A stretch of DNA of 58,584 bases from contig DXDM01000055.1 of assembly GCA_019115485.1 (NCBI GenBank), forward strand, positions 1-58,584, written 5' to 3'. Below the pieces are notes generated by a model. That model was not told the origin of the DNA, ran no database searches, and saw nothing but the letters and a program-made list of their open reading frames with translations. Source of the stretch: Candidatus Barnesiella excrementavium (GTDB lineage Bacteria > Bacteroidota > Bacteroidia > Bacteroidales > Barnesiellaceae). Below are positions 1 to 58,584 of the stretch, in pieces; the first letter of the stretch is position 1, and each line of letters begins with the position of its first letter. The translations under genes and the position numbers were made by a program.

Positions 1-108
1 TGAACCCCGAAAAAACATTCGGTCAAATGTAAGCATAAATGTATCGAGCAGCAATAGCTACGCCTCTAAATTTTATTTTCCCAAGAGGAAACAGGGCCAA
101 CAAACGAG

Positions 109-372
109 TCAGTCGCGCTTGTAGGAGGGATTTCGTTTCAGCCAGACCGCCGCATATTCGCACGAGGCTCGGGGCGACAGGTTCTGCGACAAGGCATAGT
201 CGTAGGTGGCTTTTACCAAAGCGGAGGCAATTCCCCGCCCGCCTATCTCCGGGGGAACAATGGTATGCTCGATGTCGAGGCACCCATTGCTTATGACATA
301 AGAGACATAAGCTCTCGTACCGTTGACCTCCGTCTGAAAAAGGCATCTGGCCGCATCGTGTGTAATTTCCAT
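109..372 (-). CDS. Small GNAT-family N-acetyltransferase (YjdJ/PF14542-like)
   Basis: This 87-residue protein has the compact single-domain form of the GCN5-related acyltransferase family PF14542. An N-terminal beta strand (FQTEVNGTRAYVSYV) is followed by the acetyl-CoA pyrophosphate loop IVPPEIGGRGIASALVK at about residues 38-54, and then a helix and a final strand ending in a NPSYK-type tail. The family is about 90 residues long, so the gene looks complete. Family members acetylate unknown substrates in the cytoplasm. It lies 14 bp downstream of the tspO-like gene on the same strand and may be co-transcribed, but it also has its own -7 box at 396-403 inside the end of tspO. The fold assignment is confident; the substrate is unknown. 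Confidence 0.85.
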   Translation of the reverse strand: MEITHDAARCLFQTEVNGTRAYVSYVISNGCLDIEHTIVPPEIGGRGIASALVKATYDYALSQNLSPRASCEYAAVWLKRNPSYKRD

Positions 373-386
373 AACAAAACGGTTTT

Positions 387-845
387 TTAGTTATACAAAT
401 ATATATAACCGTTGAGATAGGTTGCAAACAGAAGCCACAAAAAATAGGGCACGAATAGCCAGGCGGCCGCTTTGTCGCGACGATAGGCGCTTGTCGTGTA
501 GATAAACACCAGCACATCGAGCAGCAGAATATCGACCAATCCCAGCAACGGATACCGGAGGGTAAAGAAGAAGAGGCTCCACAGGAAGTTGAGCACCAGT
601 TGAATGCCCCATATCCAAAAGAGCACGCGGTCGCGGCTGTGATGAATCAGGCGTCCCAGCGAGATGCCCATGCAGATATAAATCACACTCCATGCAATGG
701 GAAATGCGATGCCGGGAGGGGTAAGCGTCGATTTGTCGAGCAACGGATACCACTCGATCATCGACTGGGCTTGAAACAGACTGCCTGCAAAACCTACGCC
801 CAGGCAGAGGAGAATGGGCAGAAGATAATAAACGATACCTTTCAT
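387..845 (-). CDS. TspO/MBR family membrane protein
   Basis: This 152-residue, five-helix hydrophobic protein belongs to the TspO/MBR (tryptophan-rich sensory protein, peripheral benzodiazepine receptor-like) family. Visible marks are the glycine-rich first helix, the loop W-Y-x-x-L-x-K-S-x-x-x-P-P-G at about residues 32-46, the motif FPIAWSVIYICMG at about 48-60, and aromatic residues throughout the later helices. Length fits the family (about 150-160). Bacterial TspO proteins bind tetrapyrroles and related ligands in the membrane and are linked to stress or porphyrin handling; the ligand here cannot be told from sequence. It follows the ATP-grasp-like gene by 65 bp and precedes the GNAT gene by 14 bp, all on one strand. 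Confidence 0.93.
   Translation of the reverse strand: MKGIVYYLLPILLCLGVGFAGSLFQAQSMIEWYPLLDKSTLTPPGIAFPIAWSVIYICMGISLGRLIHHSRDRVLFWIWGIQLVLNFLWSLFFFTLRYPLLGLVDILLLDVLVFIYTTSAYRRDKAAAWLFVPYFLWLLFATYLNGYIYLYN
396..403 (-). promoter_or_regulatory. -7 promoter box (TATATTTG) for the small GNAT gene
   Basis: The minus strand reads TATATTTG inside the last codons of the tspO-like gene, about 24 bp before the GNAT start codon. It fits the TAnnTTTG consensus; the -33 element is not clear. Confidence 0.4.
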
Positions 846-910
846 CTTGTCAAGTTCTTTAAGGGTTCTTCTCTTCCTAACAACTCGACCGACGTAAAGT
901 TTACCGACCG

Positions 911-2095
911 TTAAGGCGATGACACTTCAATACTTGCCCGATAACGGCTATGAGGCCACACCGGGGTAAGTGCGAAATAGCCCTTCACGAATTTCCCCTG
1001 CCGTATAACCGCAGGATTCTCGTGCTGACGTTCAAGATGGTCCCGGTAAAGTTCACCTGCCCGGGGATAATAGTCTACCCGATAGACCCCTTCGCACCCT
1101 TCGGCCACAAAACGATCGGCAATGCGACGAGCTACCATACCCATATTCATGCGGAGGTTCACCTCGACAAAGGGGTGTAACCGGACAGTCCCGTCGGAGG
1201 TTCGGTAGAGCATCATGTCGACCCCGAAGTAACCTCGGTAGTAAGAAGCTATGCGCGTGGTAAAGAAGTCGATGAGCGATTTTCTTACCTGCTCTATAAG
1301 GTCATCGCCTACGGCAGAACACAACTCCCGACACAAAAGGTCATCGGTGGCCAGCCGATTGCTCTTGTAGGCTCCATGTCCGTCGGTCAGGAATGATGAA
1401 TACCCGGCAAACGTCACCCGACGGCCGTCGCTGTGAAACTCCATGGCCCAGTCGCTCACCTTGTCGTAAAACGGTTCGCCCATGAGTACCCCCTGTTTTT
1501 GCAACACACCGTTGCTCCATTGCGCCAACGAACGGTCATAGCCATAGAGATTCCAATAGAGTCCCCGACCGCTACCCGACCAGGGGGCTTTGAGCACCCG
1601 GTGTTCGGGCTGTTCGGTAAAAGTTCGTACCTCGTTGGGGGTGTGTAGTTCGATGGGTAACTTGGGGAAGGGATAGTCGATATGCCCGGAGAGATATTGC
1701 CCCACTTCGGTTGCCAACCGCCGGTGTGACAACGCCCGAATCCGGTCGCACTGAGCGGGTGTCGGCAATAGCGTTTCGGCCACGCCCGTCAGGCGCAACC
1801 TTCGAGTCAAATCGTGATTCCACCCCCACACGTTTACGTGGTCGACCCGGCACTCGGCCAGTTGTGGCCAGGTTATCGTCGAGACCGACAGCCCCAAAGG
1901 TTCCAGCGACCGACGGAAATCGTCGGAAACCGAATCGGGCGGAGCAATGATAGTTGGTGTACCCTCATCGGCATACCACAGCGGAAGTAGCGACAACTCA
2001 CGACCAATGAGTTGAGCTGCCGGAGGCGGAGTATAGTTCACACCGCCAAAAGCTATGGCTAAATCGTTCTCGGGATTAAACAAATAGAGGTTCAC
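911..2095 (-). CDS. Uncharacterised ATP-grasp-like enzyme of Bacteroidales
   Basis: The open frame runs up to 2242, but I choose the GTG at 2095 (394 residues). The protein then begins MNLYLFNPENDLAIAFGG, a start that looks native, and a TATCTTTG promoter box lies just upstream at 2117-2124, inside the longer frame; the 49 upstream codons look like noise. I infer an ATP-grasp fold from VLKAPWSGSGRG near residue 180, which resembles the ATP-binding lysine and flexible glycine loop, and from the late acidic/Asn motif HPFVEVNLRMNMG, which resembles the metal-binding Glu/Asn pair. ATP-grasp enzymes join a carboxylate to an amine or thiol through an acyl phosphate. Neighbours (tspO, GNAT) do not reveal a substrate. 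Confidence 0.75.
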   Translation of the reverse strand: MNLYLFNPENDLAIAFGGVNYTPPPAAQLIGRELSLLPLWYADEGTPTIIAPPDSVSDDFRRSLEPLGLSVSTITWPQLAECRVDHVNVWGWNHDLTRRLRLTGVAETLLPTPAQCDRIRALSHRRLATEVGQYLSGHIDYPFPKLPIELHTPNEVRTFTEQPEHRVLKAPWSGSGRGLYWNLYGYDRSLAQWSNGVLQKQGVLMGEPFYDKVSDWAMEFHSDGRRVTFAGYSSFLTDGHGAYKSNRLATDDLLCRELCSAVGDDLIEQVRKSLIDFFTTRIASYYRGYFGVDMMLYRTSDGTVRLHPFVEVNLRMNMGMVARRIADRFVAEGCEGVYRVDYYPRAGELYRDHLERQHENPAVIRQGKFVKGYFALTPVWPHSRYRASIEVSSP

Positions 2096-2116
2096 GCATC
2101 TCGTATTTTGACATGG

Positions 2117-2124
2117 CAAAGATA
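2117..2124 (-). promoter_or_regulatory. -7 promoter box (TATCTTTG) for the ATP-grasp-like gene
   Basis: The minus strand reads TATCTTTG, matching the Bacteroidetes TAnnTTTG element, with TTGG about 21 bp upstream. Transcription would start near 2110, about 15 nt before the GTG at 2095, which supports that start over the longer frame. Confidence 0.65.
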
Positions 2125-2300
2125 ACAAAAAGAGGCGGTCTGCTCCAATGTTTTTCACTGGTGAGAAGAAACCGAAAGAAGTATCTCTACAAAATGCCAT
2201 AATCCAGATTAAAGGCATACCATATTGTCGCAAATACAGCACAGCAAAATAATATTTCTATATTTTTCAATAAAAATATTTTCAAATTGTAATTTTTATA

Positions 2301-2308
2301 TATCTTTG
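2301..2308 (+). promoter_or_regulatory. -7 promoter box (TATCTTTG) with a long leader before the T9SS genes
   Basis: TATCTTTG matches the Bacteroidetes -7 element. The next start codon is at 2533, so a transcript from here would carry a leader of about 215 nt. The leader contains a perfect 7-bp hairpin (CAATACT, 7-nt loop, AGTATTG, 2477-2497). No known riboswitch was recognised. The 2243-2532 stretch holds nothing else I can identify. Confidence 0.55.
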
Positions 2309-2532
2309 TAGGAACAAAGGGTCATCTTACCCCAAGAGGATAAAAAACATATTTGGCATTTATTGTAGTCATTAGCATACAACCGAAGCTGTGACCCCCG
2401 ATATTCTCGTCGCTGAAACAACATTCTCCCTCCGAAATACACAAGGTCACGCAATATGCGGAAGATGATATAAGAACAATACTCGCAAACAGTATTGATT
2501 TACATGTATATTCATCATATTATAGAATAGTT

Positions 2533-5394
2533 ATGAAAAAAATTACGTCTGTATTCCTTTTATTGGGTTGCCTGTTACCAACCCAGGCTCAGAATGTTCC
2601 ACCGTGTACATTTGAAATTGTAGATGCCGAAACATTTTCCACTCAATGGACTGTTATCGACAACAACCAGGCAGTGAGCCCGAACACTTGGGCTTACAGT
2701 GAAGACGGAGCCTGGTATGAACAGGACATGTCAAACGATGCCGATGACTGGATTGTTTCACCTGCCGTCACACTCGATGCCGGTAAAACCTACAACATAT
2801 CGGCCTATGTGAAACACGATGGCTATTTTATAGACCAACAGAAGATTGAATTGAAAGTGGGTCACGAAGCTTCCGTCGAAGGACTGACTACCCAACTGTT
2901 TTCGGACGAATCTTTCTAAAGCAGATTATTCGTTGAAAAATCGGGTACCTTCTCACCCGACGAAAGTGGAACCTACTACATCGGCCTTCACTGTTACAGC
3001 GACTCTCATAATGGAGACCTCTATCTGCAAAAGATAGTAGTCGAGGAGTCTCCTATCTATCCGGCTCAGATTTCCGATTTGACGGTCGAAGCCGGCAAGG
3101 CCGGAGAGCTGTCGGCTCATCTGTCATGGACCTGGCCTTCGACCGATCAGTATGGAAACCCGCTTACCCTCTTGTCGGGAGCAAAAATATATCGCGACGG
3201 CGACCTGATAACGACTATCGAAGAGGCTACCATAGGTCAAGCAGCCGAGTGGACCGACCAAACCATTGAGCAAGCCGGAAGTTATGACTACGAGGTAGTA
3301 GTCTACAACAGTTTTGGTGATGCCCAAGGTGAAGCCACCTCGGTTACCTCGCCGTGGATAGGGACCGATACCCCCGAAGTGGTAACCCAGCTGACCGCCA
3401 CCGCCGAAAACGAAACGGTAACGCTCTCGTTCACTCCGCCCACAGTTGGGGAGAATGGAGGATATATTGATCCGGGAGCTCTCACATACCAGATAAGCCG
3501 TACACCGGGTGGTGTATTGACCGACGATTTTTCTGGTCCCCTGCCCTACGTGGACGTAGTACCCGAACTGGGTAGTTATACCTATACGGTCACAGCGACT
3601 TTCGATGGGAAATCGAGCGACCCGGTTACCTCGGATCGAATAGTTGCCGGAGGTATGAAAGAGTTGCCATACAGCGAAAGTTTCGATACCGAGTCGGCTC
3701 TCGACCTGTTTACCATCATCGACGGGAATAACGACGACCGTTCATGGAAATATTATGAATCGAAACAACTCATGCAATTCTGGGGTGGAGATGATGCCGA
3801 CGAGTGGCTTATCACGCCTCAGTTGAGACTGCAAGCGGGCAAGAGCTATAAACTGGTTTTCAAAACAGGTCTCGAAAACGCAGCACAATCCTCTAACTAT
3901 AAAGACCTCTATGTCACGATAGGTAGTCAAGCTACGGTCGAATCGCAATCGCGGCAGCTGTTCCATGAAACCATCGAATCGGCCTTGATGGAAGAGAAAG
4001 AGGTTATCTTCTCCGTAACCGAATCGGGTGGATATTATATAGGATTCCACTGCTATGGTTCCACCAGCTATTCTCCCATTTTTGTCGACGACCTGGCTCT
4101 TGACGAAACAATCGAAATTCCGGCCGCAGTTACCGATTTGACTGTTACGCCCGGTGAAAATGGAACGCTGTCGGCTACAATCCAATGGACCAACCCTTCA
4201 CTTTCAGCCGCAGGGACTCCGTTGTCTCATCTGACAAAGATGGAGCTGTATCGCAACGAGACGCTCATCGATACGCAACTTGAACCCGAAATGGGGACTG
4301 CCCAACAGTTTGTCGATGAAACTGTTCCCGAACCGGGGAGCTACCTTTACAAGATTGTAGGATATGTAGACGAGAATGCCGGAGAAATCACAACTACCGA
4401 ATCGGAGTGGATTGGCCTTGATAGCCCCATGCCTGTAACCGAACTGACTTTGAGCGATGTAGACGGAACACCACACCTCTCGTTCAAAGTACCTGCCGGT
4501 GGTGCGAATGGCGGCTACATCGACAAGGAATCGATTGTTTACCGTATTGTTCGTAACCCCGGAAGCGAACTGCTGACCGAACAGTTGACCGACACGACCT
4601 ACATCGATACCGACGCTCTGTCACTGGCTCTATACAGCTATGAAGTAACGGCCTTATCGGGCGATACCGAGAGCGAACCGGCTACCTCGAATGCCTTGGT
4701 ATTTGGCGAAGCACTGGCCTTACCCTATGAAACCGAAATGGCTACAACCGACGAGACTGCCCTGTGGACCATTGTCGACGGCAACAACGACGGCAAGAGT
4801 TGGGTCTATAACGACGAAGATGATGACATGGAATACACTTCCGCCTCGGCTGCCGATGACTGGCTGTTTACCCCGCCCTTCAAAGCCGGGAAGGGCTCCC
4901 ACACGCTTGAATTCCGGGCCAGTGTATTTTCCGCTCTTTTCGCCGAATCGATGGAGATTACGCTGAGTAGAGATACCGTACCGGGCGAAAGCCAACAAGT
5001 AATCACCTCTTACCCCGAAATTACGTCGAGACTTGCCGAGCTCTACTCGGCCGACTTCGATGTTCCCGAAGAAGGCGACTGGTATCTCGGCTTCCACATC
5101 ACCTCGCCCAATCCGTTTGGACTCTACATCAGCTATTGTTCAATCAAGAGCAATGTTATTTCGGCTATCAACGAAACCGAACAAGCTGCTGGCATCTATT
5201 ACCAACGAGAATCCCAATCACTTGTCTTGAAGTCGGCTGGTCATCTCGATGTCGTTGACCTGCGTGGAGCGACGGTTATCTCTTGCCAGGTAGAAAGCGG
5301 AACACTCGACGTGTCGCAACTCCCGACAGGCCTTTATATTGCCCGATGGAGTGCCGAAGGTGAAAAATCGGAACAAATCAAATTTATCAAATAA
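2533..5394 (+). pseudogene. T9SS-secreted modular adhesin-like protein, split by an in-frame TAA
   Basis: One continuous frame of 954 codons runs from ATG 2533 to 5394 and is interrupted only by TAA at 2917-2919 (codon 129). The N-terminus is a signal peptide (MKKITSVFLLLGCLLPTQAQ). Three jelly-roll modules of the cleaved-adhesin/choice-of-anchor J type lie at about codons 28-178, 375-525 and 722-870; each has an IDxNN / W-x-Y / DDW or DEW / TP or SP signature and ends with a Y-x-G-x-H strand. Two pairs of fibronectin III-like domains separate them. The last 80 residues form a type A T9SS sorting domain ending LPTGLYIARW...IKFIK. The sequence after the stop continues the first module without loss, so a single base change explains it. 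An ATG at 3079 would give a 771-residue product with no signal peptide, which could not be exported. The next gene follows after 18 bp. Confidence 0.8.
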
Positions 5395-5412
5395 CTTTAA
5401 CGGAGAGATTGT

Positions 5413-7767
5413 ATGAAAAATGTATTTGTAAACCTAATCCTGACTACGGCGCTTTGTGCGGCACTCCCGATGGGAGCTCAGCAACCGGTACAGGAGCGCG
5501 TACACAAACGGACTGCCCCTACCGAAGCACCGCGCATCTCATTCGCAGGCAAACAATCGGCCCCTCACCTGTTTCGTTCGGCAACAGCCGGCATCACGGC
5601 CGATTTCAGTTGTCAAAGTACGGGCAGCGAGGTGACCATGTGGGAAGAAGACTTCGATGACGGAACTGATGGTTGGACACTGAACAACGTCACAGGCATA
5701 TCTTGGCAACTGATGCAGTATGCCAGCTCAGAGGAGCCGGACAGAGCATTCTCTACCTACGACCCCGACGATGTGCAATCCTTATATATCGATGGCCCGT
5801 TCCGATATGCCGAACGGGGTATAGCCACGGCCACCAGTCCTCAACTCGATGTCCCGGCCAATGCCATGCTGAAAGGATATGTCGGATTCAGCCAGAACAT
5901 GGACGAATACTGCCGATTGCACATTTCGGTATCGACCGACGCTTTTGCCACATCGGAATTGCTGTGGAACAGTGCCGATGAAAACGGAGAGAAACCTTGG
6001 CGCTGGCACGAATTTTCGGTATCACTCGAAAAGTATGCCGGGCAACAAGTACAAATCCGATTCACCTACACCTCGGGGAAGGACGATCCCTTCAACTCGG
6101 GTGGCTATATGGGCGACTTTGCCATTGACGGATTGAAGCTGACCGGTGTGTCGGCAATCGAGCAAGTAGCGGTAAATACGGGCGAGGAGATTGCCTTTGC
6201 CGACATATCGACCGGAAATCCTACGGCCTGGCAATGGTCTTTCCCGGGTGGAACACCGGCGACCTCGACCGAACAGAATCCCCGGGTATATTACACCCGT
6301 GACGGGCTCTACGACGTGACCCTGACCGTCAGCAATGCCGACGGTAGCGACACGAAGACCCGCACCGCCTTTGTCAAGGTGACCGGCACCGCTCCAACGG
6401 CCCACATATTGCCTCCGGCAACCTTCCGATACAGTGAGACTCGCCTGCCCATGGTGGCTCCGCTGGTCGGGGTACAGTATCAGGAGAACTCGACAGGCTA
6501 CCCCACTTCGTGGGAATGGACTTTCGGTGGAGTGAGCCCCGAACCTTATGCCCAGGTAACCTCGACCGAACAGAATCCTGTCGTAGCCTATAACTTCCGC
6601 CACCAGCAATCTGTCGCTCTGCATGTAGCCAACGAGCATGGCGAATCGGACGACGCGACAGATGTCTCGGTAGAATACAGCGGACTGATTACCAACTTCG
6701 AGCCGGGAGACCAGGCGACTACATTCGACTTTGAAGGTGACGGAACTTTTCCCGGAACCAACAGCATGGGTATCACCGCCTATGCCGAGAAGTTCTCCAA
6801 GCCCTCGCGTCCTATCCTGGTATTTGGAGCCTATGTCTATTTCGTTACCGCTTCGGCCGTAGACCTGCTCGACCAGATTGCCGATGTGGGAGTACATCTC
6901 TGTACCAGCGAAAACGGGCTGCCGGGCAAAAAACTCGACTCGACCTGGTGGCGGGTATTCGAGTTGGATACCCCCTCGGGCAATACGATGGTGGGTACGG
7001 AATTTGCATTCAACCCCAAGGTTATCGACGACGAATTCTTTATCGTAGTCGACGGTATTCCCGAGAAGAACGACAGCGTTGATGTCTCCTTTGCCATGGC
7101 CCGGTTCCGCGACCACGGGAACACCGCCTATATGTACAAAGACAAGGAATGGATCGACGTGAGCACCTATTTCCCGGCAGGGGCCAACCACACCTCCTAC
7201 ATGATTATGCCTTCAATCATACACTCGGTCATGTCGCCTATACCGGCCGACCGTGAACCGTTGGTAGTGGGAAAAGAGGCTGGAACGAGCAAATATCCTT
7301 TCTTCTCGATATATGGTTATGAAACCCCTATCAAAAGCGATGCTGAATGGTGCCGTGTCATAGGCAAGCCGAATGGACTCACCCTCGACACGTTGCTGAT
7401 TTCGTACGACCGACTGCCCGACGGTATCGAGGAGCGGGTGGCAACGCTTACCTTGAACGACAGCATATCGACCTACGACATCAAGGTTACTCAAAATGTA
7501 AATGGAGTCAGTGCCGTAGACCCGGTAATTGCTCCGCAAGTGACACTCTATCCGACGGTATTCGATCAGGAGGTGACGGTCGAGTTTCCCGAGGGTGCAC
7601 GAGCTGTCATCGTGTCGGACGAGAGCGGCCGGACCATGTATCGACGGGAGTTGGACAAAACCGAACGACAGGCTACCATCGATGCTTCGGCCTGGACGTC
7701 TGGAACCTATTTCGTGCGTGTAGTGCGGGAGCATGAAGCTACGGTGGTAAAAGGTATCAAACGGTAA
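5413..7767 (+). CDS. T9SS-secreted PKD-domain surface protein
   Basis: This 784-residue protein has a signal peptide (about residues 1-22, ending LPMGAQ) and then a jelly-roll module at about 75-250 (W-x-E-DFDDG...DGWT start, EFSVSLEKYAGQQVQIRF core). Two PKD repeats follow at about 252-330 and 335-420, with the motifs WQWSFPGG and WEWTFGG. A less defined region of about 430-690 follows, and then a type A T9SS sorting domain (about 700-784) with the typical SGTYFVRV and a basic end KGIKR. It should be exported by Sec, passed through the outer membrane by T9SS and processed at the C-terminus. The two PKD repeats share an identical 20-bp DNA segment (6262-6281 and 6559-6578), exactly 99 codons apart, which points to recent internal duplication or conversion. 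No catalytic domain was recognised; adhesion or glycan binding is inference. Confidence 0.85.
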   Translation: MKNVFVNLILTTALCAALPMGAQQPVQERVHKRTAPTEAPRISFAGKQSAPHLFRSATAGITADFSCQSTGSEVTMWEEDFDDGTDGWTLNNVTGISWQLMQYASSEEPDRAFSTYDPDDVQSLYIDGPFRYAERGIATATSPQLDVPANAMLKGYVGFSQNMDEYCRLHISVSTDAFATSELLWNSADENGEKPWRWHEFSVSLEKYAGQQVQIRFTYTSGKDDPFNSGGYMGDFAIDGLKLTGVSAIEQVAVNTGEEIAFADISTGNPTAWQWSFPGGTPATSTEQNPRVYYTRDGLYDVTLTVSNADGSDTKTRTAFVKVTGTAPTAHILPPATFRYSETRLPMVAPLVGVQYQENSTGYPTSWEWTFGGVSPEPYAQVTSTEQNPVVAYNFRHQQSVALHVANEHGESDDATDVSVEYSGLITNFEPGDQATTFDFEGDGTFPGTNSMGITAYAEKFSKPSRPILVFGAYVYFVTASAVDLLDQIADVGVHLCTSENGLPGKKLDSTWWRVFELDTPSGNTMVGTEFAFNPKVIDDEFFIVVDGIPEKNDSVDVSFAMARFRDHGNTAYMYKDKEWIDVSTYFPAGANHTSYMIMPSIIHSVMSPIPADREPLVVGKEAGTSKYPFFSIYGYETPIKSDAEWCRVIGKPNGLTLDTLLISYDRLPDGIEERVATLTLNDSISTYDIKVTQNVNGVSAVDPVIAPQVTLYPTVFDQEVTVEFPEGARAVIVSDESGRTMYRRELDKTERQATIDASAWTSGTYFVRVVREHEATVVKGIKR

Positions 7768-7791
7768 ACGTTACTACTATACATATCCCAA

Positions 7792-7832
7792 CAAGGGGAG
7801 ATGGGGCTACGACCTTGTCTCCCTTTGTTTTT
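7792..7832 (+). terminator. Rho-independent terminator after the T9SS genes
   Basis: CAAGGGGAGA pairs with TCTCCCTTTG (10 bp, one G-T pair) and is followed by TTTTTC. Confidence 0.75.
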
Positions 7833-7938
7833 CTCGTACAAGACCACAGGATCTGCCATCGGCATATACCCGGTTCCAAAAGCAGGATTTCCCTGTTTTT
7901 ATTATTAGGATTTATTATCAATACCGCATAAAAAGCCG

Positions 7939-7946
7939 TACCTTTG
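7939..7946 (+). promoter_or_regulatory. -7 promoter box (TACCTTTG) of rlmH
   Basis: TACCTTTG ends only 5 bp before the rlmH ATG at 7952, so transcription would start at or within a base or two of the start codon. That suggests a leaderless or nearly leaderless mRNA. Confidence 0.6.
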
Positions 7947-7951
7947 CAGCC

Positions 7952-8425
7952 ATGAAAATAGTGCTACTGGTCGTGGGAAAAACGACCGAATCATATTTTG
8001 TCCAAGGTATCGAGGAGTACAGCAAGCGGCTTGCCCATTATGTACCGTTTGAGTTGACCGTCATTCCCGAATTGCGCAATACCAAGAGTCTCAGTACCGA
8101 CCAACAGAAAGAGCGCGAGGCCGATCTGATTTTGAAGTCGCTGCAACCCGGCGACTATCTGGTATTGCTCGACGAGCACGGCCGGGAATTTACCTCGCTG
8201 CAATTCGCCTCGTACCTCGAAAAAAAGATGGCCAACATTGCCAAACGTCTGGTTTTCGTTGTCGGGGGGCCCTACGGCTTTTCCAATCGGGTCTACCAGG
8301 CGGCTCAGGAGAAAATCTCACTCTCCAAGATGACCTACTCCCACCAAATGATTCGGCTTATTTTCACCGAGCAGCTCTATCGGGCCATGACCATTCTGAA
8401 TAACGAACCTTATCATCATGAATAG
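7952..8425 (+). CDS. rlmH: 23S rRNA (pseudouridine-1915-N3)-methyltransferase RlmH
   Basis: This 157-residue SPOUT-class methyltransferase matches RlmH in length and motifs. It starts MKIVLLVVGKT and has LxPGDYLVLLDEHGREFTS at about residues 64-83. The SAM-binding trefoil knot follows, with VFVVGGPYGFS at about 101-111 and the C-terminal LSKMTYSHQMIRLIFTEQLYRA with the conserved YRA end and closing HHE. The enzyme methylates N3 of pseudouridine 1915 in helix 69 of 23S rRNA, acting on assembled 70S ribosomes in the cytoplasm. A DUF2490 gene follows after 2 bp, so the two are probably one transcript, although no functional link is evident. Confidence 0.97.
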   Translation: MKIVLLVVGKTTESYFVQGIEEYSKRLAHYVPFELTVIPELRNTKSLSTDQQKEREADLILKSLQPGDYLVLLDEHGREFTSLQFASYLEKKMANIAKRLVFVVGGPYGFSNRVYQAAQEKISLSKMTYSHQMIRLIFTEQLYRAMTILNNEPYHHE

Positions 8426-8427
8426 AT

Positions 8428-9099
8428 ATGAAACGGTTTTTTAAAAAATCATCTCTCATTGCTCTTTTCCTTATCTCCGGATTCTTCTCGACAGTCATCG
8501 CCCGGGAATACAGCAGCGAAGTGGGTACCATGTGGAGCTTCACCCTGTCGAAACAGATTGACCGGGTGAATCTGCAACTGCAACAAAACGTGTGGACCCT
8601 GGGCAAATACTACGAACGGTATATGCCCATCTTTACGGTATCTTACACGGCAATCCCCAAGTATCTGAAATTGAATGTACTTTACTACTATATGAACCAG
8701 CAGACTCCGCCGGGTACCTATAAGAACCGACACCGTTATCACTTGGGGGCCACCTTCTCCTACCCCGTGAGCCACTGGTCGCTATCGCTGAGTTCCCGAT
8801 TTGAATCGACCTACACCATAGGCGACGAACACCCGCTGAACAAGTGGCGGAACAAGTTCATGTTCAGTTATGCTATCCCCAACAGCCGATGGACACCCTT
8901 TTTCCATGCCGACCTTTTTCTCTTGCTCAACGGCAGTCAAAGCGGCCAGATGGACCGCGTGTGGTATGACGCCGGCGTGGAATATCGCATCGATAAAAAG
9001 AACTCCATCGAATGCAAGGTGCGGGAAGAGCACCTCATGAGCAAGACACCCCAGCAGCTCAACACCTTTTTCTCGCTGGGGTATAAATTGAAACTGTAA
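8428..9099 (+). CDS. DUF2490 outer-membrane-like protein
   Basis: This 223-residue protein has an N-terminal signal sequence (MKRFFKKSSLIALFLISGFFSTVIA, cleaved near residue 25). It then shows alternating beta strands rich in aromatic residues (EVGTMWSFTLSKQI, VNLQLQQNVW, RHRYHLGATFSYPV, WSLSLSSRFEST) and ends in FFSLGYKLKL. This is the pattern of the DUF2490 family, taken to be small outer-membrane beta-barrels of unknown function. It starts 2 bp after rlmH and shares its promoter. The family call is fairly safe; function is unknown. Confidence 0.8.
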   Translation: MKRFFKKSSLIALFLISGFFSTVIAREYSSEVGTMWSFTLSKQIDRVNLQLQQNVWTLGKYYERYMPIFTVSYTAIPKYLKLNVLYYYMNQQTPPGTYKNRHRYHLGATFSYPVSHWSLSLSSRFESTYTIGDEHPLNKWRNKFMFSYAIPNSRWTPFFHADLFLLLNGSQSGQMDRVWYDAGVEYRIDKKNSIECKVREEHLMSKTPQQLNTFFSLGYKLKL

Positions 9100-9108
9100 A
9101 AGGATAAG

Positions 9109-10239
9109 CTAATCGACCCAGAAGAGATCGCTCATCACATCGTCAGAGGTAAAGAGCCCCGCCCGCGTGATGCGCAATAGGCCATTGTCGAGAGCCAAAC
9201 GGCCGGCGCGGATATGCGGCTGTGCCTGTTCGAGACAATATTGCACCCGAGCTTCGCCGAAATCGGCGCACAATCGCGGCAAGTCGAGTCCCCAGCAGGT
9301 GCGCAGCGAGGTAAGAATACGTTCGTTGTAAAGACTGTCGGTCGATTCCCGCTCCTCGGTATAGGCCACACGTCCAGCCTGTATCGCTCCGATATACTCG
9401 GATAATGAAGCTGGATTAAAGCGACGCGTCCGCCCGTCATAGCTATGGGCAGCAGCCCCCAGCCCCAGATAAGGCGTGCCCTTCCAGTATGAGGTATTGT
9501 GCTGCGCGTAGCGTCCGTCGCGGGCAAAATTGGATATCTCGTAATGCTCATACCCGGCGGCAGCCAGGCGGTCGATCAGTTCGTCGAACATCTGCAACGA
9601 CAACTCTTCGTCGCACTCCATCACCCGGCCTTGTTCGCGCATGCGCCACAGGAGCGTACCCTCCTCGTAAATGAGATTGTAGGCCGAGATGTGCGGCACA
9701 CCCAAGGCCAGAGCCTGTTGCAAATTGGCACGCCACCCCTCGATTGTCTGGCCCGGCAGACCATAAATGAGGTCGATACTGATGTTGTCGTATCCGGCCG
9801 CAAGACAACGCTCCACCGCCTCGACTGCCGCATGGGCCGTATGACGTCGATGCAGGAAAGCCAGGTCGGCATCGGAGAAACTCTGTACCCCCATGCTCAG
9901 CCGGTTGACCGGTGTGTCTTTCAGTGAAGCGATAAACTCAGGGGTTACGTCGTCGGGATTGGCTTCGTAGGTCACCTCGCGACAAGCCTTCCAATCGATA
10001 CCCCCCGCAAGTGCGCGAAACAACCGTTCGCGCTCGGCCGGTAGAAGTGTTGAAGGAGTACCGCCTCCGAAATAGAGCGTCTCGACCGGTTCGCCGCCCA
10101 ACTCGTGACGGCGCAACGTCCACTCCCGGCACACCGCATCGACATAGCGTCCCCGCCACGACGAATCGGTCGACGAGAAGAAATCGCAATAAATGCAGCG
10201 GCTCGCACAAAACGGAATGTGAATATAAACTCCTGCCAT
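9109..10239 (-). CDS. hemW: Radical SAM heme chaperone HemW
   Basis: This 376-residue protein starts MAGVYIHIPFCASRCIYCDF. The cysteines at residues 11, 15 and 18 form the CxxxCxxC motif that holds the radical SAM 4Fe-4S cluster. FGGGTPS (about 58-64), the YEANPDD strand near 94, RLSMGVQSF and DLIYGLPGQT are all HemW/HemN family marks. Length fits HemW, which binds heme and is thought to deliver it to target proteins, rather than the longer coproporphyrinogen dehydrogenase HemN. It stands alone on the minus strand, divergent from the EF-G-like gene, with its own promoter box at 10247-10254. Confidence 0.93.
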   Translation of the reverse strand: MAGVYIHIPFCASRCIYCDFFSSTDSSWRGRYVDAVCREWTLRRHELGGEPVETLYFGGGTPSTLLPAERERLFRALAGGIDWKACREVTYEANPDDVTPEFIASLKDTPVNRLSMGVQSFSDADLAFLHRRHTAHAAVEAVERCLAAGYDNISIDLIYGLPGQTIEGWRANLQQALALGVPHISAYNLIYEEGTLLWRMREQGRVMECDEELSLQMFDELIDRLAAAGYEHYEISNFARDGRYAQHNTSYWKGTPYLGLGAAAHSYDGRTRRFNPASLSEYIGAIQAGRVAYTEERESTDSLYNERILTSLRTCWGLDLPRLCADFGEARVQYCLEQAQPHIRAGRLALDNGLLRITRAGLFTSDDVMSDLFWVD

Positions 10240-10246
10240 CGTGCTG

Positions 10247-10254
10247 CAAAAGTA
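10247..10254 (-). promoter_or_regulatory. -7 promoter box (TACTTTTG) of hemW
   Basis: The minus strand reads TACTTTTG, 7 bp before the hemW ATG. It fits TAnnTTTG and implies a very short leader. Confidence 0.55.
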
Positions 10255-10440
10255 GTGAAAGTCGCAGGCAAAACCGGCTACTCGCCCGATTTTTTTATCG
10301 AAACTTGCTCCCCCCTTTCCCCATCATGAATAACACCTGCACCCGCAAACGTCTGGATTCGGGAGACCTTTACCCCACCATCTTCACCCTTGTTTGCGAA
10401 CGCGTTTCATTCCCTTGAAAAAGTTCAAAGGCTATTTGCA

Positions 10441-10462
10441 AACCATGTTTTGTAACATAGTT
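10441..10462. promoter_or_regulatory. 22-bp palindrome upstream of the EF-G2-like gene (candidate activator site)
   Basis: AACCATGTT, TTGT, AACATAGTT: 9-bp arms with one mismatch and a 4-bp centre. The 22-bp length is like that of CRP-family operators. It sits just upstream of the putative -33 element (TTGC, 10470-10473). In Bacteroides the CRP-like regulator Cur (BT4338) is known to activate the EF-G2 gene; whether it binds here is inference. Confidence 0.5.
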
Positions 10463-10469
10463 CTCGCCG

Positions 10470-10499
10470 TTGCTTTTTCGAAATATAATTCATAATTTG
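10470..10499 (+). promoter_or_regulatory. Putative promoter of the EF-G2-like gene
   Basis: TTGC (10470-10473) and TAATTTG (10493-10499), about 19 bp apart, resemble -33 and -7 elements, the latter one base short of TAnnTTTG. The start would be near 10506 with a leader of about 50 nt. The whole gap 10240-10555 holds only this promoter, the palindrome, the hemW promoter and repeats of TTTGC(G/A)AAC. Confidence 0.4.
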
Positions 10500-10555
10500 C
10501 GAACGCTTTGTTTAAAACGCGTCAGCGTACTTGTCTTATTAAAAACTTTAATATC

Positions 10556-12715
10556 ATGAAAGTTTACCAATCTCACGAAATCAAAAACATTGCCCTGTTG
10601 GGCAGCAAAGGCTCGGGTAAGACCACCCTCGCAGAAGCTATGCTCTACGAGTGTGGTGTCATAAAACGCCGCGGGACCGTCGAAGGTAAAAACACCGTAT
10701 CGGACTATTTCCCTGTGGAAAAGGAGTATGGCTACTCGGTATTTTCCACAGTTTTTTATGCCGAATTTTTAGGAAAGAAGCTCAACGTGATCGACTGCCC
10801 GGGAGCCGACGACTTCGTGGGTAGCGCCATAACCGCCCTCAATGTAACGGATACGGGAGTCATCGTCATCGACTCGCAATATGGAGTCGAGGTGGGAACT
10901 CAAAACATCTTCCGTACTGCCGAGAATCTGAATAAACCCATTCTTTTCGCCATGAACCAACTCGATGGCGAGAAGGCCGATTACGAAAACGTAATCCACC
11001 AAATGCGCGAGACATTCGGCAATCGAATCGTGCAAGTGCAATACCCGCTCAGTTGCGGGCCGTCGTTCAATGCCATGATCGACGTTCTCCTGATGAAAAT
11101 GTACAGCTGGTCACCCGAGGGTGGCAAGCCCACTATATCGGACATTCCCGAGAGCGAAATGGAAAAAGCCCGGGAACTGAACCAAAAACTGGTCGAAGCC
11201 GCTGCCGAAAACGACGAGACCTTGATGGAAAAATTCTTCGAGCAAGGCTCCTTGACCGAGGACGAAATGCGCGAAGGTATCCGCAAGGGGCTGGTTACCC
11301 GCAGCATCTATCCGGTATTCTGCGTGAGCGCCCTGCGCGACATGGGCGTGCGCCGCATGATGGAATTCCTCGGCAACGTGGTACCCTTCGTTTCGGAAAT
11401 GCCCAAACCCATGAATACCGCCGGAGAAGAGGTTGCTCCCGATGCCAACGGCCCCACGAGCCTCTTCTGCTTCAAGACGACGGTCGAGCCGCACATTGGC
11501 GAGGTATCCTATTTCAAAGTGATGTCGGGTACCGTGCACCAGGGCGACGACCTCATCAACGTAGACCGTGGTGACGGACGCGAGCGCTTCGCTCAACTCT
11601 TCTGCGTGTGCGGTCAGATACGGACTCCGGTCGAAGAACTGGTGGCTGGTGACATAGGTGCATCGGTCAAGCTCAAAGATGTGCGCACCGGCAATACCCT
11701 CAATGAAAAAGGTTGCGAATACCACTTTGATTTCATCAAATATCCGGCACCCAAATACCAACGTGCCATCAAACCGGTGAACGAAGCCGACGCCGAAAAA
11801 CTGAGCGAGATTCTCACCCGCATGCACGAAGAAGATCCCACGTGGCTGGTTGAGCAATCCAAGGAGTTGAAACAGACGATTGTTTCGGGACAGGGCGAAT
11901 TCCACCTGCGCACGCTTAAATGGCGCATCGAGAACAACGACAAACTCGCTGTCGAATTTATCGAACCCCGTATCCCCTACCGCGAAACCATCACCAAGGC
12001 AGCCCGCGCCGACTACCGTCACAAGAAACAATCGGGCGGTGCCGGACAGTTTGGCGAGGTTCACCTCATTGTAGAGCCTTATTATGAAGGTATGCCTGCT
12101 CCCGATGTATATCGCTTCAACAATCAGGAGTACCGCATGAACGTGCGCGACACCCAGACCATCGACCTCGAATGGGGCGGCAAGTTGGTGGTGTGCAACT
12201 GTATCGTGGGTGGAGCCATCGATGCCCGCTTTATCCCGGCCATTGTCAAAGGTTTGATGGACCGTATGGAGCAAGGCCCCCTCACCGGATCATACGCCCG
12301 TGATGTGCGAGTATGTATCTACGACGGTAAGATGCACCCGGTAGACTCGAACGAAATCTCCTTCCGTCTGGCCGGACGTAACGCTTTCAGCGAAGCCTTC
12401 CGCAACGCCGGTCCCAAGATTCTCGAACCGGTATATGATGTCGAGGTACTTACCCCCTCGGACGTCATGGGTGATGTGATGAGCGACCTGCAAGGACGTC
12501 GGGCCATCATCATGGGTATGTCGAGCGAAAAGGGATTCGAGAAGATTACGGCCAAGGTACCCTTGAAAGAGATGTCGTCCTACTCGACCGCCCTCAGTTC
12601 GATTACCGGCGGACGCTCCTCGTTCTCGATGAAGTTTGCCTCGTACGAACTGGTACCCTCCGACGTACAGGAGAAACTGCTCAAAGCCTACGAAGCTGAA
12701 CAAACCGACGAATAA
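10556..12715 (+). CDS. fusA2: EF-G paralog (EF-G2-like) lacking the catalytic histidine
   Basis: A 719-residue elongation factor G homologue. I start at ATG 10556 (MKVYQSHEIKN) because the frame upstream of it is not EF-G-like. Domain order follows EF-G: GTP-binding domain with P-loop GSKGSGKTT (about 16-24), then domain II, III, IV and V (last conserved helix LSSITGGRSSFSMKF near 675-690). The GTPase centre is altered. The DxPGH motif reads DCPGAD (80-85), with Ala in place of the catalytic His; G4 is NQLD instead of NKxD; the switch I RGITI motif is not recognisable. These traits match the Bacteroides EF-G2 type, reported to support translation during carbon limitation without GTP hydrolysis. 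It is followed by a terminator and then rprXY. Confidence 0.9.
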   Translation: MKVYQSHEIKNIALLGSKGSGKTTLAEAMLYECGVIKRRGTVEGKNTVSDYFPVEKEYGYSVFSTVFYAEFLGKKLNVIDCPGADDFVGSAITALNVTDTGVIVIDSQYGVEVGTQNIFRTAENLNKPILFAMNQLDGEKADYENVIHQMRETFGNRIVQVQYPLSCGPSFNAMIDVLLMKMYSWSPEGGKPTISDIPESEMEKARELNQKLVEAAAENDETLMEKFFEQGSLTEDEMREGIRKGLVTRSIYPVFCVSALRDMGVRRMMEFLGNVVPFVSEMPKPMNTAGEEVAPDANGPTSLFCFKTTVEPHIGEVSYFKVMSGTVHQGDDLINVDRGDGRERFAQLFCVCGQIRTPVEELVAGDIGASVKLKDVRTGNTLNEKGCEYHFDFIKYPAPKYQRAIKPVNEADAEKLSEILTRMHEEDPTWLVEQSKELKQTIVSGQGEFHLRTLKWRIENNDKLAVEFIEPRIPYRETITKAARADYRHKKQSGGAGQFGEVHLIVEPYYEGMPAPDVYRFNNQEYRMNVRDTQTIDLEWGGKLVVCNCIVGGAIDARFIPAIVKGLMDRMEQGPLTGSYARDVRVCIYDGKMHPVDSNEISFRLAGRNAFSEAFRNAGPKILEPVYDVEVLTPSDVMGDVMSDLQGRRAIIMGMSSEKGFEKITAKVPLKEMSSYSTALSSITGGRSSFSMKFASYELVPSDVQEKLLKAYEAEQTDE

Positions 12716-12738
12716 CCGTCTCTTTTTGTTAAATAATT

Positions 12739-12772
12739 AAAAAGCCGCTGGTTTTTCCCAGTGGCTTTTTTG
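12739..12772 (+). terminator. Rho-independent terminator after the EF-G2-like gene
   Basis: AAAGCCGCTGG pairs with CCAGTGGCTTT (one G-T pair) around a short T-rich loop, followed by a T run. Confidence 0.85.
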
Positions 12773-12873
12773 CATATAAACATTTGTTTGTTAAATTTGC
12801 GGTTAAGTGTTAAACAACACGCTCATTTTTAGGTTTTCATAAAATAAAACAAAAACGTCGGAATCGGTGTTTA

Positions 12874-12902
12874 TGTAATAAATTTACACAAATGATGTAA
12901 AT
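12874..12902. promoter_or_regulatory. Phased TGTAA/TTACA half-sites upstream of rprX
   Basis: TGTAA at 12874 and 12896 (22 bp apart) with an inverted TTACA at 12884. The last two form a perfect 7-7-7 inverted repeat, ATTTACA / TGTAAAT, at 12882-12902. It lies 50-78 bp before the rprX ATG. A response-regulator or autoregulatory site is inference. Confidence 0.35.
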
Positions 12903-12951
12903 AAAACACCTTACCGAAGTCCTGCGGGACAAAAGAAGAGAGGCAAACGAA

Positions 12952-14493
12952 ATGAAAAAGTCGACGATTTGGTTATTGGCCATAATCATGGCACTCACCT
13001 TTATCGGGTTGCTCTACATACAAATCATGTATATGGAGAACATGATAAAGATGAGAAACGAGCAATTTACCGAGGCTGTCAAACGCAGCCTGTATGCGGT
13101 ATCGACAAGCCTTGAACTCGACGAAACCCAACGTTACCTGGACGAATATCTGGAAGAGGAGGAGAAAAAGATGCTCTCGTCGTATGAACAACGAAACGAC
13201 CAGCAGGACATCTCTACCCATCACCAGTTCTCCATTGTATCGCCCGACGGAACCGTGGCCAGCTTCTCGTTCAGAGAGCAGACCAGCACCATCATCACGC
13301 CGGCCGCTCCCCGTCCCAAAGACCATAATACGCTCATCAGCACCTATCGCAACATGCAGGAGGCTCGCAAGGGTCAGTACCTCTACCAAAAGGGATTGCT
13401 CAACGAGGTAATCCTCAACATGCTCAGCAAGGCCAGTACCCGGCCCATGATGGAGCGCATCGACATCAAGAAACTGGAAACCTATCTGAAATCGGAGTTT
13501 GAAAACAACGGGCTCAACCTCCCCTTCCAGTTTGCCATCTACAACAAGAACGACAAAATCCTGTACAGTTCCAACCAGTACGACCCGAAAATCGAGGGGA
13601 ACCTCTTCACACAAGCCATTTTCCCCAACGATCCGCCGGCCCGTATCAACTACTTGAAGGTCTACTTCCCTACGAAACGGAACTACATATCGAGCTCGGT
13701 CAAGTTCATGATACCCTCGTTTGCCTTCACCTTCATCTTGTTGGTCACCTTCCTGTTTACCATCATCGTGGCCTTCCGGCAAAAGAAGCTCACCGAGATG
13801 AAAAACGATTTCATCAACAACATGACGCATGAGTTCAAAACCCCTATATCGACCATCTCGCTGGCGGCACAGATGCTCAACGACCCCTCGGTAGCCAAGA
13901 GCCCGGCCCTGTTCCAGCACATATCGGGGGTCATCAACGACGAGACCAAGCGGTTGCGGTTCCAGGTCGAGAAGGTGCTTCAAATGTCGATGTTCGACCG
14001 GCAAAAGACCCTCATGAAACTGCACAACGTCGACGTGAACGACATCGTGACCAGTGTCATGAGTACCTTCAAACTCAAAGTCGAGAAATACGGCGGAGTC
14101 ATCGATGCCGACCTCGAAGCCGAGGACGCTATTGTGTCGGTCGACGAGATGCACTTTACCAACGTTATCTTCAACCTGCTCGACAACGCCGTGAAATACC
14201 GCCGCGAGGAGGAGCCGCTGTCGCTCTTTATCCGCACCCGCACCGTCGGCGACAAGGTGGAAATATCGATTCGCGACAACGGTATCGGTATCAAACGGGA
14301 AGACTTGAAAAAAATATTCGACAAGTTCTATCGCGTATCTACGGGTAACCGCCACGACGTGAAAGGGTTCGGACTGGGCCTGGCCTACGTCCACAAAATC
14401 ATCACCGACCTCAAAGGCGACATTCGCGTAGAGAGTGAATTGAATCAAGGTTCGACATTTATAATAACACTACCACTAATAAAAAACAAATGA
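12952..14493 (+). CDS. rprX: Sensor histidine kinase, RprX-like
   Basis: A 513-residue membrane histidine kinase. Transmembrane segments are at about residues 5-26 and 253-275, with a periplasmic sensor region between them. The cytoplasmic part has an H-box (NNMTHEFKTPIST, phosphorylated His), an N-box (NVIFNLLDNAVKY), G1 (IRDNGIGI) and G2 (GFGLGLAYVHK). No HAMP domain is obvious between the second helix and the H-box. Sequence and order match RprX of Bacteroides fragilis, identified through effects on tetracycline resistance. The gene overlaps rprY by the ATGA junction (14490-14493), so the pair is translationally coupled. The signal sensed is not visible. Confidence 0.9.
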   Translation: MKKSTIWLLAIIMALTFIGLLYIQIMYMENMIKMRNEQFTEAVKRSLYAVSTSLELDETQRYLDEYLEEEEKKMLSSYEQRNDQQDISTHHQFSIVSPDGTVASFSFREQTSTIITPAAPRPKDHNTLISTYRNMQEARKGQYLYQKGLLNEVILNMLSKASTRPMMERIDIKKLETYLKSEFENNGLNLPFQFAIYNKNDKILYSSNQYDPKIEGNLFTQAIFPNDPPARINYLKVYFPTKRNYISSSVKFMIPSFAFTFILLVTFLFTIIVAFRQKKLTEMKNDFINNMTHEFKTPISTISLAAQMLNDPSVAKSPALFQHISGVINDETKRLRFQVEKVLQMSMFDRQKTLMKLHNVDVNDIVTSVMSTFKLKVEKYGGVIDADLEAEDAIVSVDEMHFTNVIFNLLDNAVKYRREEEPLSLFIRTRTVGDKVEISIRDNGIGIKREDLKKIFDKFYRVSTGNRHDVKGFGLGLAYVHKIITDLKGDIRVESELNQGSTFIITLPLIKNK

Positions 14494-15206
14494 TTATGGA
14501 AGAAAGATTGCGTATTCTGCTATGCGAAGATGACGAAAATCTTGGCATGCTGTTGAGAGAGTATTTGCAAGCTAAGGGCTATGCTGCCGACCTCTTCTCC
14601 GACGGAGAGAGCGGATACAAGGCATTCCTCAAAGGCAAATACGACTTGTGCGTACTCGACGTGATGATGCCCAAAAAAGACGGCTTCACGCTGGCACAAG
14701 AGATTCGTACCGTAAACGGTGAAGTTCCCATCATATTCTTGACTGCCAAATCGCTGAAAGAAGATATTCTCGAAGGTTTCAAAATCGGAGCCGACGACTA
14801 TATCACCAAACCGTTCAGCATGGAAGAGCTCGTGTTCCGTATCGAAGCCATCTTGCGTCGTGTAAAGGGCAAGAAGGGCAAAGAGGTGACCATGTACAAG
14901 ATTGGCCGCTTCACTTTCGATACCCAGAAACAGGTACTCGCCATCGACGACAAGAGCACCAAACTCACCACGAAGGAGTCGGAATTGCTCAGCCTCCTCT
15001 GCGCCCACGTCAACGAAATCCTCGAACGGAACTTCGCCCTCAAAACCATCTGGATCGACGACAACTATTTCAATGCCCGCAGCATGGACGTTTACATTAC
15101 CAAACTGCGTAAACACCTTAAAGATGATCCCTCAATCGAAATCATCAATATCCACGGCAAGGGCTACAAACTCATCGCTCCCGATGTCGAGGCAAAGACA
15201 AAATAA
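14490..15206 (+). CDS. rprY: OmpR-family response regulator, RprY-like
   Basis: A 238-residue response regulator. The receiver domain (about 1-125) has the acidic pair CEDD (Asp14, Asp15), phosphoacceptor Asp57 in CVLDVMMP, Thr in FLTAK and Lys in DDYITKPF. A C-terminal OmpR/PhoB winged helix (about 135-230) shows KLTTKESELLSLL and SMDVYITKLRKHL with the recognition helix. It closely resembles RprY, the partner of RprX. ATG 14490 overlaps the rprX stop; ATG 14496 (MEERLRILLCEDD) is an equally good start. A terminator follows at 15221. Confidence 0.93.
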   Translation: MIMEERLRILLCEDDENLGMLLREYLQAKGYAADLFSDGESGYKAFLKGKYDLCVLDVMMPKKDGFTLAQEIRTVNGEVPIIFLTAKSLKEDILEGFKIGADDYITKPFSMEELVFRIEAILRRVKGKKGKEVTMYKIGRFTFDTQKQVLAIDDKSTKLTTKESELLSLLCAHVNEILERNFALKTIWIDDNYFNARSMDVYITKLRKHLKDDPSIEIINIHGKGYKLIAPDVEAKTK

Positions 15207-15220
15207 TTCTGTCCATACCC

Positions 15221-15254
15221 AGAAAGGCGGCTTTACAGGCCGCCTTTCTTTTTT
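15221..15254 (+). terminator. Rho-independent terminator after rprXY
   Basis: Perfect 11-bp stem AGAAAGGCGGC / GCCGCCTTTCT with a 7-nt loop and a T tail. Confidence 0.92.
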
Positions 15255-15326
15255 CCAATACCCCCTCAACAAACTTTCCCGAGAACCACAAAAAACAGAT
15301 TCCATCACAAAGAAATCGCCTCAAAG

Positions 15327-15357
15327 TTGGTTTCTCCCTCGGGGAACACTATCTTTG
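15327..15357 (+). promoter_or_regulatory. Promoter of the PlsC-like acyltransferase gene
   Basis: TTGG (15327-15330) and TATCTTTG (15350-15357) with 19 bp between them; predicted start near 15364 and a leader of about 28 nt. Confidence 0.7.
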
Positions 15358-15391
15358 CAATCAAACTACATCAACGAAAAAACAGAGACAC

Positions 15392-16120
15392 ATGCTACGT
15401 ATCCTTACATTCCTATACCAGTGGCTCATTGCCATGCCCATTCTCCTCGTTTTTACTCTGCTCACCGCGATCACTACGCTCATCGGTTGCCGATTGGGCA
15501 ACGGGAACGTATGGGGTTACTATCCGGCACACATCTGGTCGCGCCTGGTGTGCATCTTCTCGCTCGTGCGCATCGAGGTACGCGGTCGCGAAAACATCGA
15601 CAAAAACACCTCCTATGTGTTTGTAGCCAACCATCAGGGAGCCTATGACATATTTCTCATCTACGGATATCTGAACCATAATTTCAAGTGGATGATGAAA
15701 AAGAGCCTGCGCAATATTCCATTTGTAGGAAGCGCTTGTGCCGCGGCCGGACATATCTTTGTCGACAACTCCACCCCGGGACACTTGAAAGGGACCCTGC
15801 AAAAGGCCGAAGAGACCTTGAAAGGCGGCATGTCGCTTGTCGTATTTCCCGAAGGAGCCCGCACCTGGACCGGAGCCATGCGCCCCTTCAAACGCGGAGC
15901 CTACCAGTTGGCCGTGGAATTTTCGCTCCCGGTAGTTCCTCTGACTATCGATGGTGCTTTTTCTGTCATGCCCCGCACGACCTACAACTTCAAGCCTGGG
16001 AAAATTGTCCTGACCATACACCCGCCCATCTATCCACGTGAGAATGAAGGTCATGACATAGACCAACTCATGAAACAGTCTTACCAGATTATCGAATCGG
16101 CTCTTCCTCTGAAAGAGTAA
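15392..16120 (+). CDS. 1-acyl-sn-glycerol-3-phosphate acyltransferase (PlsC family)
   Basis: A 242-residue membrane acyltransferase with an N-terminal hydrophobic helix (about residues 9-32). The catalytic NHxxxxD-type motif reads NHQGAYD at about 78-84. The substrate-binding FPEGARTWTG block lies near 152-161 and VPLTIDGAF near 185-193. The family transfers an acyl chain to lysophosphatidic acid to make phosphatidic acid at the inner face of the cytoplasmic membrane. Length fits bacterial PlsC. It is a single-gene unit between the rprXY terminator and tRNA-Gln. A paralog with a different acyl acceptor cannot be excluded. Confidence 0.9.
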   Translation: MLRILTFLYQWLIAMPILLVFTLLTAITTLIGCRLGNGNVWGYYPAHIWSRLVCIFSLVRIEVRGRENIDKNTSYVFVANHQGAYDIFLIYGYLNHNFKWMMKKSLRNIPFVGSACAAAGHIFVDNSTPGHLKGTLQKAEETLKGGMSLVVFPEGARTWTGAMRPFKRGAYQLAVEFSLPVVPLTIDGAFSVMPRTTYNFKPGKIVLTIHPPIYPRENEGHDIDQLMKQSYQIIESALPLKE

Positions 16121-16179
16121 TGTGTAAAAAAGCGTTAAACCAACAAAAATTTTCACTCTATTACGTAGCTATATAAAAA

Positions 16180-16187
16180 TAAATTTG
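16180..16187 (+). promoter_or_regulatory. -7 promoter box (TAAATTTG) of tRNA-Gln
   Basis: TAAATTTG ends 30 bp before the mature tRNA 5' end and matches TAnnTTTG. Confidence 0.6.
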
Positions 16188-16217
16188 CAACTTTGCAGTC
16201 GCAAAACAAACAAAGAT

Positions 16218-16288
16218 TGTCCGGTGGTGTAATGGTAGCACTTCGGATTCTGGTTCCGCCTGTGAGGGTTCGAATCCTTCCCGGACAA
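16218..16288 (+). tRNA. tRNA-Gln (anticodon CTG)
   Basis: A 71-nt cloverleaf: acceptor TGTCCGG / CCGGACA, D-arm GTGT-AATGGTA-GCAC, anticodon loop TTCTGGT (CTG), T-arm GAGGG-TTCGAAT-CCTTC, discriminator A. The outermost anticodon-stem pair is a mismatch. CCA is not encoded. Confidence 0.93.
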
Positions 16289-16290
16289 CA

Positions 16291-16326
16291 AAAAGCCACC
16301 TTCCTCAAAACGAAGGTGGCTTTTTT
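16291..16326 (+). terminator. Terminator after tRNA-Gln
   Basis: AAAAGCCACCTTC pairs with GAAGGTGGCTTTT and is followed by further T residues. Confidence 0.9.
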
Positions 16327-16433
16327 GTATCCTCCTGCTTCGACATGGTAAACTTATTGCCGGCCCTTTTTACATTGTGCCCTTCTCCTTCTCTTCGTTG
16401 ACGCTACACAGGAAAGCAATATCGATTTAAAAC

Positions 16434-16463
16434 AAAAAAAGACCCGCCGTAAAAGCGAGTCTT
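16434..16463 (-). terminator. Terminator after tRNA-Cys
   Basis: Minus-strand stem AGACTCGC / GCGGGTCT (one G-T pair) followed by a run of seven T. Confidence 0.8.
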
Positions 16464-16470
16464 TCGAGTG

Positions 16471-16541
16471 AGGTTCCTAGCAGAATCGAACTGCTGTAAA
16501 CGGTTTTGCAGACCGGCGCCTAACCACTCGGCCAAGGAACC
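16471..16541 (-). tRNA. tRNA-Cys (anticodon GCA)
   Basis: A 71-nt cloverleaf on the minus strand: acceptor GGTTCCT / AGGAACC, anticodon loop CTGCAAA (GCA) between CCGGT and ACCGT, T-loop TTCGATT, discriminator T. CCA is not encoded. Confidence 0.94.
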
Positions 16542-16566
16542 ATGTTTCTTCTGAGCGATTGCGGTG

Positions 16567-16574
16567 CAAAGATA
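16567..16574 (-). promoter_or_regulatory. -7 promoter box (TATCTTTG) of tRNA-Cys
   Basis: Minus strand TATCTTTG with TTGC 19 bp upstream. It lies directly after the stop codon of the last feo-operon gene, whose coding end supplies the -33 element. Confidence 0.65.
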
Positions 16575-16578
16575 GGCT

Positions 16579-16785
16579 CTATTTTTCTATTTTGCAATAT
16601 TTCGCATCTATTTTTTTCGCCTTTTGTTGTTTTAAGTCCTTCACCTTACACGGAACATCGCAACCACAACAAGACGATACGGGCTCCTTACGCCTGCGCA
16701 CCATATTGACTATCTTGTAGATAACATAGCCTAATGCTATCAGCAAAACAATGGCTACAATCCAGGTTTGAACTTCGGCACTCAT
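16579..16785 (-). CDS. FeoB-associated Cys-rich membrane protein
   Basis: A 68-residue protein with one transmembrane helix (about residues 8-25), a basic stretch (RRRK) and then a cysteine cluster SSCCGCDVPCK. This matches the small FeoB-associated Cys-rich proteins found after feoB in many bacteria, thought to help Feo function, perhaps by handling iron. It is the third gene of the feo operon here; its ATG overlaps the stop of the DUF3267 gene (16782-16785), which implies coupled translation. Confidence 0.85.
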   Translation of the reverse strand: MSAEVQTWIVAIVLLIALGYVIYKIVNMVRRRKEPVSSCCGCDVPCKVKDLKQQKAKKIDAKYCKIEK

Positions 16786-17420
16786 GATTGTTTTTCCAGG
16801 AAATAGGTAAATCGATTATCCACATCGTCGACCGTAAACACGCAGCGGTGCTTGTACCGACTCATATACGAAAGCATCATCAGGTCACCCGAGCAAGAAC
16901 TGAGGTGAAACAGCAGTACAAGAGCCACAGCCACCTTACCCCACAGTGGCATGGGGAACAAAAGCAGCAAGCACAACAAAGCCGACAACAAATACAGCGG
17001 AGCCAGGGCTATGCGTTTGAAGGTCTTGTAATCGGCCAGGAAATTGTGAGCGGCCGCATAGAAGGCAAAAGAACGCCAGATAGCTCCGAAGCGAACATCG
17101 GCAGCCCCTTCGTTTCGATAAACAAGCCAGTGTATAAACTCGTGTACCGGAATAAGAATTACACACCCGACCAGCGCAAAGATGATACTTCCACCTATTG
17201 CGAGCCAGAACTGCCCGGCCTCTCCGGTCTGTTTCCACATACTTCCTATCATAAACCCGATAAAGAAGAGGAGCAACAGCATGATGGCAAAATAGAGCAC
17301 CCGGTAAGCTGTCTTGGGGCGATTCCGCATCAGAAAGAATTTGATGTCGCTGTATGTAAACGAATCGACAACCCGGTATCCTGCCTCTTCGTAGAAGGCC
17401 AAAAAGCTATTCTTATCCAT
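16782..17420 (-). CDS. DUF3267 membrane protein with an HExxH motif, in the feo operon
   Basis: A 212-residue integral membrane protein. Hydrophobic segments are at about residues 43-60, 72-91, 132-150 and 157-175. The second ends in PVHEFIH at 91-97, an HExxH zinc-protease-like motif next to the membrane, as in the DUF3267 family (YhaF/M50-like putative zincins). It begins 3 bp after the feoB stop and overlaps the Cys-rich gene, so it is a real operon member. Peptidase activity is not shown for this protein; a role in processing or quality control of a Feo or envelope protein is only inference. Confidence 0.8.
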   Translation of the reverse strand: MDKNSFLAFYEEAGYRVVDSFTYSDIKFFLMRNRPKTAYRVLYFAIMLLLLFFIGFMIGSMWKQTGEAGQFWLAIGGSIIFALVGCVILIPVHEFIHWLVYRNEGAADVRFGAIWRSFAFYAAAHNFLADYKTFKRIALAPLYLLSALLCLLLLFPMPLWGKVAVALVLLFHLSSCSGDLMMLSYMSRYKHRCVFTVDDVDNRFTYFLEKQS

Positions 17421-17423
17421 ACG

Positions 17424-19835
17424 CTATATAAACAATGAACCCACTTGATAGACTATAAATGCTACAATCCACGCTACACAGGTATTGTAGACGATGGTAA
17501 AGAGGCCCCATTTCCAACTGCCCGACTCCTTGATAACGGCTGTAACCGAAGCGACACAAGGGAAATAGAGCAGCACGAACACCATGAATGTAAGGGCTAT
17601 CAAGGGGGTGAAATCGGGTTTTCCGGTTTCGGGATTAGGCTCTGAAATACGTTGCGAAAGCGAGGCGCCTTCGTCCGAGTCACTCTCGGAATACAGAACC
17701 CCGAGCGTACTTACCACCAACTCCTTGGCAGCCGTTCCCGACAGCAGCGAAGTCGTCACCTTCCAGTTGAAACCCAACGGCTCGACAAGCGGTGTCACGG
17801 CCTGCCCAATCTTACCCAGGTAGGAGTTGCTCTGCTGCTCCATCTGCTCCTGAGGAGTGAGTTCGCGTTCATAAGCCTCTTTGGGGCGGGGAAAATAGCT
17901 CAATGCCCAAATGATGACCGAGGCTACCAAAATGATACCTCCCATCTTGCGCAGATACTGCTCGGCTTTGCTCCACATGTGCCGCAAGGTAGCTTTGGCT
18001 GTCGGCATACGATAGGGAGGCAACTCCATGACAAAGGGAGTTTCGTCGACTTTGAAGAGGAAACGCCTCAACAGTTTAGCGGTAACGATAGCAACCAAAA
18101 TACCCAACAGATAAAGGCTCACCAGGACCAGGCTGGCATGCTGGGAGAAGAAGGTCCCCACCAGCAGAATATAGATGGGGATACGGGCACTGCACGAGAT
18201 AAACGGGTCGATAAGTATGGTAATCAACCGGCTGCTGCGGCTCTCAATGGTTCGGGTAGCCATGATGGCCGGTACGTTGCAACCGAAACCCATGACCAGC
18301 GGTATGAACGATTTCCCGTGCAGACCTATCTTGTGCATGATCTTATCCATGATGAAGGCTGCACGGGCCATATACCCCGAGTCCTCCATGAACGAGATGA
18401 AAAGATAAAGTATCAAAATATTGGGAAGGAAGACGATTACCCCTCCTACTCCGCCGAGTACCCCGTCGATTAACAAATCTTTCAAGGGACCCGCAGGCAT
18501 GTAGGTGGAGACCAGTTCGGACAACCAGGCGACCAGACTCTCTATCCACGACATGGGGTATGCCCCCAGCGAGAAGGTGGCTTCGAACATGAGCCACATG
18601 AGGAAGATGAAGATGGGGAATCCGAACAGCTTGTTGGTGACAAACGAGTCGATGAGACGGGTCGTTTTCGTCTCCTCCTTGTCGCCCGGCGTATAGGTCT
18701 CAGCCAGGGCCCCCGAGATAAATCCATATTTCTCGTTGGCTATGGCCGACTCGATATCCTCGTTCAATGTACCCTCAATCTCCTTGACCTCCTGGTCGCG
18801 CCGTTTCATCAGAGCGGGATAGGAATCGGCACCTTCCAAAATCTTTTTCACCTCGGCATCACCTTCGAGAAGTTTGATAGCCAGGTAGCGGGGCGAAAAC
18901 TCCCGCGTACAGGTGGGATCCTGCTTCAACATGTTTTTCAGCGGAGTAATACCGTTTTCGATGACATTACCCAAGTTGACATGAACGTGTCGCACTGCTT
19001 CGTTTCGCCCTTCATAGACATCGATAATGGTATCGAACAGTTGGTTGACCCCTTTGCCCGACCGGGAAACCGTGGGGACGATAGGCACACCTATCATGTT
19101 ACCCAAGTGCTGGTAATCGATTTTACCGCCGCTCTGCTCCAACTCGTCGAACATGTTCAGCGCGATGACCATGCGGTAGTCCATATCAATAAGCTCGGTC
19201 GTGAGGTAGAGATTCCGTTCCAGATTGGAGGCTACCACGACGTTGACCAGTACATCGGGGGTCTCATCTTTGAGGTAGCGACGCACATAGAGCTCCTCGG
19301 GCGAGTAGGCCGACAGCGAATAGGTGCCGGGCAAATCGTAGATATTGAAATGATAACCGTTATACTCGAAAAAACCTTGCTTGGCATCGACGGTGACACC
19401 ACTGTAATTGCCCACATGTTCGTGAGCTCCCGAAGCGATGTTGAAAAGCGAAGTCTTGCCGCAGTTGGGATTCCCCACCAGGGCAATATTGATGGTCTTG
19501 GTACTCTTCGTGAGAGCCCGTTGTATACATTCGTCCTCTTCCGACGGTGTCAGTTTCGACTCACTGTTTCCTTTATGGTCATCGGCAAACACGGCCTCGG
19601 CCTCTTCGGGGGTAATCACCTCGACCAGCGAAGCCTCGCTGCGGCGCAACGAGATTTCGTAGTCCATGATTTTATATTTGATAGGGTCCTTCAACGGAGC
19701 ATTCAACTCGACGAGGACTGTTTGTCCTCTCACAAACCCCATTTCAATAATCCGTTTACGGAATGCACCGTGACCTAATACCTTTACAACAACAGCCTTT
19801 TCGCCTGTTTTCAAATCGGACAACCGCATATTCAA
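17424..19835 (-). CDS. feoB: Ferrous iron transporter, FeoA-FeoB fusion
   Basis: An 803-residue fusion. Residues 1-75 are a FeoA-like SH3 domain (MRLSDLKTGEKAVV...RIIEMGFVRGQ). Residues 115-280 are the FeoB G domain with G1 GNPNCGKTS (121-129), G3 DLPGTYS, and G4 NMFD. A helical linker and the polytopic membrane region follow, with the conserved gate segments GYMARAAFIMDK, GFGCNVPAIMATRTIES and FPCVASV near the C-terminus. It imports Fe(II) across the inner membrane. FeoA-FeoB fusion is common in Bacteroidales. It leads an operon with the DUF3267 and Cys-rich genes. A perfect 11-bp inverted repeat lies 71-97 bp upstream of its ATG. Confidence 0.96.
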   Translation of the reverse strand: MNMRLSDLKTGEKAVVVKVLGHGAFRKRIIEMGFVRGQTVLVELNAPLKDPIKYKIMDYEISLRRSEASLVEVITPEEAEAVFADDHKGNSESKLTPSEEDECIQRALTKSTKTINIALVGNPNCGKTSLFNIASGAHEHVGNYSGVTVDAKQGFFEYNGYHFNIYDLPGTYSLSAYSPEELYVRRYLKDETPDVLVNVVVASNLERNLYLTTELIDMDYRMVIALNMFDELEQSGGKIDYQHLGNMIGVPIVPTVSRSGKGVNQLFDTIIDVYEGRNEAVRHVHVNLGNVIENGITPLKNMLKQDPTCTREFSPRYLAIKLLEGDAEVKKILEGADSYPALMKRRDQEVKEIEGTLNEDIESAIANEKYGFISGALAETYTPGDKEETKTTRLIDSFVTNKLFGFPIFIFLMWLMFEATFSLGAYPMSWIESLVAWLSELVSTYMPAGPLKDLLIDGVLGGVGGVIVFLPNILILYLFISFMEDSGYMARAAFIMDKIMHKIGLHGKSFIPLVMGFGCNVPAIMATRTIESRSSRLITILIDPFISCSARIPIYILLVGTFFSQHASLVLVSLYLLGILVAIVTAKLLRRFLFKVDETPFVMELPPYRMPTAKATLRHMWSKAEQYLRKMGGIILVASVIIWALSYFPRPKEAYERELTPQEQMEQQSNSYLGKIGQAVTPLVEPLGFNWKVTTSLLSGTAAKELVVSTLGVLYSESDSDEGASLSQRISEPNPETGKPDFTPLIALTFMVFVLLYFPCVASVTAVIKESGSWKWGLFTIVYNTCVAWIVAFIVYQVGSLFI

Positions 19836-19905
19836 TCTTGTTTATCTATGTTTCCGACTGCAAATTTCGCAAAATGTTCCGATTTATTGCTATATATCCC
19901 CTATA

Positions 19906-19932
19906 TATTATTTATAATCCGTATAAATAATA
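19906..19932. promoter_or_regulatory. Perfect 11-5-11 inverted repeat upstream of feoAB (candidate metal operator)
   Basis: TATTATTTATA, 5-bp spacer ATCCG, TATAAATAATA. It is AT-rich, perfectly symmetric, and lies 71-97 bp before the feoB ATG and nearer to feoB than to any other start codon. A Fur- or DtxR-type iron repressor site is a reasonable inference. Confidence 0.5.
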
Positions 19933-19951
19933 ACCTATTTTCACACATTAA

Positions 19952-19993
19952 AACCAGCAAGGCGGGCTCGATGCCTACACATCGTCCCGCCTT
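19952..19993 (-). terminator. Terminator after the PurF-type gene
   Basis: Minus-strand stem AAGGCGGG / CCCGCCTT with an inner GATG/CATC pair, followed by GCTGGTTTTAAT. Confidence 0.75.
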
Positions 19994-20014
19994 ACACCTG
20001 TCTGACAAGGCTTT

Positions 20015-21907
20015 TTATTGTTGTCGCTTACTGTCGGCGCCCTCCATAAAATTAACGAAGGCATTGTTTACCAACCGATTACCGCCAGGCGTGGGATAAT
20101 TACCCGAGAAGTACCAGTCGCCGGGGTAACCGGGAATGGCCTGATGCAACCCTTCAAGCGTCTGATAGATAATCTCGACCTGAGCTGTGATGTCGTCGGA
20201 GGTAAGCATTTGAGCGATTTTCTGCGAGACCTCTTCTTGCGTGAAGGGAGCGTAAATCTCTTTCACATAGTTGACCACCTCCTCCTTGGGAAGGTCCTGC
20301 TGAGCCTTGGACTTGCGGTAAACCTCGTCGATGACCGACTGCATTCCCCGCTCTTTCAACAACTCTATCGCAGCCTTGAACGCGATAAACTCGCCCATGC
20401 GCGACATATCGATACCATAGCAGTCGGGGAACCGCACCTGGGGTGAAGAAGATACGATAATAATCTTCCTGGGGTGAAGCCGGTCGAGTATCTTGATGAT
20501 ACTTTGCCGTAAGGTGGTACCCCGCACGATACTGTCGTCGATAACGACCAGATTGTCGACACCCGGAGTCACGGTACCGTAGGTAATGTCATAGACGTGA
20601 GCCGCCAGATCGTCGCGGGTATCACCCTCGGCAATGAAGGTACGCAACTTGATGTCCTTGATGGCCACCTTCTCGGAGCGGACTTTCAGCGAAAGAATCT
20701 GCCGCAGCTCCTCGTCGGTAAGGTGTTCGCCAGCCTGACGGATACGGGCAAGTTTCTGTTCGCTCAGGTAGCTGTCCAGACCTTCGAGCATACCGTACCA
20801 GGCGACCTCGGCCGTATTGGGGATAAAGGAGAAGACGGTATGTTCCAGGTCGTAGTCGATACTCTTCAAAATCTGGGGAGCCAAATGACGACCCAACTCC
20901 TTGCGCTCGCGATAGATGTCGACATCGCTTCCCCGTGAAAAGTAGATGCGTTCGAACGAACAGGCGCTGTAATTCAACGGCGGAAGAATCTGCTCGATGT
21001 GCATATTACCCTGACGGTTTACGACCAGACATTCACCCGGCTGCAACTCGCGCACCTGCCCGACCTGCACGTTCATGGCGGTCTGGATTACCGGGCGCTC
21101 CGAGGCGACGACCACAATCTCGTCGTCGGCATAATAGAAAGCCGGCCGAATGCCCCGCGGGTCGCGGAAGGAGAACATTTCGCCGCTGCCGGTCATGCCG
21201 CAAATGACATATCCGCCGTCCCAGATACGCGAAGGCTTTCTGAGTATCTCGGCAATATTCAGGTTATTCTCGATAGCTTCGGTGATTTCAATATCGCCGA
21301 GCCCCTCCTGCTTGTAACGGTCGTACAGCCGCTGGTTTTCCCGGTCGAGGGCATGCCCCAGCTGTTCCAGCAAGACAAACGTATCGGCATAGCTGCGGGG
21401 GTGCTGTCCCTGAGCCACGATGCTGCCGAAGATTTCGTCGACATTGGTCATGTTGAAATTGCCGCACAGCAGCAGGTTTCTCGACCGCCAGTTGCCCCGA
21501 CGCAGAAACGGGTGCACATACGACAACCCCGAACGTCCGGTGGTACTGTAACGCAAATGCCCCATATAGACCTCGCCGGCAAAGGGCAGATGCAAGGCGG
21601 CCCACTCGGCATCGGTCGGGTCGTGAGGGGTATTCTGTACCTGTGTCCTCACGTTTCCGAAAATCTCCTGTATGGCGCCGGTACCCATCGCCCGTTCGCG
21701 ATAGATAAACTCTTCGGCCGGACGTGCGTGCAGTTTCACACAAGCCAGACCGGCACCCTCCTGCCCCCGGTTGTGCTGTTTCTCCATGAGCAGATAGAGT
21801 TTGTTCAGCCCATACATGTAAGAACCGTATTTCTGTTGATAATAGGTCAGCGGCTTCAAGAGTCGCACCATGGCTATGCCACACTCGTGTTTGATAACTT
21901 CTGTCAT
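20015..21907 (-). CDS. Class II glutamine amidotransferase with a PRTase domain (PurF-like)
   Basis: A 630-residue protein of the amidophosphoribosyltransferase superfamily. The N-terminal Ntn glutaminase domain has Cys9 (HECGIAM), LxxMEKQHNRGQEGAG, MGHLRYSTTGRSG and the oxyanion-type CGNFNMTN. The C-terminal phosphoribosyltransferase domain carries VVIDDSIVRGTT, the PRPP-binding loop. It is longer than classical PurF (about 470-505), with extra sequence around residues 175-215 and a C-terminal tail; the same long form is common in Bacteroidetes beside or in addition to PurF. Cys9 rather than Cys1/2 implies N-terminal processing or a variant. First-step purine synthesis is the likely role but not proven. 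It lies downstream of glnN, which makes its substrate glutamine. Confidence 0.82.
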   Translation of the reverse strand: MTEVIKHECGIAMVRLLKPLTYYQQKYGSYMYGLNKLYLLMEKQHNRGQEGAGLACVKLHARPAEEFIYRERAMGTGAIQEIFGNVRTQVQNTPHDPTDAEWAALHLPFAGEVYMGHLRYSTTGRSGLSYVHPFLRRGNWRSRNLLLCGNFNMTNVDEIFGSIVAQGQHPRSYADTFVLLEQLGHALDRENQRLYDRYKQEGLGDIEITEAIENNLNIAEILRKPSRIWDGGYVICGMTGSGEMFSFRDPRGIRPAFYYADDEIVVVASERPVIQTAMNVQVGQVRELQPGECLVVNRQGNMHIEQILPPLNYSACSFERIYFSRGSDVDIYRERKELGRHLAPQILKSIDYDLEHTVFSFIPNTAEVAWYGMLEGLDSYLSEQKLARIRQAGEHLTDEELRQILSLKVRSEKVAIKDIKLRTFIAEGDTRDDLAAHVYDITYGTVTPGVDNLVVIDDSIVRGTTLRQSIIKILDRLHPRKIIIVSSSPQVRFPDCYGIDMSRMGEFIAFKAAIELLKERGMQSVIDEVYRKSKAQQDLPKEEVVNYVKEIYAPFTQEEVSQKIAQMLTSDDITAQVEIIYQTLEGLHQAIPGYPGDWYFSGNYPTPGGNRLVNNAFVNFMEGADSKRQQ

Positions 21908-21960
21908 ATAAATCGATTCCTCTAAAAACGATTGTTCTCTTCTCTACATGTTACAAAGCA

Positions 21961-22006
21961 AAACGAGCCATAACATGAGTTTAAAAATCTCTGTTACAGC
22001 TCGTTT
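21961..22006 (-). terminator. Long hairpin between glnN and the PurF-like gene
   Basis: An imperfect stem of about 18 bp: minus strand AAACGAGC-TGTAACA-GAG pairing with CTC-TGTTATG-GCTCGTTT, followed by TGCTTTG. It is likely a glnN terminator or attenuator. Confidence 0.7.
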
Positions 22007-22048
22007 CGGTATTCATAGGTCATTTATCTCGATAGGGTTACGCAACAT

Positions 22049-24238
22049 TTAACGGATAAACAACAGTTCTCTATACTTGGGCAGCGGCCACATCTCGTTG
22101 TCGATCATCAGCTCGAGCTTGTCGATATGATAGCGAATCTCGTCGAGATGCGGAGCCACCGTGTCATGATAGGCGATGGCTTTCTCGCGCTCGTTCTCTA
22201 TCTTGTTGGCCACCTTGCGGGCCTCGACCATGGCGTGTACCTTCTCCTTGATGGTGAGCAGGTGGTAGGCTATCCTCTCGATTACCTCCATGTCTTGCGT
22301 GGCAATCTGCTCGCTCTTCTCGGCCGGGAACAGACTCTTGATCTTGAACACGTTGTCGAGCAGGAGCGACTGGTAGCGCGTGGCTACCGGCACAATGTGG
22401 TTGATAGCCAGGTCGCCCAGCACACGGGCCTCGATTTGTATCTTCTTGGTGTATATCTCCCACTTCACTTCGTTGCGGGCCTGCAACTCTACCGGGGTAA
22501 AGACGTGCGTGCGTTCAAACATCTTCACCACGTCGTCTTTCAGGTAGTTGTCGAAGATGACCGGCACACTCGTCTCGCAATCGAGACCGCGACGTTCGGC
22601 TTCGGCTTTCCATTCGTCGCTGTATCCGTTGCCATCGAAACAGATGTCTTTGCTCTCATTAATCAGTTCCTTGACGACCGTGAGAATGGCTTGCTCCTTC
22701 TCCTTGCCTGCGGCGATTAGTGCATCGACTCGCTCCTTGAACTCCTGCAACTGGGAGGCTACGGCGGCATTCAAGGCAATCATGGCGCTGGCACAGTTGG
22801 CCGACGAACCTACGGCCCGGAACTCGAAGCGGTTGCCGGTAAAGGCAAAGGGCGAGGTGCGGTTGCGGTCGGTGTTGTCCATCAGGATTTCGGGAATCTG
22901 GGCGATATCCAGTTTCAATCCGGCCTTGCCACTCATGTTCAGCACATCTTCCGACGTGCTCTTGGCCAACTTGGCCAATACCTCGCTGATTTGTTTACCC
23001 ATAAAGATGGAGATGATGGCAGGAGGAGCCTCGTTGGCTCCCAACCGGTGACCGTTGGTAGCCGACGAGATGCTGGCTTTCAACAGTCCGTTGTATTTAT
23101 AGACGGCAGCCATTACATTGACAATAAATGTAATGAATTGCAGATTCTCCTTATGGGTCTTGCCGGGAGCAAAGAGCAACACGCCGGTATCGGTACCCAG
23201 CGACCAGTTGTTGTGCTTGCCCGAACCGTTCACACCCTTGAAGGGTTTCTCGTGCAACAGCACTCTGAAATTGTGACGACGAGCGACCTCGCGCATCACC
23301 GACATGAGCAGCAGGTTGTGGTCGTTGGCCAGGTTGGTCTCCTCGAAAATGGGAGCGACCTCGAACTGATTGGGAGCGACCTCGTTGTGGCAGGTCTTAA
23401 CAGGAATACCCAACAGATGGCATTCGATTTCGAGGTCTTGCATGAAAGCCTCGACCCGCGAGGGAATGGCCCCGAAATAGTGGTCTTCGAGCTGTTGGTT
23501 CTTGGCGCTCTCGTGCCCCATGAGGGTGCGACCGGTGAGCACCAGGTCGGGACGGGCGGCATAAAGGCTCTCGTCGACCAGAAAGTATTCCTGTTCCCAA
23601 CCCAGATAGGAGTAGACATGGTTGACATTCTTGTCGAAATATTTGCACACGGCGGTAGCCGCCTTGTTCACGCTGTTCAATGCTTTCAACAAAGGTGTCT
23701 TGTAGTCAAGAGACTCGCCCGTGTAGGAGATGAAGACGGTGGGAATGCACAGCGTCTTGTCGAGGATAAAGGCCGGCGACGAGATATCCCAGGCCGAATA
23801 GCCACGAGCCTCGAAGGTGTTGCGGATACCCCCGTTGGGGAAACTCGACGCGTCGGGCTCCTGCTGGATAAGCAGCTTGCCCGAGAACTCCTCGACTACA
23901 CCGCCTTTGCCGTCGTGTTCGATAAACGCGTCGTGCTTTTCGGCCGTTCCGTCGGTGAGCGGCTGGAACCAGTGTGTGTAGTGTGTGGCTCCCATTTCGA
24001 GGGCCCACTTGCGCATACCGGCAGCAACGCTGTCGGCCACTTCGCGACTCAGCGGGGTGCTGTTGTCGATAGCCTGGATTACAGCCTCATAGGTCTTTTT
24101 GGGAAGATATCGGAACATCTTCTCCCGGTTGAAGACATATCGTCCGTAATATTCAGACGGTCGCTCATTCGGATAGTTCACAGGGACGGCCTTTCGACTA
24201 AAAGCCTCTTTCGTCACCTTGAATCTTAGCATTGACAT
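22049..24238 (-). CDS. glnN: Glutamine synthetase type III (GlnN)
   Basis: A 729-residue GSIII enzyme, the long glutamine synthetase type of Bacteroides and cyanobacteria. Marks are VPVNYPNERPSEYYG-type N-terminus, THYTHWFQPLT near residue 83, GWEQEYFLVD with catalytic Glu, CHNEVAPNQFEVAP, the LLHEKPFKGVNGSGKHNNWS block with ATP/glutamate residues, and NRTSPFAFTGNRFEFRAVGSS. It makes glutamine from glutamate, ammonia and ATP in the cytoplasm as a dodecamer. It follows dapL by 45 bp with no clear promoter of its own, so it may be read from the dapF promoter or an unseen one. A long hairpin follows. Confidence 0.97.
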   Translation of the reverse strand: MSMLRFKVTKEAFSRKAVPVNYPNERPSEYYGRYVFNREKMFRYLPKKTYEAVIQAIDNSTPLSREVADSVAAGMRKWALEMGATHYTHWFQPLTDGTAEKHDAFIEHDGKGGVVEEFSGKLLIQQEPDASSFPNGGIRNTFEARGYSAWDISSPAFILDKTLCIPTVFISYTGESLDYKTPLLKALNSVNKAATAVCKYFDKNVNHVYSYLGWEQEYFLVDESLYAARPDLVLTGRTLMGHESAKNQQLEDHYFGAIPSRVEAFMQDLEIECHLLGIPVKTCHNEVAPNQFEVAPIFEETNLANDHNLLLMSVMREVARRHNFRVLLHEKPFKGVNGSGKHNNWSLGTDTGVLLFAPGKTHKENLQFITFIVNVMAAVYKYNGLLKASISSATNGHRLGANEAPPAIISIFMGKQISEVLAKLAKSTSEDVLNMSGKAGLKLDIAQIPEILMDNTDRNRTSPFAFTGNRFEFRAVGSSANCASAMIALNAAVASQLQEFKERVDALIAAGKEKEQAILTVVKELINESKDICFDGNGYSDEWKAEAERRGLDCETSVPVIFDNYLKDDVVKMFERTHVFTPVELQARNEVKWEIYTKKIQIEARVLGDLAINHIVPVATRYQSLLLDNVFKIKSLFPAEKSEQIATQDMEVIERIAYHLLTIKEKVHAMVEARKVANKIENEREKAIAYHDTVAPHLDEIRYHIDKLELMIDNEMWPLPKYRELLFIR

Positions 24239-24283
24239 AGTTGAATTTATTAGGTTAAATGGATATGTTTCTTTTCTATGGTT

Positions 24284-25519
24284 TTACAGTTTCCACTCCT
24301 GAATGCGCGAAATGGCCTCGACCGTATCTTCGTACCGACCGAATGCCGTCAGGCGGAAATAGCCTTCGCCCGAGGGGCCGAACCCGACTCCGGGTGTTCC
24401 CACGATATGACACTCGTGCAACAGACGGTCGAAAAACTTCCACGAAGATAATCCATTGGGCGTCTTTACCCAAATATAGGGCGCATTATCTCCACCGAAA
24501 ATTTGCAGTCCGATGCGTTGGAGCGACTCTTTCAAGAGCCGGGCATTGCGCATATAGTATTCGATAGACTCTTTTATCTGTTGTGTTCCCTGCGGACTGT
24601 ATGCGGCTTCGGCAGCCCGTTGTACAATGTAGGAGGTACCGTTGAACTTGGTGGTCTGCCGACGGTTCCACAGGCGGTTTACCCCAACTTTCTCGCCAGC
24701 GGCGTTGTAGAGTTTCAACTCCTTGGGTACGACGGTATAGCCACAGCGCAAACCGGTAAAACCTGCCGTCTTGGAGAAACTGCGAAACTCGATGGCAACC
24801 TGCTTGGCACCCTTCATCTCATAGATGCTGTGCGGGATATTTTCGTCGTGAATAAAGGCCTCGTAGGCAGCATCGAAGAGAATAAGCGACTCGTTTTCGA
24901 GGGCATAGTCGACCCACTTTTGCAACTCCTCTTTCGAGAGAGCCGTACCGGTGGGGTTGTTGGGATAGCACAGGTAGATAATATCGGGACGTTCGGCAGG
25001 CAGTGCGGGGACGAAATTGTTTTCGGCCGTACAGGGCAGATAGACAATCTGGCTCCAATGCTCCCCGTCACCGGCCAACTCGCCGGCCCGACCGGCCATG
25101 ACATTGGTATCGACATAGACGGGATAAACGGGATCGGTCACGGCTACCCGATTCTTTACACTTAGAATGTCACCGATGTTTCCCAAGTCGCTCTTGGCTC
25201 CGTCGCCGACAAAAATCTCATCGGCATCGAGCTCGACACCGCGCGAACGGTAATCGTGTTCGATAATGCGGTCCTGCAAAAAGCGGTAACCCTGTTCGGG
25301 TCCGTAGCCGCGGAAAGTTTCGGCATGGCCCATTTCTTCGACAGCCTTGTGCATGGCCTCGATAATGGCCGGAACGATGGGGCGCGTCACGTCGCCAATA
25401 CCCAGGCTGATGATTTTGGCCTCGGGGTGTTGTGCCTGATAGGCCGTTACCTTCTTTTTTATATCCGAGAAAAGATAGCTCTCGGTGAGCTTCAAATAAT
25501 TCTCATTAATCAATACCAT
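24284..25519 (-). CDS. dapL: LL-diaminopimelate aminotransferase
   Basis: A 411-residue class I/II PLP aminotransferase. It starts [20 protein letters not shown], has the family block [13 protein letters not shown] and [29 protein letters not shown], and the PLP-lysine segment [18 protein letters not shown]. DapL converts tetrahydrodipicolinate directly to LL-diaminopimelate, the one-step DAP route for lysine and peptidoglycan. Length equals the usual 408-411. The adjacent dapF (14 bp upstream, same strand) performs the next step, confirming the pathway. Confidence 0.97.
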
Positions 25520-25533
25520 ATACTTCTACTTAT

Positions 25534-26376
25534 TTATTGTTTGACGTCGGGCCATTCACCTTCAAAGACGGTGACGGCGCCGCCGGTCATGTAAATTCGA
25601 TTGTTCTGTTCGCGCCACTCGATAGAGAGGTCACCGCCCAGCAGATGCAGCGTAGCCCGACGGTCGCTCCGGCCGTTGAGTACGGCGGCTACCAGCGTGG
25701 CGCAAGCCCCGGTTCCGCAGGCCAGAGTCTCACCGGCTCCACGCTCCCAAACCCGCATTCTCAGGTCTTGTGGCGACAGTACCTCGACAAACTCCACGTT
25801 GGTACGACGCGGGAAGAGCTCGTGATGTTCGATGAGCGAACCGATGTGATGCAGGTCGTAACGGTCCATTCCATCGAGAAAAATGACAGCATGAGGGTTA
25901 CCCATCGACACGCAGGTGATGGCAAACGTCTGCCCCTCGACCTCCAACGGGTGAGCGATAACGGGACTTTCCGAAAGGTTTACCGGAATATCGGGAGCCG
26001 ATAAGATGGGCTCTCCCATATCGACAGTCACCCGTTCCACCGTATTGCCTTGTGTATGTAGTGTGAGGTGTTTGACCCCTGCCAGGGTTTCGAGTGTAAG
26101 TTCTTTTTTCGTAGTCAGCCCCTTGTCATATACATATTTGCCCACGCAACGTGAGGCATTCCCGCACATCTCGGCTTCCGACCCATCGGAGTTGAACATG
26201 CGCATGCGAAAATCGCAACTGTCGGACGGCATGATAATTACCAATCCATCGGAGCCTATTCCAAAATGCCGGTCACTCATTTGTCGGGCCAAACCGCCCA
26301 AATCGGCCGGCAATGCGTCAAATCCATTCAGGTAAATATAGTCATTGCCTGCCCCTTGCATTTTTGTGAATCTCAT
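25534..26376 (-). CDS. dapF: Diaminopimelate epimerase
   Basis: A 280-residue DapF. The protein starts MRFTKMQGAGNDYIYLNG. Two catalytic cysteines are visible, in AEMCGNASRCVGKY (first half) and LACGTGACATLVAA (second half), which act as the acid/base pair that turns LL-DAP into meso-DAP. It is the first gene of the dapF-dapL(-glnN) unit; two -7 boxes lie upstream at 26438-26463. Length fits the family. Confidence 0.97.
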   Translation of the reverse strand: MRFTKMQGAGNDYIYLNGFDALPADLGGLARQMSDRHFGIGSDGLVIIMPSDSCDFRMRMFNSDGSEAEMCGNASRCVGKYVYDKGLTTKKELTLETLAGVKHLTLHTQGNTVERVTVDMGEPILSAPDIPVNLSESPVIAHPLEVEGQTFAITCVSMGNPHAVIFLDGMDRYDLHHIGSLIEHHELFPRRTNVEFVEVLSPQDLRMRVWERGAGETLACGTGACATLVAAVLNGRSDRRATLHLLGGDLSIEWREQNNRIYMTGGAVTVFEGEWPDVKQ

Positions 26377-26437
26377 AAGAACACTCTTTTTGATACAACA
26401 TTTTGGTTTTCTAAAACGAAATGCAATTATTTCGTCG

Positions 26438-26463
26438 CAAAATTAGCCTTTTTGCCAAAGATA
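26438..26463 (-). promoter_or_regulatory. Two candidate -7 boxes upstream of dapF
   Basis: Minus strand TATCTTTG (26463-26456) and TAATTTTG (26445-26438), 18 bp apart, both matching TAnnTTTG. Leaders would be about 55-75 nt. The rest of the 26377-26684 gap holds the carA promoter and leader. Confidence 0.55.
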
Positions 26464-26604
26464 CTTACAAATTGAAAGTATAAATATTGTATAAATATAT
26501 TTACATAATATAAACCGAGCGGGCGCACAATCGGCTCACTCAGCGGTCGAAAAATTTATTTTTACAATCTGTCGGCAAAACCTGTGGAATAGGGATTTTT
26601 TCAT

Positions 26605-26612
26605 TATCTTTG
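26605..26612 (+). promoter_or_regulatory. -7 promoter box (TATCTTTG) of carAB
   Basis: Consensus TAnnTTTG; predicted start near 26619, giving a leader of about 66 nt before ATG 26685. Confidence 0.65.
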
Positions 26613-26622
26613 CATGGTTTTC

Positions 26623-26683
26623 ACGATAGAAATCCACCTTACTCGACTAAGCTATTTACTAATACAATATATAATTCTATCGT
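26623..26683 (+). promoter_or_regulatory. Long-range complementarity in the carA leader
   Basis: ACGATAGAA (26623-26631) is a perfect 9-bp complement of TTCTATCGT (26675-26683). The first arm sits at the predicted mRNA 5' end and the second ends one base before the carA ATG. Pairing would cover the ribosome-binding region. Confidence 0.4.
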
Positions 26684-26684
26684 A

Positions 26685-27755
26685 ATGCAAACAACAAAAA
26701 AGGCTTCGCTAATCCTTGATGACGGTACCGTATTTGTCGGGAAATCATTTGGCTACGAAAAACCTGTTGCCGGTGAGGTTGTTTTCAACACCGCCATGAT
26801 GGGCTACCCCGAAAGCTTGACCGACCCCTCCTACTCCGGACAAATCTTAGTAACTACCTATCCGCTTATCGGAAACTACGGAGTACCTCGCCGGGAAGAG
26901 GTAAATGGATTGTCGCGATTCTACGAATCGGAAAAAATCCATGTCGAAGCGTTGGTCGTATCGGACTACTCGTTTGAATACAGTCACTGGAATGCCGATA
27001 AAAGTCTGGCCGACTGGCTGAAAGAAGAAAAAGTAGCCGGCATCTACGACATCGACACCCGCGAGCTGACCAAGCGATTGAGAGAGCATGGTTCCATGAA
27101 AGGCAAAATCGTCATCGACGGTGGCGAAGATATCGAATTTGTAGACCCCAACCTCTCCAATCTGGTGGCCAAGGTGAGTTGCAAAGAGGTGATTCGATAT
27201 GGAAACGGAGAGAAAAAAGTGGTCCTGGTCGATTGCGGTGTCAAGCACAACATTATCCGCTGCCTGCTTAAACGCGATGTAACCGTGATACGCGTGCCCT
27301 GGGATTATGATTTCAACACGCTCGACTACGACGGACTGTTCATCTCGAACGGACCGGGCGACCCCGACATGTGCGGCATTACCGTAGAACACATACGTCA
27401 GGCCATGAACGGAACCAAGCCCATCTTCGGCATCTGTATGGGGAACCAACTGCTGTCGAAGGCCGGAGGGGCCCGCACCTACAAACTCAAATACGGCCAC
27501 CGCAGCCACAACCAGCCGGTGCGTCAGGTGGGTACGAACCGTTGCTTCATCACCTCGCAGAACCACGGCTTTGCCGTAGACAACTCGACCCTCGGAGCCG
27601 ACTGGGAACCGCTCTTCATCAACATGAACGACGGAACCAACGAGGGTATTCGTCACAAATCGAAACCCTACTTCTCGGCCCAGTTCCACCCCGAAGCCGC
27701 CAGCGGTCCTACCGATACCGAATTCTTATTCGACGAATTTGTAAAACTGTTGTAA
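26685..27755 (+). CDS. carA: Carbamoyl-phosphate synthase small (glutaminase) subunit
   Basis: A 356-residue CarA. I start at ATG 26685 (MQTTKKASLILDDGTVFVGKSFG), because a longer frame from TTG 26610 would begin upstream of the predicted transcription start. The C-terminal class I amidotransferase domain has the nucleophile Cys in GICMGNQLL and the His/Glu pair in FHPEAASGPTDT. The usual His after the nucleophile loop (CLGHQ) is Asn here. CarA splits glutamine and passes ammonia to CarB. carB begins 19 bp later. The leader may be regulated by a long-range stem. Confidence 0.95.
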   Translation: MQTTKKASLILDDGTVFVGKSFGYEKPVAGEVVFNTAMMGYPESLTDPSYSGQILVTTYPLIGNYGVPRREEVNGLSRFYESEKIHVEALVVSDYSFEYSHWNADKSLADWLKEEKVAGIYDIDTRELTKRLREHGSMKGKIVIDGGEDIEFVDPNLSNLVAKVSCKEVIRYGNGEKKVVLVDCGVKHNIIRCLLKRDVTVIRVPWDYDFNTLDYDGLFISNGPGDPDMCGITVEHIRQAMNGTKPIFGICMGNQLLSKAGGARTYKLKYGHRSHNQPVRQVGTNRCFITSQNHGFAVDNSTLGADWEPLFINMNDGTNEGIRHKSKPYFSAQFHPEAASGPTDTEFLFDEFVKLL

Positions 27756-27774
27756 ACCCGGAAATATCAGACCT

Positions 27775-30700
27775 ATGAACCAAGAAGAGATCAAAAAAAT
27801 AAAGAAAGTACTGTTGTTGGGCTCCGGAGCCTTGAAAATAGGAGAAGCCGGTGAATTTGACTATTCCGGGTCGCAAGCCTTGAAGGCCCTCAAAGAGGAA
27901 GGCATCACCACGATTTTGATTAACCCCAACATCGCCACGGTGCAGACGTCGGAAGGCGTAGCCGACAAAATCTATTTCCTGCCGGTAACCCCCTACTTTG
28001 TCGAGCGGGTTATCCAAAAGGAGAAACCCGACGGCATTCTGTTGGCCTTCGGCGGACAGACCGCCCTCAACTGCGGCGTACAACTCTATCAGGCCGGCAC
28101 GCTCGAAAAGTATAACGTGCGGGTATTGGGTACACCGGTACAGGCCATCATGGATACTGAAGACCGCGAGCTCTTTGTCAAAAAGCTCGATGAAATCGAT
28201 GTGAAGACCATCAAGAGCGAGGCGGTCAACTCCATAGAAGATGCCGTTCAGGCAGCTGCCGAACTGGGCTATCCCATCATCATTCGGGCAGCCTACGCCC
28301 TGGGTGGCTTGGGCAGCGGTTTCTGCGACAACGAAGAGGAGCTGCGCATCAAGGCCGAAAAGGCCCTGTCGTTCTCGCCCCAAATTCTGGTAGAGAAATC
28401 GCTCAAAGGCTGGAAAGAGATTGAATACGAAGTGGTGCGCGACCGCTACGACAACTGCATCACGGTATGTAATATGGAGAATTTCGACCCGCTGGGTATC
28501 CACACGGGCGAGAGTATCGTAGTGGCACCGTCGCAAACGCTCACCAACAGCGAATATCACAAACTGCGCGAACTGGCCATACGCATCATTCGTCACATCG
28601 GTATCGTGGGCGAGTGCAACGTGCAATATGCCTTCGACCCCAAGTCGGAAGACTACCGGGTAATCGAGGTGAATGCCCGGTTGAGCCGCTCGTCGGCCCT
28701 CGCCTCGAAAGCCACGGGTTATCCGCTGGCCTTCGTTGCTGCCAAGTTGGGACTGGGTTACGGACTGTTCGACCTGAAAAACTCAGTGACCAAAGAGACT
28801 AGTGCCTTCTTCGAGCCGGCACTCGACTACATTGTCTGCAAGATACCCCGCTGGGACTTGGGTAAGTTCCAGGGCGTAGACCGCGAACTGGGTTCGAGCA
28901 TGAAATCGGTCGGCGAGGTCATGGCTATCGGCCGTACCTTCGAGGAGGCAATCCAGAAAGGTCTGCGCATGATTGGTCAGGGCATGCACGGCTTCGTAGA
29001 GAATAAGGAACTGGTTATTCCCAACATCGACAAGTCGCTGCACGAACCTACCGACAAGCGTATCTTTGTCATCAGCAAGGCCATGCGCGCCAGTTATACG
29101 GTAGACCAGATTCACGAGCTGACCAAGATTGACTGCTGGTTCCTGCAAAAACTGATGAACATCGTGCGCACGGCTCACGACCTGGAAGAACTCGACGAGT
29201 CGATTACCAACGCCGAGAATCCCGAAAAATACTACGACCTCATGCGTCGGGCCAAGATACAGGGCTTCTCCGATTTCCAGATTGCCCGTGCCATCTGGAA
29301 AGAGAAGATGGAAGACTGCCACATGCAGTGGGTGCGCCAGTTCCGCAAATCGCTGGGTATCGTCCCCGTGGTGAAACAAATCGACACGCTGGCTGCCGAA
29401 TATCCGGCCCAGACCAACTACCTGTACCTGACTTACAGCGGCATCGCCAACGACGTGAAATACCTGGGCGACCGCAAGTCGATTGTGGTACTGGGCTCGG
29501 GAGCCTACCGCATCGGCTCCTCGGTAGAGTTCGACTGGTGCGGTGTACAGGCCTTGAACACGATTCGCAAAGAGGGCTACCGCAGCGTGATGATTAACTA
29601 CAACCCCGAGACGGTTTCGACCGACTACGACATGTGCGACCGGCTCTATTTTGACGAGTTGACTTTCGAGCGGGTGATGGATATTCTCGAACTCGAAAAT
29701 CCGCACGGCGTAATCCTCTCGACCGGTGGACAGATTCCCAACAACCTGGCCACACGGCTTGACGAGCAACACGTGAGCATACTGGGTACGACGGCCGACA
29801 GCATCGACCACGCCGAGGACCGTCACAAATTCTCGTCGATGCTCGACTCGCTGGGTATCGACCAGCCCCGCTGGCGCGAGCTGACCTCGCTGGCCGACAT
29901 CTACGACTTCGTGAAAGAGGTGGGCTATCCCGTACTGGTGCGCCCCTCCTACGTGCTCTCGGGTGCTGCCATGAACGTCTGCTCGAACAACGCCGAACTG
30001 GAACAGTTCCTGCAACTGGCCGCCAATGTATCGAAGAAACACCCGGTTGTCGTCAGCGAGTTTATCCAACATGCCAAAGAGATTGAGATGGACGCTGTGG
30101 CCCGCAATGGCGAGATTATCATCTATGCCATATCGGAACACATCGAGTTTGCCGGTGTACACTCGGGCGACGCCACCATACAGTTCCCGCCGCAAAAACT
30201 CTATGTCGAGACCGTGCGACGCATCAAGAAAGTAGCCGGGCAGATAGCTCAGGCACTCAACATATCGGGCCCCTTCAACATTCAGTTCCTGGCCAAGAAC
30301 AACGACATCAAGGTAATCGAGTGCAACCTGCGGGCCTCGCGCAGTTTCCCGTTCGTATCGAAGGTCTTGAAAATCAACTTTATCGAACTGGCTACGAAGG
30401 TGATGATGGGACTGCCGGTAGAGAAACCGGGCAAGAACGAGTTCGACCTCGACTACGTGGGTATCAAAGCCTCGCAATTCTCCTTCTCCCGCTTGCAGAA
30501 GGCCGATCCCGTGCTGGGTGTCGACATGGCCTCGACCGGCGAGGTAGGCTGCTTGGGACTCGACACAAGCGAAGCCATCTTGAAAGCCATGCTTTCGGTT
30601 GGCTATCAGATTCCCAAAAAGAATATCCTGCTTTCGACTGGTAGCGCCAAACAGAAGGCCGATATGCTCGAAGCCGCACAGCTCCTGCACGAGAAGGGAT

Positions 30701-31023
30701 ACAACCTCTTTGCCACGGGCGGAACGCACCAGTTCCTCACCGACAACGGTATCCCTGCCGTGAAGGTATACTGGCCCAGCGAAAGCGATCACGAGCCGCA
30801 GGCCTTGGAGATGCTGCACAACAAGCAGATTGACCTGGTGGTGAACATTCCCAAGAACCTGACGCAAAAGGAGCTCGACAACGGCTACAAGATACGTCGT
30901 GCCGCCATCGACTTCAACATTCCGCTCATCACCAATGCCCGGTTGGCTTCGGCCTTTATCGAGGCTTTTTGCAGCCTGAGCATTGACGATATTCAAATCA
31001 AGAGTTGGGACGAATACAAGTAA
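27775..31023 (+). CDS. carB: Carbamoyl-phosphate synthase large subunit
   Basis: A 1082-residue CarB with the expected internal duplication. The N-terminal half (about 1-400) has GSGALKIGEAGEFDYSG and RAAYALGGLGSGF; the C-terminal half (about 555-935) has GSGAYRIGSSVEFDWCG and RPSYVLSGAAMNV. Each half is an ATP-grasp unit. A helical oligomerisation region lies between them and an MGS-like allosteric domain (about 940-1075, AQLLHEKGYNLFATGGTHQF) closes the protein. The complex makes carbamoyl phosphate for pyrimidine and arginine synthesis. It forms an operon with carA and ends in a strong terminator. Confidence 0.98.
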   Translation: MNQEEIKKIKKVLLLGSGALKIGEAGEFDYSGSQALKALKEEGITTILINPNIATVQTSEGVADKIYFLPVTPYFVERVIQKEKPDGILLAFGGQTALNCGVQLYQAGTLEKYNVRVLGTPVQAIMDTEDRELFVKKLDEIDVKTIKSEAVNSIEDAVQAAAELGYPIIIRAAYALGGLGSGFCDNEEELRIKAEKALSFSPQILVEKSLKGWKEIEYEVVRDRYDNCITVCNMENFDPLGIHTGESIVVAPSQTLTNSEYHKLRELAIRIIRHIGIVGECNVQYAFDPKSEDYRVIEVNARLSRSSALASKATGYPLAFVAAKLGLGYGLFDLKNSVTKETSAFFEPALDYIVCKIPRWDLGKFQGVDRELGSSMKSVGEVMAIGRTFEEAIQKGLRMIGQGMHGFVENKELVIPNIDKSLHEPTDKRIFVISKAMRASYTVDQIHELTKIDCWFLQKLMNIVRTAHDLEELDESITNAENPEKYYDLMRRAKIQGFSDFQIARAIWKEKMEDCHMQWVRQFRKSLGIVPVVKQIDTLAAEYPAQTNYLYLTYSGIANDVKYLGDRKSIVVLGSGAYRIGSSVEFDWCGVQALNTIRKEGYRSVMINYNPETVSTDYDMCDRLYFDELTFERVMDILELENPHGVILSTGGQIPNNLATRLDEQHVSILGTTADSIDHAEDRHKFSSMLDSLGIDQPRWRELTSLADIYDFVKEVGYPVLVRPSYVLSGAAMNVCSNNAELEQFLQLAANVSKKHPVVVSEFIQHAKEIEMDAVARNGEIIIYAISEHIEFAGVHSGDATIQFPPQKLYVETVRRIKKVAGQIAQALNISGPFNIQFLAKNNDIKVIECNLRASRSFPFVSKVLKINFIELATKVMMGLPVEKPGKNEFDLDYVGIKASQFSFSRLQKADPVLGVDMASTGEVGCLGLDTSEAILKAMLSVGYQIPKKNILLSTGSAKQKADMLEAAQLLHEKGYNLFATGGTHQFLTDNGIPAVKVYWPSESDHEPQALEMLHNKQIDLVVNIPKNLTQKELDNGYKIRRAAIDFNIPLITNARLASAFIEAFCSLSIDDIQIKSWDEYK

Positions 31024-31045
31024 GAAGAGAAATCCTCTATACCCT

Positions 31046-31084
31046 AAAAGCGCGGCCTCCGAAGTAGAAGGCCGCGCTTTTTTA
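31046..31084 (+). terminator. Rho-independent terminator after carAB
   Basis: Perfect stem AAAGCGCGGCCT / AGGCCGCGCTTT with a short loop and T run. Confidence 0.93.
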
Positions 31085-31133
31085 TCGCTTTTATTCGAGA
31101 CGGGAGAATGTATAAAGTGTGTTTAAGCAATGC

Positions 31134-31493
31134 CTATCTACGGGTCTTGTATGAGAGAATATGCCACGACAGGGCCACAGCCAGCAGGATAAACAAGAGC
31201 GCGAGCCACCACACCCGGGCCACAAACAGGGCACAATAGAGCAGCGTAATCCACACCAGCGATACCGAGATGATTTTCACCCGCAGCGGTATGGCCTTAT
31301 GTTCGAGAAAGTCGCGGATATAGGGGCCCAGACGTTTGTGATTCAAAAGCCAATGATAGAGCCGTGGCGAACTGCGCAGCCACAGGGCCGCCGACAGCAG
31401 CAGAAAGGGGGTGGTAGGCAACAGCGGCAGGAAAATACCGGCTACCCCCAAGCCGAGAGAGAGTCCGCCTAAAAAGATATAGATAACTTTCAC
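31134..31493 (-). CDS. DUF454 (YbaN-like) inner membrane protein
   Basis: I use the GTG at 31493, giving 119 residues starting MKVIYIFLGGLSLGLGVAG; the frame continues upstream to 31703 but that part has no family features and contains the promoter box. The family mark is LPLLPTTPFLLLSAALWLRSS near residues 24-44, followed by LNHKRLGPYIRDF and a C-terminal pair of transmembrane helices. DUF454 proteins are small inner-membrane proteins without a firm function. The TATTTTTG promoter box ends 4 bp before the GTG, so the message would be nearly leaderless. Confidence 0.85.
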   Translation of the reverse strand: MKVIYIFLGGLSLGLGVAGIFLPLLPTTPFLLLSAALWLRSSPRLYHWLLNHKRLGPYIRDFLEHKAIPLRVKIISVSLVWITLLYCALFVARVWWLALLFILLAVALSWHILSYKTRR

Positions 31494-31497
31494 GGTG

Positions 31498-31505
31498 CAA
31501 AAATA
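31498..31505 (-). promoter_or_regulatory. -7 promoter box (TATTTTTG) of the DUF454 gene
   Basis: Minus strand TATTTTTG, ending 4 bp before the chosen GTG start; supports that start and a leaderless transcript. Confidence 0.5.
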
Positions 31506-31621
31506 CAACAAAACCCGAAGCCGGAAAGAATCCCCGAGAGAAAACCGGCATGAGCCAGTAGCCAATCGCTCGAAGGGCTCTGCTCCGTCAAACAGAATTA
31601 CTCCTCCCCTGCTCCACGTCT

Positions 31622-31679
31622 TAAAAACAAATGAGAGGGAGAATCTGTTGGCGCCACGGTCATCAGACTCTCCCCCTCC
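31622..31679 (-). terminator. Terminator after the beta-barrel gene
   Basis: Minus-strand arms GAGGGGGAGAGTCTG and CAGATTCTCCCTCTC (one bulge/mismatch region) followed by ATTTGTTTTT. Confidence 0.75.
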
Positions 31680-31699
31680 TTCATCGGTTTTCAGTCGTA

Positions 31700-34012
31700 T
31701 CAATTTCTGTTCAAGATTCCGGAATCCTTATCCCGGTTCTGCATTTTCAATTTTACACCCGATTTAGACTGACCAAACGAGAAGTTGTAAACGAGATTGA
31801 CATATACCATATTGGCATTGTTAACGATTCTTTCGGTTTCCGTCCGTCGCAGAAGCGATGTTCCGAACACAGATGTGACCTGTTTCCAGGAGTCATAGAA
31901 GGGGTATCTTATACCTCCGGTGAGGGTCAAGTTTTTAATGGGTTTATAAGACAACTCTACCGATGCCATACTGGGTATATTTTTCGTCGTTTGGCCGATA
32001 AGAGATTTCTTCTGAGTCTGATAGAATACCTGCAATCCCCATTGATGCCAGGCAAGATATACTGAGGGTATGATGGAATAGCCTGTATGATTCCATTTCG
32101 AGGCTCCCCTTTTATTTATCTGATGGAACACTTCGGAGTACAGTCTCAACCTGAGCATATTGTTTGAGAATGGATACCACTGTAAAAAAAAGCTGGCTTT
32201 CATGTTCTGTGCATAATCCAGGTTCCCAAATGTTTCGATGATGTTTGTATGGTCCGATTGGAAAATCGGAGCGATAGCATCTTTCGTATATGAATACCCC
32301 ACTTCTGCATTGATTATACATTTTTTGAACCCTTTGAAATAGGAGAATGAAAAATCGTGGTTATTGCTTGGGGTCAAATGGGGATTCCCGACAAAGATGT
32401 AATCGGGATCTTTATAATATGGATTATAAGTCAACGAAGAGACCGACGGATTTTCGGTATTTATTTCATAATTGAACATCAGGTCGGAGCTTGGGTCTAT
32501 GAAATATCCCCATTTTACCTGAGGGCGGAAATAGGTGAAGTTGTAGGTCTTGTTTTCGATGGTGGTAAAAATATGGTTGTTCACACCGGCGCTGATGCTG
32601 TAATTGAATCTGTCGCCCCACATGCCGGTTATTCCCAGATAGGAGTAGATTTCATGGGCCGTTATCTTGTTGTTCGACGGCAAGTTATTCTGAATGCTGT
32701 TGTTGTACATGTATCGGGACCCAGCATACAGATTCGCCGTTTTCATTTTATAGGTATACAAAGCTTCTCCAATAGCCGAATACTTGTCGGTATGTATTAC
32801 CGTTGCCGTTTCAAAATCGGGTTCTGCTTCCAGCAATTCCTGATACTCATAATCATAATCCGATTTGTAGTATGTACCGACGAGATTCACGATAAGCTCG
32901 TGTTTGGAGCCAAACGATTTACTGAAATACATATCCATGACCGGACTGATGTATTTGTCTTTGTCCCAACTCTCCCCTGTTTTATGGGATTCCTTACCGT
33001 CCACGCTTGACAGAATGTCCTGCACCGAAGACCGTCTGCGATTCAATGAGTTGAAGGAGAGTTTTGTACTGAACAGATAGTTATCGGCTTTTGCGTTGTT
33101 GAAACTGATTTCGGCCATCTGCTGCTCATAGGCATACGGGCTGTTGCAACCGCTCTTTCTCTTTTCAAAATCTGTTCCGCCGACGGAATAGGCCATTTCT
33201 TCGTCCAATACCCTTTTGTTGTAGTTCCTGTAATTGATATTATATGTCACACCAATCTGCGAATGGCCCCAGTTATATTTGAAGTTGACGACATTGTTGC
33301 CAAATCCTGTGGTTACGGCATTCTGAGTATTGACACCTACCAACCCTCCATTCTGTTTTTCCCGGGTCACCACATTGATTACGACCCCCAAGCCCATATT
33401 GGAGTATTGGACGGGCGGTTGGGTGTAATAGTCGATTTTTGCAATATCCTCAGGCGATATGACAGACAAGTCTATCGGCGTTGATGGTATACCATTGATC
33501 AGAATCTTCACGGCCTTGCCGTCGACCGACGAAACACTTTGATCGAGAACTTGAATCTTGGGCAGGAACTCCAACGCCGACAATGCACTGCTGTATCGCC
33601 CCTTTTCAGCCGAGGTCAGTCTATACTCCTTCTTATCGGCAAACCGTTTTACCAGGCTGGCAGACACGACTACCTCGTCCAAATCGAGGGACCGTTCTTT
33701 CAAGATAATAAGCCCGACATCGGTATTCCCGGCTACCGTAATTCCCGTGGAGTAATCTTCATAGCCTAAAAAAGAGATGTTCAATATATATTTACCATCG
33801 GCTACTTTCTCCAACTCGAATTGCCCCTTCCGGTTGGTCGTGCCCCCTTTACTGCTTGATGTATCATGCTCCTGATACAGCCTCACCGAGGCTCCGGCAA
33901 CAGGACTGTTCCCCGAATCTACGACCACCCCTTTTACCCAACCTTGTGCCCAAGCCGATACCGGAAACAGTATCCATAAAAGAGTTGTAACGATTGTTCT
34001 CACCTTCTTCAT
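31700..34012 (-). CDS. Outer-membrane beta-barrel family protein (TonB-receptor-like)
   Basis: I start at ATG 34012 (MKKVRTIVTTLLWILFPVSAWAQ, a clear signal peptide), not at the longer frame to 34102; the -7 box at 34033-34040 fits this. The 770-residue protein has a carboxypeptidase-regulatory-like beta-sandwich at about 25-105 (GVVVDSGNSPVAGASV), a plug-like domain at about 115-215 (LDEVVVSAS, KILINGIPS), and a large barrel of the OMP_b-brl_3 type. It lacks a SusD partner, so it is not a classic SusC. It probably sits in the outer membrane with TonB-like gating; the cargo is unknown. The upstream neighbour is a membrane-bound winged-helix regulator, probably its controller. Confidence 0.85.
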   Translation of the reverse strand: MKKVRTIVTTLLWILFPVSAWAQGWVKGVVVDSGNSPVAGASVRLYQEHDTSSSKGGTTNRKGQFELEKVADGKYILNISFLGYEDYSTGITVAGNTDVGLIILKERSLDLDEVVVSASLVKRFADKKEYRLTSAEKGRYSSALSALEFLPKIQVLDQSVSSVDGKAVKILINGIPSTPIDLSVISPEDIAKIDYYTQPPVQYSNMGLGVVINVVTREKQNGGLVGVNTQNAVTTGFGNNVVNFKYNWGHSQIGVTYNINYRNYNKRVLDEEMAYSVGGTDFEKRKSGCNSPYAYEQQMAEISFNNAKADNYLFSTKLSFNSLNRRRSSVQDILSSVDGKESHKTGESWDKDKYISPVMDMYFSKSFGSKHELIVNLVGTYYKSDYDYEYQELLEAEPDFETATVIHTDKYSAIGEALYTYKMKTANLYAGSRYMYNNSIQNNLPSNNKITAHEIYSYLGITGMWGDRFNYSISAGVNNHIFTTIENKTYNFTYFRPQVKWGYFIDPSSDLMFNYEINTENPSVSSLTYNPYYKDPDYIFVGNPHLTPSNNHDFSFSYFKGFKKCIINAEVGYSYTKDAIAPIFQSDHTNIIETFGNLDYAQNMKASFFLQWYPFSNNMLRLRLYSEVFHQINKRGASKWNHTGYSIIPSVYLAWHQWGLQVFYQTQKKSLIGQTTKNIPSMASVELSYKPIKNLTLTGGIRYPFYDSWKQVTSVFGTSLLRRTETERIVNNANMVYVNLVYNFSFGQSKSGVKLKMQNRDKDSGILNRN

Positions 34013-34032
34013 AATTTGCCGTTTTTTGCTGA

Positions 34033-34040
34033 CAAATATA
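34033..34040 (-). promoter_or_regulatory. -7 promoter box (TATATTTG) of the beta-barrel gene
   Basis: Minus strand TATATTTG; start near 34026 and a leader of about 14 nt. The phased GCTGACATTT repeats lie 47-67 bp upstream of this start. Confidence 0.6.
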
Positions 34041-34072
34041 TGAGCAAGGTGGTAAAAAGTCGTTATAAAAGA

Positions 34073-34110
34073 GCTGACATTTGGCTGACATTTAGCCAAC
34101 AATACGCTGA
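34073..34110. promoter_or_regulatory. Helically phased GCTGACATTT repeats (candidate winged-helix regulator site)
   Basis: GCTGACATTT occurs at 34073-34082 and 34084-34093, period 11 bp, and GCTGAT follows at 34106, two further periods away. A related GCTGACAAAT lies at 34028-34037 over the -7 box. Direct repeats at 11 bp are typical of OmpR/PhoB-type sites; the adjacent regulator has such a domain. Confidence 0.55.
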
Positions 34111-34113
34111 TAA

Positions 34114-34881
34114 TCAGCTTTTCTTTGTTTTAAGTACATAAAAATGCCCCTTTTCTGCCTCAATCTTCACGTTGCATGCTTTTTCCAAAACCGGCTTTAT
34201 CCGGCGAACCAATGTATAAAGAGTATCGCGAGCATCTTCTTTTCCGGGCCAAAGCGTGTGACATATCTCTTCCACCGGCAATCGATTACCGTCTGCTGCT
34301 ATAAACATCTGCATCAGCCGATGTTGCATTGGAGTGAAATATATCTCCTGCCTCTTTTCATTCCAAAAACGATTTGAAGATTTGGAGAAATACAATGTTC
34401 CAACACTTATCGTTTCCGATTCGATGATATTATTGATATTCTCGGACGGCTTCATACGGAAAAACATAATGGACGACAGCCCCCATAATATACTTATAAT
34501 AAACAGTATGGAAGGCAGTTTTTGTTCCGACATGCCAAATATAGCAGCCTTCGAACAATTGGGATAGGCTCTGATATACAGCCGCTCGTTACCCACCTTG
34601 TAACTCATCGTATCGCTGCAAAAGGTCAGATTGCTGGGGGCCTCTGTACAAATAGACAAGTAAGAAGTCGCTCTCAATTCATCTATTTTCAATTTAGACC
34701 TGAAAACCCTCAATGTATCGACCGTAACGCGGTCGGTGCTTTTATCTAAGATAGTCTGTGCCAAAGCCTGATTTACATCTGCTATGATATTCTCTTTGGT
34801 GGTTGCATAATTCCCAAAGCCCAACATGAGTGACGGAAGCATTAAAGAGAAAAAGACTATGATTGCAGCTATTGGTTTCAT
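34114..34881 (-). CDS. Membrane-bound winged-helix transcriptional regulator (ToxR/CadC-like, reversed topology)
   Basis: A 255-residue protein with two transmembrane helices (about 4-22 and 122-141), a periplasmic loop of about 100 residues between them carrying Cys78, Cys88 and Cys109, and a cytoplasmic C-terminal OmpR/PhoB-type winged helix at about 158-250 (QEIYFTPMQHRLMQMF, PVEEICHTLW, RDTLYTLVRRIKPVLEK, wing EAEKGHFYVL). It thus looks like a one-component membrane regulator, with the DNA-binding domain at the C-terminus instead of the N-terminus as in ToxR. It lies 101 bp upstream of the beta-barrel gene on the same strand. A promoter box is at 34915-34922. Control of the beta-barrel gene is inferred from position and the phased repeats. 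Confidence 0.82.
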   Translation of the reverse strand: MKPIAAIIVFFSLMLPSLMLGFGNYATTKENIIADVNQALAQTILDKSTDRVTVDTLRVFRSKLKIDELRATSYLSICTEAPSNLTFCSDTMSYKVGNERLYIRAYPNCSKAAIFGMSEQKLPSILFIISILWGLSSIMFFRMKPSENINNIIESETISVGTLYFSKSSNRFWNEKRQEIYFTPMQHRLMQMFIAADGNRLPVEEICHTLWPGKEDARDTLYTLVRRIKPVLEKACNVKIEAEKGHFYVLKTKKS

Positions 34882-34914
34882 ATTATTCTTTTAATCATGA
34901 GGTATTAGTATCTA

Positions 34915-34922
34915 CAAATATA
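34915..34922 (-). promoter_or_regulatory. -7 promoter box (TATATTTG) of the membrane regulator gene
   Basis: Minus strand TATATTTG; start near 34908. A GGTGACAAAT sequence (34939-34948), one base from GCTGACAAAT, lies just upstream and could allow autoregulation. Confidence 0.5.
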
Positions 34923-35013
34923 GTGAAAGAAGAACTGGGTGACAAATGGGAACAAAAGTTTTTCATGAATATGCAAGGCAACAAGGCTATTCGCTTCTTT
35001 TTCTATCAACACC

Positions 35014-35057
35014 AAAAAAAGGGAGCACCCGGATTTCCCGGGACGCTCCCCTTTTTT
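35014..35057 (-). terminator. Terminator after groESL
   Basis: Two-part stem GGGAGC / GCTCCC and CCCGG / CCGGG flanked by A and T runs on both sides, so it could work in both directions. Confidence 0.88.
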
Positions 35058-35080
35058 GACTCTTATTCAGTAGATGGGAA

Positions 35081-36754
<1,674 letters not shown>

Positions 36755-37024
36755 TTAAAGGATTGCCAAAATATCGGATTGTCTCATAATCAGATATTTC
36801 TCACCGTCCAATTCGATTTCGGTGCCCGCATATTTGCCGTACAAAACGGTGTCGCCGGGTTTTACTACCATTTCCTCGTCTTTGGTACCATTGCCGATGG
36901 CAATTACTTGACCTTTGAGGGGTTTTTCTTTGGCCGAATCAGGGATAATAATACCGCCGATTGTTTTCTCTTCTGCAGGAGCTGGAAGTACCAATACTCT
37001 GTCTGCTAACGGTTTAATAGTCAT
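36755..37024 (-). CDS. groES: Co-chaperonin GroES
   Basis: An 89-residue Gro[27 protein letters not shown] (mobile loop), a beta-barrel core, the roof segment [17 protein letters not shown] and final DILAIL. It caps GroEL. It is the first gene of the operon. About 66 nt of leader would separate it from a sigma-54-like element at 37102-37116; no CIRCE repeat was seen. Confidence 0.98.
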
Positions 37025-37101
37025 TGTTCTTTATTTTAGTTATACTTTTATTAATTTATCGTTGTATATCTACCCTCTTAGGGATAGACACACAGATTAT
37101 A

Positions 37102-37116
37102 GCCAATTTCATGCCA
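37102..37116 (-). promoter_or_regulatory. Sigma-54-like -24/-12 element upstream of groES
   Basis: Minus strand TGGCATGAAATTGGC: GG and GC separated by 10 bp as in the sigma-54 consensus TGGCAC-N5-TTGC, with mismatches. TATAAT follows directly. No matching TAnnTTTG box was found in the 37025-37229 gap. Confidence 0.35.
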
Positions 37117-37229
37117 AAAGATTTATTGACCTGAAATCTGACAAAACGTCACTTTCGGACAACGACAGACAGAATGTGGACTGACAAAGATTCCTGCCTT
37201 TTACCACAGTTCAAAGGCATGACAACCGT

Positions 37230-38345
37230 TCAGGAGGGTATGGCAATGAGGGGTGTATCGGTGTGGAACAGCATCTTGTGGGCGATGCTGGGGTTGAAAA
37301 GACGGGCAAAGATGTTGCGCTTGCGGTTGGGGACGACCATGACATCGATGGAGGCCTCCTGGAAGAGCCGCTCGACATTGTCGAGGAAATTTTCCTCGCC
37401 GATAATCTTATAGTCGATTTCCCTGCCGGGATAGTGCGACTGACAGTAGTCGCGAATACCGGCCAGCTTTATTTCGGTCCAGGCATCGCTTTTTTCGGTC
37501 AAATGGAAGAACCGTATGCCGAAGGTGTAACTCTGGAACAGACGCATGAAGGTATCGAGCGAAATCAAGTCCTGCTGGTCGAAATTGGTGAAAAAGGCGA
37601 CATTCTTGATGTCGCTTATGTGCGTGTGGGTAAAACCCTCGGGAACGGCAAATACCGGGAAATTGCCATTGTCGACTACTTCGGCCGTTACGCTTCCTAT
37701 CAAGTCTATCTCCTTTCGGGTCTTTCCCCTTGACCCCATAACAATGAGCGACGGGTTCAATTCTTTTGCCATCAGTATAATCGTGTCTTCGGGGACTCCC
37801 TCGCAAACTCGGTAAATAAAAGGTACCGACGGGAGTGTGCCCTCGACCATCAACTGGTGTAACTTTTCACAAAAGGATGTCATCTCGCGATTGGCTTTTG
37901 CGAATAATAGTTTGTGTTCTTCGCTTTCTTTCAATTCATGGCTTATCGTCTCGGCCAACGAGAGAGACCCCATGGAGAAAGGAGACAAGAAGGTATGAAG
38001 CAATACGACCTCGGCTTCGTGGGTTGCGGCAAAATCGAATCCCAACCGACAGGCCTGCAAGGAATAGTCGGAGAAGTCGATGGGAATAAGAATCCGGTTC
38101 TTCTTCGGTTTTTCCGCAATTTCCGATTTTCCGAATACGGGATCGTTTTCTAAAATTTCGAGGGCGTGAGGCAAATCCTGTTCATGGATTCGCACTCGCA
38201 CCCCCGGTGAAATGACTGGTTTCAACAGATTGACATTTTGAATGGTCACAGCGATACCCTGGCTCTCCAAAATGCCTTTCAAGATAAGTGCTTTCGGATA
38301 GGTGTGTATGGCCAGTGTAATCAAGCGGTCCCGTTTCATGGTCAA
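37230..38345 (-). CDS. Signal-transducing (DUF2007-like) and tandem universal stress protein fusion
   Basis: A 371-residue cytoplasmic protein. Residues about 1-75 resemble the DUF2007 signal-transducing domain (LAIHTYPKALILKGILESQGI, then VRVRIHEQDLPHALEIL). Two UspA domains follow, about 84-235 and 240-371. The first keeps the nucleotide-binding pattern IPIDFSDYS and VMGSRGKTRKEIDLIGSVTAEVV (G-2x-G-9x-S/T-like). The second is degenerate, with VVPNRKRNIFARLFNPSIAHKML replacing it. The gene starts 20 bp after the small HTH gene, so the two are likely co-transcribed. A stress or energy-sensing role is inferred from the family. Confidence 0.85.
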   Translation of the reverse strand: MTMKRDRLITLAIHTYPKALILKGILESQGIAVTIQNVNLLKPVISPGVRVRIHEQDLPHALEILENDPVFGKSEIAEKPKKNRILIPIDFSDYSLQACRLGFDFAATHEAEVVLLHTFLSPFSMGSLSLAETISHELKESEEHKLLFAKANREMTSFCEKLHQLMVEGTLPSVPFIYRVCEGVPEDTIILMAKELNPSLIVMGSRGKTRKEIDLIGSVTAEVVDNGNFPVFAVPEGFTHTHISDIKNVAFFTNFDQQDLISLDTFMRLFQSYTFGIRFFHLTEKSDAWTEIKLAGIRDYCQSHYPGREIDYKIIGEENFLDNVERLFQEASIDVMVVPNRKRNIFARLFNPSIAHKMLFHTDTPLIAIPS

Positions 38346-38365
38346 TCGTGTTTCTGTTTTATCGA

Positions 38366-38626
38366 TTATTTCTTATTGTTTTCTTCTTCCAAAATACGGA
38401 GAGCCATCTCGTATATCTGTGTATTATCGAGAACAACAATTCCGCCATCGGGTCCCGGTTCGATATGGAGCCCACAATTTTTCCCAAATGAATAATTGGT
38501 TCCTCCAAAATAATTACGCACGGTTTGGGTGGTAACATTCAACTCGTCGGCGATTCTATGCATAGAACCGTCGGGCAAACTGTCCTTGATGCGACGGAGC
38601 TCGTTAAATGTGATTGTCTTAGTCAT
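38366..38626 (-). CDS. Small helix-turn-helix DNA-binding protein
   Basis: An 86-residue protein of a small Bacteroidales DNA-binding family. A helix-turn-helix is visible at about residues 21-40 (MHRIADELNVTTQTVRNYFGG), followed by a glycine-rich stretch ending GIVVLDNTQIYEMALRILEEE. It lies 20 bp upstream of the Usp fusion gene in the same orientation and may regulate it. The target is unknown. Confidence 0.78.
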   Translation of the reverse strand: MTKTITFNELRRIKDSLPDGSMHRIADELNVTTQTVRNYFGGTNYSFGKNCGLHIEPGPDGGIVVLDNTQIYEMALRILEEENNKK

Positions 38627-38742
38627 AAGGGTAATTGTTTTTATGGTTAAAAATTCGGTTAATTGTACTCTTTTGAATACGCACTAAATTTAAGTTCTAT
38701 TTTCTATATTTCCAAATTTTGCTGTCAAAATTTTACGGGTTT

Positions 38743-39429
38743 TCAAAAATAGACTTGCACGAGTGCATAAACCGAAATAGACACCACACTCAAATAGATG
38801 ACGATAGTCGACAATACAATGTCCGGGTCTTTTCGATAGGGCGACTGCCGTTGCGGCAGAATATGTTTTACCCACAAGCGATGACGTATTTTCACCCCAA
38901 TCGCATAGACGATGAGAGCAATGACAACGCCGGCCACCGTACCGGCCAAAATGTCGCCGGGATAGTGCACGCCCAAATATATGCGGGAATAGCAGTTGAC
39001 GATGGCCCACACGACGGCGGTGACGGTAAAAAGCCGGTTGCGGAATATCAGGGCCAGCAAGACCACCGCGCCGAAACTGTTGGCGGCATGGCTCGAAATG
39101 AAGCCGTAGCGCCCTCCCCTGTAACCGTTCACAATTTGTACAAAGGGTGAAAAATCAGGGTCCTGTGCCGGACGGAACCGGGCGAAATAGGGCTTGCACA
39201 GCGACGAAGCGAACTGGTCGCAGAGGGTTATCGTGAGAGCCAAAGCCACAACGACGAGCAACGCCTCTTTCCAATTCTTCCGGAAGAGGACAAACAGAAG
39301 GGAGAGAATCAGAGGTACCCACGTGAGCCTCCCCGTGTATATCCACATGAAATGGTCCCCAAACGGGGTGTGGGTGTTATTCAAAAAGAGAAAAACGGTT
39401 TTATCCCACTCGATTAACTGTTCCAACAC
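38743..39429 (-). CDS. PAP2-family membrane phosphatase, last gene of the bat operon
   Basis: A 228-residue polytopic protein with the three PAP2 motifs: KPYFARFRP (motif 1, KX6RP), GFISSHAAN (motif 2, SxxH-like; the usual PSGH reads SSHA), and SRIYLGVHYPGD (motif 3, SRX5HX3D). These supply the catalytic His residues. The family dephosphorylates lipid phosphates such as undecaprenyl diphosphate, phosphatidylglycerol phosphate or lipid A in the membrane. It follows batE by 12 bp. The substrate cannot be told from sequence. Confidence 0.88.
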   Translation of the reverse strand: MLEQLIEWDKTVFLFLNNTHTPFGDHFMWIYTGRLTWVPLILSLLFVLFRKNWKEALLVVVALALTITLCDQFASSLCKPYFARFRPAQDPDFSPFVQIVNGYRGGRYGFISSHAANSFGAVVLLALIFRNRLFTVTAVVWAIVNCYSRIYLGVHYPGDILAGTVAGVVIALIVYAIGVKIRHRLWVKHILPQRQSPYRKDPDIVLSTIVIYLSVVSISVYALVQVYF

Positions 39430-39441
39430 GGGTAGTTGCTA

Positions 39442-40197
39442 TTAGATGATTTCTATGGCTGCCGACGGAAGCCAACCACGATTGCCGTCGCTTATCTTCA
39501 CCTCGGACCACTCGCCTACCTTACTCAGCACAACGACTTTGGTGCCTTCGTGCAGGACGAAGAGGTCGGTACCGCTCTCGGCCGGCGAACTCTTGACCGA
39601 TACCGTGGCATCGAAGACGATGGCTTCATTGCGAATCTCTTTCTTCTCGTTCAATCCCCAGGCAAAACAGTTGGCCATGATGGCAACCAGCAGCACGACG
39701 ATTCCACCGAAAAATCCGATTTTCTTCAAACGTACCGACCGGGTGAAGAGGTATAGATAACAGCCTCCGATAAACAGAAAGAAGGCAATGATGCCGATGA
39801 CCGCCCACGTATTGGACGAGAGGTAGCTGCGCATCGAGTCGATCCATACCGAGAGAAAAAAGCGCCCTACGGGGTCGATTTTGTCGACAATGTGGGTGTT
39901 GGCCATATCGAGGTTGAAACGGGCATCTTCGTTGCCGGGATTCAGCAACAGAGCCCGCTCGTAGTTCAAGATGGCCTTGGCAAATTCGTTGTGCTTGTAG
40001 TAGGCGTTGCCCAGGTTGTAATAGAGGTCGGACGACACGCCGTGCTCGCGGGCCGTTTGCTCATAGAGTTCGATGGCCTTGATATAATCTTCCTGAGCAT
40101 AGGCCTCGTTGGCCTTTGTCAGCGACTCTTGACCATACGCTGCCGTCAAACCGGCAACGACACAGAGCAAATATATAACTATCTTTTTCATCGTCAT
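39442..40197 (-). CDS. batE: BatE, TPR and SH3-like protein
   Basis: A 251-residue protein with a signal sequence (MTMKKIVIYLLCVVAGLTAAYG), two or three TPR repeats (EDYIKAIELYEQTAREHG, DLYYNLGNAYYKHNEFAKAI, LLLNPGNEDARFNL), two transmembrane helices near 125-165, and a C-terminal SH3-like domain (VSVKSSPAESGTDLFVLHEGTKV...RGWLPSAAIEII). This matches BatE of the Bacteroides aerotolerance operon. It follows batD by 7 bp. Confidence 0.9.
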   Translation of the reverse strand: MTMKKIVIYLLCVVAGLTAAYGQESLTKANEAYAQEDYIKAIELYEQTAREHGVSSDLYYNLGNAYYKHNEFAKAILNYERALLLNPGNEDARFNLDMANTHIVDKIDPVGRFFLSVWIDSMRSYLSSNTWAVIGIIAFFLFIGGCYLYLFTRSVRLKKIGFFGGIVVLLVAIMANCFAWGLNEKKEIRNEAIVFDATVSVKSSPAESGTDLFVLHEGTKVVVLSKVGEWSEVKISDGNRGWLPSAAIEII

Positions 40198-40204
40198 TGT
40201 GTTT

Positions 40205-42007
40205 TTACTTTTTCACCGTATTTTCCATTTTGCCTATGGCCTCGACCGTCTGGGTATAGAGCTCGTCCATGGCCTCGTCGGATTGCGAGGGGGCATACTG
40301 GGCAAACTCGCAACGGCTCAATATCTCGTTGAATTCGGCTATCAACTCGGCTCCGGCTCCATATTTTTCCAGTTCGGCGGCCACATTGTCCTTGGTCAGT
40401 TCCGAGTTAGGCAACCCGAGTTTGTCGCTCAGATAGCCCCATACCGCTTTGAGTACCTCGTCGTAGAAATGCTCCTTGTCGTGATTCTTCAAATATTTTC
40501 CGGCTACTTTCAGCCGCTTCGAGGCCACCTTGTTGGCCTTCCGGTTCTTCATGAGGGCCACGTTGGCATTGGCCTTGGCCTGCTTGCGGTTGATGATGAC
40601 AAAGGCAATAAAGGCCAGTGCCGGAATGATGTACCACAACCAATAGGCCCACCCGTCGATATACATGGTGGGGCTCTGTACCAGGTTCATCTTGTTGAGC
40701 TTGATATAGTGTATATCCTGATTCAGAAGCTTCAAATCCTCTTTGTTCGAGAAATTCGATACGGTTTTACCTCCGCTTCCGGGGGCTCCCTTGTCGACCG
40801 TAATCTCATATTCTTCGGTGCGCAGAGTCTTGTATTGCTTGCTCTTGATATCGAAATAGGAGAATTCAACGGCCGGAATCTTGAACGTACCGGCAAAGCG
40901 GGGTATCGTCGTATATTCAACGGTGCGGGTTCCGCTCACCCCTCCGGCCGAGGCTTTCACCGAAACGTCGACTTTGGGATCGTAGGTATCGAAATCGTTA
41001 GGCAACTTCAATTCGGGATTTTTCAAATATTTCAAGTTACCCGAGCCTTTGATTACCAGTTTCAAGGTAATGGCCTCGTTGGCTTTGACGTGTGTCGAAC
41101 TAATCGAACTGCTCAGCGAGAAGTTACCTACCCCCCCCATGAACGAGGCGGGTTTACCGCCGGGCAGCGGCATGACCTCGACCGAAGTGGCATTGGAGCT
41201 GACCGACCGGCTCACCCCCTGAGGTACCCGCATGGGACCGAAGGGTCCGTTGACCAGTTGGTAGGTCTCGACCTGAAACTCGTATTTACCGGGATTGATG
41301 GTAATCTTGCCCGTGCGTTGCGGGAAGAGCAGGCACTGTTTCAAGACAGCCATCTTGTAGTTGACCCCATTGTAGTTTTCCAGTTCGAACGAAGTGTTTT
41401 GCGGCAGGTCGATGTCTTGCACGACAAAACCCTCGAACGAAGGGAAGCTGTAACTTTCGGCCTGTACGCCCGAAGCCCGGGTATATAGTTTGATGGTGGC
41501 CAGGATAGCCTCCTGCTCATAGACTTTGGTCTTGGAGAGGACGGTGCGGATAAACAGAGTCGTATCGTCGCTGCCCTGACGCCCCGACCGACTTGACGAA
41601 CCACCCGACGAGGCTCCGGCTTTATCGGGAGGCAATACGGTCAGTTTCCACGTGTTGGTCGAGAATGTGCGTCCATCGACCAAAATGGTAGCTGGTGCAA
41701 AGGTGTAGCTTCCCTCCTTTTCGGCACGCAGGGTAATTACGTGCGTCTCGGTTGTCTGACGGTCGACTTTCCCGTTGACCACCGATACGCTCGTGCCCGA
41801 ACTCGTGCCCTGATACAACACCTTGCACCCGGTAAAATCGGGCAATTTCAAATTCTTGCCCGAGGCATTATACAAGGTGTATTCCAGTTGAAACTGCTGA
41901 CCCTCTATGACCTGCCTGGGACCATCGACCGAGAAACGGACGTTGTCGGCCCACAGGGCGGCGACGCCCACCAGCGCACAAAATAAAATCAAATATCTTT
42001 TCATCAC
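40205..42007 (-). CDS. batD: BatD, large periplasmic/membrane protein
   Basis: A 600-residue BatD: signal peptide (about 1-20), several Ig-like beta domains with the family segment RFSVDGPRQVIEGQQFQLEYTL and IRTVLSKTKVYEQEAILATIKLYT, one transmembrane helix near 455-473 (YWLWYIIPALAFIAFVII), and a cytoplasmic helical tail. BatD/Oxygen-tolerance proteins work with the vWA proteins BatA and BatB; their molecular role is not settled. It sits between batC (27 bp) and batE (7 bp). Confidence 0.9.
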   Translation of the reverse strand: MMKRYLILFCALVGVAALWADNVRFSVDGPRQVIEGQQFQLEYTLYNASGKNLKLPDFTGCKVLYQGTSSGTSVSVVNGKVDRQTTETHVITLRAEKEGSYTFAPATILVDGRTFSTNTWKLTVLPPDKAGASSGGSSSRSGRQGSDDTTLFIRTVLSKTKVYEQEAILATIKLYTRASGVQAESYSFPSFEGFVVQDIDLPQNTSFELENYNGVNYKMAVLKQCLLFPQRTGKITINPGKYEFQVETYQLVNGPFGPMRVPQGVSRSVSSNATSVEVMPLPGGKPASFMGGVGNFSLSSSISSTHVKANEAITLKLVIKGSGNLKYLKNPELKLPNDFDTYDPKVDVSVKASAGGVSGTRTVEYTTIPRFAGTFKIPAVEFSYFDIKSKQYKTLRTEEYEITVDKGAPGSGGKTVSNFSNKEDLKLLNQDIHYIKLNKMNLVQSPTMYIDGWAYWLWYIIPALAFIAFVIINRKQAKANANVALMKNRKANKVASKRLKVAGKYLKNHDKEHFYDEVLKAVWGYLSDKLGLPNSELTKDNVAAELEKYGAGAELIAEFNEILSRCEFAQYAPSQSDEAMDELYTQTVEAIGKMENTVKK

Positions 42008-42034
42008 TCTTCTATATAATAAGTTATAACCCCG

Positions 42035-42880
42035 TTACCACTCTTTGTCGGTCTTCTTCCGCTTCTGTTGTTGCATCAAAGCCCGCTGAACCTTCTCCTG
42101 GGTATCGCGCTCGTCCTGTTGAATGGCGTCGAGAATCTGTTGGGCATTCTCTTTCGACATCTGCGACTGCTGAGGCTGTTGCTGCTGAGGGTTATTTTGT
42201 TGTTGATTGTCCTTTTGGTCCTGTTTGTTCTGGTTGTTCTTGTTTTGATTCTGGTCTTGATTCTGCTGTTTCTGATCCTTCTGCTGCTCCTTGTTCTGGT
42301 CCTGCTGGTCCTTGTTCTTCTGGTCTTGATTCTGATCCTGCTGTTGTTTTTTCAACAACAGTTGAGCCAGCCGCAGATTATAGCGGGTCTCGTTATCCTT
42401 GGGGTTACGGCGCAGGGCATTCTTGTACTCCTCGATGCTCTGAGCATAGTTCTTTTCTTGAAACGAGATGTTCCCCAGGTTGTGCCAGGCGTGCGCCGTC
42501 CGCATGGTATCGGTCGAGGCCTGCACGATTTTCTTGTACTCGTTGCGCGAGTCGTTCCACTTTTCCTGTTTGTACAGGGCGGCTCCCAGGTTATAGGTAG
42601 CAATCTCGGACGACGGATTGGCGTCCAACGCCTTGCGGTATTCGATTTCGGCTTCGGTATATTTCTTGTCTTCAAAAAGGTCGTTGCCTTTGCGTATCGA
42701 ATTACGCTCGGCTTTCGGGTCGACCTTCTTTTCCCGCGGGGGTACGACCTTCGACGGTGCCGTATTGGTGGCATTCGCCGTATTCGCCTGGGGAGTCATG
42801 CCTACTGCGTTGCTCTGGGCCGACACTTGCAGCGCCAGCGCAGTCAACACGAGAGGTACTATATAGTTGATTGCTTTCAT
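42035..42880 (-). CDS. batC: BatC, TPR protein with Gln/Asn/Lys-rich tail
   Basis: A 281-residue protein with a signal peptide (ends near residue 21), TPR repeats at about 55-165 (FEDKKYTEAEIEYRKALDANP, YNLGAALYKQEKWNDS, HNLGNISFQEKNYAQSIEEYKNAL) and then a low-complexity stretch at about 172-250 made almost only of Gln, Asn, Lys and Asp. The end is a helical segment with KRKKTDKEW. BatC is expected in the periplasm. The low-complexity length is notable. Confidence 0.88.
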   Translation of the reverse strand: MKAINYIVPLVLTALALQVSAQSNAVGMTPQANTANATNTAPSKVVPPREKKVDPKAERNSIRKGNDLFEDKKYTEAEIEYRKALDANPSSEIATYNLGAALYKQEKWNDSRNEYKKIVQASTDTMRTAHAWHNLGNISFQEKNYAQSIEEYKNALRRNPKDNETRYNLRLAQLLLKKQQQDQNQDQKNKDQQDQNKEQQKDQKQQNQDQNQNKNNQNKQDQKDNQQQNNPQQQQPQQSQMSKENAQQILDAIQQDERDTQEKVQRALMQQQKRKKTDKEW

Positions 42881-42904
42881 AAGGCAAATTTCTTTTATCC
42901 TGAT

Positions 42905-43933
42905 TTATGAGAAGAAGGTTATCTTTTTCAACCAGCTGTTCTTGCGGTCGACGATAAAGAGGTCGATCAACAGCAACACCAGCGCAATCCAGGCCAACCC
43001 CTGATACTGCTCGTCGTATTGCGAGTAGACCTTGCTCTCGATGTCGGCCTTTTTCATCTTCTTCACCTCCGAGGTCAAGGCACGCAGCGCCGAGTTGGTA
43101 TTGTCGGCCCGGACGTAGATACCGGCTCCAGCCTTGGCTATCTCCTGCCCGAGTGCCTCGTTCAATTTCGTAATCACCACATTCCCGTCACGGTCTTTGA
43201 TAAAGTTGGTCTCGCTGTCGCCGATAGGAATAGGTACCCCTTCGAGCGAACCGATACCAATCACATCGACCTTAATATTTTTCTCGGCCGCCGCCTGAGC
43301 CATTTGGGCAGCATCGTCCTCGTGGTTTTCGGCATCGGTGATGACAATAATGGCTTTATCGACACTCTCGTTGGGCGAGAAGGAGTTCATGGCCGTAGAG
43401 ATGGCCCGCCCGATAGCTGTACCCTGTGTGGGGACCATCGAGGGGTTGATGGTGTTGAGAAACATCTTGGCCGACACAAAATCGGAGGTAATGGGCAACT
43501 GCGTATAGGCATCGCCGGCAAAGACGATAAGCCCTATCTTGTCGTTGTCGAGTTCGTCGACCAGTTTCGAAAGCATCATCTTGGCCTTTTCGAGCCGGTT
43601 GGGAGCTATATCCTTTGCCATCATCGAATTGGATACGTCGAGGGCAATCATAATCTCCACGCCCTGCTTCTTGACCGTTTCGAGTTTCGACCCGAACTGG
43701 GGCCGGGCCAGCATGAACACGATGACGATGAATGCCAGCTGTTGAAAGATGAACTTGATCCAGGGCTTGTATTTCGACACGTCGGTCATGAGCGGTGCCA
43801 GTACCGACGGATTGCCGTACTTGGCCAGATTGCGGCGCGACCGGTATCGCCCGTAGATAAAGAGTCCCCACAGCACGGGAACGAGTATGAGCAAATATAA
43901 ATATTCGGGTTGTGCAAATCGAAACATAATCAA
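42905..43933 (-). CDS. batB: BatB, vWA-domain membrane protein
   Basis: A 342-residue BatB. Two N-terminal transmembrane helices (about 10-28 and 58-77), a von Willebrand A domain at about 90-285 with the MIDAS motif DVSNS, Thr in PTQGTAIG and Asp in IVITDAENH, and a C-terminal helix near 310-330. The vWA faces the periplasm or cytoplasm in Bat models; metal-dependent protein binding is the likely activity. batA precedes it by 7 bp and batC follows after 24 bp. Confidence 0.93.
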   Translation of the reverse strand: MIMFRFAQPEYLYLLILVPVLWGLFIYGRYRSRRNLAKYGNPSVLAPLMTDVSKYKPWIKFIFQQLAFIVIVFMLARPQFGSKLETVKKQGVEIMIALDVSNSMMAKDIAPNRLEKAKMMLSKLVDELDNDKIGLIVFAGDAYTQLPITSDFVSAKMFLNTINPSMVPTQGTAIGRAISTAMNSFSPNESVDKAIIVITDAENHEDDAAQMAQAAAEKNIKVDVIGIGSLEGVPIPIGDSETNFIKDRDGNVVITKLNEALGQEIAKAGAGIYVRADNTNSALRALTSEVKKMKKADIESKVYSQYDEQYQGLAWIALVLLLIDLFIVDRKNSWLKKITFFS

Positions 43934-43940
43934 CTTCTTT

Positions 43941-44924
43941 TTAAGGAATATTTTTCAACAACGTATGACGAAGGAGTATCTCCAACCCCAGACATAAAAG
44001 TGCCAGGACTGCCCATGGGGTATATTCCTCTTCTTTTACACTGAACTCCTTGACGGTGAGTTTGGTCTTCTCCAACTTGTCAATCTCTTCAAAGATTCCC
44101 TTCAAGACGTTCTTGTTGGTGGCTCTGAAATATTTACCGTCAGCGGTCGCTGCAATCTGTTGCAGGGCGGCTTCGTCCATCTCGACCGGCATGTTCTGGT
44201 AGGTGATGCCGTAAGGCGTCTGTACCGGCGTGGGAGCCAACCCCTTCGTGCCGACACCTATCGTGTAGACGTGTATGCCGAACGACTTGGCTATCTGTGC
44301 CGCCGTGGCCGGGGCAATGTCGCCGGCATTGTTGGTACCGTCGGTCAGCAGAATAATCGTCTTCGACTTGGCAGGACCGTCCTTGATGCGGTTGATGGCC
44401 GTAGCCAGACCGTCGCCAATGGCCGTACCGTCGTCGACCATACCGCAATGCACATCTTTCATGAGGTTGAGCAACACGGCGTGGTCGGTTGTCATGGGAC
44501 ACATCGTGAAGCTCTCGCCGGCAAAGATGACCAGTCCGATATTGTCGTGTTCACGCCCCGAAACGAACTGAGCCGCCACATCTTTGGCAGCCTCGACCCG
44601 GTCGGGGGTAAAGTCGCGGGCCAACATACTGCCCGATATATCGAGAGCCAGCACGATATCCACACCTTCGGTCGACGAGTTCTGCCAGTTGTCGGTCGAT
44701 TGCGGCCGAGCCAGCGCAACAATCAGGAAAGCGACCGCCAGTACGCGCAACACAAAGGTGAAGTGTCGCAGGTATATCTTGTAGGTGCGCGGCATCTTGT
44801 CGAACGGCTGTGTCGTCGATACCTGCAAGGGAGCCTGCATGTGCTTCTGTTTGAGTACATACCAGACAACAACCGGTATAATCAACAGCAACAACAGCAG
44901 ATATAAAGGATTCGCAAATACCAT
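43941..44924 (-). CDS. batA: BatA, vWA-domain membrane protein
   Basis: A 327-residue BatA with the N-terminal hydrophobic start MVFANPLYLLLLLLIIPVVVWYV, a second helix near 55-75, a vWA domain at about 87-280 with the full MIDAS set DISGS, Thr in DDGTAIGDG and Asp in LLTDGTNN, and a final helix near 305-323. It is the paralog of BatB; tandem batA-batB is standard. It is 45 bp after the BatD-like gene. Confidence 0.94.
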   Translation of the reverse strand: MVFANPLYLLLLLLIIPVVVWYVLKQKHMQAPLQVSTTQPFDKMPRTYKIYLRHFTFVLRVLAVAFLIVALARPQSTDNWQNSSTEGVDIVLALDISGSMLARDFTPDRVEAAKDVAAQFVSGREHDNIGLVIFAGESFTMCPMTTDHAVLLNLMKDVHCGMVDDGTAIGDGLATAINRIKDGPAKSKTIILLTDGTNNAGDIAPATAAQIAKSFGIHVYTIGVGTKGLAPTPVQTPYGITYQNMPVEMDEAALQQIAATADGKYFRATNKNVLKGIFEEIDKLEKTKLTVKEFSVKEEEYTPWAVLALLCLGLEILLRHTLLKNIP

Positions 44925-44969
44925 TTTTCAAAAATTATTTTGTAGCCTCATGAGCCTCTGTTCAACATT

Positions 44970-45989
44970 CTATTTTTTCGGTTTCCCACTCTCCTCGCCC
45001 TGGGATTCGGACTTGGGGGCCGACTCGGGAGTGGCATCGGCCTCCTCCGGAGCCTTCTCTTCGGGCTTGGTCTCCTCGACAAAGTTTTCGGCATAACGCA
45101 TCACCTGCACATTATCATCGGGGAGTGGCCGCATCTTGGCAAATTTCACGAAGTCGGCCATCTCGAGAATATCGCGCAACTGCTGGTTCACCGCCTTGGT
45201 CTCCTCGTTTCGCCGCAGGGTCTCGATAATCTGCGTCGAGGTCATCTCCATGGCGTTGATGTGGAAACGCTGGTCGATATAGACTCTGAGGATTTCGGTC
45301 AAGGTCGTGTAGTAGGCCTTCTCCTGACCCTGTTGCCACAGTTTCGAGTCCTTCAATTCGTGCAGAGCCTGCATGGCCCGCTCGTAGGGAGGGATAATCT
45401 GGGTCTCGTCAACGGCCTCTCCTCCTTTTGCCTTGCGGCCCCAACGCCAGTAGGCATAGATGCCGGCAGCGATTACGACCAGAGCGATGAGCAGATAGAC
45501 AACCCAAGCCGGTACATAGTCCCACAAGACGAAGGGAGGTGCGTCGACCCCCTTGATGTCAAACTCGGCGTGAGTCGTATCGACCGGAACCGGTACGACT
45601 TTGAGGCTCAGCGACTGGGTCTCGAAGGTGTCGTTGTCGATGACATATTTAAAGGGTGGCAGATAGTAGAGTCCCGAATCGAACGAGGTAATCAGCACCT
45701 CGTTGTTAATCTGTATGCGATTGTTTTTCAAATCGAGAGTATCGGGTTTGGAGATTTTGAGCACCTCTACCCCGGCCACCAGCGTGTCTTGTATGATGGG
45801 CAAGCGCACAAACTTGCCTTTGTCTTGCGAAACTTCGAGCCGCACAGTAGTCTGGTCGCCCATCATGATAGCCGCCGAGTCCATCTGTGCCCGCACGACA
45901 ATGTTGTTCTGAGCCGAAGCCGTGACGACACCCTGCGACATGAGCAGGCAACCGCAAAACATCTGTAATATGATAGATTGTACTTTCAT
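44970..45989 (-). CDS. Bat-operon membrane protein of the DUF4381/BatD-like type
   Basis: A 339-residue protein with a signal peptide (ends near residue 27), a beta domain at about 28-135 (MGDQTTVRLEVSQDKG...DSGLYYLPPF), one transmembrane helix at about 162-182, and a cytoplasmic helical domain (ERAMQALHELKDSKLWQQG...YTTLTEILRVYIDQRF). The end is acidic and proline-rich. It lies between the DUF58 gene (19 bp) and batA (45 bp), the usual place of the unnamed Bat-associated protein. It is a real operon member of unknown biochemical function. Confidence 0.85.
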   Translation of the reverse strand: MKVQSIILQMFCGCLLMSQGVVTASAQNNIVVRAQMDSAAIMMGDQTTVRLEVSQDKGKFVRLPIIQDTLVAGVEVLKISKPDTLDLKNNRIQINNEVLITSFDSGLYYLPPFKYVIDNDTFETQSLSLKVVPVPVDTTHAEFDIKGVDAPPFVLWDYVPAWVVYLLIALVVIAAGIYAYWRWGRKAKGGEAVDETQIIPPYERAMQALHELKDSKLWQQGQEKAYYTTLTEILRVYIDQRFHINAMEMTSTQIIETLRRNEETKAVNQQLRDILEMADFVKFAKMRPLPDDNVQVMRYAENFVEETKPEEKAPEEADATPESAPKSESQGEESGKPKK

Positions 45990-46008
45990 AAAATCCTATT
46001 GTTTTTGA

Positions 46009-46878
46009 TTATCCCCTTCGCTGGAACAGATTCATCAAGGCCACTACAAAGTCGTCGTCGGTGGCAATCGTAGCCAGGTCGACGCGGCTCTTGCGCAGCA
46101 TGGCCAACATCTGCTCCTGCCGGGAGTTCCACCATTCGGCATAGCGGGCCCGTACGGTCGCCGAAGAAGAGTCGACCCACTGCTCACGCCCCCGCTCGGA
46201 GTCCTGCAACTTGATAAGCCCCACATTGGGCAGTTGCGATTCCCGGCGGTCGTAGACCTGTATGGCAACCAGGTCGTGACGGCGGTTGGCAATGGAAAGG
46301 GCGTTTTTGTAATCGCCGTTATCAATGAAATCGGAAATCAAAAACGTCGTACACCGCTTCTTGATGGCGTTGGTCATGTATTCGAGGGCCAACCCGATAT
46401 TGGTTCCCGTATTGTCGGGGGTGAAATCGATCAGTTCGCGTATGATATAGAGAATGTGTTTACGTCCCTTTTTGGGCGGAATAAACTTCTCGATTTTGTC
46501 CGAGAAGAAAATCATGCCTATCTTGTCGTTGTTCTGTATAGCCGAAAAGGCAATCGTTGCAGCGACCTCGGCCATCATCTCGCGTTTGGCCTCGCCCACG
46601 GCTCCGAAGTTGCGGCTGGCCGAGACATCGACCAACAGCATGACCGTCAACTCCCGTTCCTCTTCAAAAACTTTTACAAAGGGCTTGTTGTAGCGGGCTG
46701 TCACATTCCAGTCTATATCTCTCACATCGTCGCCATATTGATACTCCCTCACCTCGGAGAAGGCCATACCTCTCCCCTTGAAGGCCGAGTGGTACTGCCC
46801 CGCAAAGATGTTGCGGGAGAGACCTCTCGTCTTGATTTCGATATGACGTACTTTCTTTAACAGTTCACTGGTTTCCAT
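46009..46878 (-). CDS. DUF58 domain protein of the MoxR-bat operon
   Basis: A 289-residue cytoplasmic DUF58 protein with REYQYGDDVRDIDWNVTARYNKPFVKVFEEERE (cited here only by its ends REYQYGDD and FEEERE at about 42-74) and a vWA-like MIDAS motif DVSAS. Proteins of this family are partners of MoxR ATPases and vWA proteins. It begins 27 bp after the moxR stop. Confidence 0.92.
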   Translation of the reverse strand: METSELLKKVRHIEIKTRGLSRNIFAGQYHSAFKGRGMAFSEVREYQYGDDVRDIDWNVTARYNKPFVKVFEEERELTVMLLVDVSASRNFGAVGEAKREMMAEVAATIAFSAIQNNDKIGMIFFSDKIEKFIPPKKGRKHILYIIRELIDFTPDNTGTNIGLALEYMTNAIKKRCTTFLISDFIDNGDYKNALSIANRRHDLVAIQVYDRRESQLPNVGLIKLQDSERGREQWVDSSSATVRARYAEWWNSRQEQMLAMLRKSRVDLATIATDDDFVVALMNLFQRRG

Positions 46879-46905
46879 ACACAGCAGCTCTCCCTACCCG
46901 ATTGT

Positions 46906-47901
46906 TTAGGGCACTTCGACTTTGTTGAGTATTTCGCTGATAATCTCTTCGGCCGTCATGTTGTTGGCCTCAGCCTCGTAGCTGAGCCCGATACGGTGAC
47001 GCATCACGTCGTGGCATACGGCGCGCACATCTTCGGGAATGACATAGCCCCGTTGTTTCAAGAAGGCATAGGCACGAGCGGCCATGGCCAGACTGATGGA
47101 GGCACGGGGCGAAGCGCCGAACGAAATCATCTCTTTCAAGTCGCCCAATCCATGGTCTTGCGGGAAACGGGTGGCAAAAACAATGTCGACGATATAGCGT
47201 TCGATTTTCTCATCGATATAGACCTTTTGCACAATCTCGCGGGCCTCGATGATTTCGGAGGGTTTCAATACCGGCTTAATATCGACCTTGCGACCGCTGA
47301 TGTTTTGACGGATAATCTGTTTCTCCTCCTCTTTCTTGGGATAGCTGATGATGACTTTGAGCATGAAACGGTCGACCTGGGCCTCGGGCAGCGGATAGGT
47401 ACCCTCCTGCTCGATGGGGTTCTGCGTGGCCATAACCAGGAAAGGATCGTCAAGACGGAACGTCTGCTCGCCGATGGTCACCTGACGCTCCTGCATGGCT
47501 TCGAGCAAAGCACTCTGTACCTTGGCCGGGGCACGGTTGATTTCATCGGCCAACACGAAGTTGGCGAAGATGGGGCCCTTCTTGATTTGGAACTGCTCCT
47601 TGGCCTGGCTGTACACCATGGTACCCACCACATCGGCAGGCAGCAAGTCGGGGGTGAACTGGATACGGCTGTATTTCGAGTCAATCAGCGAAGCCAGCGT
47701 TTTGATAGCCAACGTTTTGGCCAAACCTGGAACACCTTCGAGCAAGATGTGACCGTTGGAAAGCAGACCAATCATCAACGAATCGATCAGATGCTTCTGC
47801 CCCACAATCACCTGGTCCATGCCCTGTGTAATCATATTCACGAACGAACTCTTGCTGGCAATCAGGTCGTTCAACTCCCGAATATCAACTGTTTCACTCA
47901 T
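46906..47901 (-). CDS. MoxR-family AAA+ ATPase
   Basis: A 331-residue MoxR ATPase: Walker A GVPGLAKT near residue 55, Walker B VLADEINRAPAK near 112-123, sensor I ATQNP near 154, arginine finger region PEAQVDRFM, and C-terminal lid with GASPRAS. MoxR proteins are chaperone-like AAA+ machines that act with vWA proteins. It is the first gene of a nine-gene minus-strand unit (moxR, DUF58, DUF4381-like, batA, batB, batC, batD, batE, PAP2). A promoter box lies at 47955-47962. Confidence 0.96.
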   Translation of the reverse strand: MSETVDIRELNDLIASKSSFVNMITQGMDQVIVGQKHLIDSLMIGLLSNGHILLEGVPGLAKTLAIKTLASLIDSKYSRIQFTPDLLPADVVGTMVYSQAKEQFQIKKGPIFANFVLADEINRAPAKVQSALLEAMQERQVTIGEQTFRLDDPFLVMATQNPIEQEGTYPLPEAQVDRFMLKVIISYPKKEEEKQIIRQNISGRKVDIKPVLKPSEIIEAREIVQKVYIDEKIERYIVDIVFATRFPQDHGLGDLKEMISFGASPRASISLAMAARAYAFLKQRGYVIPEDVRAVCHDVMRHRIGLSYEAEANNMTAEEIISEILNKVEVP

Positions 47902-47954
47902 ACGTTTTCTCTTTTTATATTTTCAATTTATACGTTTTTTTACTTTATCTCTCG

Positions 47955-47979
47955 CAAAATTAGCGATAGAGAATCGCTA
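47955..47979 (-). promoter_or_regulatory. Promoter and inverted repeat upstream of the moxR-bat operon
   Basis: Minus strand -7 box TAATTTTG (47962-47955), start near 47948, leader about 47 nt. Overlapping its upstream edge is a perfect inverted repeat TAGCGAT-N5-ATCGCTA (47961-47979), a possible operator. Confidence 0.5.
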
Positions 47980-48019
47980 TATAATCCCTATCGTGTTAAA
48001 AATGGCTAACTATTCACTT

Positions 48020-48064
48020 AAAAAAGGCTAAGTCGCCAACCCCTTGGGGTCAACGACTCAGCTA
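48020..48064 (-). terminator. Terminator after the HU-LysM gene
   Basis: Minus-strand hairpin with outer arms GCTGAGTCG / CGACTTAGC and inner ACCCC / GGGGT, followed by CTTTTTT. Confidence 0.85.
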
Positions 48065-48068
48065 TCGG

Positions 48069-49457
48069 TTACTCGTATTGACTCAATATCTTTACCGCCA
48101 ACGCTTTGGCTTCATCGACCGAACGGCTGTTCTTGGCATCGATATGGTATTTTGCAGCATCGGGAATCACCACCCGTGTACCGATAGGTACTTGATTAGG
48201 GTTCTTGATTATCCCTCTGTTCTCTTCATAGATATATACCCAAAAGGCTTTATGCCCGAAATATTTACGGGCCAATGTCGTGAGGAATACCCCCGATCGT
48301 ATCGTTTCGACCACGGGCTTGACTGCCGGTTGCTCCGCGGCCGGGGTGAGCTGCGACCGGGGAGTATCCGTTTTAACATTTCGGGACGCGGATTCTTCCT
48401 CAACAAGTATCTCGGAGAGCGAATCCCCGTCAACCGGGGTTGCAACAGCTGTCGTATCGACAGGCTCTGGTACAACAACCATATCGGTCACAGAGTTCGC
48501 CTCGGGTTGCGGAGCGAACGCCTCACGATCGGTCAGAGAAAGAGTATATTCGCCTATCCTTATTTCTTCATTGTCGCGCAAAAAGAACCACACGGCTACG
48601 GCAATCACCACCACGGCACCCAGTCCCGAGAGGGCTCCCCACCAGAAAGCCCGGCGCGAGGCCGACTTCTGCAAGTATTCGTGATAATCCCGCTCTTCTT
48701 CGGTAACGACAGGTACGAGAGCCGACGTTTCAACGGCTGGTTCGTCCGTCGCTGTTTCGGAGACCGCTTCCATCGGTTCGGAAACCGAAGTAGGATCGAC
48801 CGCGGTCTGTGGTTCGGATTCCGGCATTCCATGCGGTTTCTCCACAACAGAAGTTCCCGTTTTTGGTTCAGCCTCGGCTCTTTCCGATTCAGATGCAGAG
48901 ATATCGTGAGTCGACTCTATATCAGACTCTTTCGCCTCCATTTCATGAGTCGTGACCTCTTCGGGCTCAACCGGATCAGATTCGGAGACCGCCTCCTCGA
49001 CCTCCTTCTCAGACTTGACAGACAGACCAACCACCGGTTCCTCCACAGGTAAAGAAACCTCCTCGTCGCCTTCGGTATCGCGACTGTCGAGCAGTTCGGT
49101 TTCGTCCACCGCCATCATAGCCTCGGTCGACACATGGTCGTTGAGAATCTCGACCGAGAAACTCGAAAAGGGAGCATTCACCGCTTCGCGCAGCACCTTG
49201 TCGGGAACGAACGACAACTTGTAGTGTCCCGGAATCTCTACCGGCTCACCCGTCTGCACGTTCACACTGGCGCGAGGTTCCACCCATATGGGTTTGAACA
49301 CACCCAACTCGTTGATTCGCAACTCTTCGCCCGACGAAATTACCTCGGTCGAAATCGTAAAGAACTCTTTGAGAAAAGCCTCGGCCTCCTTCTTCGTCAC
49401 ATTCAGTTTCGCAGCGAGCAAAGCGACCAAATCGGGAAAAGATATCTTGTCATTCAT
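48069..49457 (-). CDS. Membrane-anchored HU-like protein with a LysM domain
   Basis: A 462-residue protein in three parts. Residues 1-92 resemble an HU/IHF DNA-binding fold (ISFPDLVALLAAKLNVTKKEAEAFLKEF... helices, then LRINELGVFKP and a beta arm region). Residues about 100-262 are an acidic, low-complexity Glu/Ser/Thr/Val linker. A transmembrane helix lies at about 272-293, preceded by KSASRR, so the HU part should be inside. The C-terminal 384-432 segment looks like LysM (IRSGVFLTTLARKYFGHKAFWVYIYEEN...VPIGTRVVIP) and would be periplasmic. Its ATG overlaps the stop of the HU gene by 4 bp. A nucleoid-to-envelope tether is inference. Confidence 0.8.
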   Translation of the reverse strand: MNDKISFPDLVALLAAKLNVTKKEAEAFLKEFFTISTEVISSGEELRINELGVFKPIWVEPRASVNVQTGEPVEIPGHYKLSFVPDKVLREAVNAPFSSFSVEILNDHVSTEAMMAVDETELLDSRDTEGDEEVSLPVEEPVVGLSVKSEKEVEEAVSESDPVEPEEVTTHEMEAKESDIESTHDISASESERAEAEPKTGTSVVEKPHGMPESEPQTAVDPTSVSEPMEAVSETATDEPAVETSALVPVVTEEERDYHEYLQKSASRRAFWWGALSGLGAVVVIAVAVWFFLRDNEEIRIGEYTLSLTDREAFAPQPEANSVTDMVVVPEPVDTTAVATPVDGDSLSEILVEEESASRNVKTDTPRSQLTPAAEQPAVKPVVETIRSGVFLTTLARKYFGHKAFWVYIYEENRGIIKNPNQVPIGTRVVIPDAAKYHIDAKNSRSVDEAKALAVKILSQYE

Positions 49458-49741
49458 CGGGCAGAGAGCTTTTTAAGTTTCATTTTAATGGCACTTCCCG
49501 GCTTGAACGAGAGAATCATCTTGGGCGGCACAAGCATGCGTTTGCCCGTGGCAGGATTCACGACAACCCGTTCCAGCTTCTTTTTGGGTTCAAAAGAGCC
49601 GAAACCCTGAATTGCCACCGAATCCATCTGCGTGCAACGCTCCTTAATAATTTGGAGAAATGCCGACATATAGTCCTCTACCTCCTCTTTATCCTTGCCC
49701 AAGCGGGTCTGCAACTGCGTCAAAAAAGTTTTATGATCCAT
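49454..49741 (-). CDS. HU-family DNA-binding protein
   Basis: A 95-residue HU/IHF-type protein. It starts MDHKTFLTQLQTRLGKDKEEVEDYMSAF and has the dimer-core strands VAIQGFGSFEPKKK and the arm segment VNPATGKRMLVPPKMILSFKPG. Length is as in HU. It starts a two-gene operon with the HU-TM-LysM gene, overlapping it by 4 bp; its own -7 box is at 49785-49792. Confidence 0.93.
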   Translation of the reverse strand: MDHKTFLTQLQTRLGKDKEEVEDYMSAFLQIIKERCTQMDSVAIQGFGSFEPKKKLERVVVNPATGKRMLVPPKMILSFKPGSAIKMKLKKLSAR

Positions 49742-49784
49742 GACCTTTATTTTAATCCCCTGCCAGGGAGTTTTTGTCTATCGG

Positions 49785-49792
49785 CAAATTTA
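49785..49792 (-). promoter_or_regulatory. -7 promoter box (TAAATTTG) of the HU gene
   Basis: Minus strand TAAATTTG, about 44 bp before the HU ATG, matching TAnnTTTG. The 49742-50079 gap holds this, the ppk1 promoter and no other feature I can see. Confidence 0.55.
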
Positions 49793-49946
49793 GAAAAATT
49801 CCGTGGAATAATTGCATAAAACAACAAATTAGCATTGCAAAAGGATTTCTGTTTACAATTTATCCTTTTATTATTGTCATAAAATAAAAGTAGAATTGGC
49901 ATTCATCTCTACACAGCATCTTGCCATACAGATTTGTAAAAAAAAA

Positions 49947-49977
49947 TTTGTACACCCACACATTATTCGTATATTTG
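49947..49977 (+). promoter_or_regulatory. Promoter of ppk1
   Basis: TTTG (49947-49950) and TATATTTG (49970-49977) separated by 19 bp, an ideal match to the Bacteroidetes -33/-7 pair. Start near 49984 and a leader of about 96 nt. Confidence 0.75.
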
Positions 49978-50079
49978 GGAAATATAGGATACGTCTTTGT
50001 ATAAAAGGCAAGTGTGCTTGTTTTTCATACTTTCGACATTCACTATATTTACCGTTACTTAATCCTTACGAGTGTGACT

Positions 50080-52179
50080 ATGGAAAATGTTCGGAAATAT
50101 TTCAAGCGGGATATCAGTTGGTTATCGTTCAATTATCGGGTATTGATGGAGGCGATGGACAAGACGGTTCCGCTGTTTGACCGAATCAGGTTCCTGTCGA
50201 TATACCAGTCGAATCAAGAGGAGTTCTATCGCGTGAGAGTATCGGAATATCACCAGATTCTGTCTGATCCGACAAAGAGCAATGATGAAAAAGAACAGGC
50301 CGAATGTACCTTGGAATCGATTAACCGGGAGGTAAACCGACAGGTCGACATCTTCAACAAATTCTTCTTCAACGACATTATTCCCGAGCTGGAACAGGAG
50401 GGTATGGTGTTGTACCACCAGGAGAAAATCGAGGATTTCCACCGGGCAGAGGTGCGCAGCTTCTTCAAGGAAGAGGTATTCCCCTTCCTGCAACCGGTAC
50501 TGATTTTGAAGGACGACATTGTCTCTTTCCTGCGCGACAACCGGCTCTACCTGGCCATCAAGATGTTCAAGAAGAGCGACCGCAACAACCCTGACCGAGT
50601 TCCCTTTTATGCCCAAATCAAGATACCGTTCAGCAAGGTGCCGCGATTTATCAAGCTAACCCCCTACAACGGAAAGAACTATGTGATGTTTATCGACGAC
50701 ATGATAGCGCTGAATCTCGATATCGTTTTCCCGGGCTTCGACATCGACTCGCATTACGCGATACGGGTATCGCGCGATGCCGATTTCTCCATCGAACCCA
50801 AAGAGGGGGTTAATATCGTCGATGCCGTGCGCAAACGGGTAAAGAAGCGGAAGATTGGCAATGCCAACCGGCTGGTCTACGACGGCAGTATGCCCCGCGA
50901 CATGTTGGAGTATATCTGCGAAGCCTATGACATTCCGCACGGACAGTGTATCCGTTCAAGTCGATACCTGAACTTGGAGGACCTCACCAAGCTCCCCAAC
51001 CTGACGGGCCGGGTTTTGAGCGAGACACTACCTTCGCCCATGCGACTACCCATCTTTGACAATGCCCCGTCGATGTTCGAGGTGATTCGTCACCGCGACT
51101 TCTTGATACACTTCCCCTACCAGTCGTTCGACTACCTCACCCGGTTTCTCACCGAAGCGGCCGACGACTCCACCGTGACCGATATCAAACTGACTCAATA
51201 CCGGGTTGCCGAAAATTCAGAGGTCATCGACCGTCTGCTCTACGCGGCCAAGCGGGGGAAACGGGTGACCGTCTATGTCGAAATCAAGGCCCGGTTCGAC
51301 GAAGAGAATAATATCTTTACCTCAGAGTTGATGCAGCAATCGGGTGTGCGTATCGTGTACAGTACCCCCGGCTTGAAGGTGCATGCCAAAGCGTTGCTGG
51401 TCAAATGTACCCCGACCGCCCCACAACAGCCGCAGGCATATGCCTTTCTGAGTACCGGGAACTTTAACGAAGATACGGCCCGAATCTACTCCGACATGGG
51501 GCTGTTCACCGTCAACCGTGAGATTACCCGTGAGCTGGACAAGCTCTTCTCCATTCTCGACGGCTCGTCGACCGACCGCGATTTCAAAACCTTGCTCGTG
51601 GCCCAGTTCAACATGGTCGATGTGCTAAAACAAAAGATACGGTTCGAGATGGAAGAAGCCCGTCAAGGTCGAAAGGCTCACATCATCTTGAAGATGAACG
51701 GTCTGCACGATACCGGCATGATTGATGCCCTCTACGATGCCAGCGAAGCCGGCGTGCGAATCGACCTGCTGGTGCGTGGTATAAACTGTCTGGTTCCCAA
51801 CCAGCCATACAGCCGCAACATACGCATGACCCGTATCATCGACTCGTTCCTCGAACATGCCCGCATCTGGTATTTCTATGCCGGCGGACGCGAAGAAGTA
51901 TACTTGTCGTCGGCCGATTGGATGCGTCGCAACCTGAATCGCCGCATTGAAACAGCTGTACCCATTCTCGACCAGCGTATCAAAAACGAAATCCTGTCGG
52001 TCATCGACCTGCAACTGCGCGACAATGTAAAGGCCTGTTATATCGACGAGTACCTCGGAAATCACTATGTCCGCAACAAAGGTCCCCAGATCCGCTCCCA
52101 ACGACTTTGCTTCCACCTGCTGGAAGAGTATTCCACCCCCGATTCCTCGACCGGTATACCCGAAATTTTTATCAGCTAA
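50080..52179 (+). CDS. ppk1: Polyphosphate kinase 1
   Basis: A 699-residue PPK1. I choose ATG 50080 (MENVRKYFKRDISWLSFNYRVL, the family start) over the longer frame from 50014. The N domain is followed by an HD-type and two phospholipase-D-like catalytic domains; family marks are ISWLSFN, RFLSIYQSNQEEFYRVRV, LKVHAKALLV with the phospho-accepting His, STGNFNEDTARIYSDMGLF and SADWMRRNLNRRIE. The enzyme polymerises ATP gamma-phosphate into polyphosphate. It has its own promoter and no operon partner. Confidence 0.96.
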   Translation: MENVRKYFKRDISWLSFNYRVLMEAMDKTVPLFDRIRFLSIYQSNQEEFYRVRVSEYHQILSDPTKSNDEKEQAECTLESINREVNRQVDIFNKFFFNDIIPELEQEGMVLYHQEKIEDFHRAEVRSFFKEEVFPFLQPVLILKDDIVSFLRDNRLYLAIKMFKKSDRNNPDRVPFYAQIKIPFSKVPRFIKLTPYNGKNYVMFIDDMIALNLDIVFPGFDIDSHYAIRVSRDADFSIEPKEGVNIVDAVRKRVKKRKIGNANRLVYDGSMPRDMLEYICEAYDIPHGQCIRSSRYLNLEDLTKLPNLTGRVLSETLPSPMRLPIFDNAPSMFEVIRHRDFLIHFPYQSFDYLTRFLTEAADDSTVTDIKLTQYRVAENSEVIDRLLYAAKRGKRVTVYVEIKARFDEENNIFTSELMQQSGVRIVYSTPGLKVHAKALLVKCTPTAPQQPQAYAFLSTGNFNEDTARIYSDMGLFTVNREITRELDKLFSILDGSSTDRDFKTLLVAQFNMVDVLKQKIRFEMEEARQGRKAHIILKMNGLHDTGMIDALYDASEAGVRIDLLVRGINCLVPNQPYSRNIRMTRIIDSFLEHARIWYFYAGGREEVYLSSADWMRRNLNRRIETAVPILDQRIKNEILSVIDLQLRDNVKACYIDEYLGNHYVRNKGPQIRSQRLCFHLLEEYSTPDSSTGIPEIFIS

Positions 52180-52280
52180 TCGATCTGTCAACAGGCAATT
52201 GAGCGGCATTATCGACAGAATGGTATCATACCGTCGACGAAAAGATTAAAGATTATTATACGAGTATTATTCTTTTTTTA

Positions 52281-52288
52281 TACTTTTG
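52281..52288 (+). promoter_or_regulatory. -7 promoter box (TACTTTTG) before the coiled-coil gene
   Basis: TACTTTTG matches TAnnTTTG; start near 52295 and a leader of about 19 nt. The -33 element is weak. Confidence 0.5.
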
Positions 52289-52313
52289 TCGAGAAACAAA
52301 GATAATAAACACT

Positions 52314-53270
52314 ATGAAAAGAATTGCTCTGTTATTTCTTATCGGCATGTCGATCTCGGTAGTACCGGCTCAGACGCTGAAAAAACAAAATCAAATGCTG
52401 AAAGACTCGATTGGTGTCATGCAGAAGGCTATTGACGAAAAGTCCATCGCCAATGATGCGCTGTCGAAAGAAAATACCACACTCAAAAGCCGGCATACCC
52501 TGCTCCAAGCAAGTAAAGATTCGCTCGATAGAGAGCAAAAAAGCTTGTTGGGAAAATACAGAAAACTGTCGGTCGAGAACGACCAGTTGAAAGATTCGCT
52601 CTTTGTATATCGCAATGAAAACAGAGCGTTGCGCAACCAGGTAGACAGCCTCAATACTTCGCTGATCAACCTCACCGAGGAGATGAATGCCAAACTCGAT
52701 TATCTGGCCAAACAGGAGAAAATCTGGAGCCGTAAAAAATATTTCAACATCGGCTACGGTATGCTCTCGCTGAATCGCGGAAAAGGGTATGAAACCTTGG
52801 AAAGCAATTTCGCAGTTTCTATCGCACGCGGTAACACCTACTACCTGCACAAGAAACCCATTGCGGGCATGATAAAGTTCGGATTGGACTGGACCTTCTT
52901 CGATATTGCCGTAGCTCAATATGAAGAAGAAACTCGGGAAAATTTCGGCAAAGGAAGCGACGACAGCGATATTTACAAGGGAGAAATTGCAATGCAGTTC
53001 GGACCCTCGATTACCATCAATCCGGTCGATTTTCTGAAAGTGAATGTTTACTTCCGCTACGACCCCACCTACTCGATGATGTTCAATACCGACGGAAATG
53101 AGTTCAAAGGGAACTACGGATCCTATTTCAATACCGGTTTGGCAGCCGCATATAAAGTCATCTCGCTGGGTTTTGAATACCGTTGGGGTTCTACCTCCTA
53201 TAAAATCGACGGAGATAACCAAACCTGGAAAACATCGGGTACCTATCTTTATCTCAGTTTCCGATTCTAA
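52314..53270 (+). CDS. Secreted coiled-coil plus beta-barrel protein of unknown function
   Basis: A 318-residue protein with a signal peptide (residues 1-19, ends VVPAQ), a heptad-rich helical region at about 20-130 (repeated L/K/E/S pattern, e.g. KDSIGVMQKAIDEKS and LRNQVDSLNTSL), and then about 180 residues of alternating beta strands ending in YLYLSFRF with a terminal Phe, which suggests an outer-membrane barrel. The layout resembles periplasmic coiled coils anchored to an outer-membrane barrel. I do not recognise a named family. It has its own promoter and terminator. Confidence 0.8.
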   Translation: MKRIALLFLIGMSISVVPAQTLKKQNQMLKDSIGVMQKAIDEKSIANDALSKENTTLKSRHTLLQASKDSLDREQKSLLGKYRKLSVENDQLKDSLFVYRNENRALRNQVDSLNTSLINLTEEMNAKLDYLAKQEKIWSRKKYFNIGYGMLSLNRGKGYETLESNFAVSIARGNTYYLHKKPIAGMIKFGLDWTFFDIAVAQYEEETRENFGKGSDDSDIYKGEIAMQFGPSITINPVDFLKVNVYFRYDPTYSMMFNTDGNEFKGNYGSYFNTGLAAAYKVISLGFEYRWGSTSYKIDGDNQTWKTSGTYLYLSFRF

Positions 53271-53290
53271 AATATCATATTCATACAATA

Positions 53291-53327
53291 AAGAGGGCGG
53301 CCGAGAAATCTCGACCGCCCTCTTTTT
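53291..53327 (+). terminator. Terminator after the coiled-coil gene
   Basis: AGAGGGCGG / CCGCCCTCT with an inner CGAGA / TCTCG stem and a T tail. Confidence 0.92.
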
Positions 53328-53453
53328 ATATATGGTCTTCCCATCTGAGAAATCTCCACATCAATTCTTGCAAACCATTCACCGCTCCATCTGTTTATAT
53401 AATTAATGAGGGGCAAAAAGAAACCCGACTCACCGATTATACAAATGTTTTTA

Positions 53454-53461
53454 TAACTTTG
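53454..53461 (+). promoter_or_regulatory. -7 promoter box (TAACTTTG) before the choloylglycine-hydrolase gene
   Basis: TAACTTTG matches TAnnTTTG; start near 53468 and a leader of about 23 nt. Confidence 0.55.
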
Positions 53462-53490
53462 AATATACTTCTAACTAATATGCGACAACG

Positions 53491-54573
53491 ATGAAACGAT
53501 TATTTCTTTTGGGAATAGCCGTTATGCTATTCTTGACACATCTCTCCGAGACGCGGGCCTGTACCGGCATTACCCTCACGGCAAAAGACGGTTCCAAAAT
53601 TGTAGCCCGCACCATCGAGTGGGGAGGCAGCGACCTGAACAGCCAGTATGTAATTGTGCCCCGCGGGTATCAACAGCAGTCATTCGTACCGGGAGGACAG
53701 CAAACCGGGCTGAAATTCACGGCCCGATACGGTTATGTAGGACTGGCTGTCGAGCAAAAAGAGTTTGTAGCCGAAGGACTGAACGAAGCCGGATTGTCGG
53801 CCGGATTATTTTACTTCCCCGGTTACGGACAATACGAGAGCTACAATCCCGCCCATCAGTCCACAAGTATTGCCGACCTGCAACTGGTAGCCTGGATTCT
53901 GGGTAACTTCTCGACGGTCGACGAAGCGGTAAAGGGGTTGAAAACGGTACATATCGTGTCGATTGACCCACGAGCCTCAACGGTTCACTGGCGCATGACC
54001 GATATCACCGGCCGACAGGTAGTACTGGAAATAGTGGACGGCAAACTCAATTTCTACGAAAACAAATTGGGAGTACTCACCAACTCACCGGGATTTGAGT
54101 GGCAAATCACCAACCTCAACAACTACATCAACCTTTATCCGGGTACGACCGATGCAAAATCTTTCGGCGATATCACGCTCTCCTCGTTCGGCGCGGGTAG
54201 CGGATTCATCGGACTTCCCGGCGACATCACACCCCCTTCCCGGTTCGTTCGCGCAGCCTTCTATCAAACCTCAGCCCCCAAACAGAACAACGCCATAGGG
54301 GCTGTAACCCAAAGTTTCCATATCCTCAACAATTTCGATATTCCCATCGGAGCCGAATTTCTGGCCGGACAGACACCGACCGACATACCCAGCGCCACAC
54401 AGTGGACCTCGTCGGCCGACGTCACACATCGAGTGCTATACTACCGCACCATGTACAACAGTGCTATTCGCTGTTTCGATTTGAAAAGCATTGACTTTGG
54501 TCGTGTCAAATACCAGGTTCACCCACTCGACGCGTCCAAACAACAACCTATACAGACGATTTCAATCCAGTAG
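53491..54573 (+). CDS. Linear amide C-N hydrolase of the choloylglycine hydrolase family
   Basis: A 360-residue Ntn hydrolase. The signal peptide ends in SETRA and the next residue is Cys24 (CTGITL), so export and cleavage would expose the catalytic N-terminal Cys, as in bile salt hydrolases and penicillin V acylases. Counting from that Cys, Arg17, Asn175 and Arg228 fall exactly where the family needs them (Arg40, Asn198 and Arg251 of the precursor); position 20, normally Asp, is Glu (RTIEWG). The substrate may be bile salt conjugates, penicillin V or N-acyl signals; sequence alone does not decide. Probably periplasmic. Confidence 0.9.
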   Translation: MKRLFLLGIAVMLFLTHLSETRACTGITLTAKDGSKIVARTIEWGGSDLNSQYVIVPRGYQQQSFVPGGQQTGLKFTARYGYVGLAVEQKEFVAEGLNEAGLSAGLFYFPGYGQYESYNPAHQSTSIADLQLVAWILGNFSTVDEAVKGLKTVHIVSIDPRASTVHWRMTDITGRQVVLEIVDGKLNFYENKLGVLTNSPGFEWQITNLNNYINLYPGTTDAKSFGDITLSSFGAGSGFIGLPGDITPPSRFVRAAFYQTSAPKQNNAIGAVTQSFHILNNFDIPIGAEFLAGQTPTDIPSATQWTSSADVTHRVLYYRTMYNSAIRCFDLKSIDFGRVKYQVHPLDASKQQPIQTISIQ

Positions 54574-54617
54574 AATGATAGCCTCTCCCCCGAATCTTCA
54601 ATAAGGGATAAAACGAA

Positions 54618-54651
54618 CGAGCCTGTTGCTCCATCAGGAGTAACAGGCTCG
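54618..54651 (-). terminator. Hairpin between convergent genes
   Basis: CGAGCCTGTTGCTCC pairs with GGAGTAACAGGCTCG (one G-T pair, 4-nt loop). On the minus strand it is followed by TTCGTTTTATC, fitting an end for the aspS-nif3-zinc ribbon unit. Confidence 0.8.
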
Positions 54652-54672
54652 CTTTATACGGGGATAATTTTA

Positions 54673-55443
54673 TTAATGCTCTTCTTTCACACCGGCAAGT
54701 TCCGGGTCAATCATGATACGACCGCAGTATTCGCACACGATAATTTTCTTGTGCATCTTGATGTCGAGCTGTCTTTGAGGCGGGATACGGTTGAAACAGC
54801 CTCCGCAAGAGTCACGTTGGATATAAACCACGGCCAAACCGTTGCGAGCATTTTTGCGAATGCGTTTGAAGGCAGTCAGCAAGCGGGGCTCCACTTTGTT
54901 TTCAAGTTTCTTGGCCTTCTCTCTCAATTTCTCCTCGTCCTGTTTCGTCTCCGAAACGATTTCGTCGAGTTCGCTCTTTTTCTCGGCCAGGATATGCTGA
55001 CGATCTTGCAACACCTCTTCCGACTCAGCCATCTCTTTCGTTTTGGCTTCCTGCGAGGCGATATACTCGTTGATGCGTTTTTCGCACAACTGAATTTCGA
55101 GTGTCTGATACTCAATCTCTTTCGACAAGAAATCGAACTCACGGTTGTTGCGCACGTTGTCTTGCTGCTTGGTGTATTTGTCGATGAGCGTCTGGGCGTT
55201 TTGTATTTCTACCTTTTTGGCCGCTACGGCAGCTTTCAAGTCTTCTATCTCGGTGTGGTAGTTTTTGATACGGGTTTCAAGACCGGCGATTTCGTCTTCA
55301 AGGTCCTGAACTTCGAGAGGCAACTCACCTCTCAGCGTTTTGATTCTATCAATCTCCGAGAGAATGGTTTGCAAATCGTACAGTGTTTTCAACTTCTCTT
55401 CCACTGTATATTCTTTTTCAGCTTTTGTTTTGTCAGTAGCCAT
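54673..55443 (-). CDS. Coiled-coil protein with a C4-type zinc ribbon
   Basis: A 256-residue protein with a long coiled coil at about 20-180 (heptads such as EDEIAGLETRIKNYHTEIEDLKAAV) and a C-terminal zinc ribbon: CGGC near residue 215 and CEYC near 237, the four Cys of the C4-type zinc ribbon family (CT398/HP0958-like). The family binds nucleic acid or secretion and flagellar partners in other bacteria; its role in Bacteroidetes is not known. It lies 3 bp after the Nif3-like gene, which itself abuts aspS. Confidence 0.9.
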   Translation of the reverse strand: MATDKTKAEKEYTVEEKLKTLYDLQTILSEIDRIKTLRGELPLEVQDLEDEIAGLETRIKNYHTEIEDLKAAVAAKKVEIQNAQTLIDKYTKQQDNVRNNREFDFLSKEIEYQTLEIQLCEKRINEYIASQEAKTKEMAESEEVLQDRQHILAEKKSELDEIVSETKQDEEKLREKAKKLENKVEPRLLTAFKRIRKNARNGLAVVYIQRDSCGGCFNRIPPQRQLDIKMHKKIIVCEYCGRIMIDPELAGVKEEH

Positions 55444-55446
55444 ACT

Positions 55447-56544
55447 TTACAAATAATTTATCGGATTTGTATCTACCTGTGTAGAATGGATTGCAAAGGT
55501 AGGGAATTTTTTTTGAATTATCTCACAAAAAATCTCTTTTGTGTATTGTTCACTCTCATAATGACCGATTTCGGCCAGCAGAATGCGCGACTCAAATTCA
55601 AAATAATCGTGGTATTTGATTTCGCCCGTCACAAACATATCGGCTCCGGCGGCAACGGCTTTCGACATGAGCGAAGCTCCGGCCCCGCCACACAAGGCGA
55701 TACGCGAAATCTTGCGTCCGTGCAAAGGCGAATGCTTCACGCACCCCACCTCGAAGGTCTCTTTCAGTTTTTCCAGCATTAACATTTCATCGACCGGCTC
55801 GGGCAAATGCCCCACCACCCCGGCTCCGACCTGTTCCCAACGATTGGCCAAGGGAATCCAATCGAAAGCAGGCTCTTCGTAGGGGTGACTTCTCTTCAAA
55901 GCGGCCATGACGGCTCCCTGGGCATAAACGGGGACAATGACCTCCAATCGAGTCTCGGGTTCCCGATGCAACTCCCCTATTACACCGCAATAGGGTTTGG
56001 CCTGCAATCCCGGGCGGAAAGTTCCTTCACCGGACTGGCCGAAACTGCACTGGTCGTAATTGCCCGTGTGGCCGGCACCAGCCTCGAAGAGCGCGGTTCT
56101 TACCTGCTCGACATGAGACTCAGGCACATAGGTAACAAGCTTCATCAACAACCCGGGCATGGGGTCGAGTACACGCACCTCGGTGAGACCCAACTTGCGG
56201 GCCATTCTGAACGAGACTCCCCCCGGAGCGTTGTCGAGATTGGTATGAGCTGCATAGATAGCGATGTTGTGCTGGATAGCCTTGACGACAATCCGTTCGA
56301 CACAACTACTCCCCGTAATCGATTTCAGCCCCTTGAACAACAAGGGGTGATGCGACACGATAAGGTTATACCCCAAGGCGATGGCCTCGTCGACAACCGC
56401 CTCGGTGACATCGAGACAGATCACGGCACCCGATACCGACTGGAACCGGTTGCCCACCTGCAACCCGGCATTGTCGTAGGACTCTTGCCAGGCGACAGGT
56501 GCCACCGCCTCGATGGCCTCGATTATATCATTGAGGATTACCAC
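55447..56544 (-). CDS. Nif3-like dinuclear metal centre protein (YqfO type)
   Basis: A 365-residue Nif3/DUF34 protein. The metal ligands are visible in VSHHPLLFKGLK (about 63-74) and IYAAHTNLDNAPGG (about 96-109), and near the C-terminus in MFVTGEIKYHD and ILLAEIGHYESE. Residues about 130-235 form an inserted PII/CutA-like domain (KLVTYVPESHVEQVRTALFE), the longer YqfO form. It probably forms a hexamer; activity is disputed (GTP cyclohydrolase-like activity or a metal-chaperone role have been proposed for relatives). It starts one base after the aspS stop. Confidence 0.94.
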   Translation of the reverse strand: MVILNDIIEAIEAVAPVAWQESYDNAGLQVGNRFQSVSGAVICLDVTEAVVDEAIALGYNLIVSHHPLLFKGLKSITGSSCVERIVVKAIQHNIAIYAAHTNLDNAPGGVSFRMARKLGLTEVRVLDPMPGLLMKLVTYVPESHVEQVRTALFEAGAGHTGNYDQCSFGQSGEGTFRPGLQAKPYCGVIGELHREPETRLEVIVPVYAQGAVMAALKRSHPYEEPAFDWIPLANRWEQVGAGVVGHLPEPVDEMLMLEKLKETFEVGCVKHSPLHGRKISRIALCGGAGASLMSKAVAAGADMFVTGEIKYHDYFEFESRILLAEIGHYESEQYTKEIFCEIIQKKFPTFAIHSTQVDTNPINYL

Positions 56545-58299
56545 TTACTTTTTCGGTTTTACCAGAATACACAATTCGTCCAACTGCGAGTCGTCCAGCG
56601 GCGACGGGGCATTGAGCATGACATCGCGGCCCGAGTTGTTCTTGGGGAAGGCGATGCAGTCGCGAATGGAATCGAGACCGGCAAACATCGACACTAGACG
56701 GTCGAGGCCGAATGCCAGACCTCCGTGAGGGGGTGCTCCGTATTTGAAGGCATTCATGAGGAAGCCGAACTGAGCCTCGGCCTGCTCCTCGGTAAATCCC
56801 AGCAGGCGGAACATGTGGTCTTGCAGTTCACTGTCGTGGATACGGATAGAGCCACCGCCCAGTTCCACACCGTTGATAACCATGTCGTAGGCATTGGCCC
56901 GCACGGCACCGGTATCGCTGTCGAGCAAGGGTATATCCTCGGCCTTCGGCGAGGTGAACGGGTGATGCATGGCATAGAACCGTTGTGTCTCTTCGTCCCA
57001 CTCAAACAAGGGGAAATCGATTACCCACAGCGGGGCAAAGGTATCTTTGTCGCGCAAGCCCAGGCGAGAACCCATCTCCAAGCGCAGTTCGCACAACGCT
57101 TTGCGAGTCTTCATCGTAGGACCGGCCAGAATCAGCAACAGGTCACCCGGTTTGGCACCGAAACGCTCGCCCCACTTTTTGAGGTCGTCGGCCGAGTAGA
57201 ACTTGTCGACCGACGATTTAGGATTGCCATTCTCGTCGAAACGCACGTAAATCAAGCCTTTGGCACCGATTTGCGGACGTTTTACAAAATCGGTCAATTC
57301 GTCGAGTTGCTTGCGCGAATAGGAGGCGCACCCTTCGGCACAAATACCCCCCACATATTCGGCACTGTCGAACACCCCAAAATTGTGACCTTCGGTCAAA
57401 TCTTTCAGTTCAACAAACCGCATGCCGAATCGCATATCGGGTTTATCGCTACCATAATATTTCATGGCATCGGCCCAAGTCATGCGCAGGAACGGTTCCT
57501 TAAACTCGATACCACGTATTTTCTTGAACAGATGCTTGATCATTCCCTCGAAGATGTTAAGAATATCCTCCTGCTCGACAAACGACATCTCGCAGTCGAT
57601 TTGGGTAAACTCGGGTTGACGGTCGGCCCGCAGGTCCTCATCACGGAAACATTTCACAATTTGGAAATAGCGGTCGAAGCCCGAGACCATCAACAGCTGT
57701 TTCAGCGTTTGCGGCGACTGGGGCAACGCATAGAACTCACCCGGATTCATGCGCGAAGGCACCACGAAGTCGCGGGCACCCTCGGGGGTCGACTTGATAA
57801 GCACGGGGGTTTCTACCTCCAAGAAATTCAGTTCATCGAGATAGCGACGAACCTCGAAGGCCATCTTGTGACGCAGTTCGAGATTGCGGCGTACGATGGG
57901 ACGACGCAAATCGAGATAACGGTATTGCATGCGAATATCATCGCCGCCGTCCGACTCGTCCTCAATCGTAAAGGGAGGAGTCTCTGCGGTGTGCAGCACG
58001 ACCAGTTTCTCAGCGATGATTTCGATGTCGCCCGTGGGCAGATTGGCATTCTTGTTCGAACGCTCGGTTACCGTACCCGTGACCTGTATCACATACTCAC
58101 GGCCCAGTTTGTTAGCCTGTTCGCACAAACTGGCATCGCTCTCCTGATTAAATACCAACTGAGTGATACCATAGCGATCGCGCAAATCGACAAAAGTCAT
58201 ACCACCCATTTTACGGCTGCGTTGTACCCAACCGGCCAAGGTCACCTTCTGACCCACATGGCTCAACCGTAACTCTCCGCATGTATTCGTTCTATACAT
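56545..58299 (-). CDS. aspS: Aspartate--tRNA ligase
   Basis: A 584-residue class II AspRS of the bacterial type. N-terminal OB-fold anticodon-binding domain ([26 protein letters not shown]), class II motif 2 ([18 protein letters not shown] near 214-231), the inserted GAD domain (about 290-410) and motif 3 ([13 protein letters not shown] near 524-536). It charges tRNA-Asp. It leads the operon aspS-nif3-zinc ribbon, with a -7 box at 58373-58380 and a leader of about 66 nt. Confidence 0.98.
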
Positions 58300-58372
58300 T
58301 GTTATAGGATTTATTTTGTTTGTTATTTATTTTCGGTTTCACAACGACACCCGGAGCCCCCGAATGTCCTTG

Positions 58373-58380
58373 CAAAATTA
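58373..58380 (-). promoter_or_regulatory. -7 promoter box (TAATTTTG) of the aspS operon
   Basis: Minus strand TAATTTTG, matching TAnnTTTG, about 74 bp before the aspS ATG. Confidence 0.6.
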
Positions 58381-58443
58381 AAATAAAACATCGGTAAACA
58401 GGTATGTTTTACCGAAGAATTTGATAAAAATGTAAGTGCATAG

Positions 58444-58473
58444 TTGGCAATACAAAAAAAAGCCGTAAATTTG
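58444..58473 (+). promoter_or_regulatory. Promoter of tRNA-Pro
   Basis: TTGG (58444-58447) and TAAATTTG (58466-58473), 18 bp apart; start near 58480, about 39 nt before the tRNA. Confidence 0.7.
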
Positions 58474-58518
58474 CCACGCCCAAAAAACATGAGGGCTATT
58501 CAATTATTTCGAATATTT

Positions 58519-58584
58519 CGGGGTGTAGCGCAGTCCGGTTAGCGCACCTGCTTTGGGAGCAGGGGGTCGTGGGTTCGAATCCCG
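58519..58584 (+). tRNA. tRNA-Pro (anticodon TGG), cut by the window end
   Basis: Acceptor start CGGGGTG, D-arm GCGC...GCGC, anticodon stem CCTGC / GCAGG around TTTGGGA (TGG), then T-arm with TTCGAAT. The 3' acceptor strand lies beyond the window. Confidence 0.93.

What the first reader, a model, noticed from the sequence alone, without database searches (positions are those of the whole stretch)
34026..34948. Membrane-bound regulator next to a beta-barrel gene with helically phased GCTGACATTT repeats
Seen: a two-TM protein with a C-terminal OmpR/PhoB-type winged helix and a Cys-bearing periplasmic loop (Cys78, Cys88, Cys109) lies directly before a beta-barrel gene. The barrel promoter has GCTGACATTT at 34073 and 34084 (11 bp apart) and GCTGAT at 34106 (two more turns), plus GCTGACAAAT over the -7 box; the regulator's own promoter has GGTGACAAAT. 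Known: winged-helix regulators of this class bind direct repeats at about 11 bp. Inference: a one-component system in which an envelope signal, perhaps thiol or redox state, controls an outer-membrane importer and itself.
Basis: partly seen in the sequence, partly recalled or inferred. Interest (0 to 1): 0.7.

Follow-up and report, generated by a model that had tools for sequence, protein, structure and literature searches.

The report
Membrane-anchored switch with a conserved operator
A Bacteroidales genome carries, beside an outer-membrane barrel gene, a gene for a predicted membrane-anchored DNA-binding regulator, and the same evenly spaced DNA repeats recur at one fixed distance from a promoter motif before its likely target genes in dozens of related genomes, so this would be a simple one-protein way for a signal outside the cell to switch surface genes on.

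Summary
The window encodes a 255-aa protein with two hydrophobic segments and a C-terminal OmpR/PhoB-type winged helix, directly upstream of an OMP_b-brl_3 barrel gene, with TGTCAG-type repeats at 11 bp between them. Footprinting over 42 related loci shows a real operator: TGTCAG-N5-TGTCAG, usually with the proximal half-site 38-39 bp before TAnnTTTG. In 393 order genomes the operator-promoter pattern occurs in 5; all 5 are among the 8 with the regulator (p about 7e-10). Where the barrel is divergent or unlinked, the operator stays with the barrel. Of 79 distinct strict repeat pairs examined, 46 have the spaced promoter motif, and all 46 lead into a barrel, a TMEM260-like predicted protein O-mannosyltransferase, or a small uncharacterised protein. 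Position upstream of the core promoter predicts activation. Not supported: autoregulation, the repeat over the -7 box, and thiol sensing (one periplasmic Cys in 4 of 37 family members). Signal, barrel substrate and binding are untested. No description of this system was found in the papers searched. It is a new variant of membrane-bound one-component regulators, with a predicted regulon.

The parts
34114..34881 (-). regulator gene, 255 aa: predicted TM1, small extracytoplasmic domain, TM2, C-terminal OmpR/PhoB-type winged helix
34810..34875 (-). first predicted TM segment (residues 3-24)
   Evidence: hydropathy windows over 1.6; helix 3-46 in the model
34522..34809 (-). predicted periplasmic sensor domain (residues 25-120, with Cys78, Cys88, Cys109)
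   Evidence: no solved structure matched at E <= 0.001
34453..34521 (-). second predicted TM segment (residues 121-143)
34120..34422 (-). winged-helix DNA-binding domain (residues 154-254), recognition helix about 218-235
34107..34112 (-). operator half-site 4 (distal), TATCAG
   Evidence: sequence; register
   Evidence: sequence; register
34085..34090 (-). operator half-site 2, TGTCAG
34074..34079 (-). operator half-site 1 (proximal), TGTCAG, 39 bp before the -7 box
34033..34040 (-). -7 box TATATTTG (TAnnTTTG) of the barrel promoter
   Evidence: spacing 38-39 bp in 46 sites
31700..34012 (-). target gene: outer-membrane barrel, CarbopepD_reg_2 + OMP_b-brl_3, 770 aa

Best explanation
The gene at 34114-34881 encodes a protein with two hydrophobic segments and a predicted PhoB-type winged helix that likely binds the conserved 11-bp TGTCAG repeats before the neighbouring outer-membrane barrel gene and is predicted to activate it in answer to an extracytoplasmic signal. 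Shown by sequence: the gene pair, the four-half-site array, its conservation over related loci, its usual 38-39 bp distance to TAnnTTTG, and its co-occurrence with the regulator in whole genomes. Inferred: head-to-tail binding of winged-helix domains to successive half-sites as PhoB does on its box; membrane tethering with the sensor in the periplasm; and activation, because the array ends just upstream of the -33 region and covers neither core element. The regulator likely acts in trans on barrels, on a small protein and, in some lineages, on a TMEM260-like predicted protein O-mannosyltransferase. The signal is not known; a family-wide thiol switch is unlikely.
Against: No binding or expression data exist here. 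Activation is read from position alone; a -33 TTTG at 20 bp is present in 15 of 46 promoters, so not all look activator-dependent. G403 has the regulator but no array beside it within one mismatch and no strict spaced operator in its genome (its locus ends about 300 bp past the regulator). L035 and L037 have no array beside the regulator; theirs lie elsewhere. Five of 41 genomes have no strict pair; their regulator loci carry degenerate arrays. 33 of 79 strict pairs lack the spaced motif and 26 of these precede no known target, so the pair alone is not specific. The three target families were defined from the sites themselves. PF00486 is below its cut-off for the window protein.
Confidence: 0.78

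Rival explanations
1. Same regulator and operator, but it represses: the protein sits on the array and blocks the promoter until a signal releases it.
For: Direct-repeat operators of OmpR/PhoB-type proteins serve both uses (recalled); a third of promoters keep a -33 TTTG at 20 bp (15 of 46).
Against: By the spacing, the array ends about 8-9 bp upstream of the -33 position and covers neither -33 nor -7; a fixed 38-39 bp phase to the -7 box (28 at 38, 18 at 39) fits contact with polymerase.
Confidence: 0.17
2. The array is bound by another OmpR-type regulator of the genome, for instance the RprXY-like system at 12952-15206, and the adjacent membrane protein regulates something else.
For: Winged helices of this class share direct-repeat operators (recalled); a kinase and a response regulator with Trans_reg_C lie in the same window.
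Against: The operator pattern was found only where the membrane regulator is: 5 of 5 in 393 genomes and 9 of 9 in a 15-genome family. RprX-like kinases have many more relatives (7956 of 7999 scored candidates at E <= 0.001, against 127 of 327 for the regulator), so they would not predict this pattern.
Confidence: 0.05
3. One reading: a periplasmic thiol or redox sensor that controls the barrel and its own gene.
For: Cys78 and Cys109 in 32 of 32 near relatives, Cys88 in 29 of 32; such pairs could form a disulfide.
Against: In the wider family Cys78 is in 14 of 37 rows and 4 of 37 have one Cys in the periplasmic segment, while their array is kept. No repeats upstream of the regulator above chance.
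Confidence: 0.07
4. Chance or low-complexity repeats near a Bacteroidales promoter with no regulatory role.
For: A strict pair alone is expected about 0.3 times in a genome of this size (own estimate), so one copy proves nothing by itself; 26 of 79 strict pairs look like chance.
Against: Conservation, spacing and co-occurrence as above.
Confidence: 0.01

Closest known systems
ToxR/CadC-type transmembrane one-component regulators (surveyed as TTRs in PMC10269533; passages seen)
   Same: One polypeptide joins an extracytoplasmic input, a membrane anchor and an OmpR/PhoB-type winged helix; TcpP/ToxR complex and CadC chains appear among the fold matches of the winged helix.
   Different: Domain order is reversed (ToxR/CadC order recalled): sensor between two TM segments first, winged helix last. 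The sensor has no Pfam match over cut-off and no solved-structure match found here. Operator and regulon are different.
PhoB/OmpR response regulators
   Different: No receiver domain in the protein; membrane anchored by prediction.
Neisserial Rsp (PilS sensor with PilR DNA-binding domain; named in PMC10269533, passage seen)
   Same: N-terminal membrane receptor with C-terminal DNA-binding domain.
   Different: Different DNA-binding class and sensor (recalled); represses pilA according to that passage.
Bacteroides hybrid two-component systems
   Same: Membrane-spanning sensor and DNA-binding domain in one Bacteroidales protein, often beside outer-membrane transporter genes (recalled).
   Different: No kinase or receiver domain here; winged helix instead of AraC type (recalled); 255 aa.

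Membership tests
OmpR/PhoB-type winged-helix DNA-binding domain (PF00486) | fold: N-terminal sheet, three helices, C-terminal hairpin | tested here: met
OmpR/PhoB-type winged-helix DNA-binding domain (PF00486) | curated profile score | tested here: inconclusive
   23.9 bits, cut-off 26.2; many homologs carry precomputed PF00486
OmpR/PhoB-type winged-helix DNA-binding domain (PF00486) | direct-repeat operator at about one helical turn | tested here: met
   11-bp repeats conserved; binding itself not tested
Transmembrane one-component regulators (TTR) | DNA-binding domain and TM segment in one protein, no kinase or receiver domain | tested here: met
   by prediction:
ToxR/CadC-like subfamily | winged helix N-terminal, sensor C-terminal after a single TM | tested here: not met
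   order reversed, two TM segments
OmpR-family response regulator | N-terminal receiver domain | tested here: not met
   no such Pfam match; residues 1-143 model as TM-sensor-TM
RprX-like kinase sensor (as origin of the sensor half) | profile-level homology of the extracytoplasmic part | tested here: not met
   hhalign probability 0.03-0.11%, no better than a reversed decoy at 0.3%; no sensor hit outside the family in 13 genomes at E <= 1
Thiol/redox sensors | conserved redox-capable Cys pair in the sensor | tested here: not met
   4 of 37 rows have one Cys in the segment; Cys78 and Cys109 both kept only in the near clade as a rule (32 of 32 rows of A1)
TonB-dependent transporters (the barrel) | OMP_b-brl_3 barrel and N-terminal carboxypeptidase-regulatory domain | tested here: met
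   PF14905 61.8 bits (cut-off 27), PF13715 61.8 bits (cut-off 32.2)
TonB-dependent transporters (the barrel) | plug domain by profile | tested here: inconclusive
   no Plug match for the window barrel; a sub-cut-off Plug match in the L012 barrel
TonB-dependent transporters (the barrel) | import of a substrate | not testable with these tools
   no assay

The most novel reading that the evidence does not exclude
A so far undescribed family of inverted-order, membrane-tethered activators reads one envelope signal and, through one portable TGTCAG operator, drives whichever of three unrelated surface genes a lineage uses for the same job: an outer-membrane barrel, a small anchored protein, or a protein O-mannosyltransferase. 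That would make transport and surface-protein glycosylation alternative outputs of one envelope circuit in Bacteroidales.
Probability: 0.35. Interest if true: 0.78.

Novelty: new variant of a known kind. Interest (0 to 1): 0.6.

Why it matters
Bacteroidota are rich in membrane-bound regulators (PMC10269533, passages), yet the searches here found none described with a defined operator of this type. This locus gives a small, testable circuit: one regulator, one operator of about 40 bp, one promoter geometry and, in the window's own genome, one strict site. The operator also ties two poorly known envelope genes to the same switch, which gives a lead on what they do.

Tried and rejected
Sensor as a borrowed kinase sensor: the end of the sensor and TM2 looked like an RprX-like kinase by eye, so I built a 27-row kinase alignment and compared profiles; no support. 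Sensor fold: predicted alone (pLDDT 82.6); no solved structure at E <= 0.001, best row a Leishmania doublet-microtubule chain at E 0.14, followed by dynein light chains, read as no match. The full-model second look covers only the winged helix and says nothing on the sensor.

More targets in the window's genome: up to 3 mismatches with the 33-bp gap gave the true site and two 3-mismatch sites, with one in the backward control, read as chance. The 32-bp gap with mismatches was not run. Viral contigs: one short partial match, not followed.

Corrected on rechecking: I had read G113 as a regulator genome without an operator, because looked only downstream of the regulator; searches show a strict pair turned round, facing a divergent barrel.

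Literature: searches returned no papers; searches returned none describing this regulator, judged from the listed papers (15 of 63 and 10 of 22 shown), plus passages in PMC10434189, PMC10269533 and PMC11204068. Many subscription-journal papers are not in that library, so a description elsewhere is possible.

Rows dropped: six near-duplicate loci (L017, L018, L022, L032, L033, L041) before the counts. Left out of the 37-row alignment A3: L003, L017, L032, L034 and L041 (close to other rows) and L039, whose regulator ORF is split in two in its record.

Full report

CONSERVATION OF THE PAIR. A scan of genome contigs gave 41 loci, L005-L045, from records named Bacteroides, Phocaeicola, Prevotella and relatives, Parabacteroides, Muribaculaceae and others, 30-66% identical; with L003 from a same-genus genome that is 42. 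A barrel follows the regulator on the same strand in 33 of 42 (29 by phmmer to the window barrel; L009, L011, L012 and L013 by position and similar start, with L012 shown as OMP_b-brl_3). The other nine: L030 and L034 have the barrel divergent; L008 has it upstream and a small-protein gene downstream; L031 and L033 have the small-protein gene downstream; L027 has a TMEM260-like gene downstream and L042 has one as second gene (PF11028, 260 bits); L035 and L037 have no known target adjacent. In the genus, a barrel ortholog (94-100% identity) occurs in 2 of 9 genomes, the same two with the regulator; the other seven give only matches of 23-25%.

THE OPERATOR. Lining up the intergenic regions on the -7 motif TAnnTTTG (best-scoring box chosen per locus) shows up to four half-sites at 11-bp steps, TGTCAG being the consensus, the last starting 38 or 39 bp before the motif in 39 of 43 loci including the window. 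The exceptions are L014 (one base off in the -7 motif), L043 (no TA), L035 and L037. In 37 loci after removal of six near-duplicates, 35 have a TGTCAG and 27 the 11-bp pair downstream; 200 shuffles give a mean of 3.48 (maximum 9) and 0. Upstream of the regulator, 1 of 37 has a half-site on its strand and 0 a pair; 2 have a pair on the other strand, the two divergent barrels L030 and L034. So there is no sign of autoregulation.

SEARCH FROM THE DNA SIDE. The pattern TGTCAGN5TGTCAG-N31..34-TAnnTTTG was found in 5 of 393 genomes of the order, with 0 for the backward control. The regulator profile A3 was found in 8 of the 393. All 5 lie within the 8 (p 7e-10). The other three have a strict pair followed by a degenerate proximal half-site in register, 38-39 bp before the box, facing a barrel: downstream of the regulator in G264 and G332, divergent in G113. 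In one 15-genome family: operator in 9, regulator in 10, all 9 inside the 10; the odd one, G403, has no array in its 2.5-kb locus within one mismatch, though that locus ends about 300 bp after the gene. In the window's genome the strict pair occurs once in 2.68 Mb.

TARGETS. In the 41 genomes behind L005-L045 the strict pair gave 80 overlapping matches against 10 for the backward control; 36 of 41 genomes have at least one. I collected every distinct strict-pair context in the loci held: 66, 79 after the later fetches. 46 have TAnnTTTG at 38 (28) or 39 (18) bp after the last half-site start. Of these, 30 precede a barrel, 9 a TMEM260-like predicted protein O-mannosyltransferase (PF11028 in the two scanned; the rest by a profile built from those two), 6 a small protein, and 1 (L042) a short ORF followed by a TMEM260-like gene. 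Of the 33 without the motif at 38-39, 7 precede a target (6 barrels, 1 small protein); in four of the six barrel sites (L008, G113, G264, G332) the motif lies at 49-50, one further degenerate half-site on. The remaining 26 precede none. The profiles for the three target classes were built from proteins at these sites, so the classes are defined by the data; that the same three recur at unlinked sites in different genera is the result. The small protein (161-223 aa in the four scanned) has no Pfam match over cut-off; one member gives PsbP at E 0.098. In the sites seen, no genome had a spaced operator before both a barrel and a TMEM260-like gene.

TRANS ACTION. In Prevotella disiens (L035) the regulator has no array, but a barrel on another contig has a triple array 38 bp before TAATTTTG. 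In Hoylesella enoeca (L037) the one strict site lies about 53 kb from the regulator (same contig, judged by its length) before the small protein. In G118 the operator precedes a TMEM260-like gene on contig C44 while the regulator is on C3. In two Bacteroides mediterraneensis strains, Phocaeicola plebeius and an uncultured relative (L017, L019, L022, L021) a second operator precedes the small protein away from the regulator. In Segatella copri L033 the array that faces a barrel in L034 remains, but the locus has no barrel.

HOW IT LIKELY WORKS (inferred). The sensor domain detects something outside the inner membrane; the change passes through the TM helices; winged-helix domains line up head to tail on the half-sites, as PhoB does on its box (recalled); the proximal one lies close to the polymerase. 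From the spacing, the array stops about 8-9 bp before the position where 15 of 46 promoters have a -33 TTTG with a 20-bp spacer, so it covers no core element; this favours activation. The window's own promoter lacks that TTTG (sequence). The recognition helix is the most conserved segment of the ten compared (mean 0.74 majority residue; sensor 0.50, linker 0.27), as expected for a constant operator.

REDOX. Cys78 and Cys109 are kept in 32 of 32 near relatives and Cys88 in 29 of 32. In the 37-row wider family Cys78 is in 14, Cys109 in 32, and L021, L022, L027 and L045 have one Cys in the periplasmic segment, yet all four loci have the array (degenerate in L045). A structural disulfide in the near clade is possible; a family-wide thiol switch is not supported. 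The cytoplasmic Cys207 in the winged helix is kept in 35 of 37 and is unexplained.

NOVELTY. Membrane-bound one-component regulators are known and common in Bacteroidota (PMC10269533, passages). The inverted domain order with this sensor, this operator and this target set was not found in the searches named under Tried and rejected. I rate it a new variant of a known kind.

Noticed in passing
window 12952-15206 (+): An RprX-like sensor kinase (513 aa, HisKA over cut-off) overlaps by 4 bp a response regulator gene (238 aa; Response_reg and Trans_reg_C over cut-off).
   Followed up: partly
L027, L042, L049, L051-L057: A TMEM260-like predicted protein O-mannosyltransferase gene carries the same operator, in L042 as second gene; in one 15-genome family it is the target at 8 of 9 operators (the ninth, L050, a barrel).
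   Followed up: partly
L098, L099, L111, L112, L113, L114, L030, L031, L033, L008: A small protein (about 160-230 aa, N-terminal hydrophobic stretch by eye) with a recurring D..[FY]G[FY]...YP motif and no Pfam family in the four scanned is a recurrent second target of the operator.
   Followed up: partly
window 34114-34881, residue Cys207: A Cys in the cytoplasmic winged helix is kept in 35 of 37 family members; no role is known.
   Followed up: no
L033 (Segatella copri iA622): The half-sites that face a barrel in L034 remain although this locus has no barrel and no -7 motif there, a possible sign of target loss.
   Followed up: no
P0026, P0028: Two homologs are listed at 361 and 409 aa with other Pfam domains (PF13496, PF00905); possibly gene-call or assembly fusions.
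   Followed up: no
G403 (L096): A regulator with no array beside it within one mismatch and no strict spaced operator in its genome; a weaker or missing operator was not searched further.
   Followed up: no
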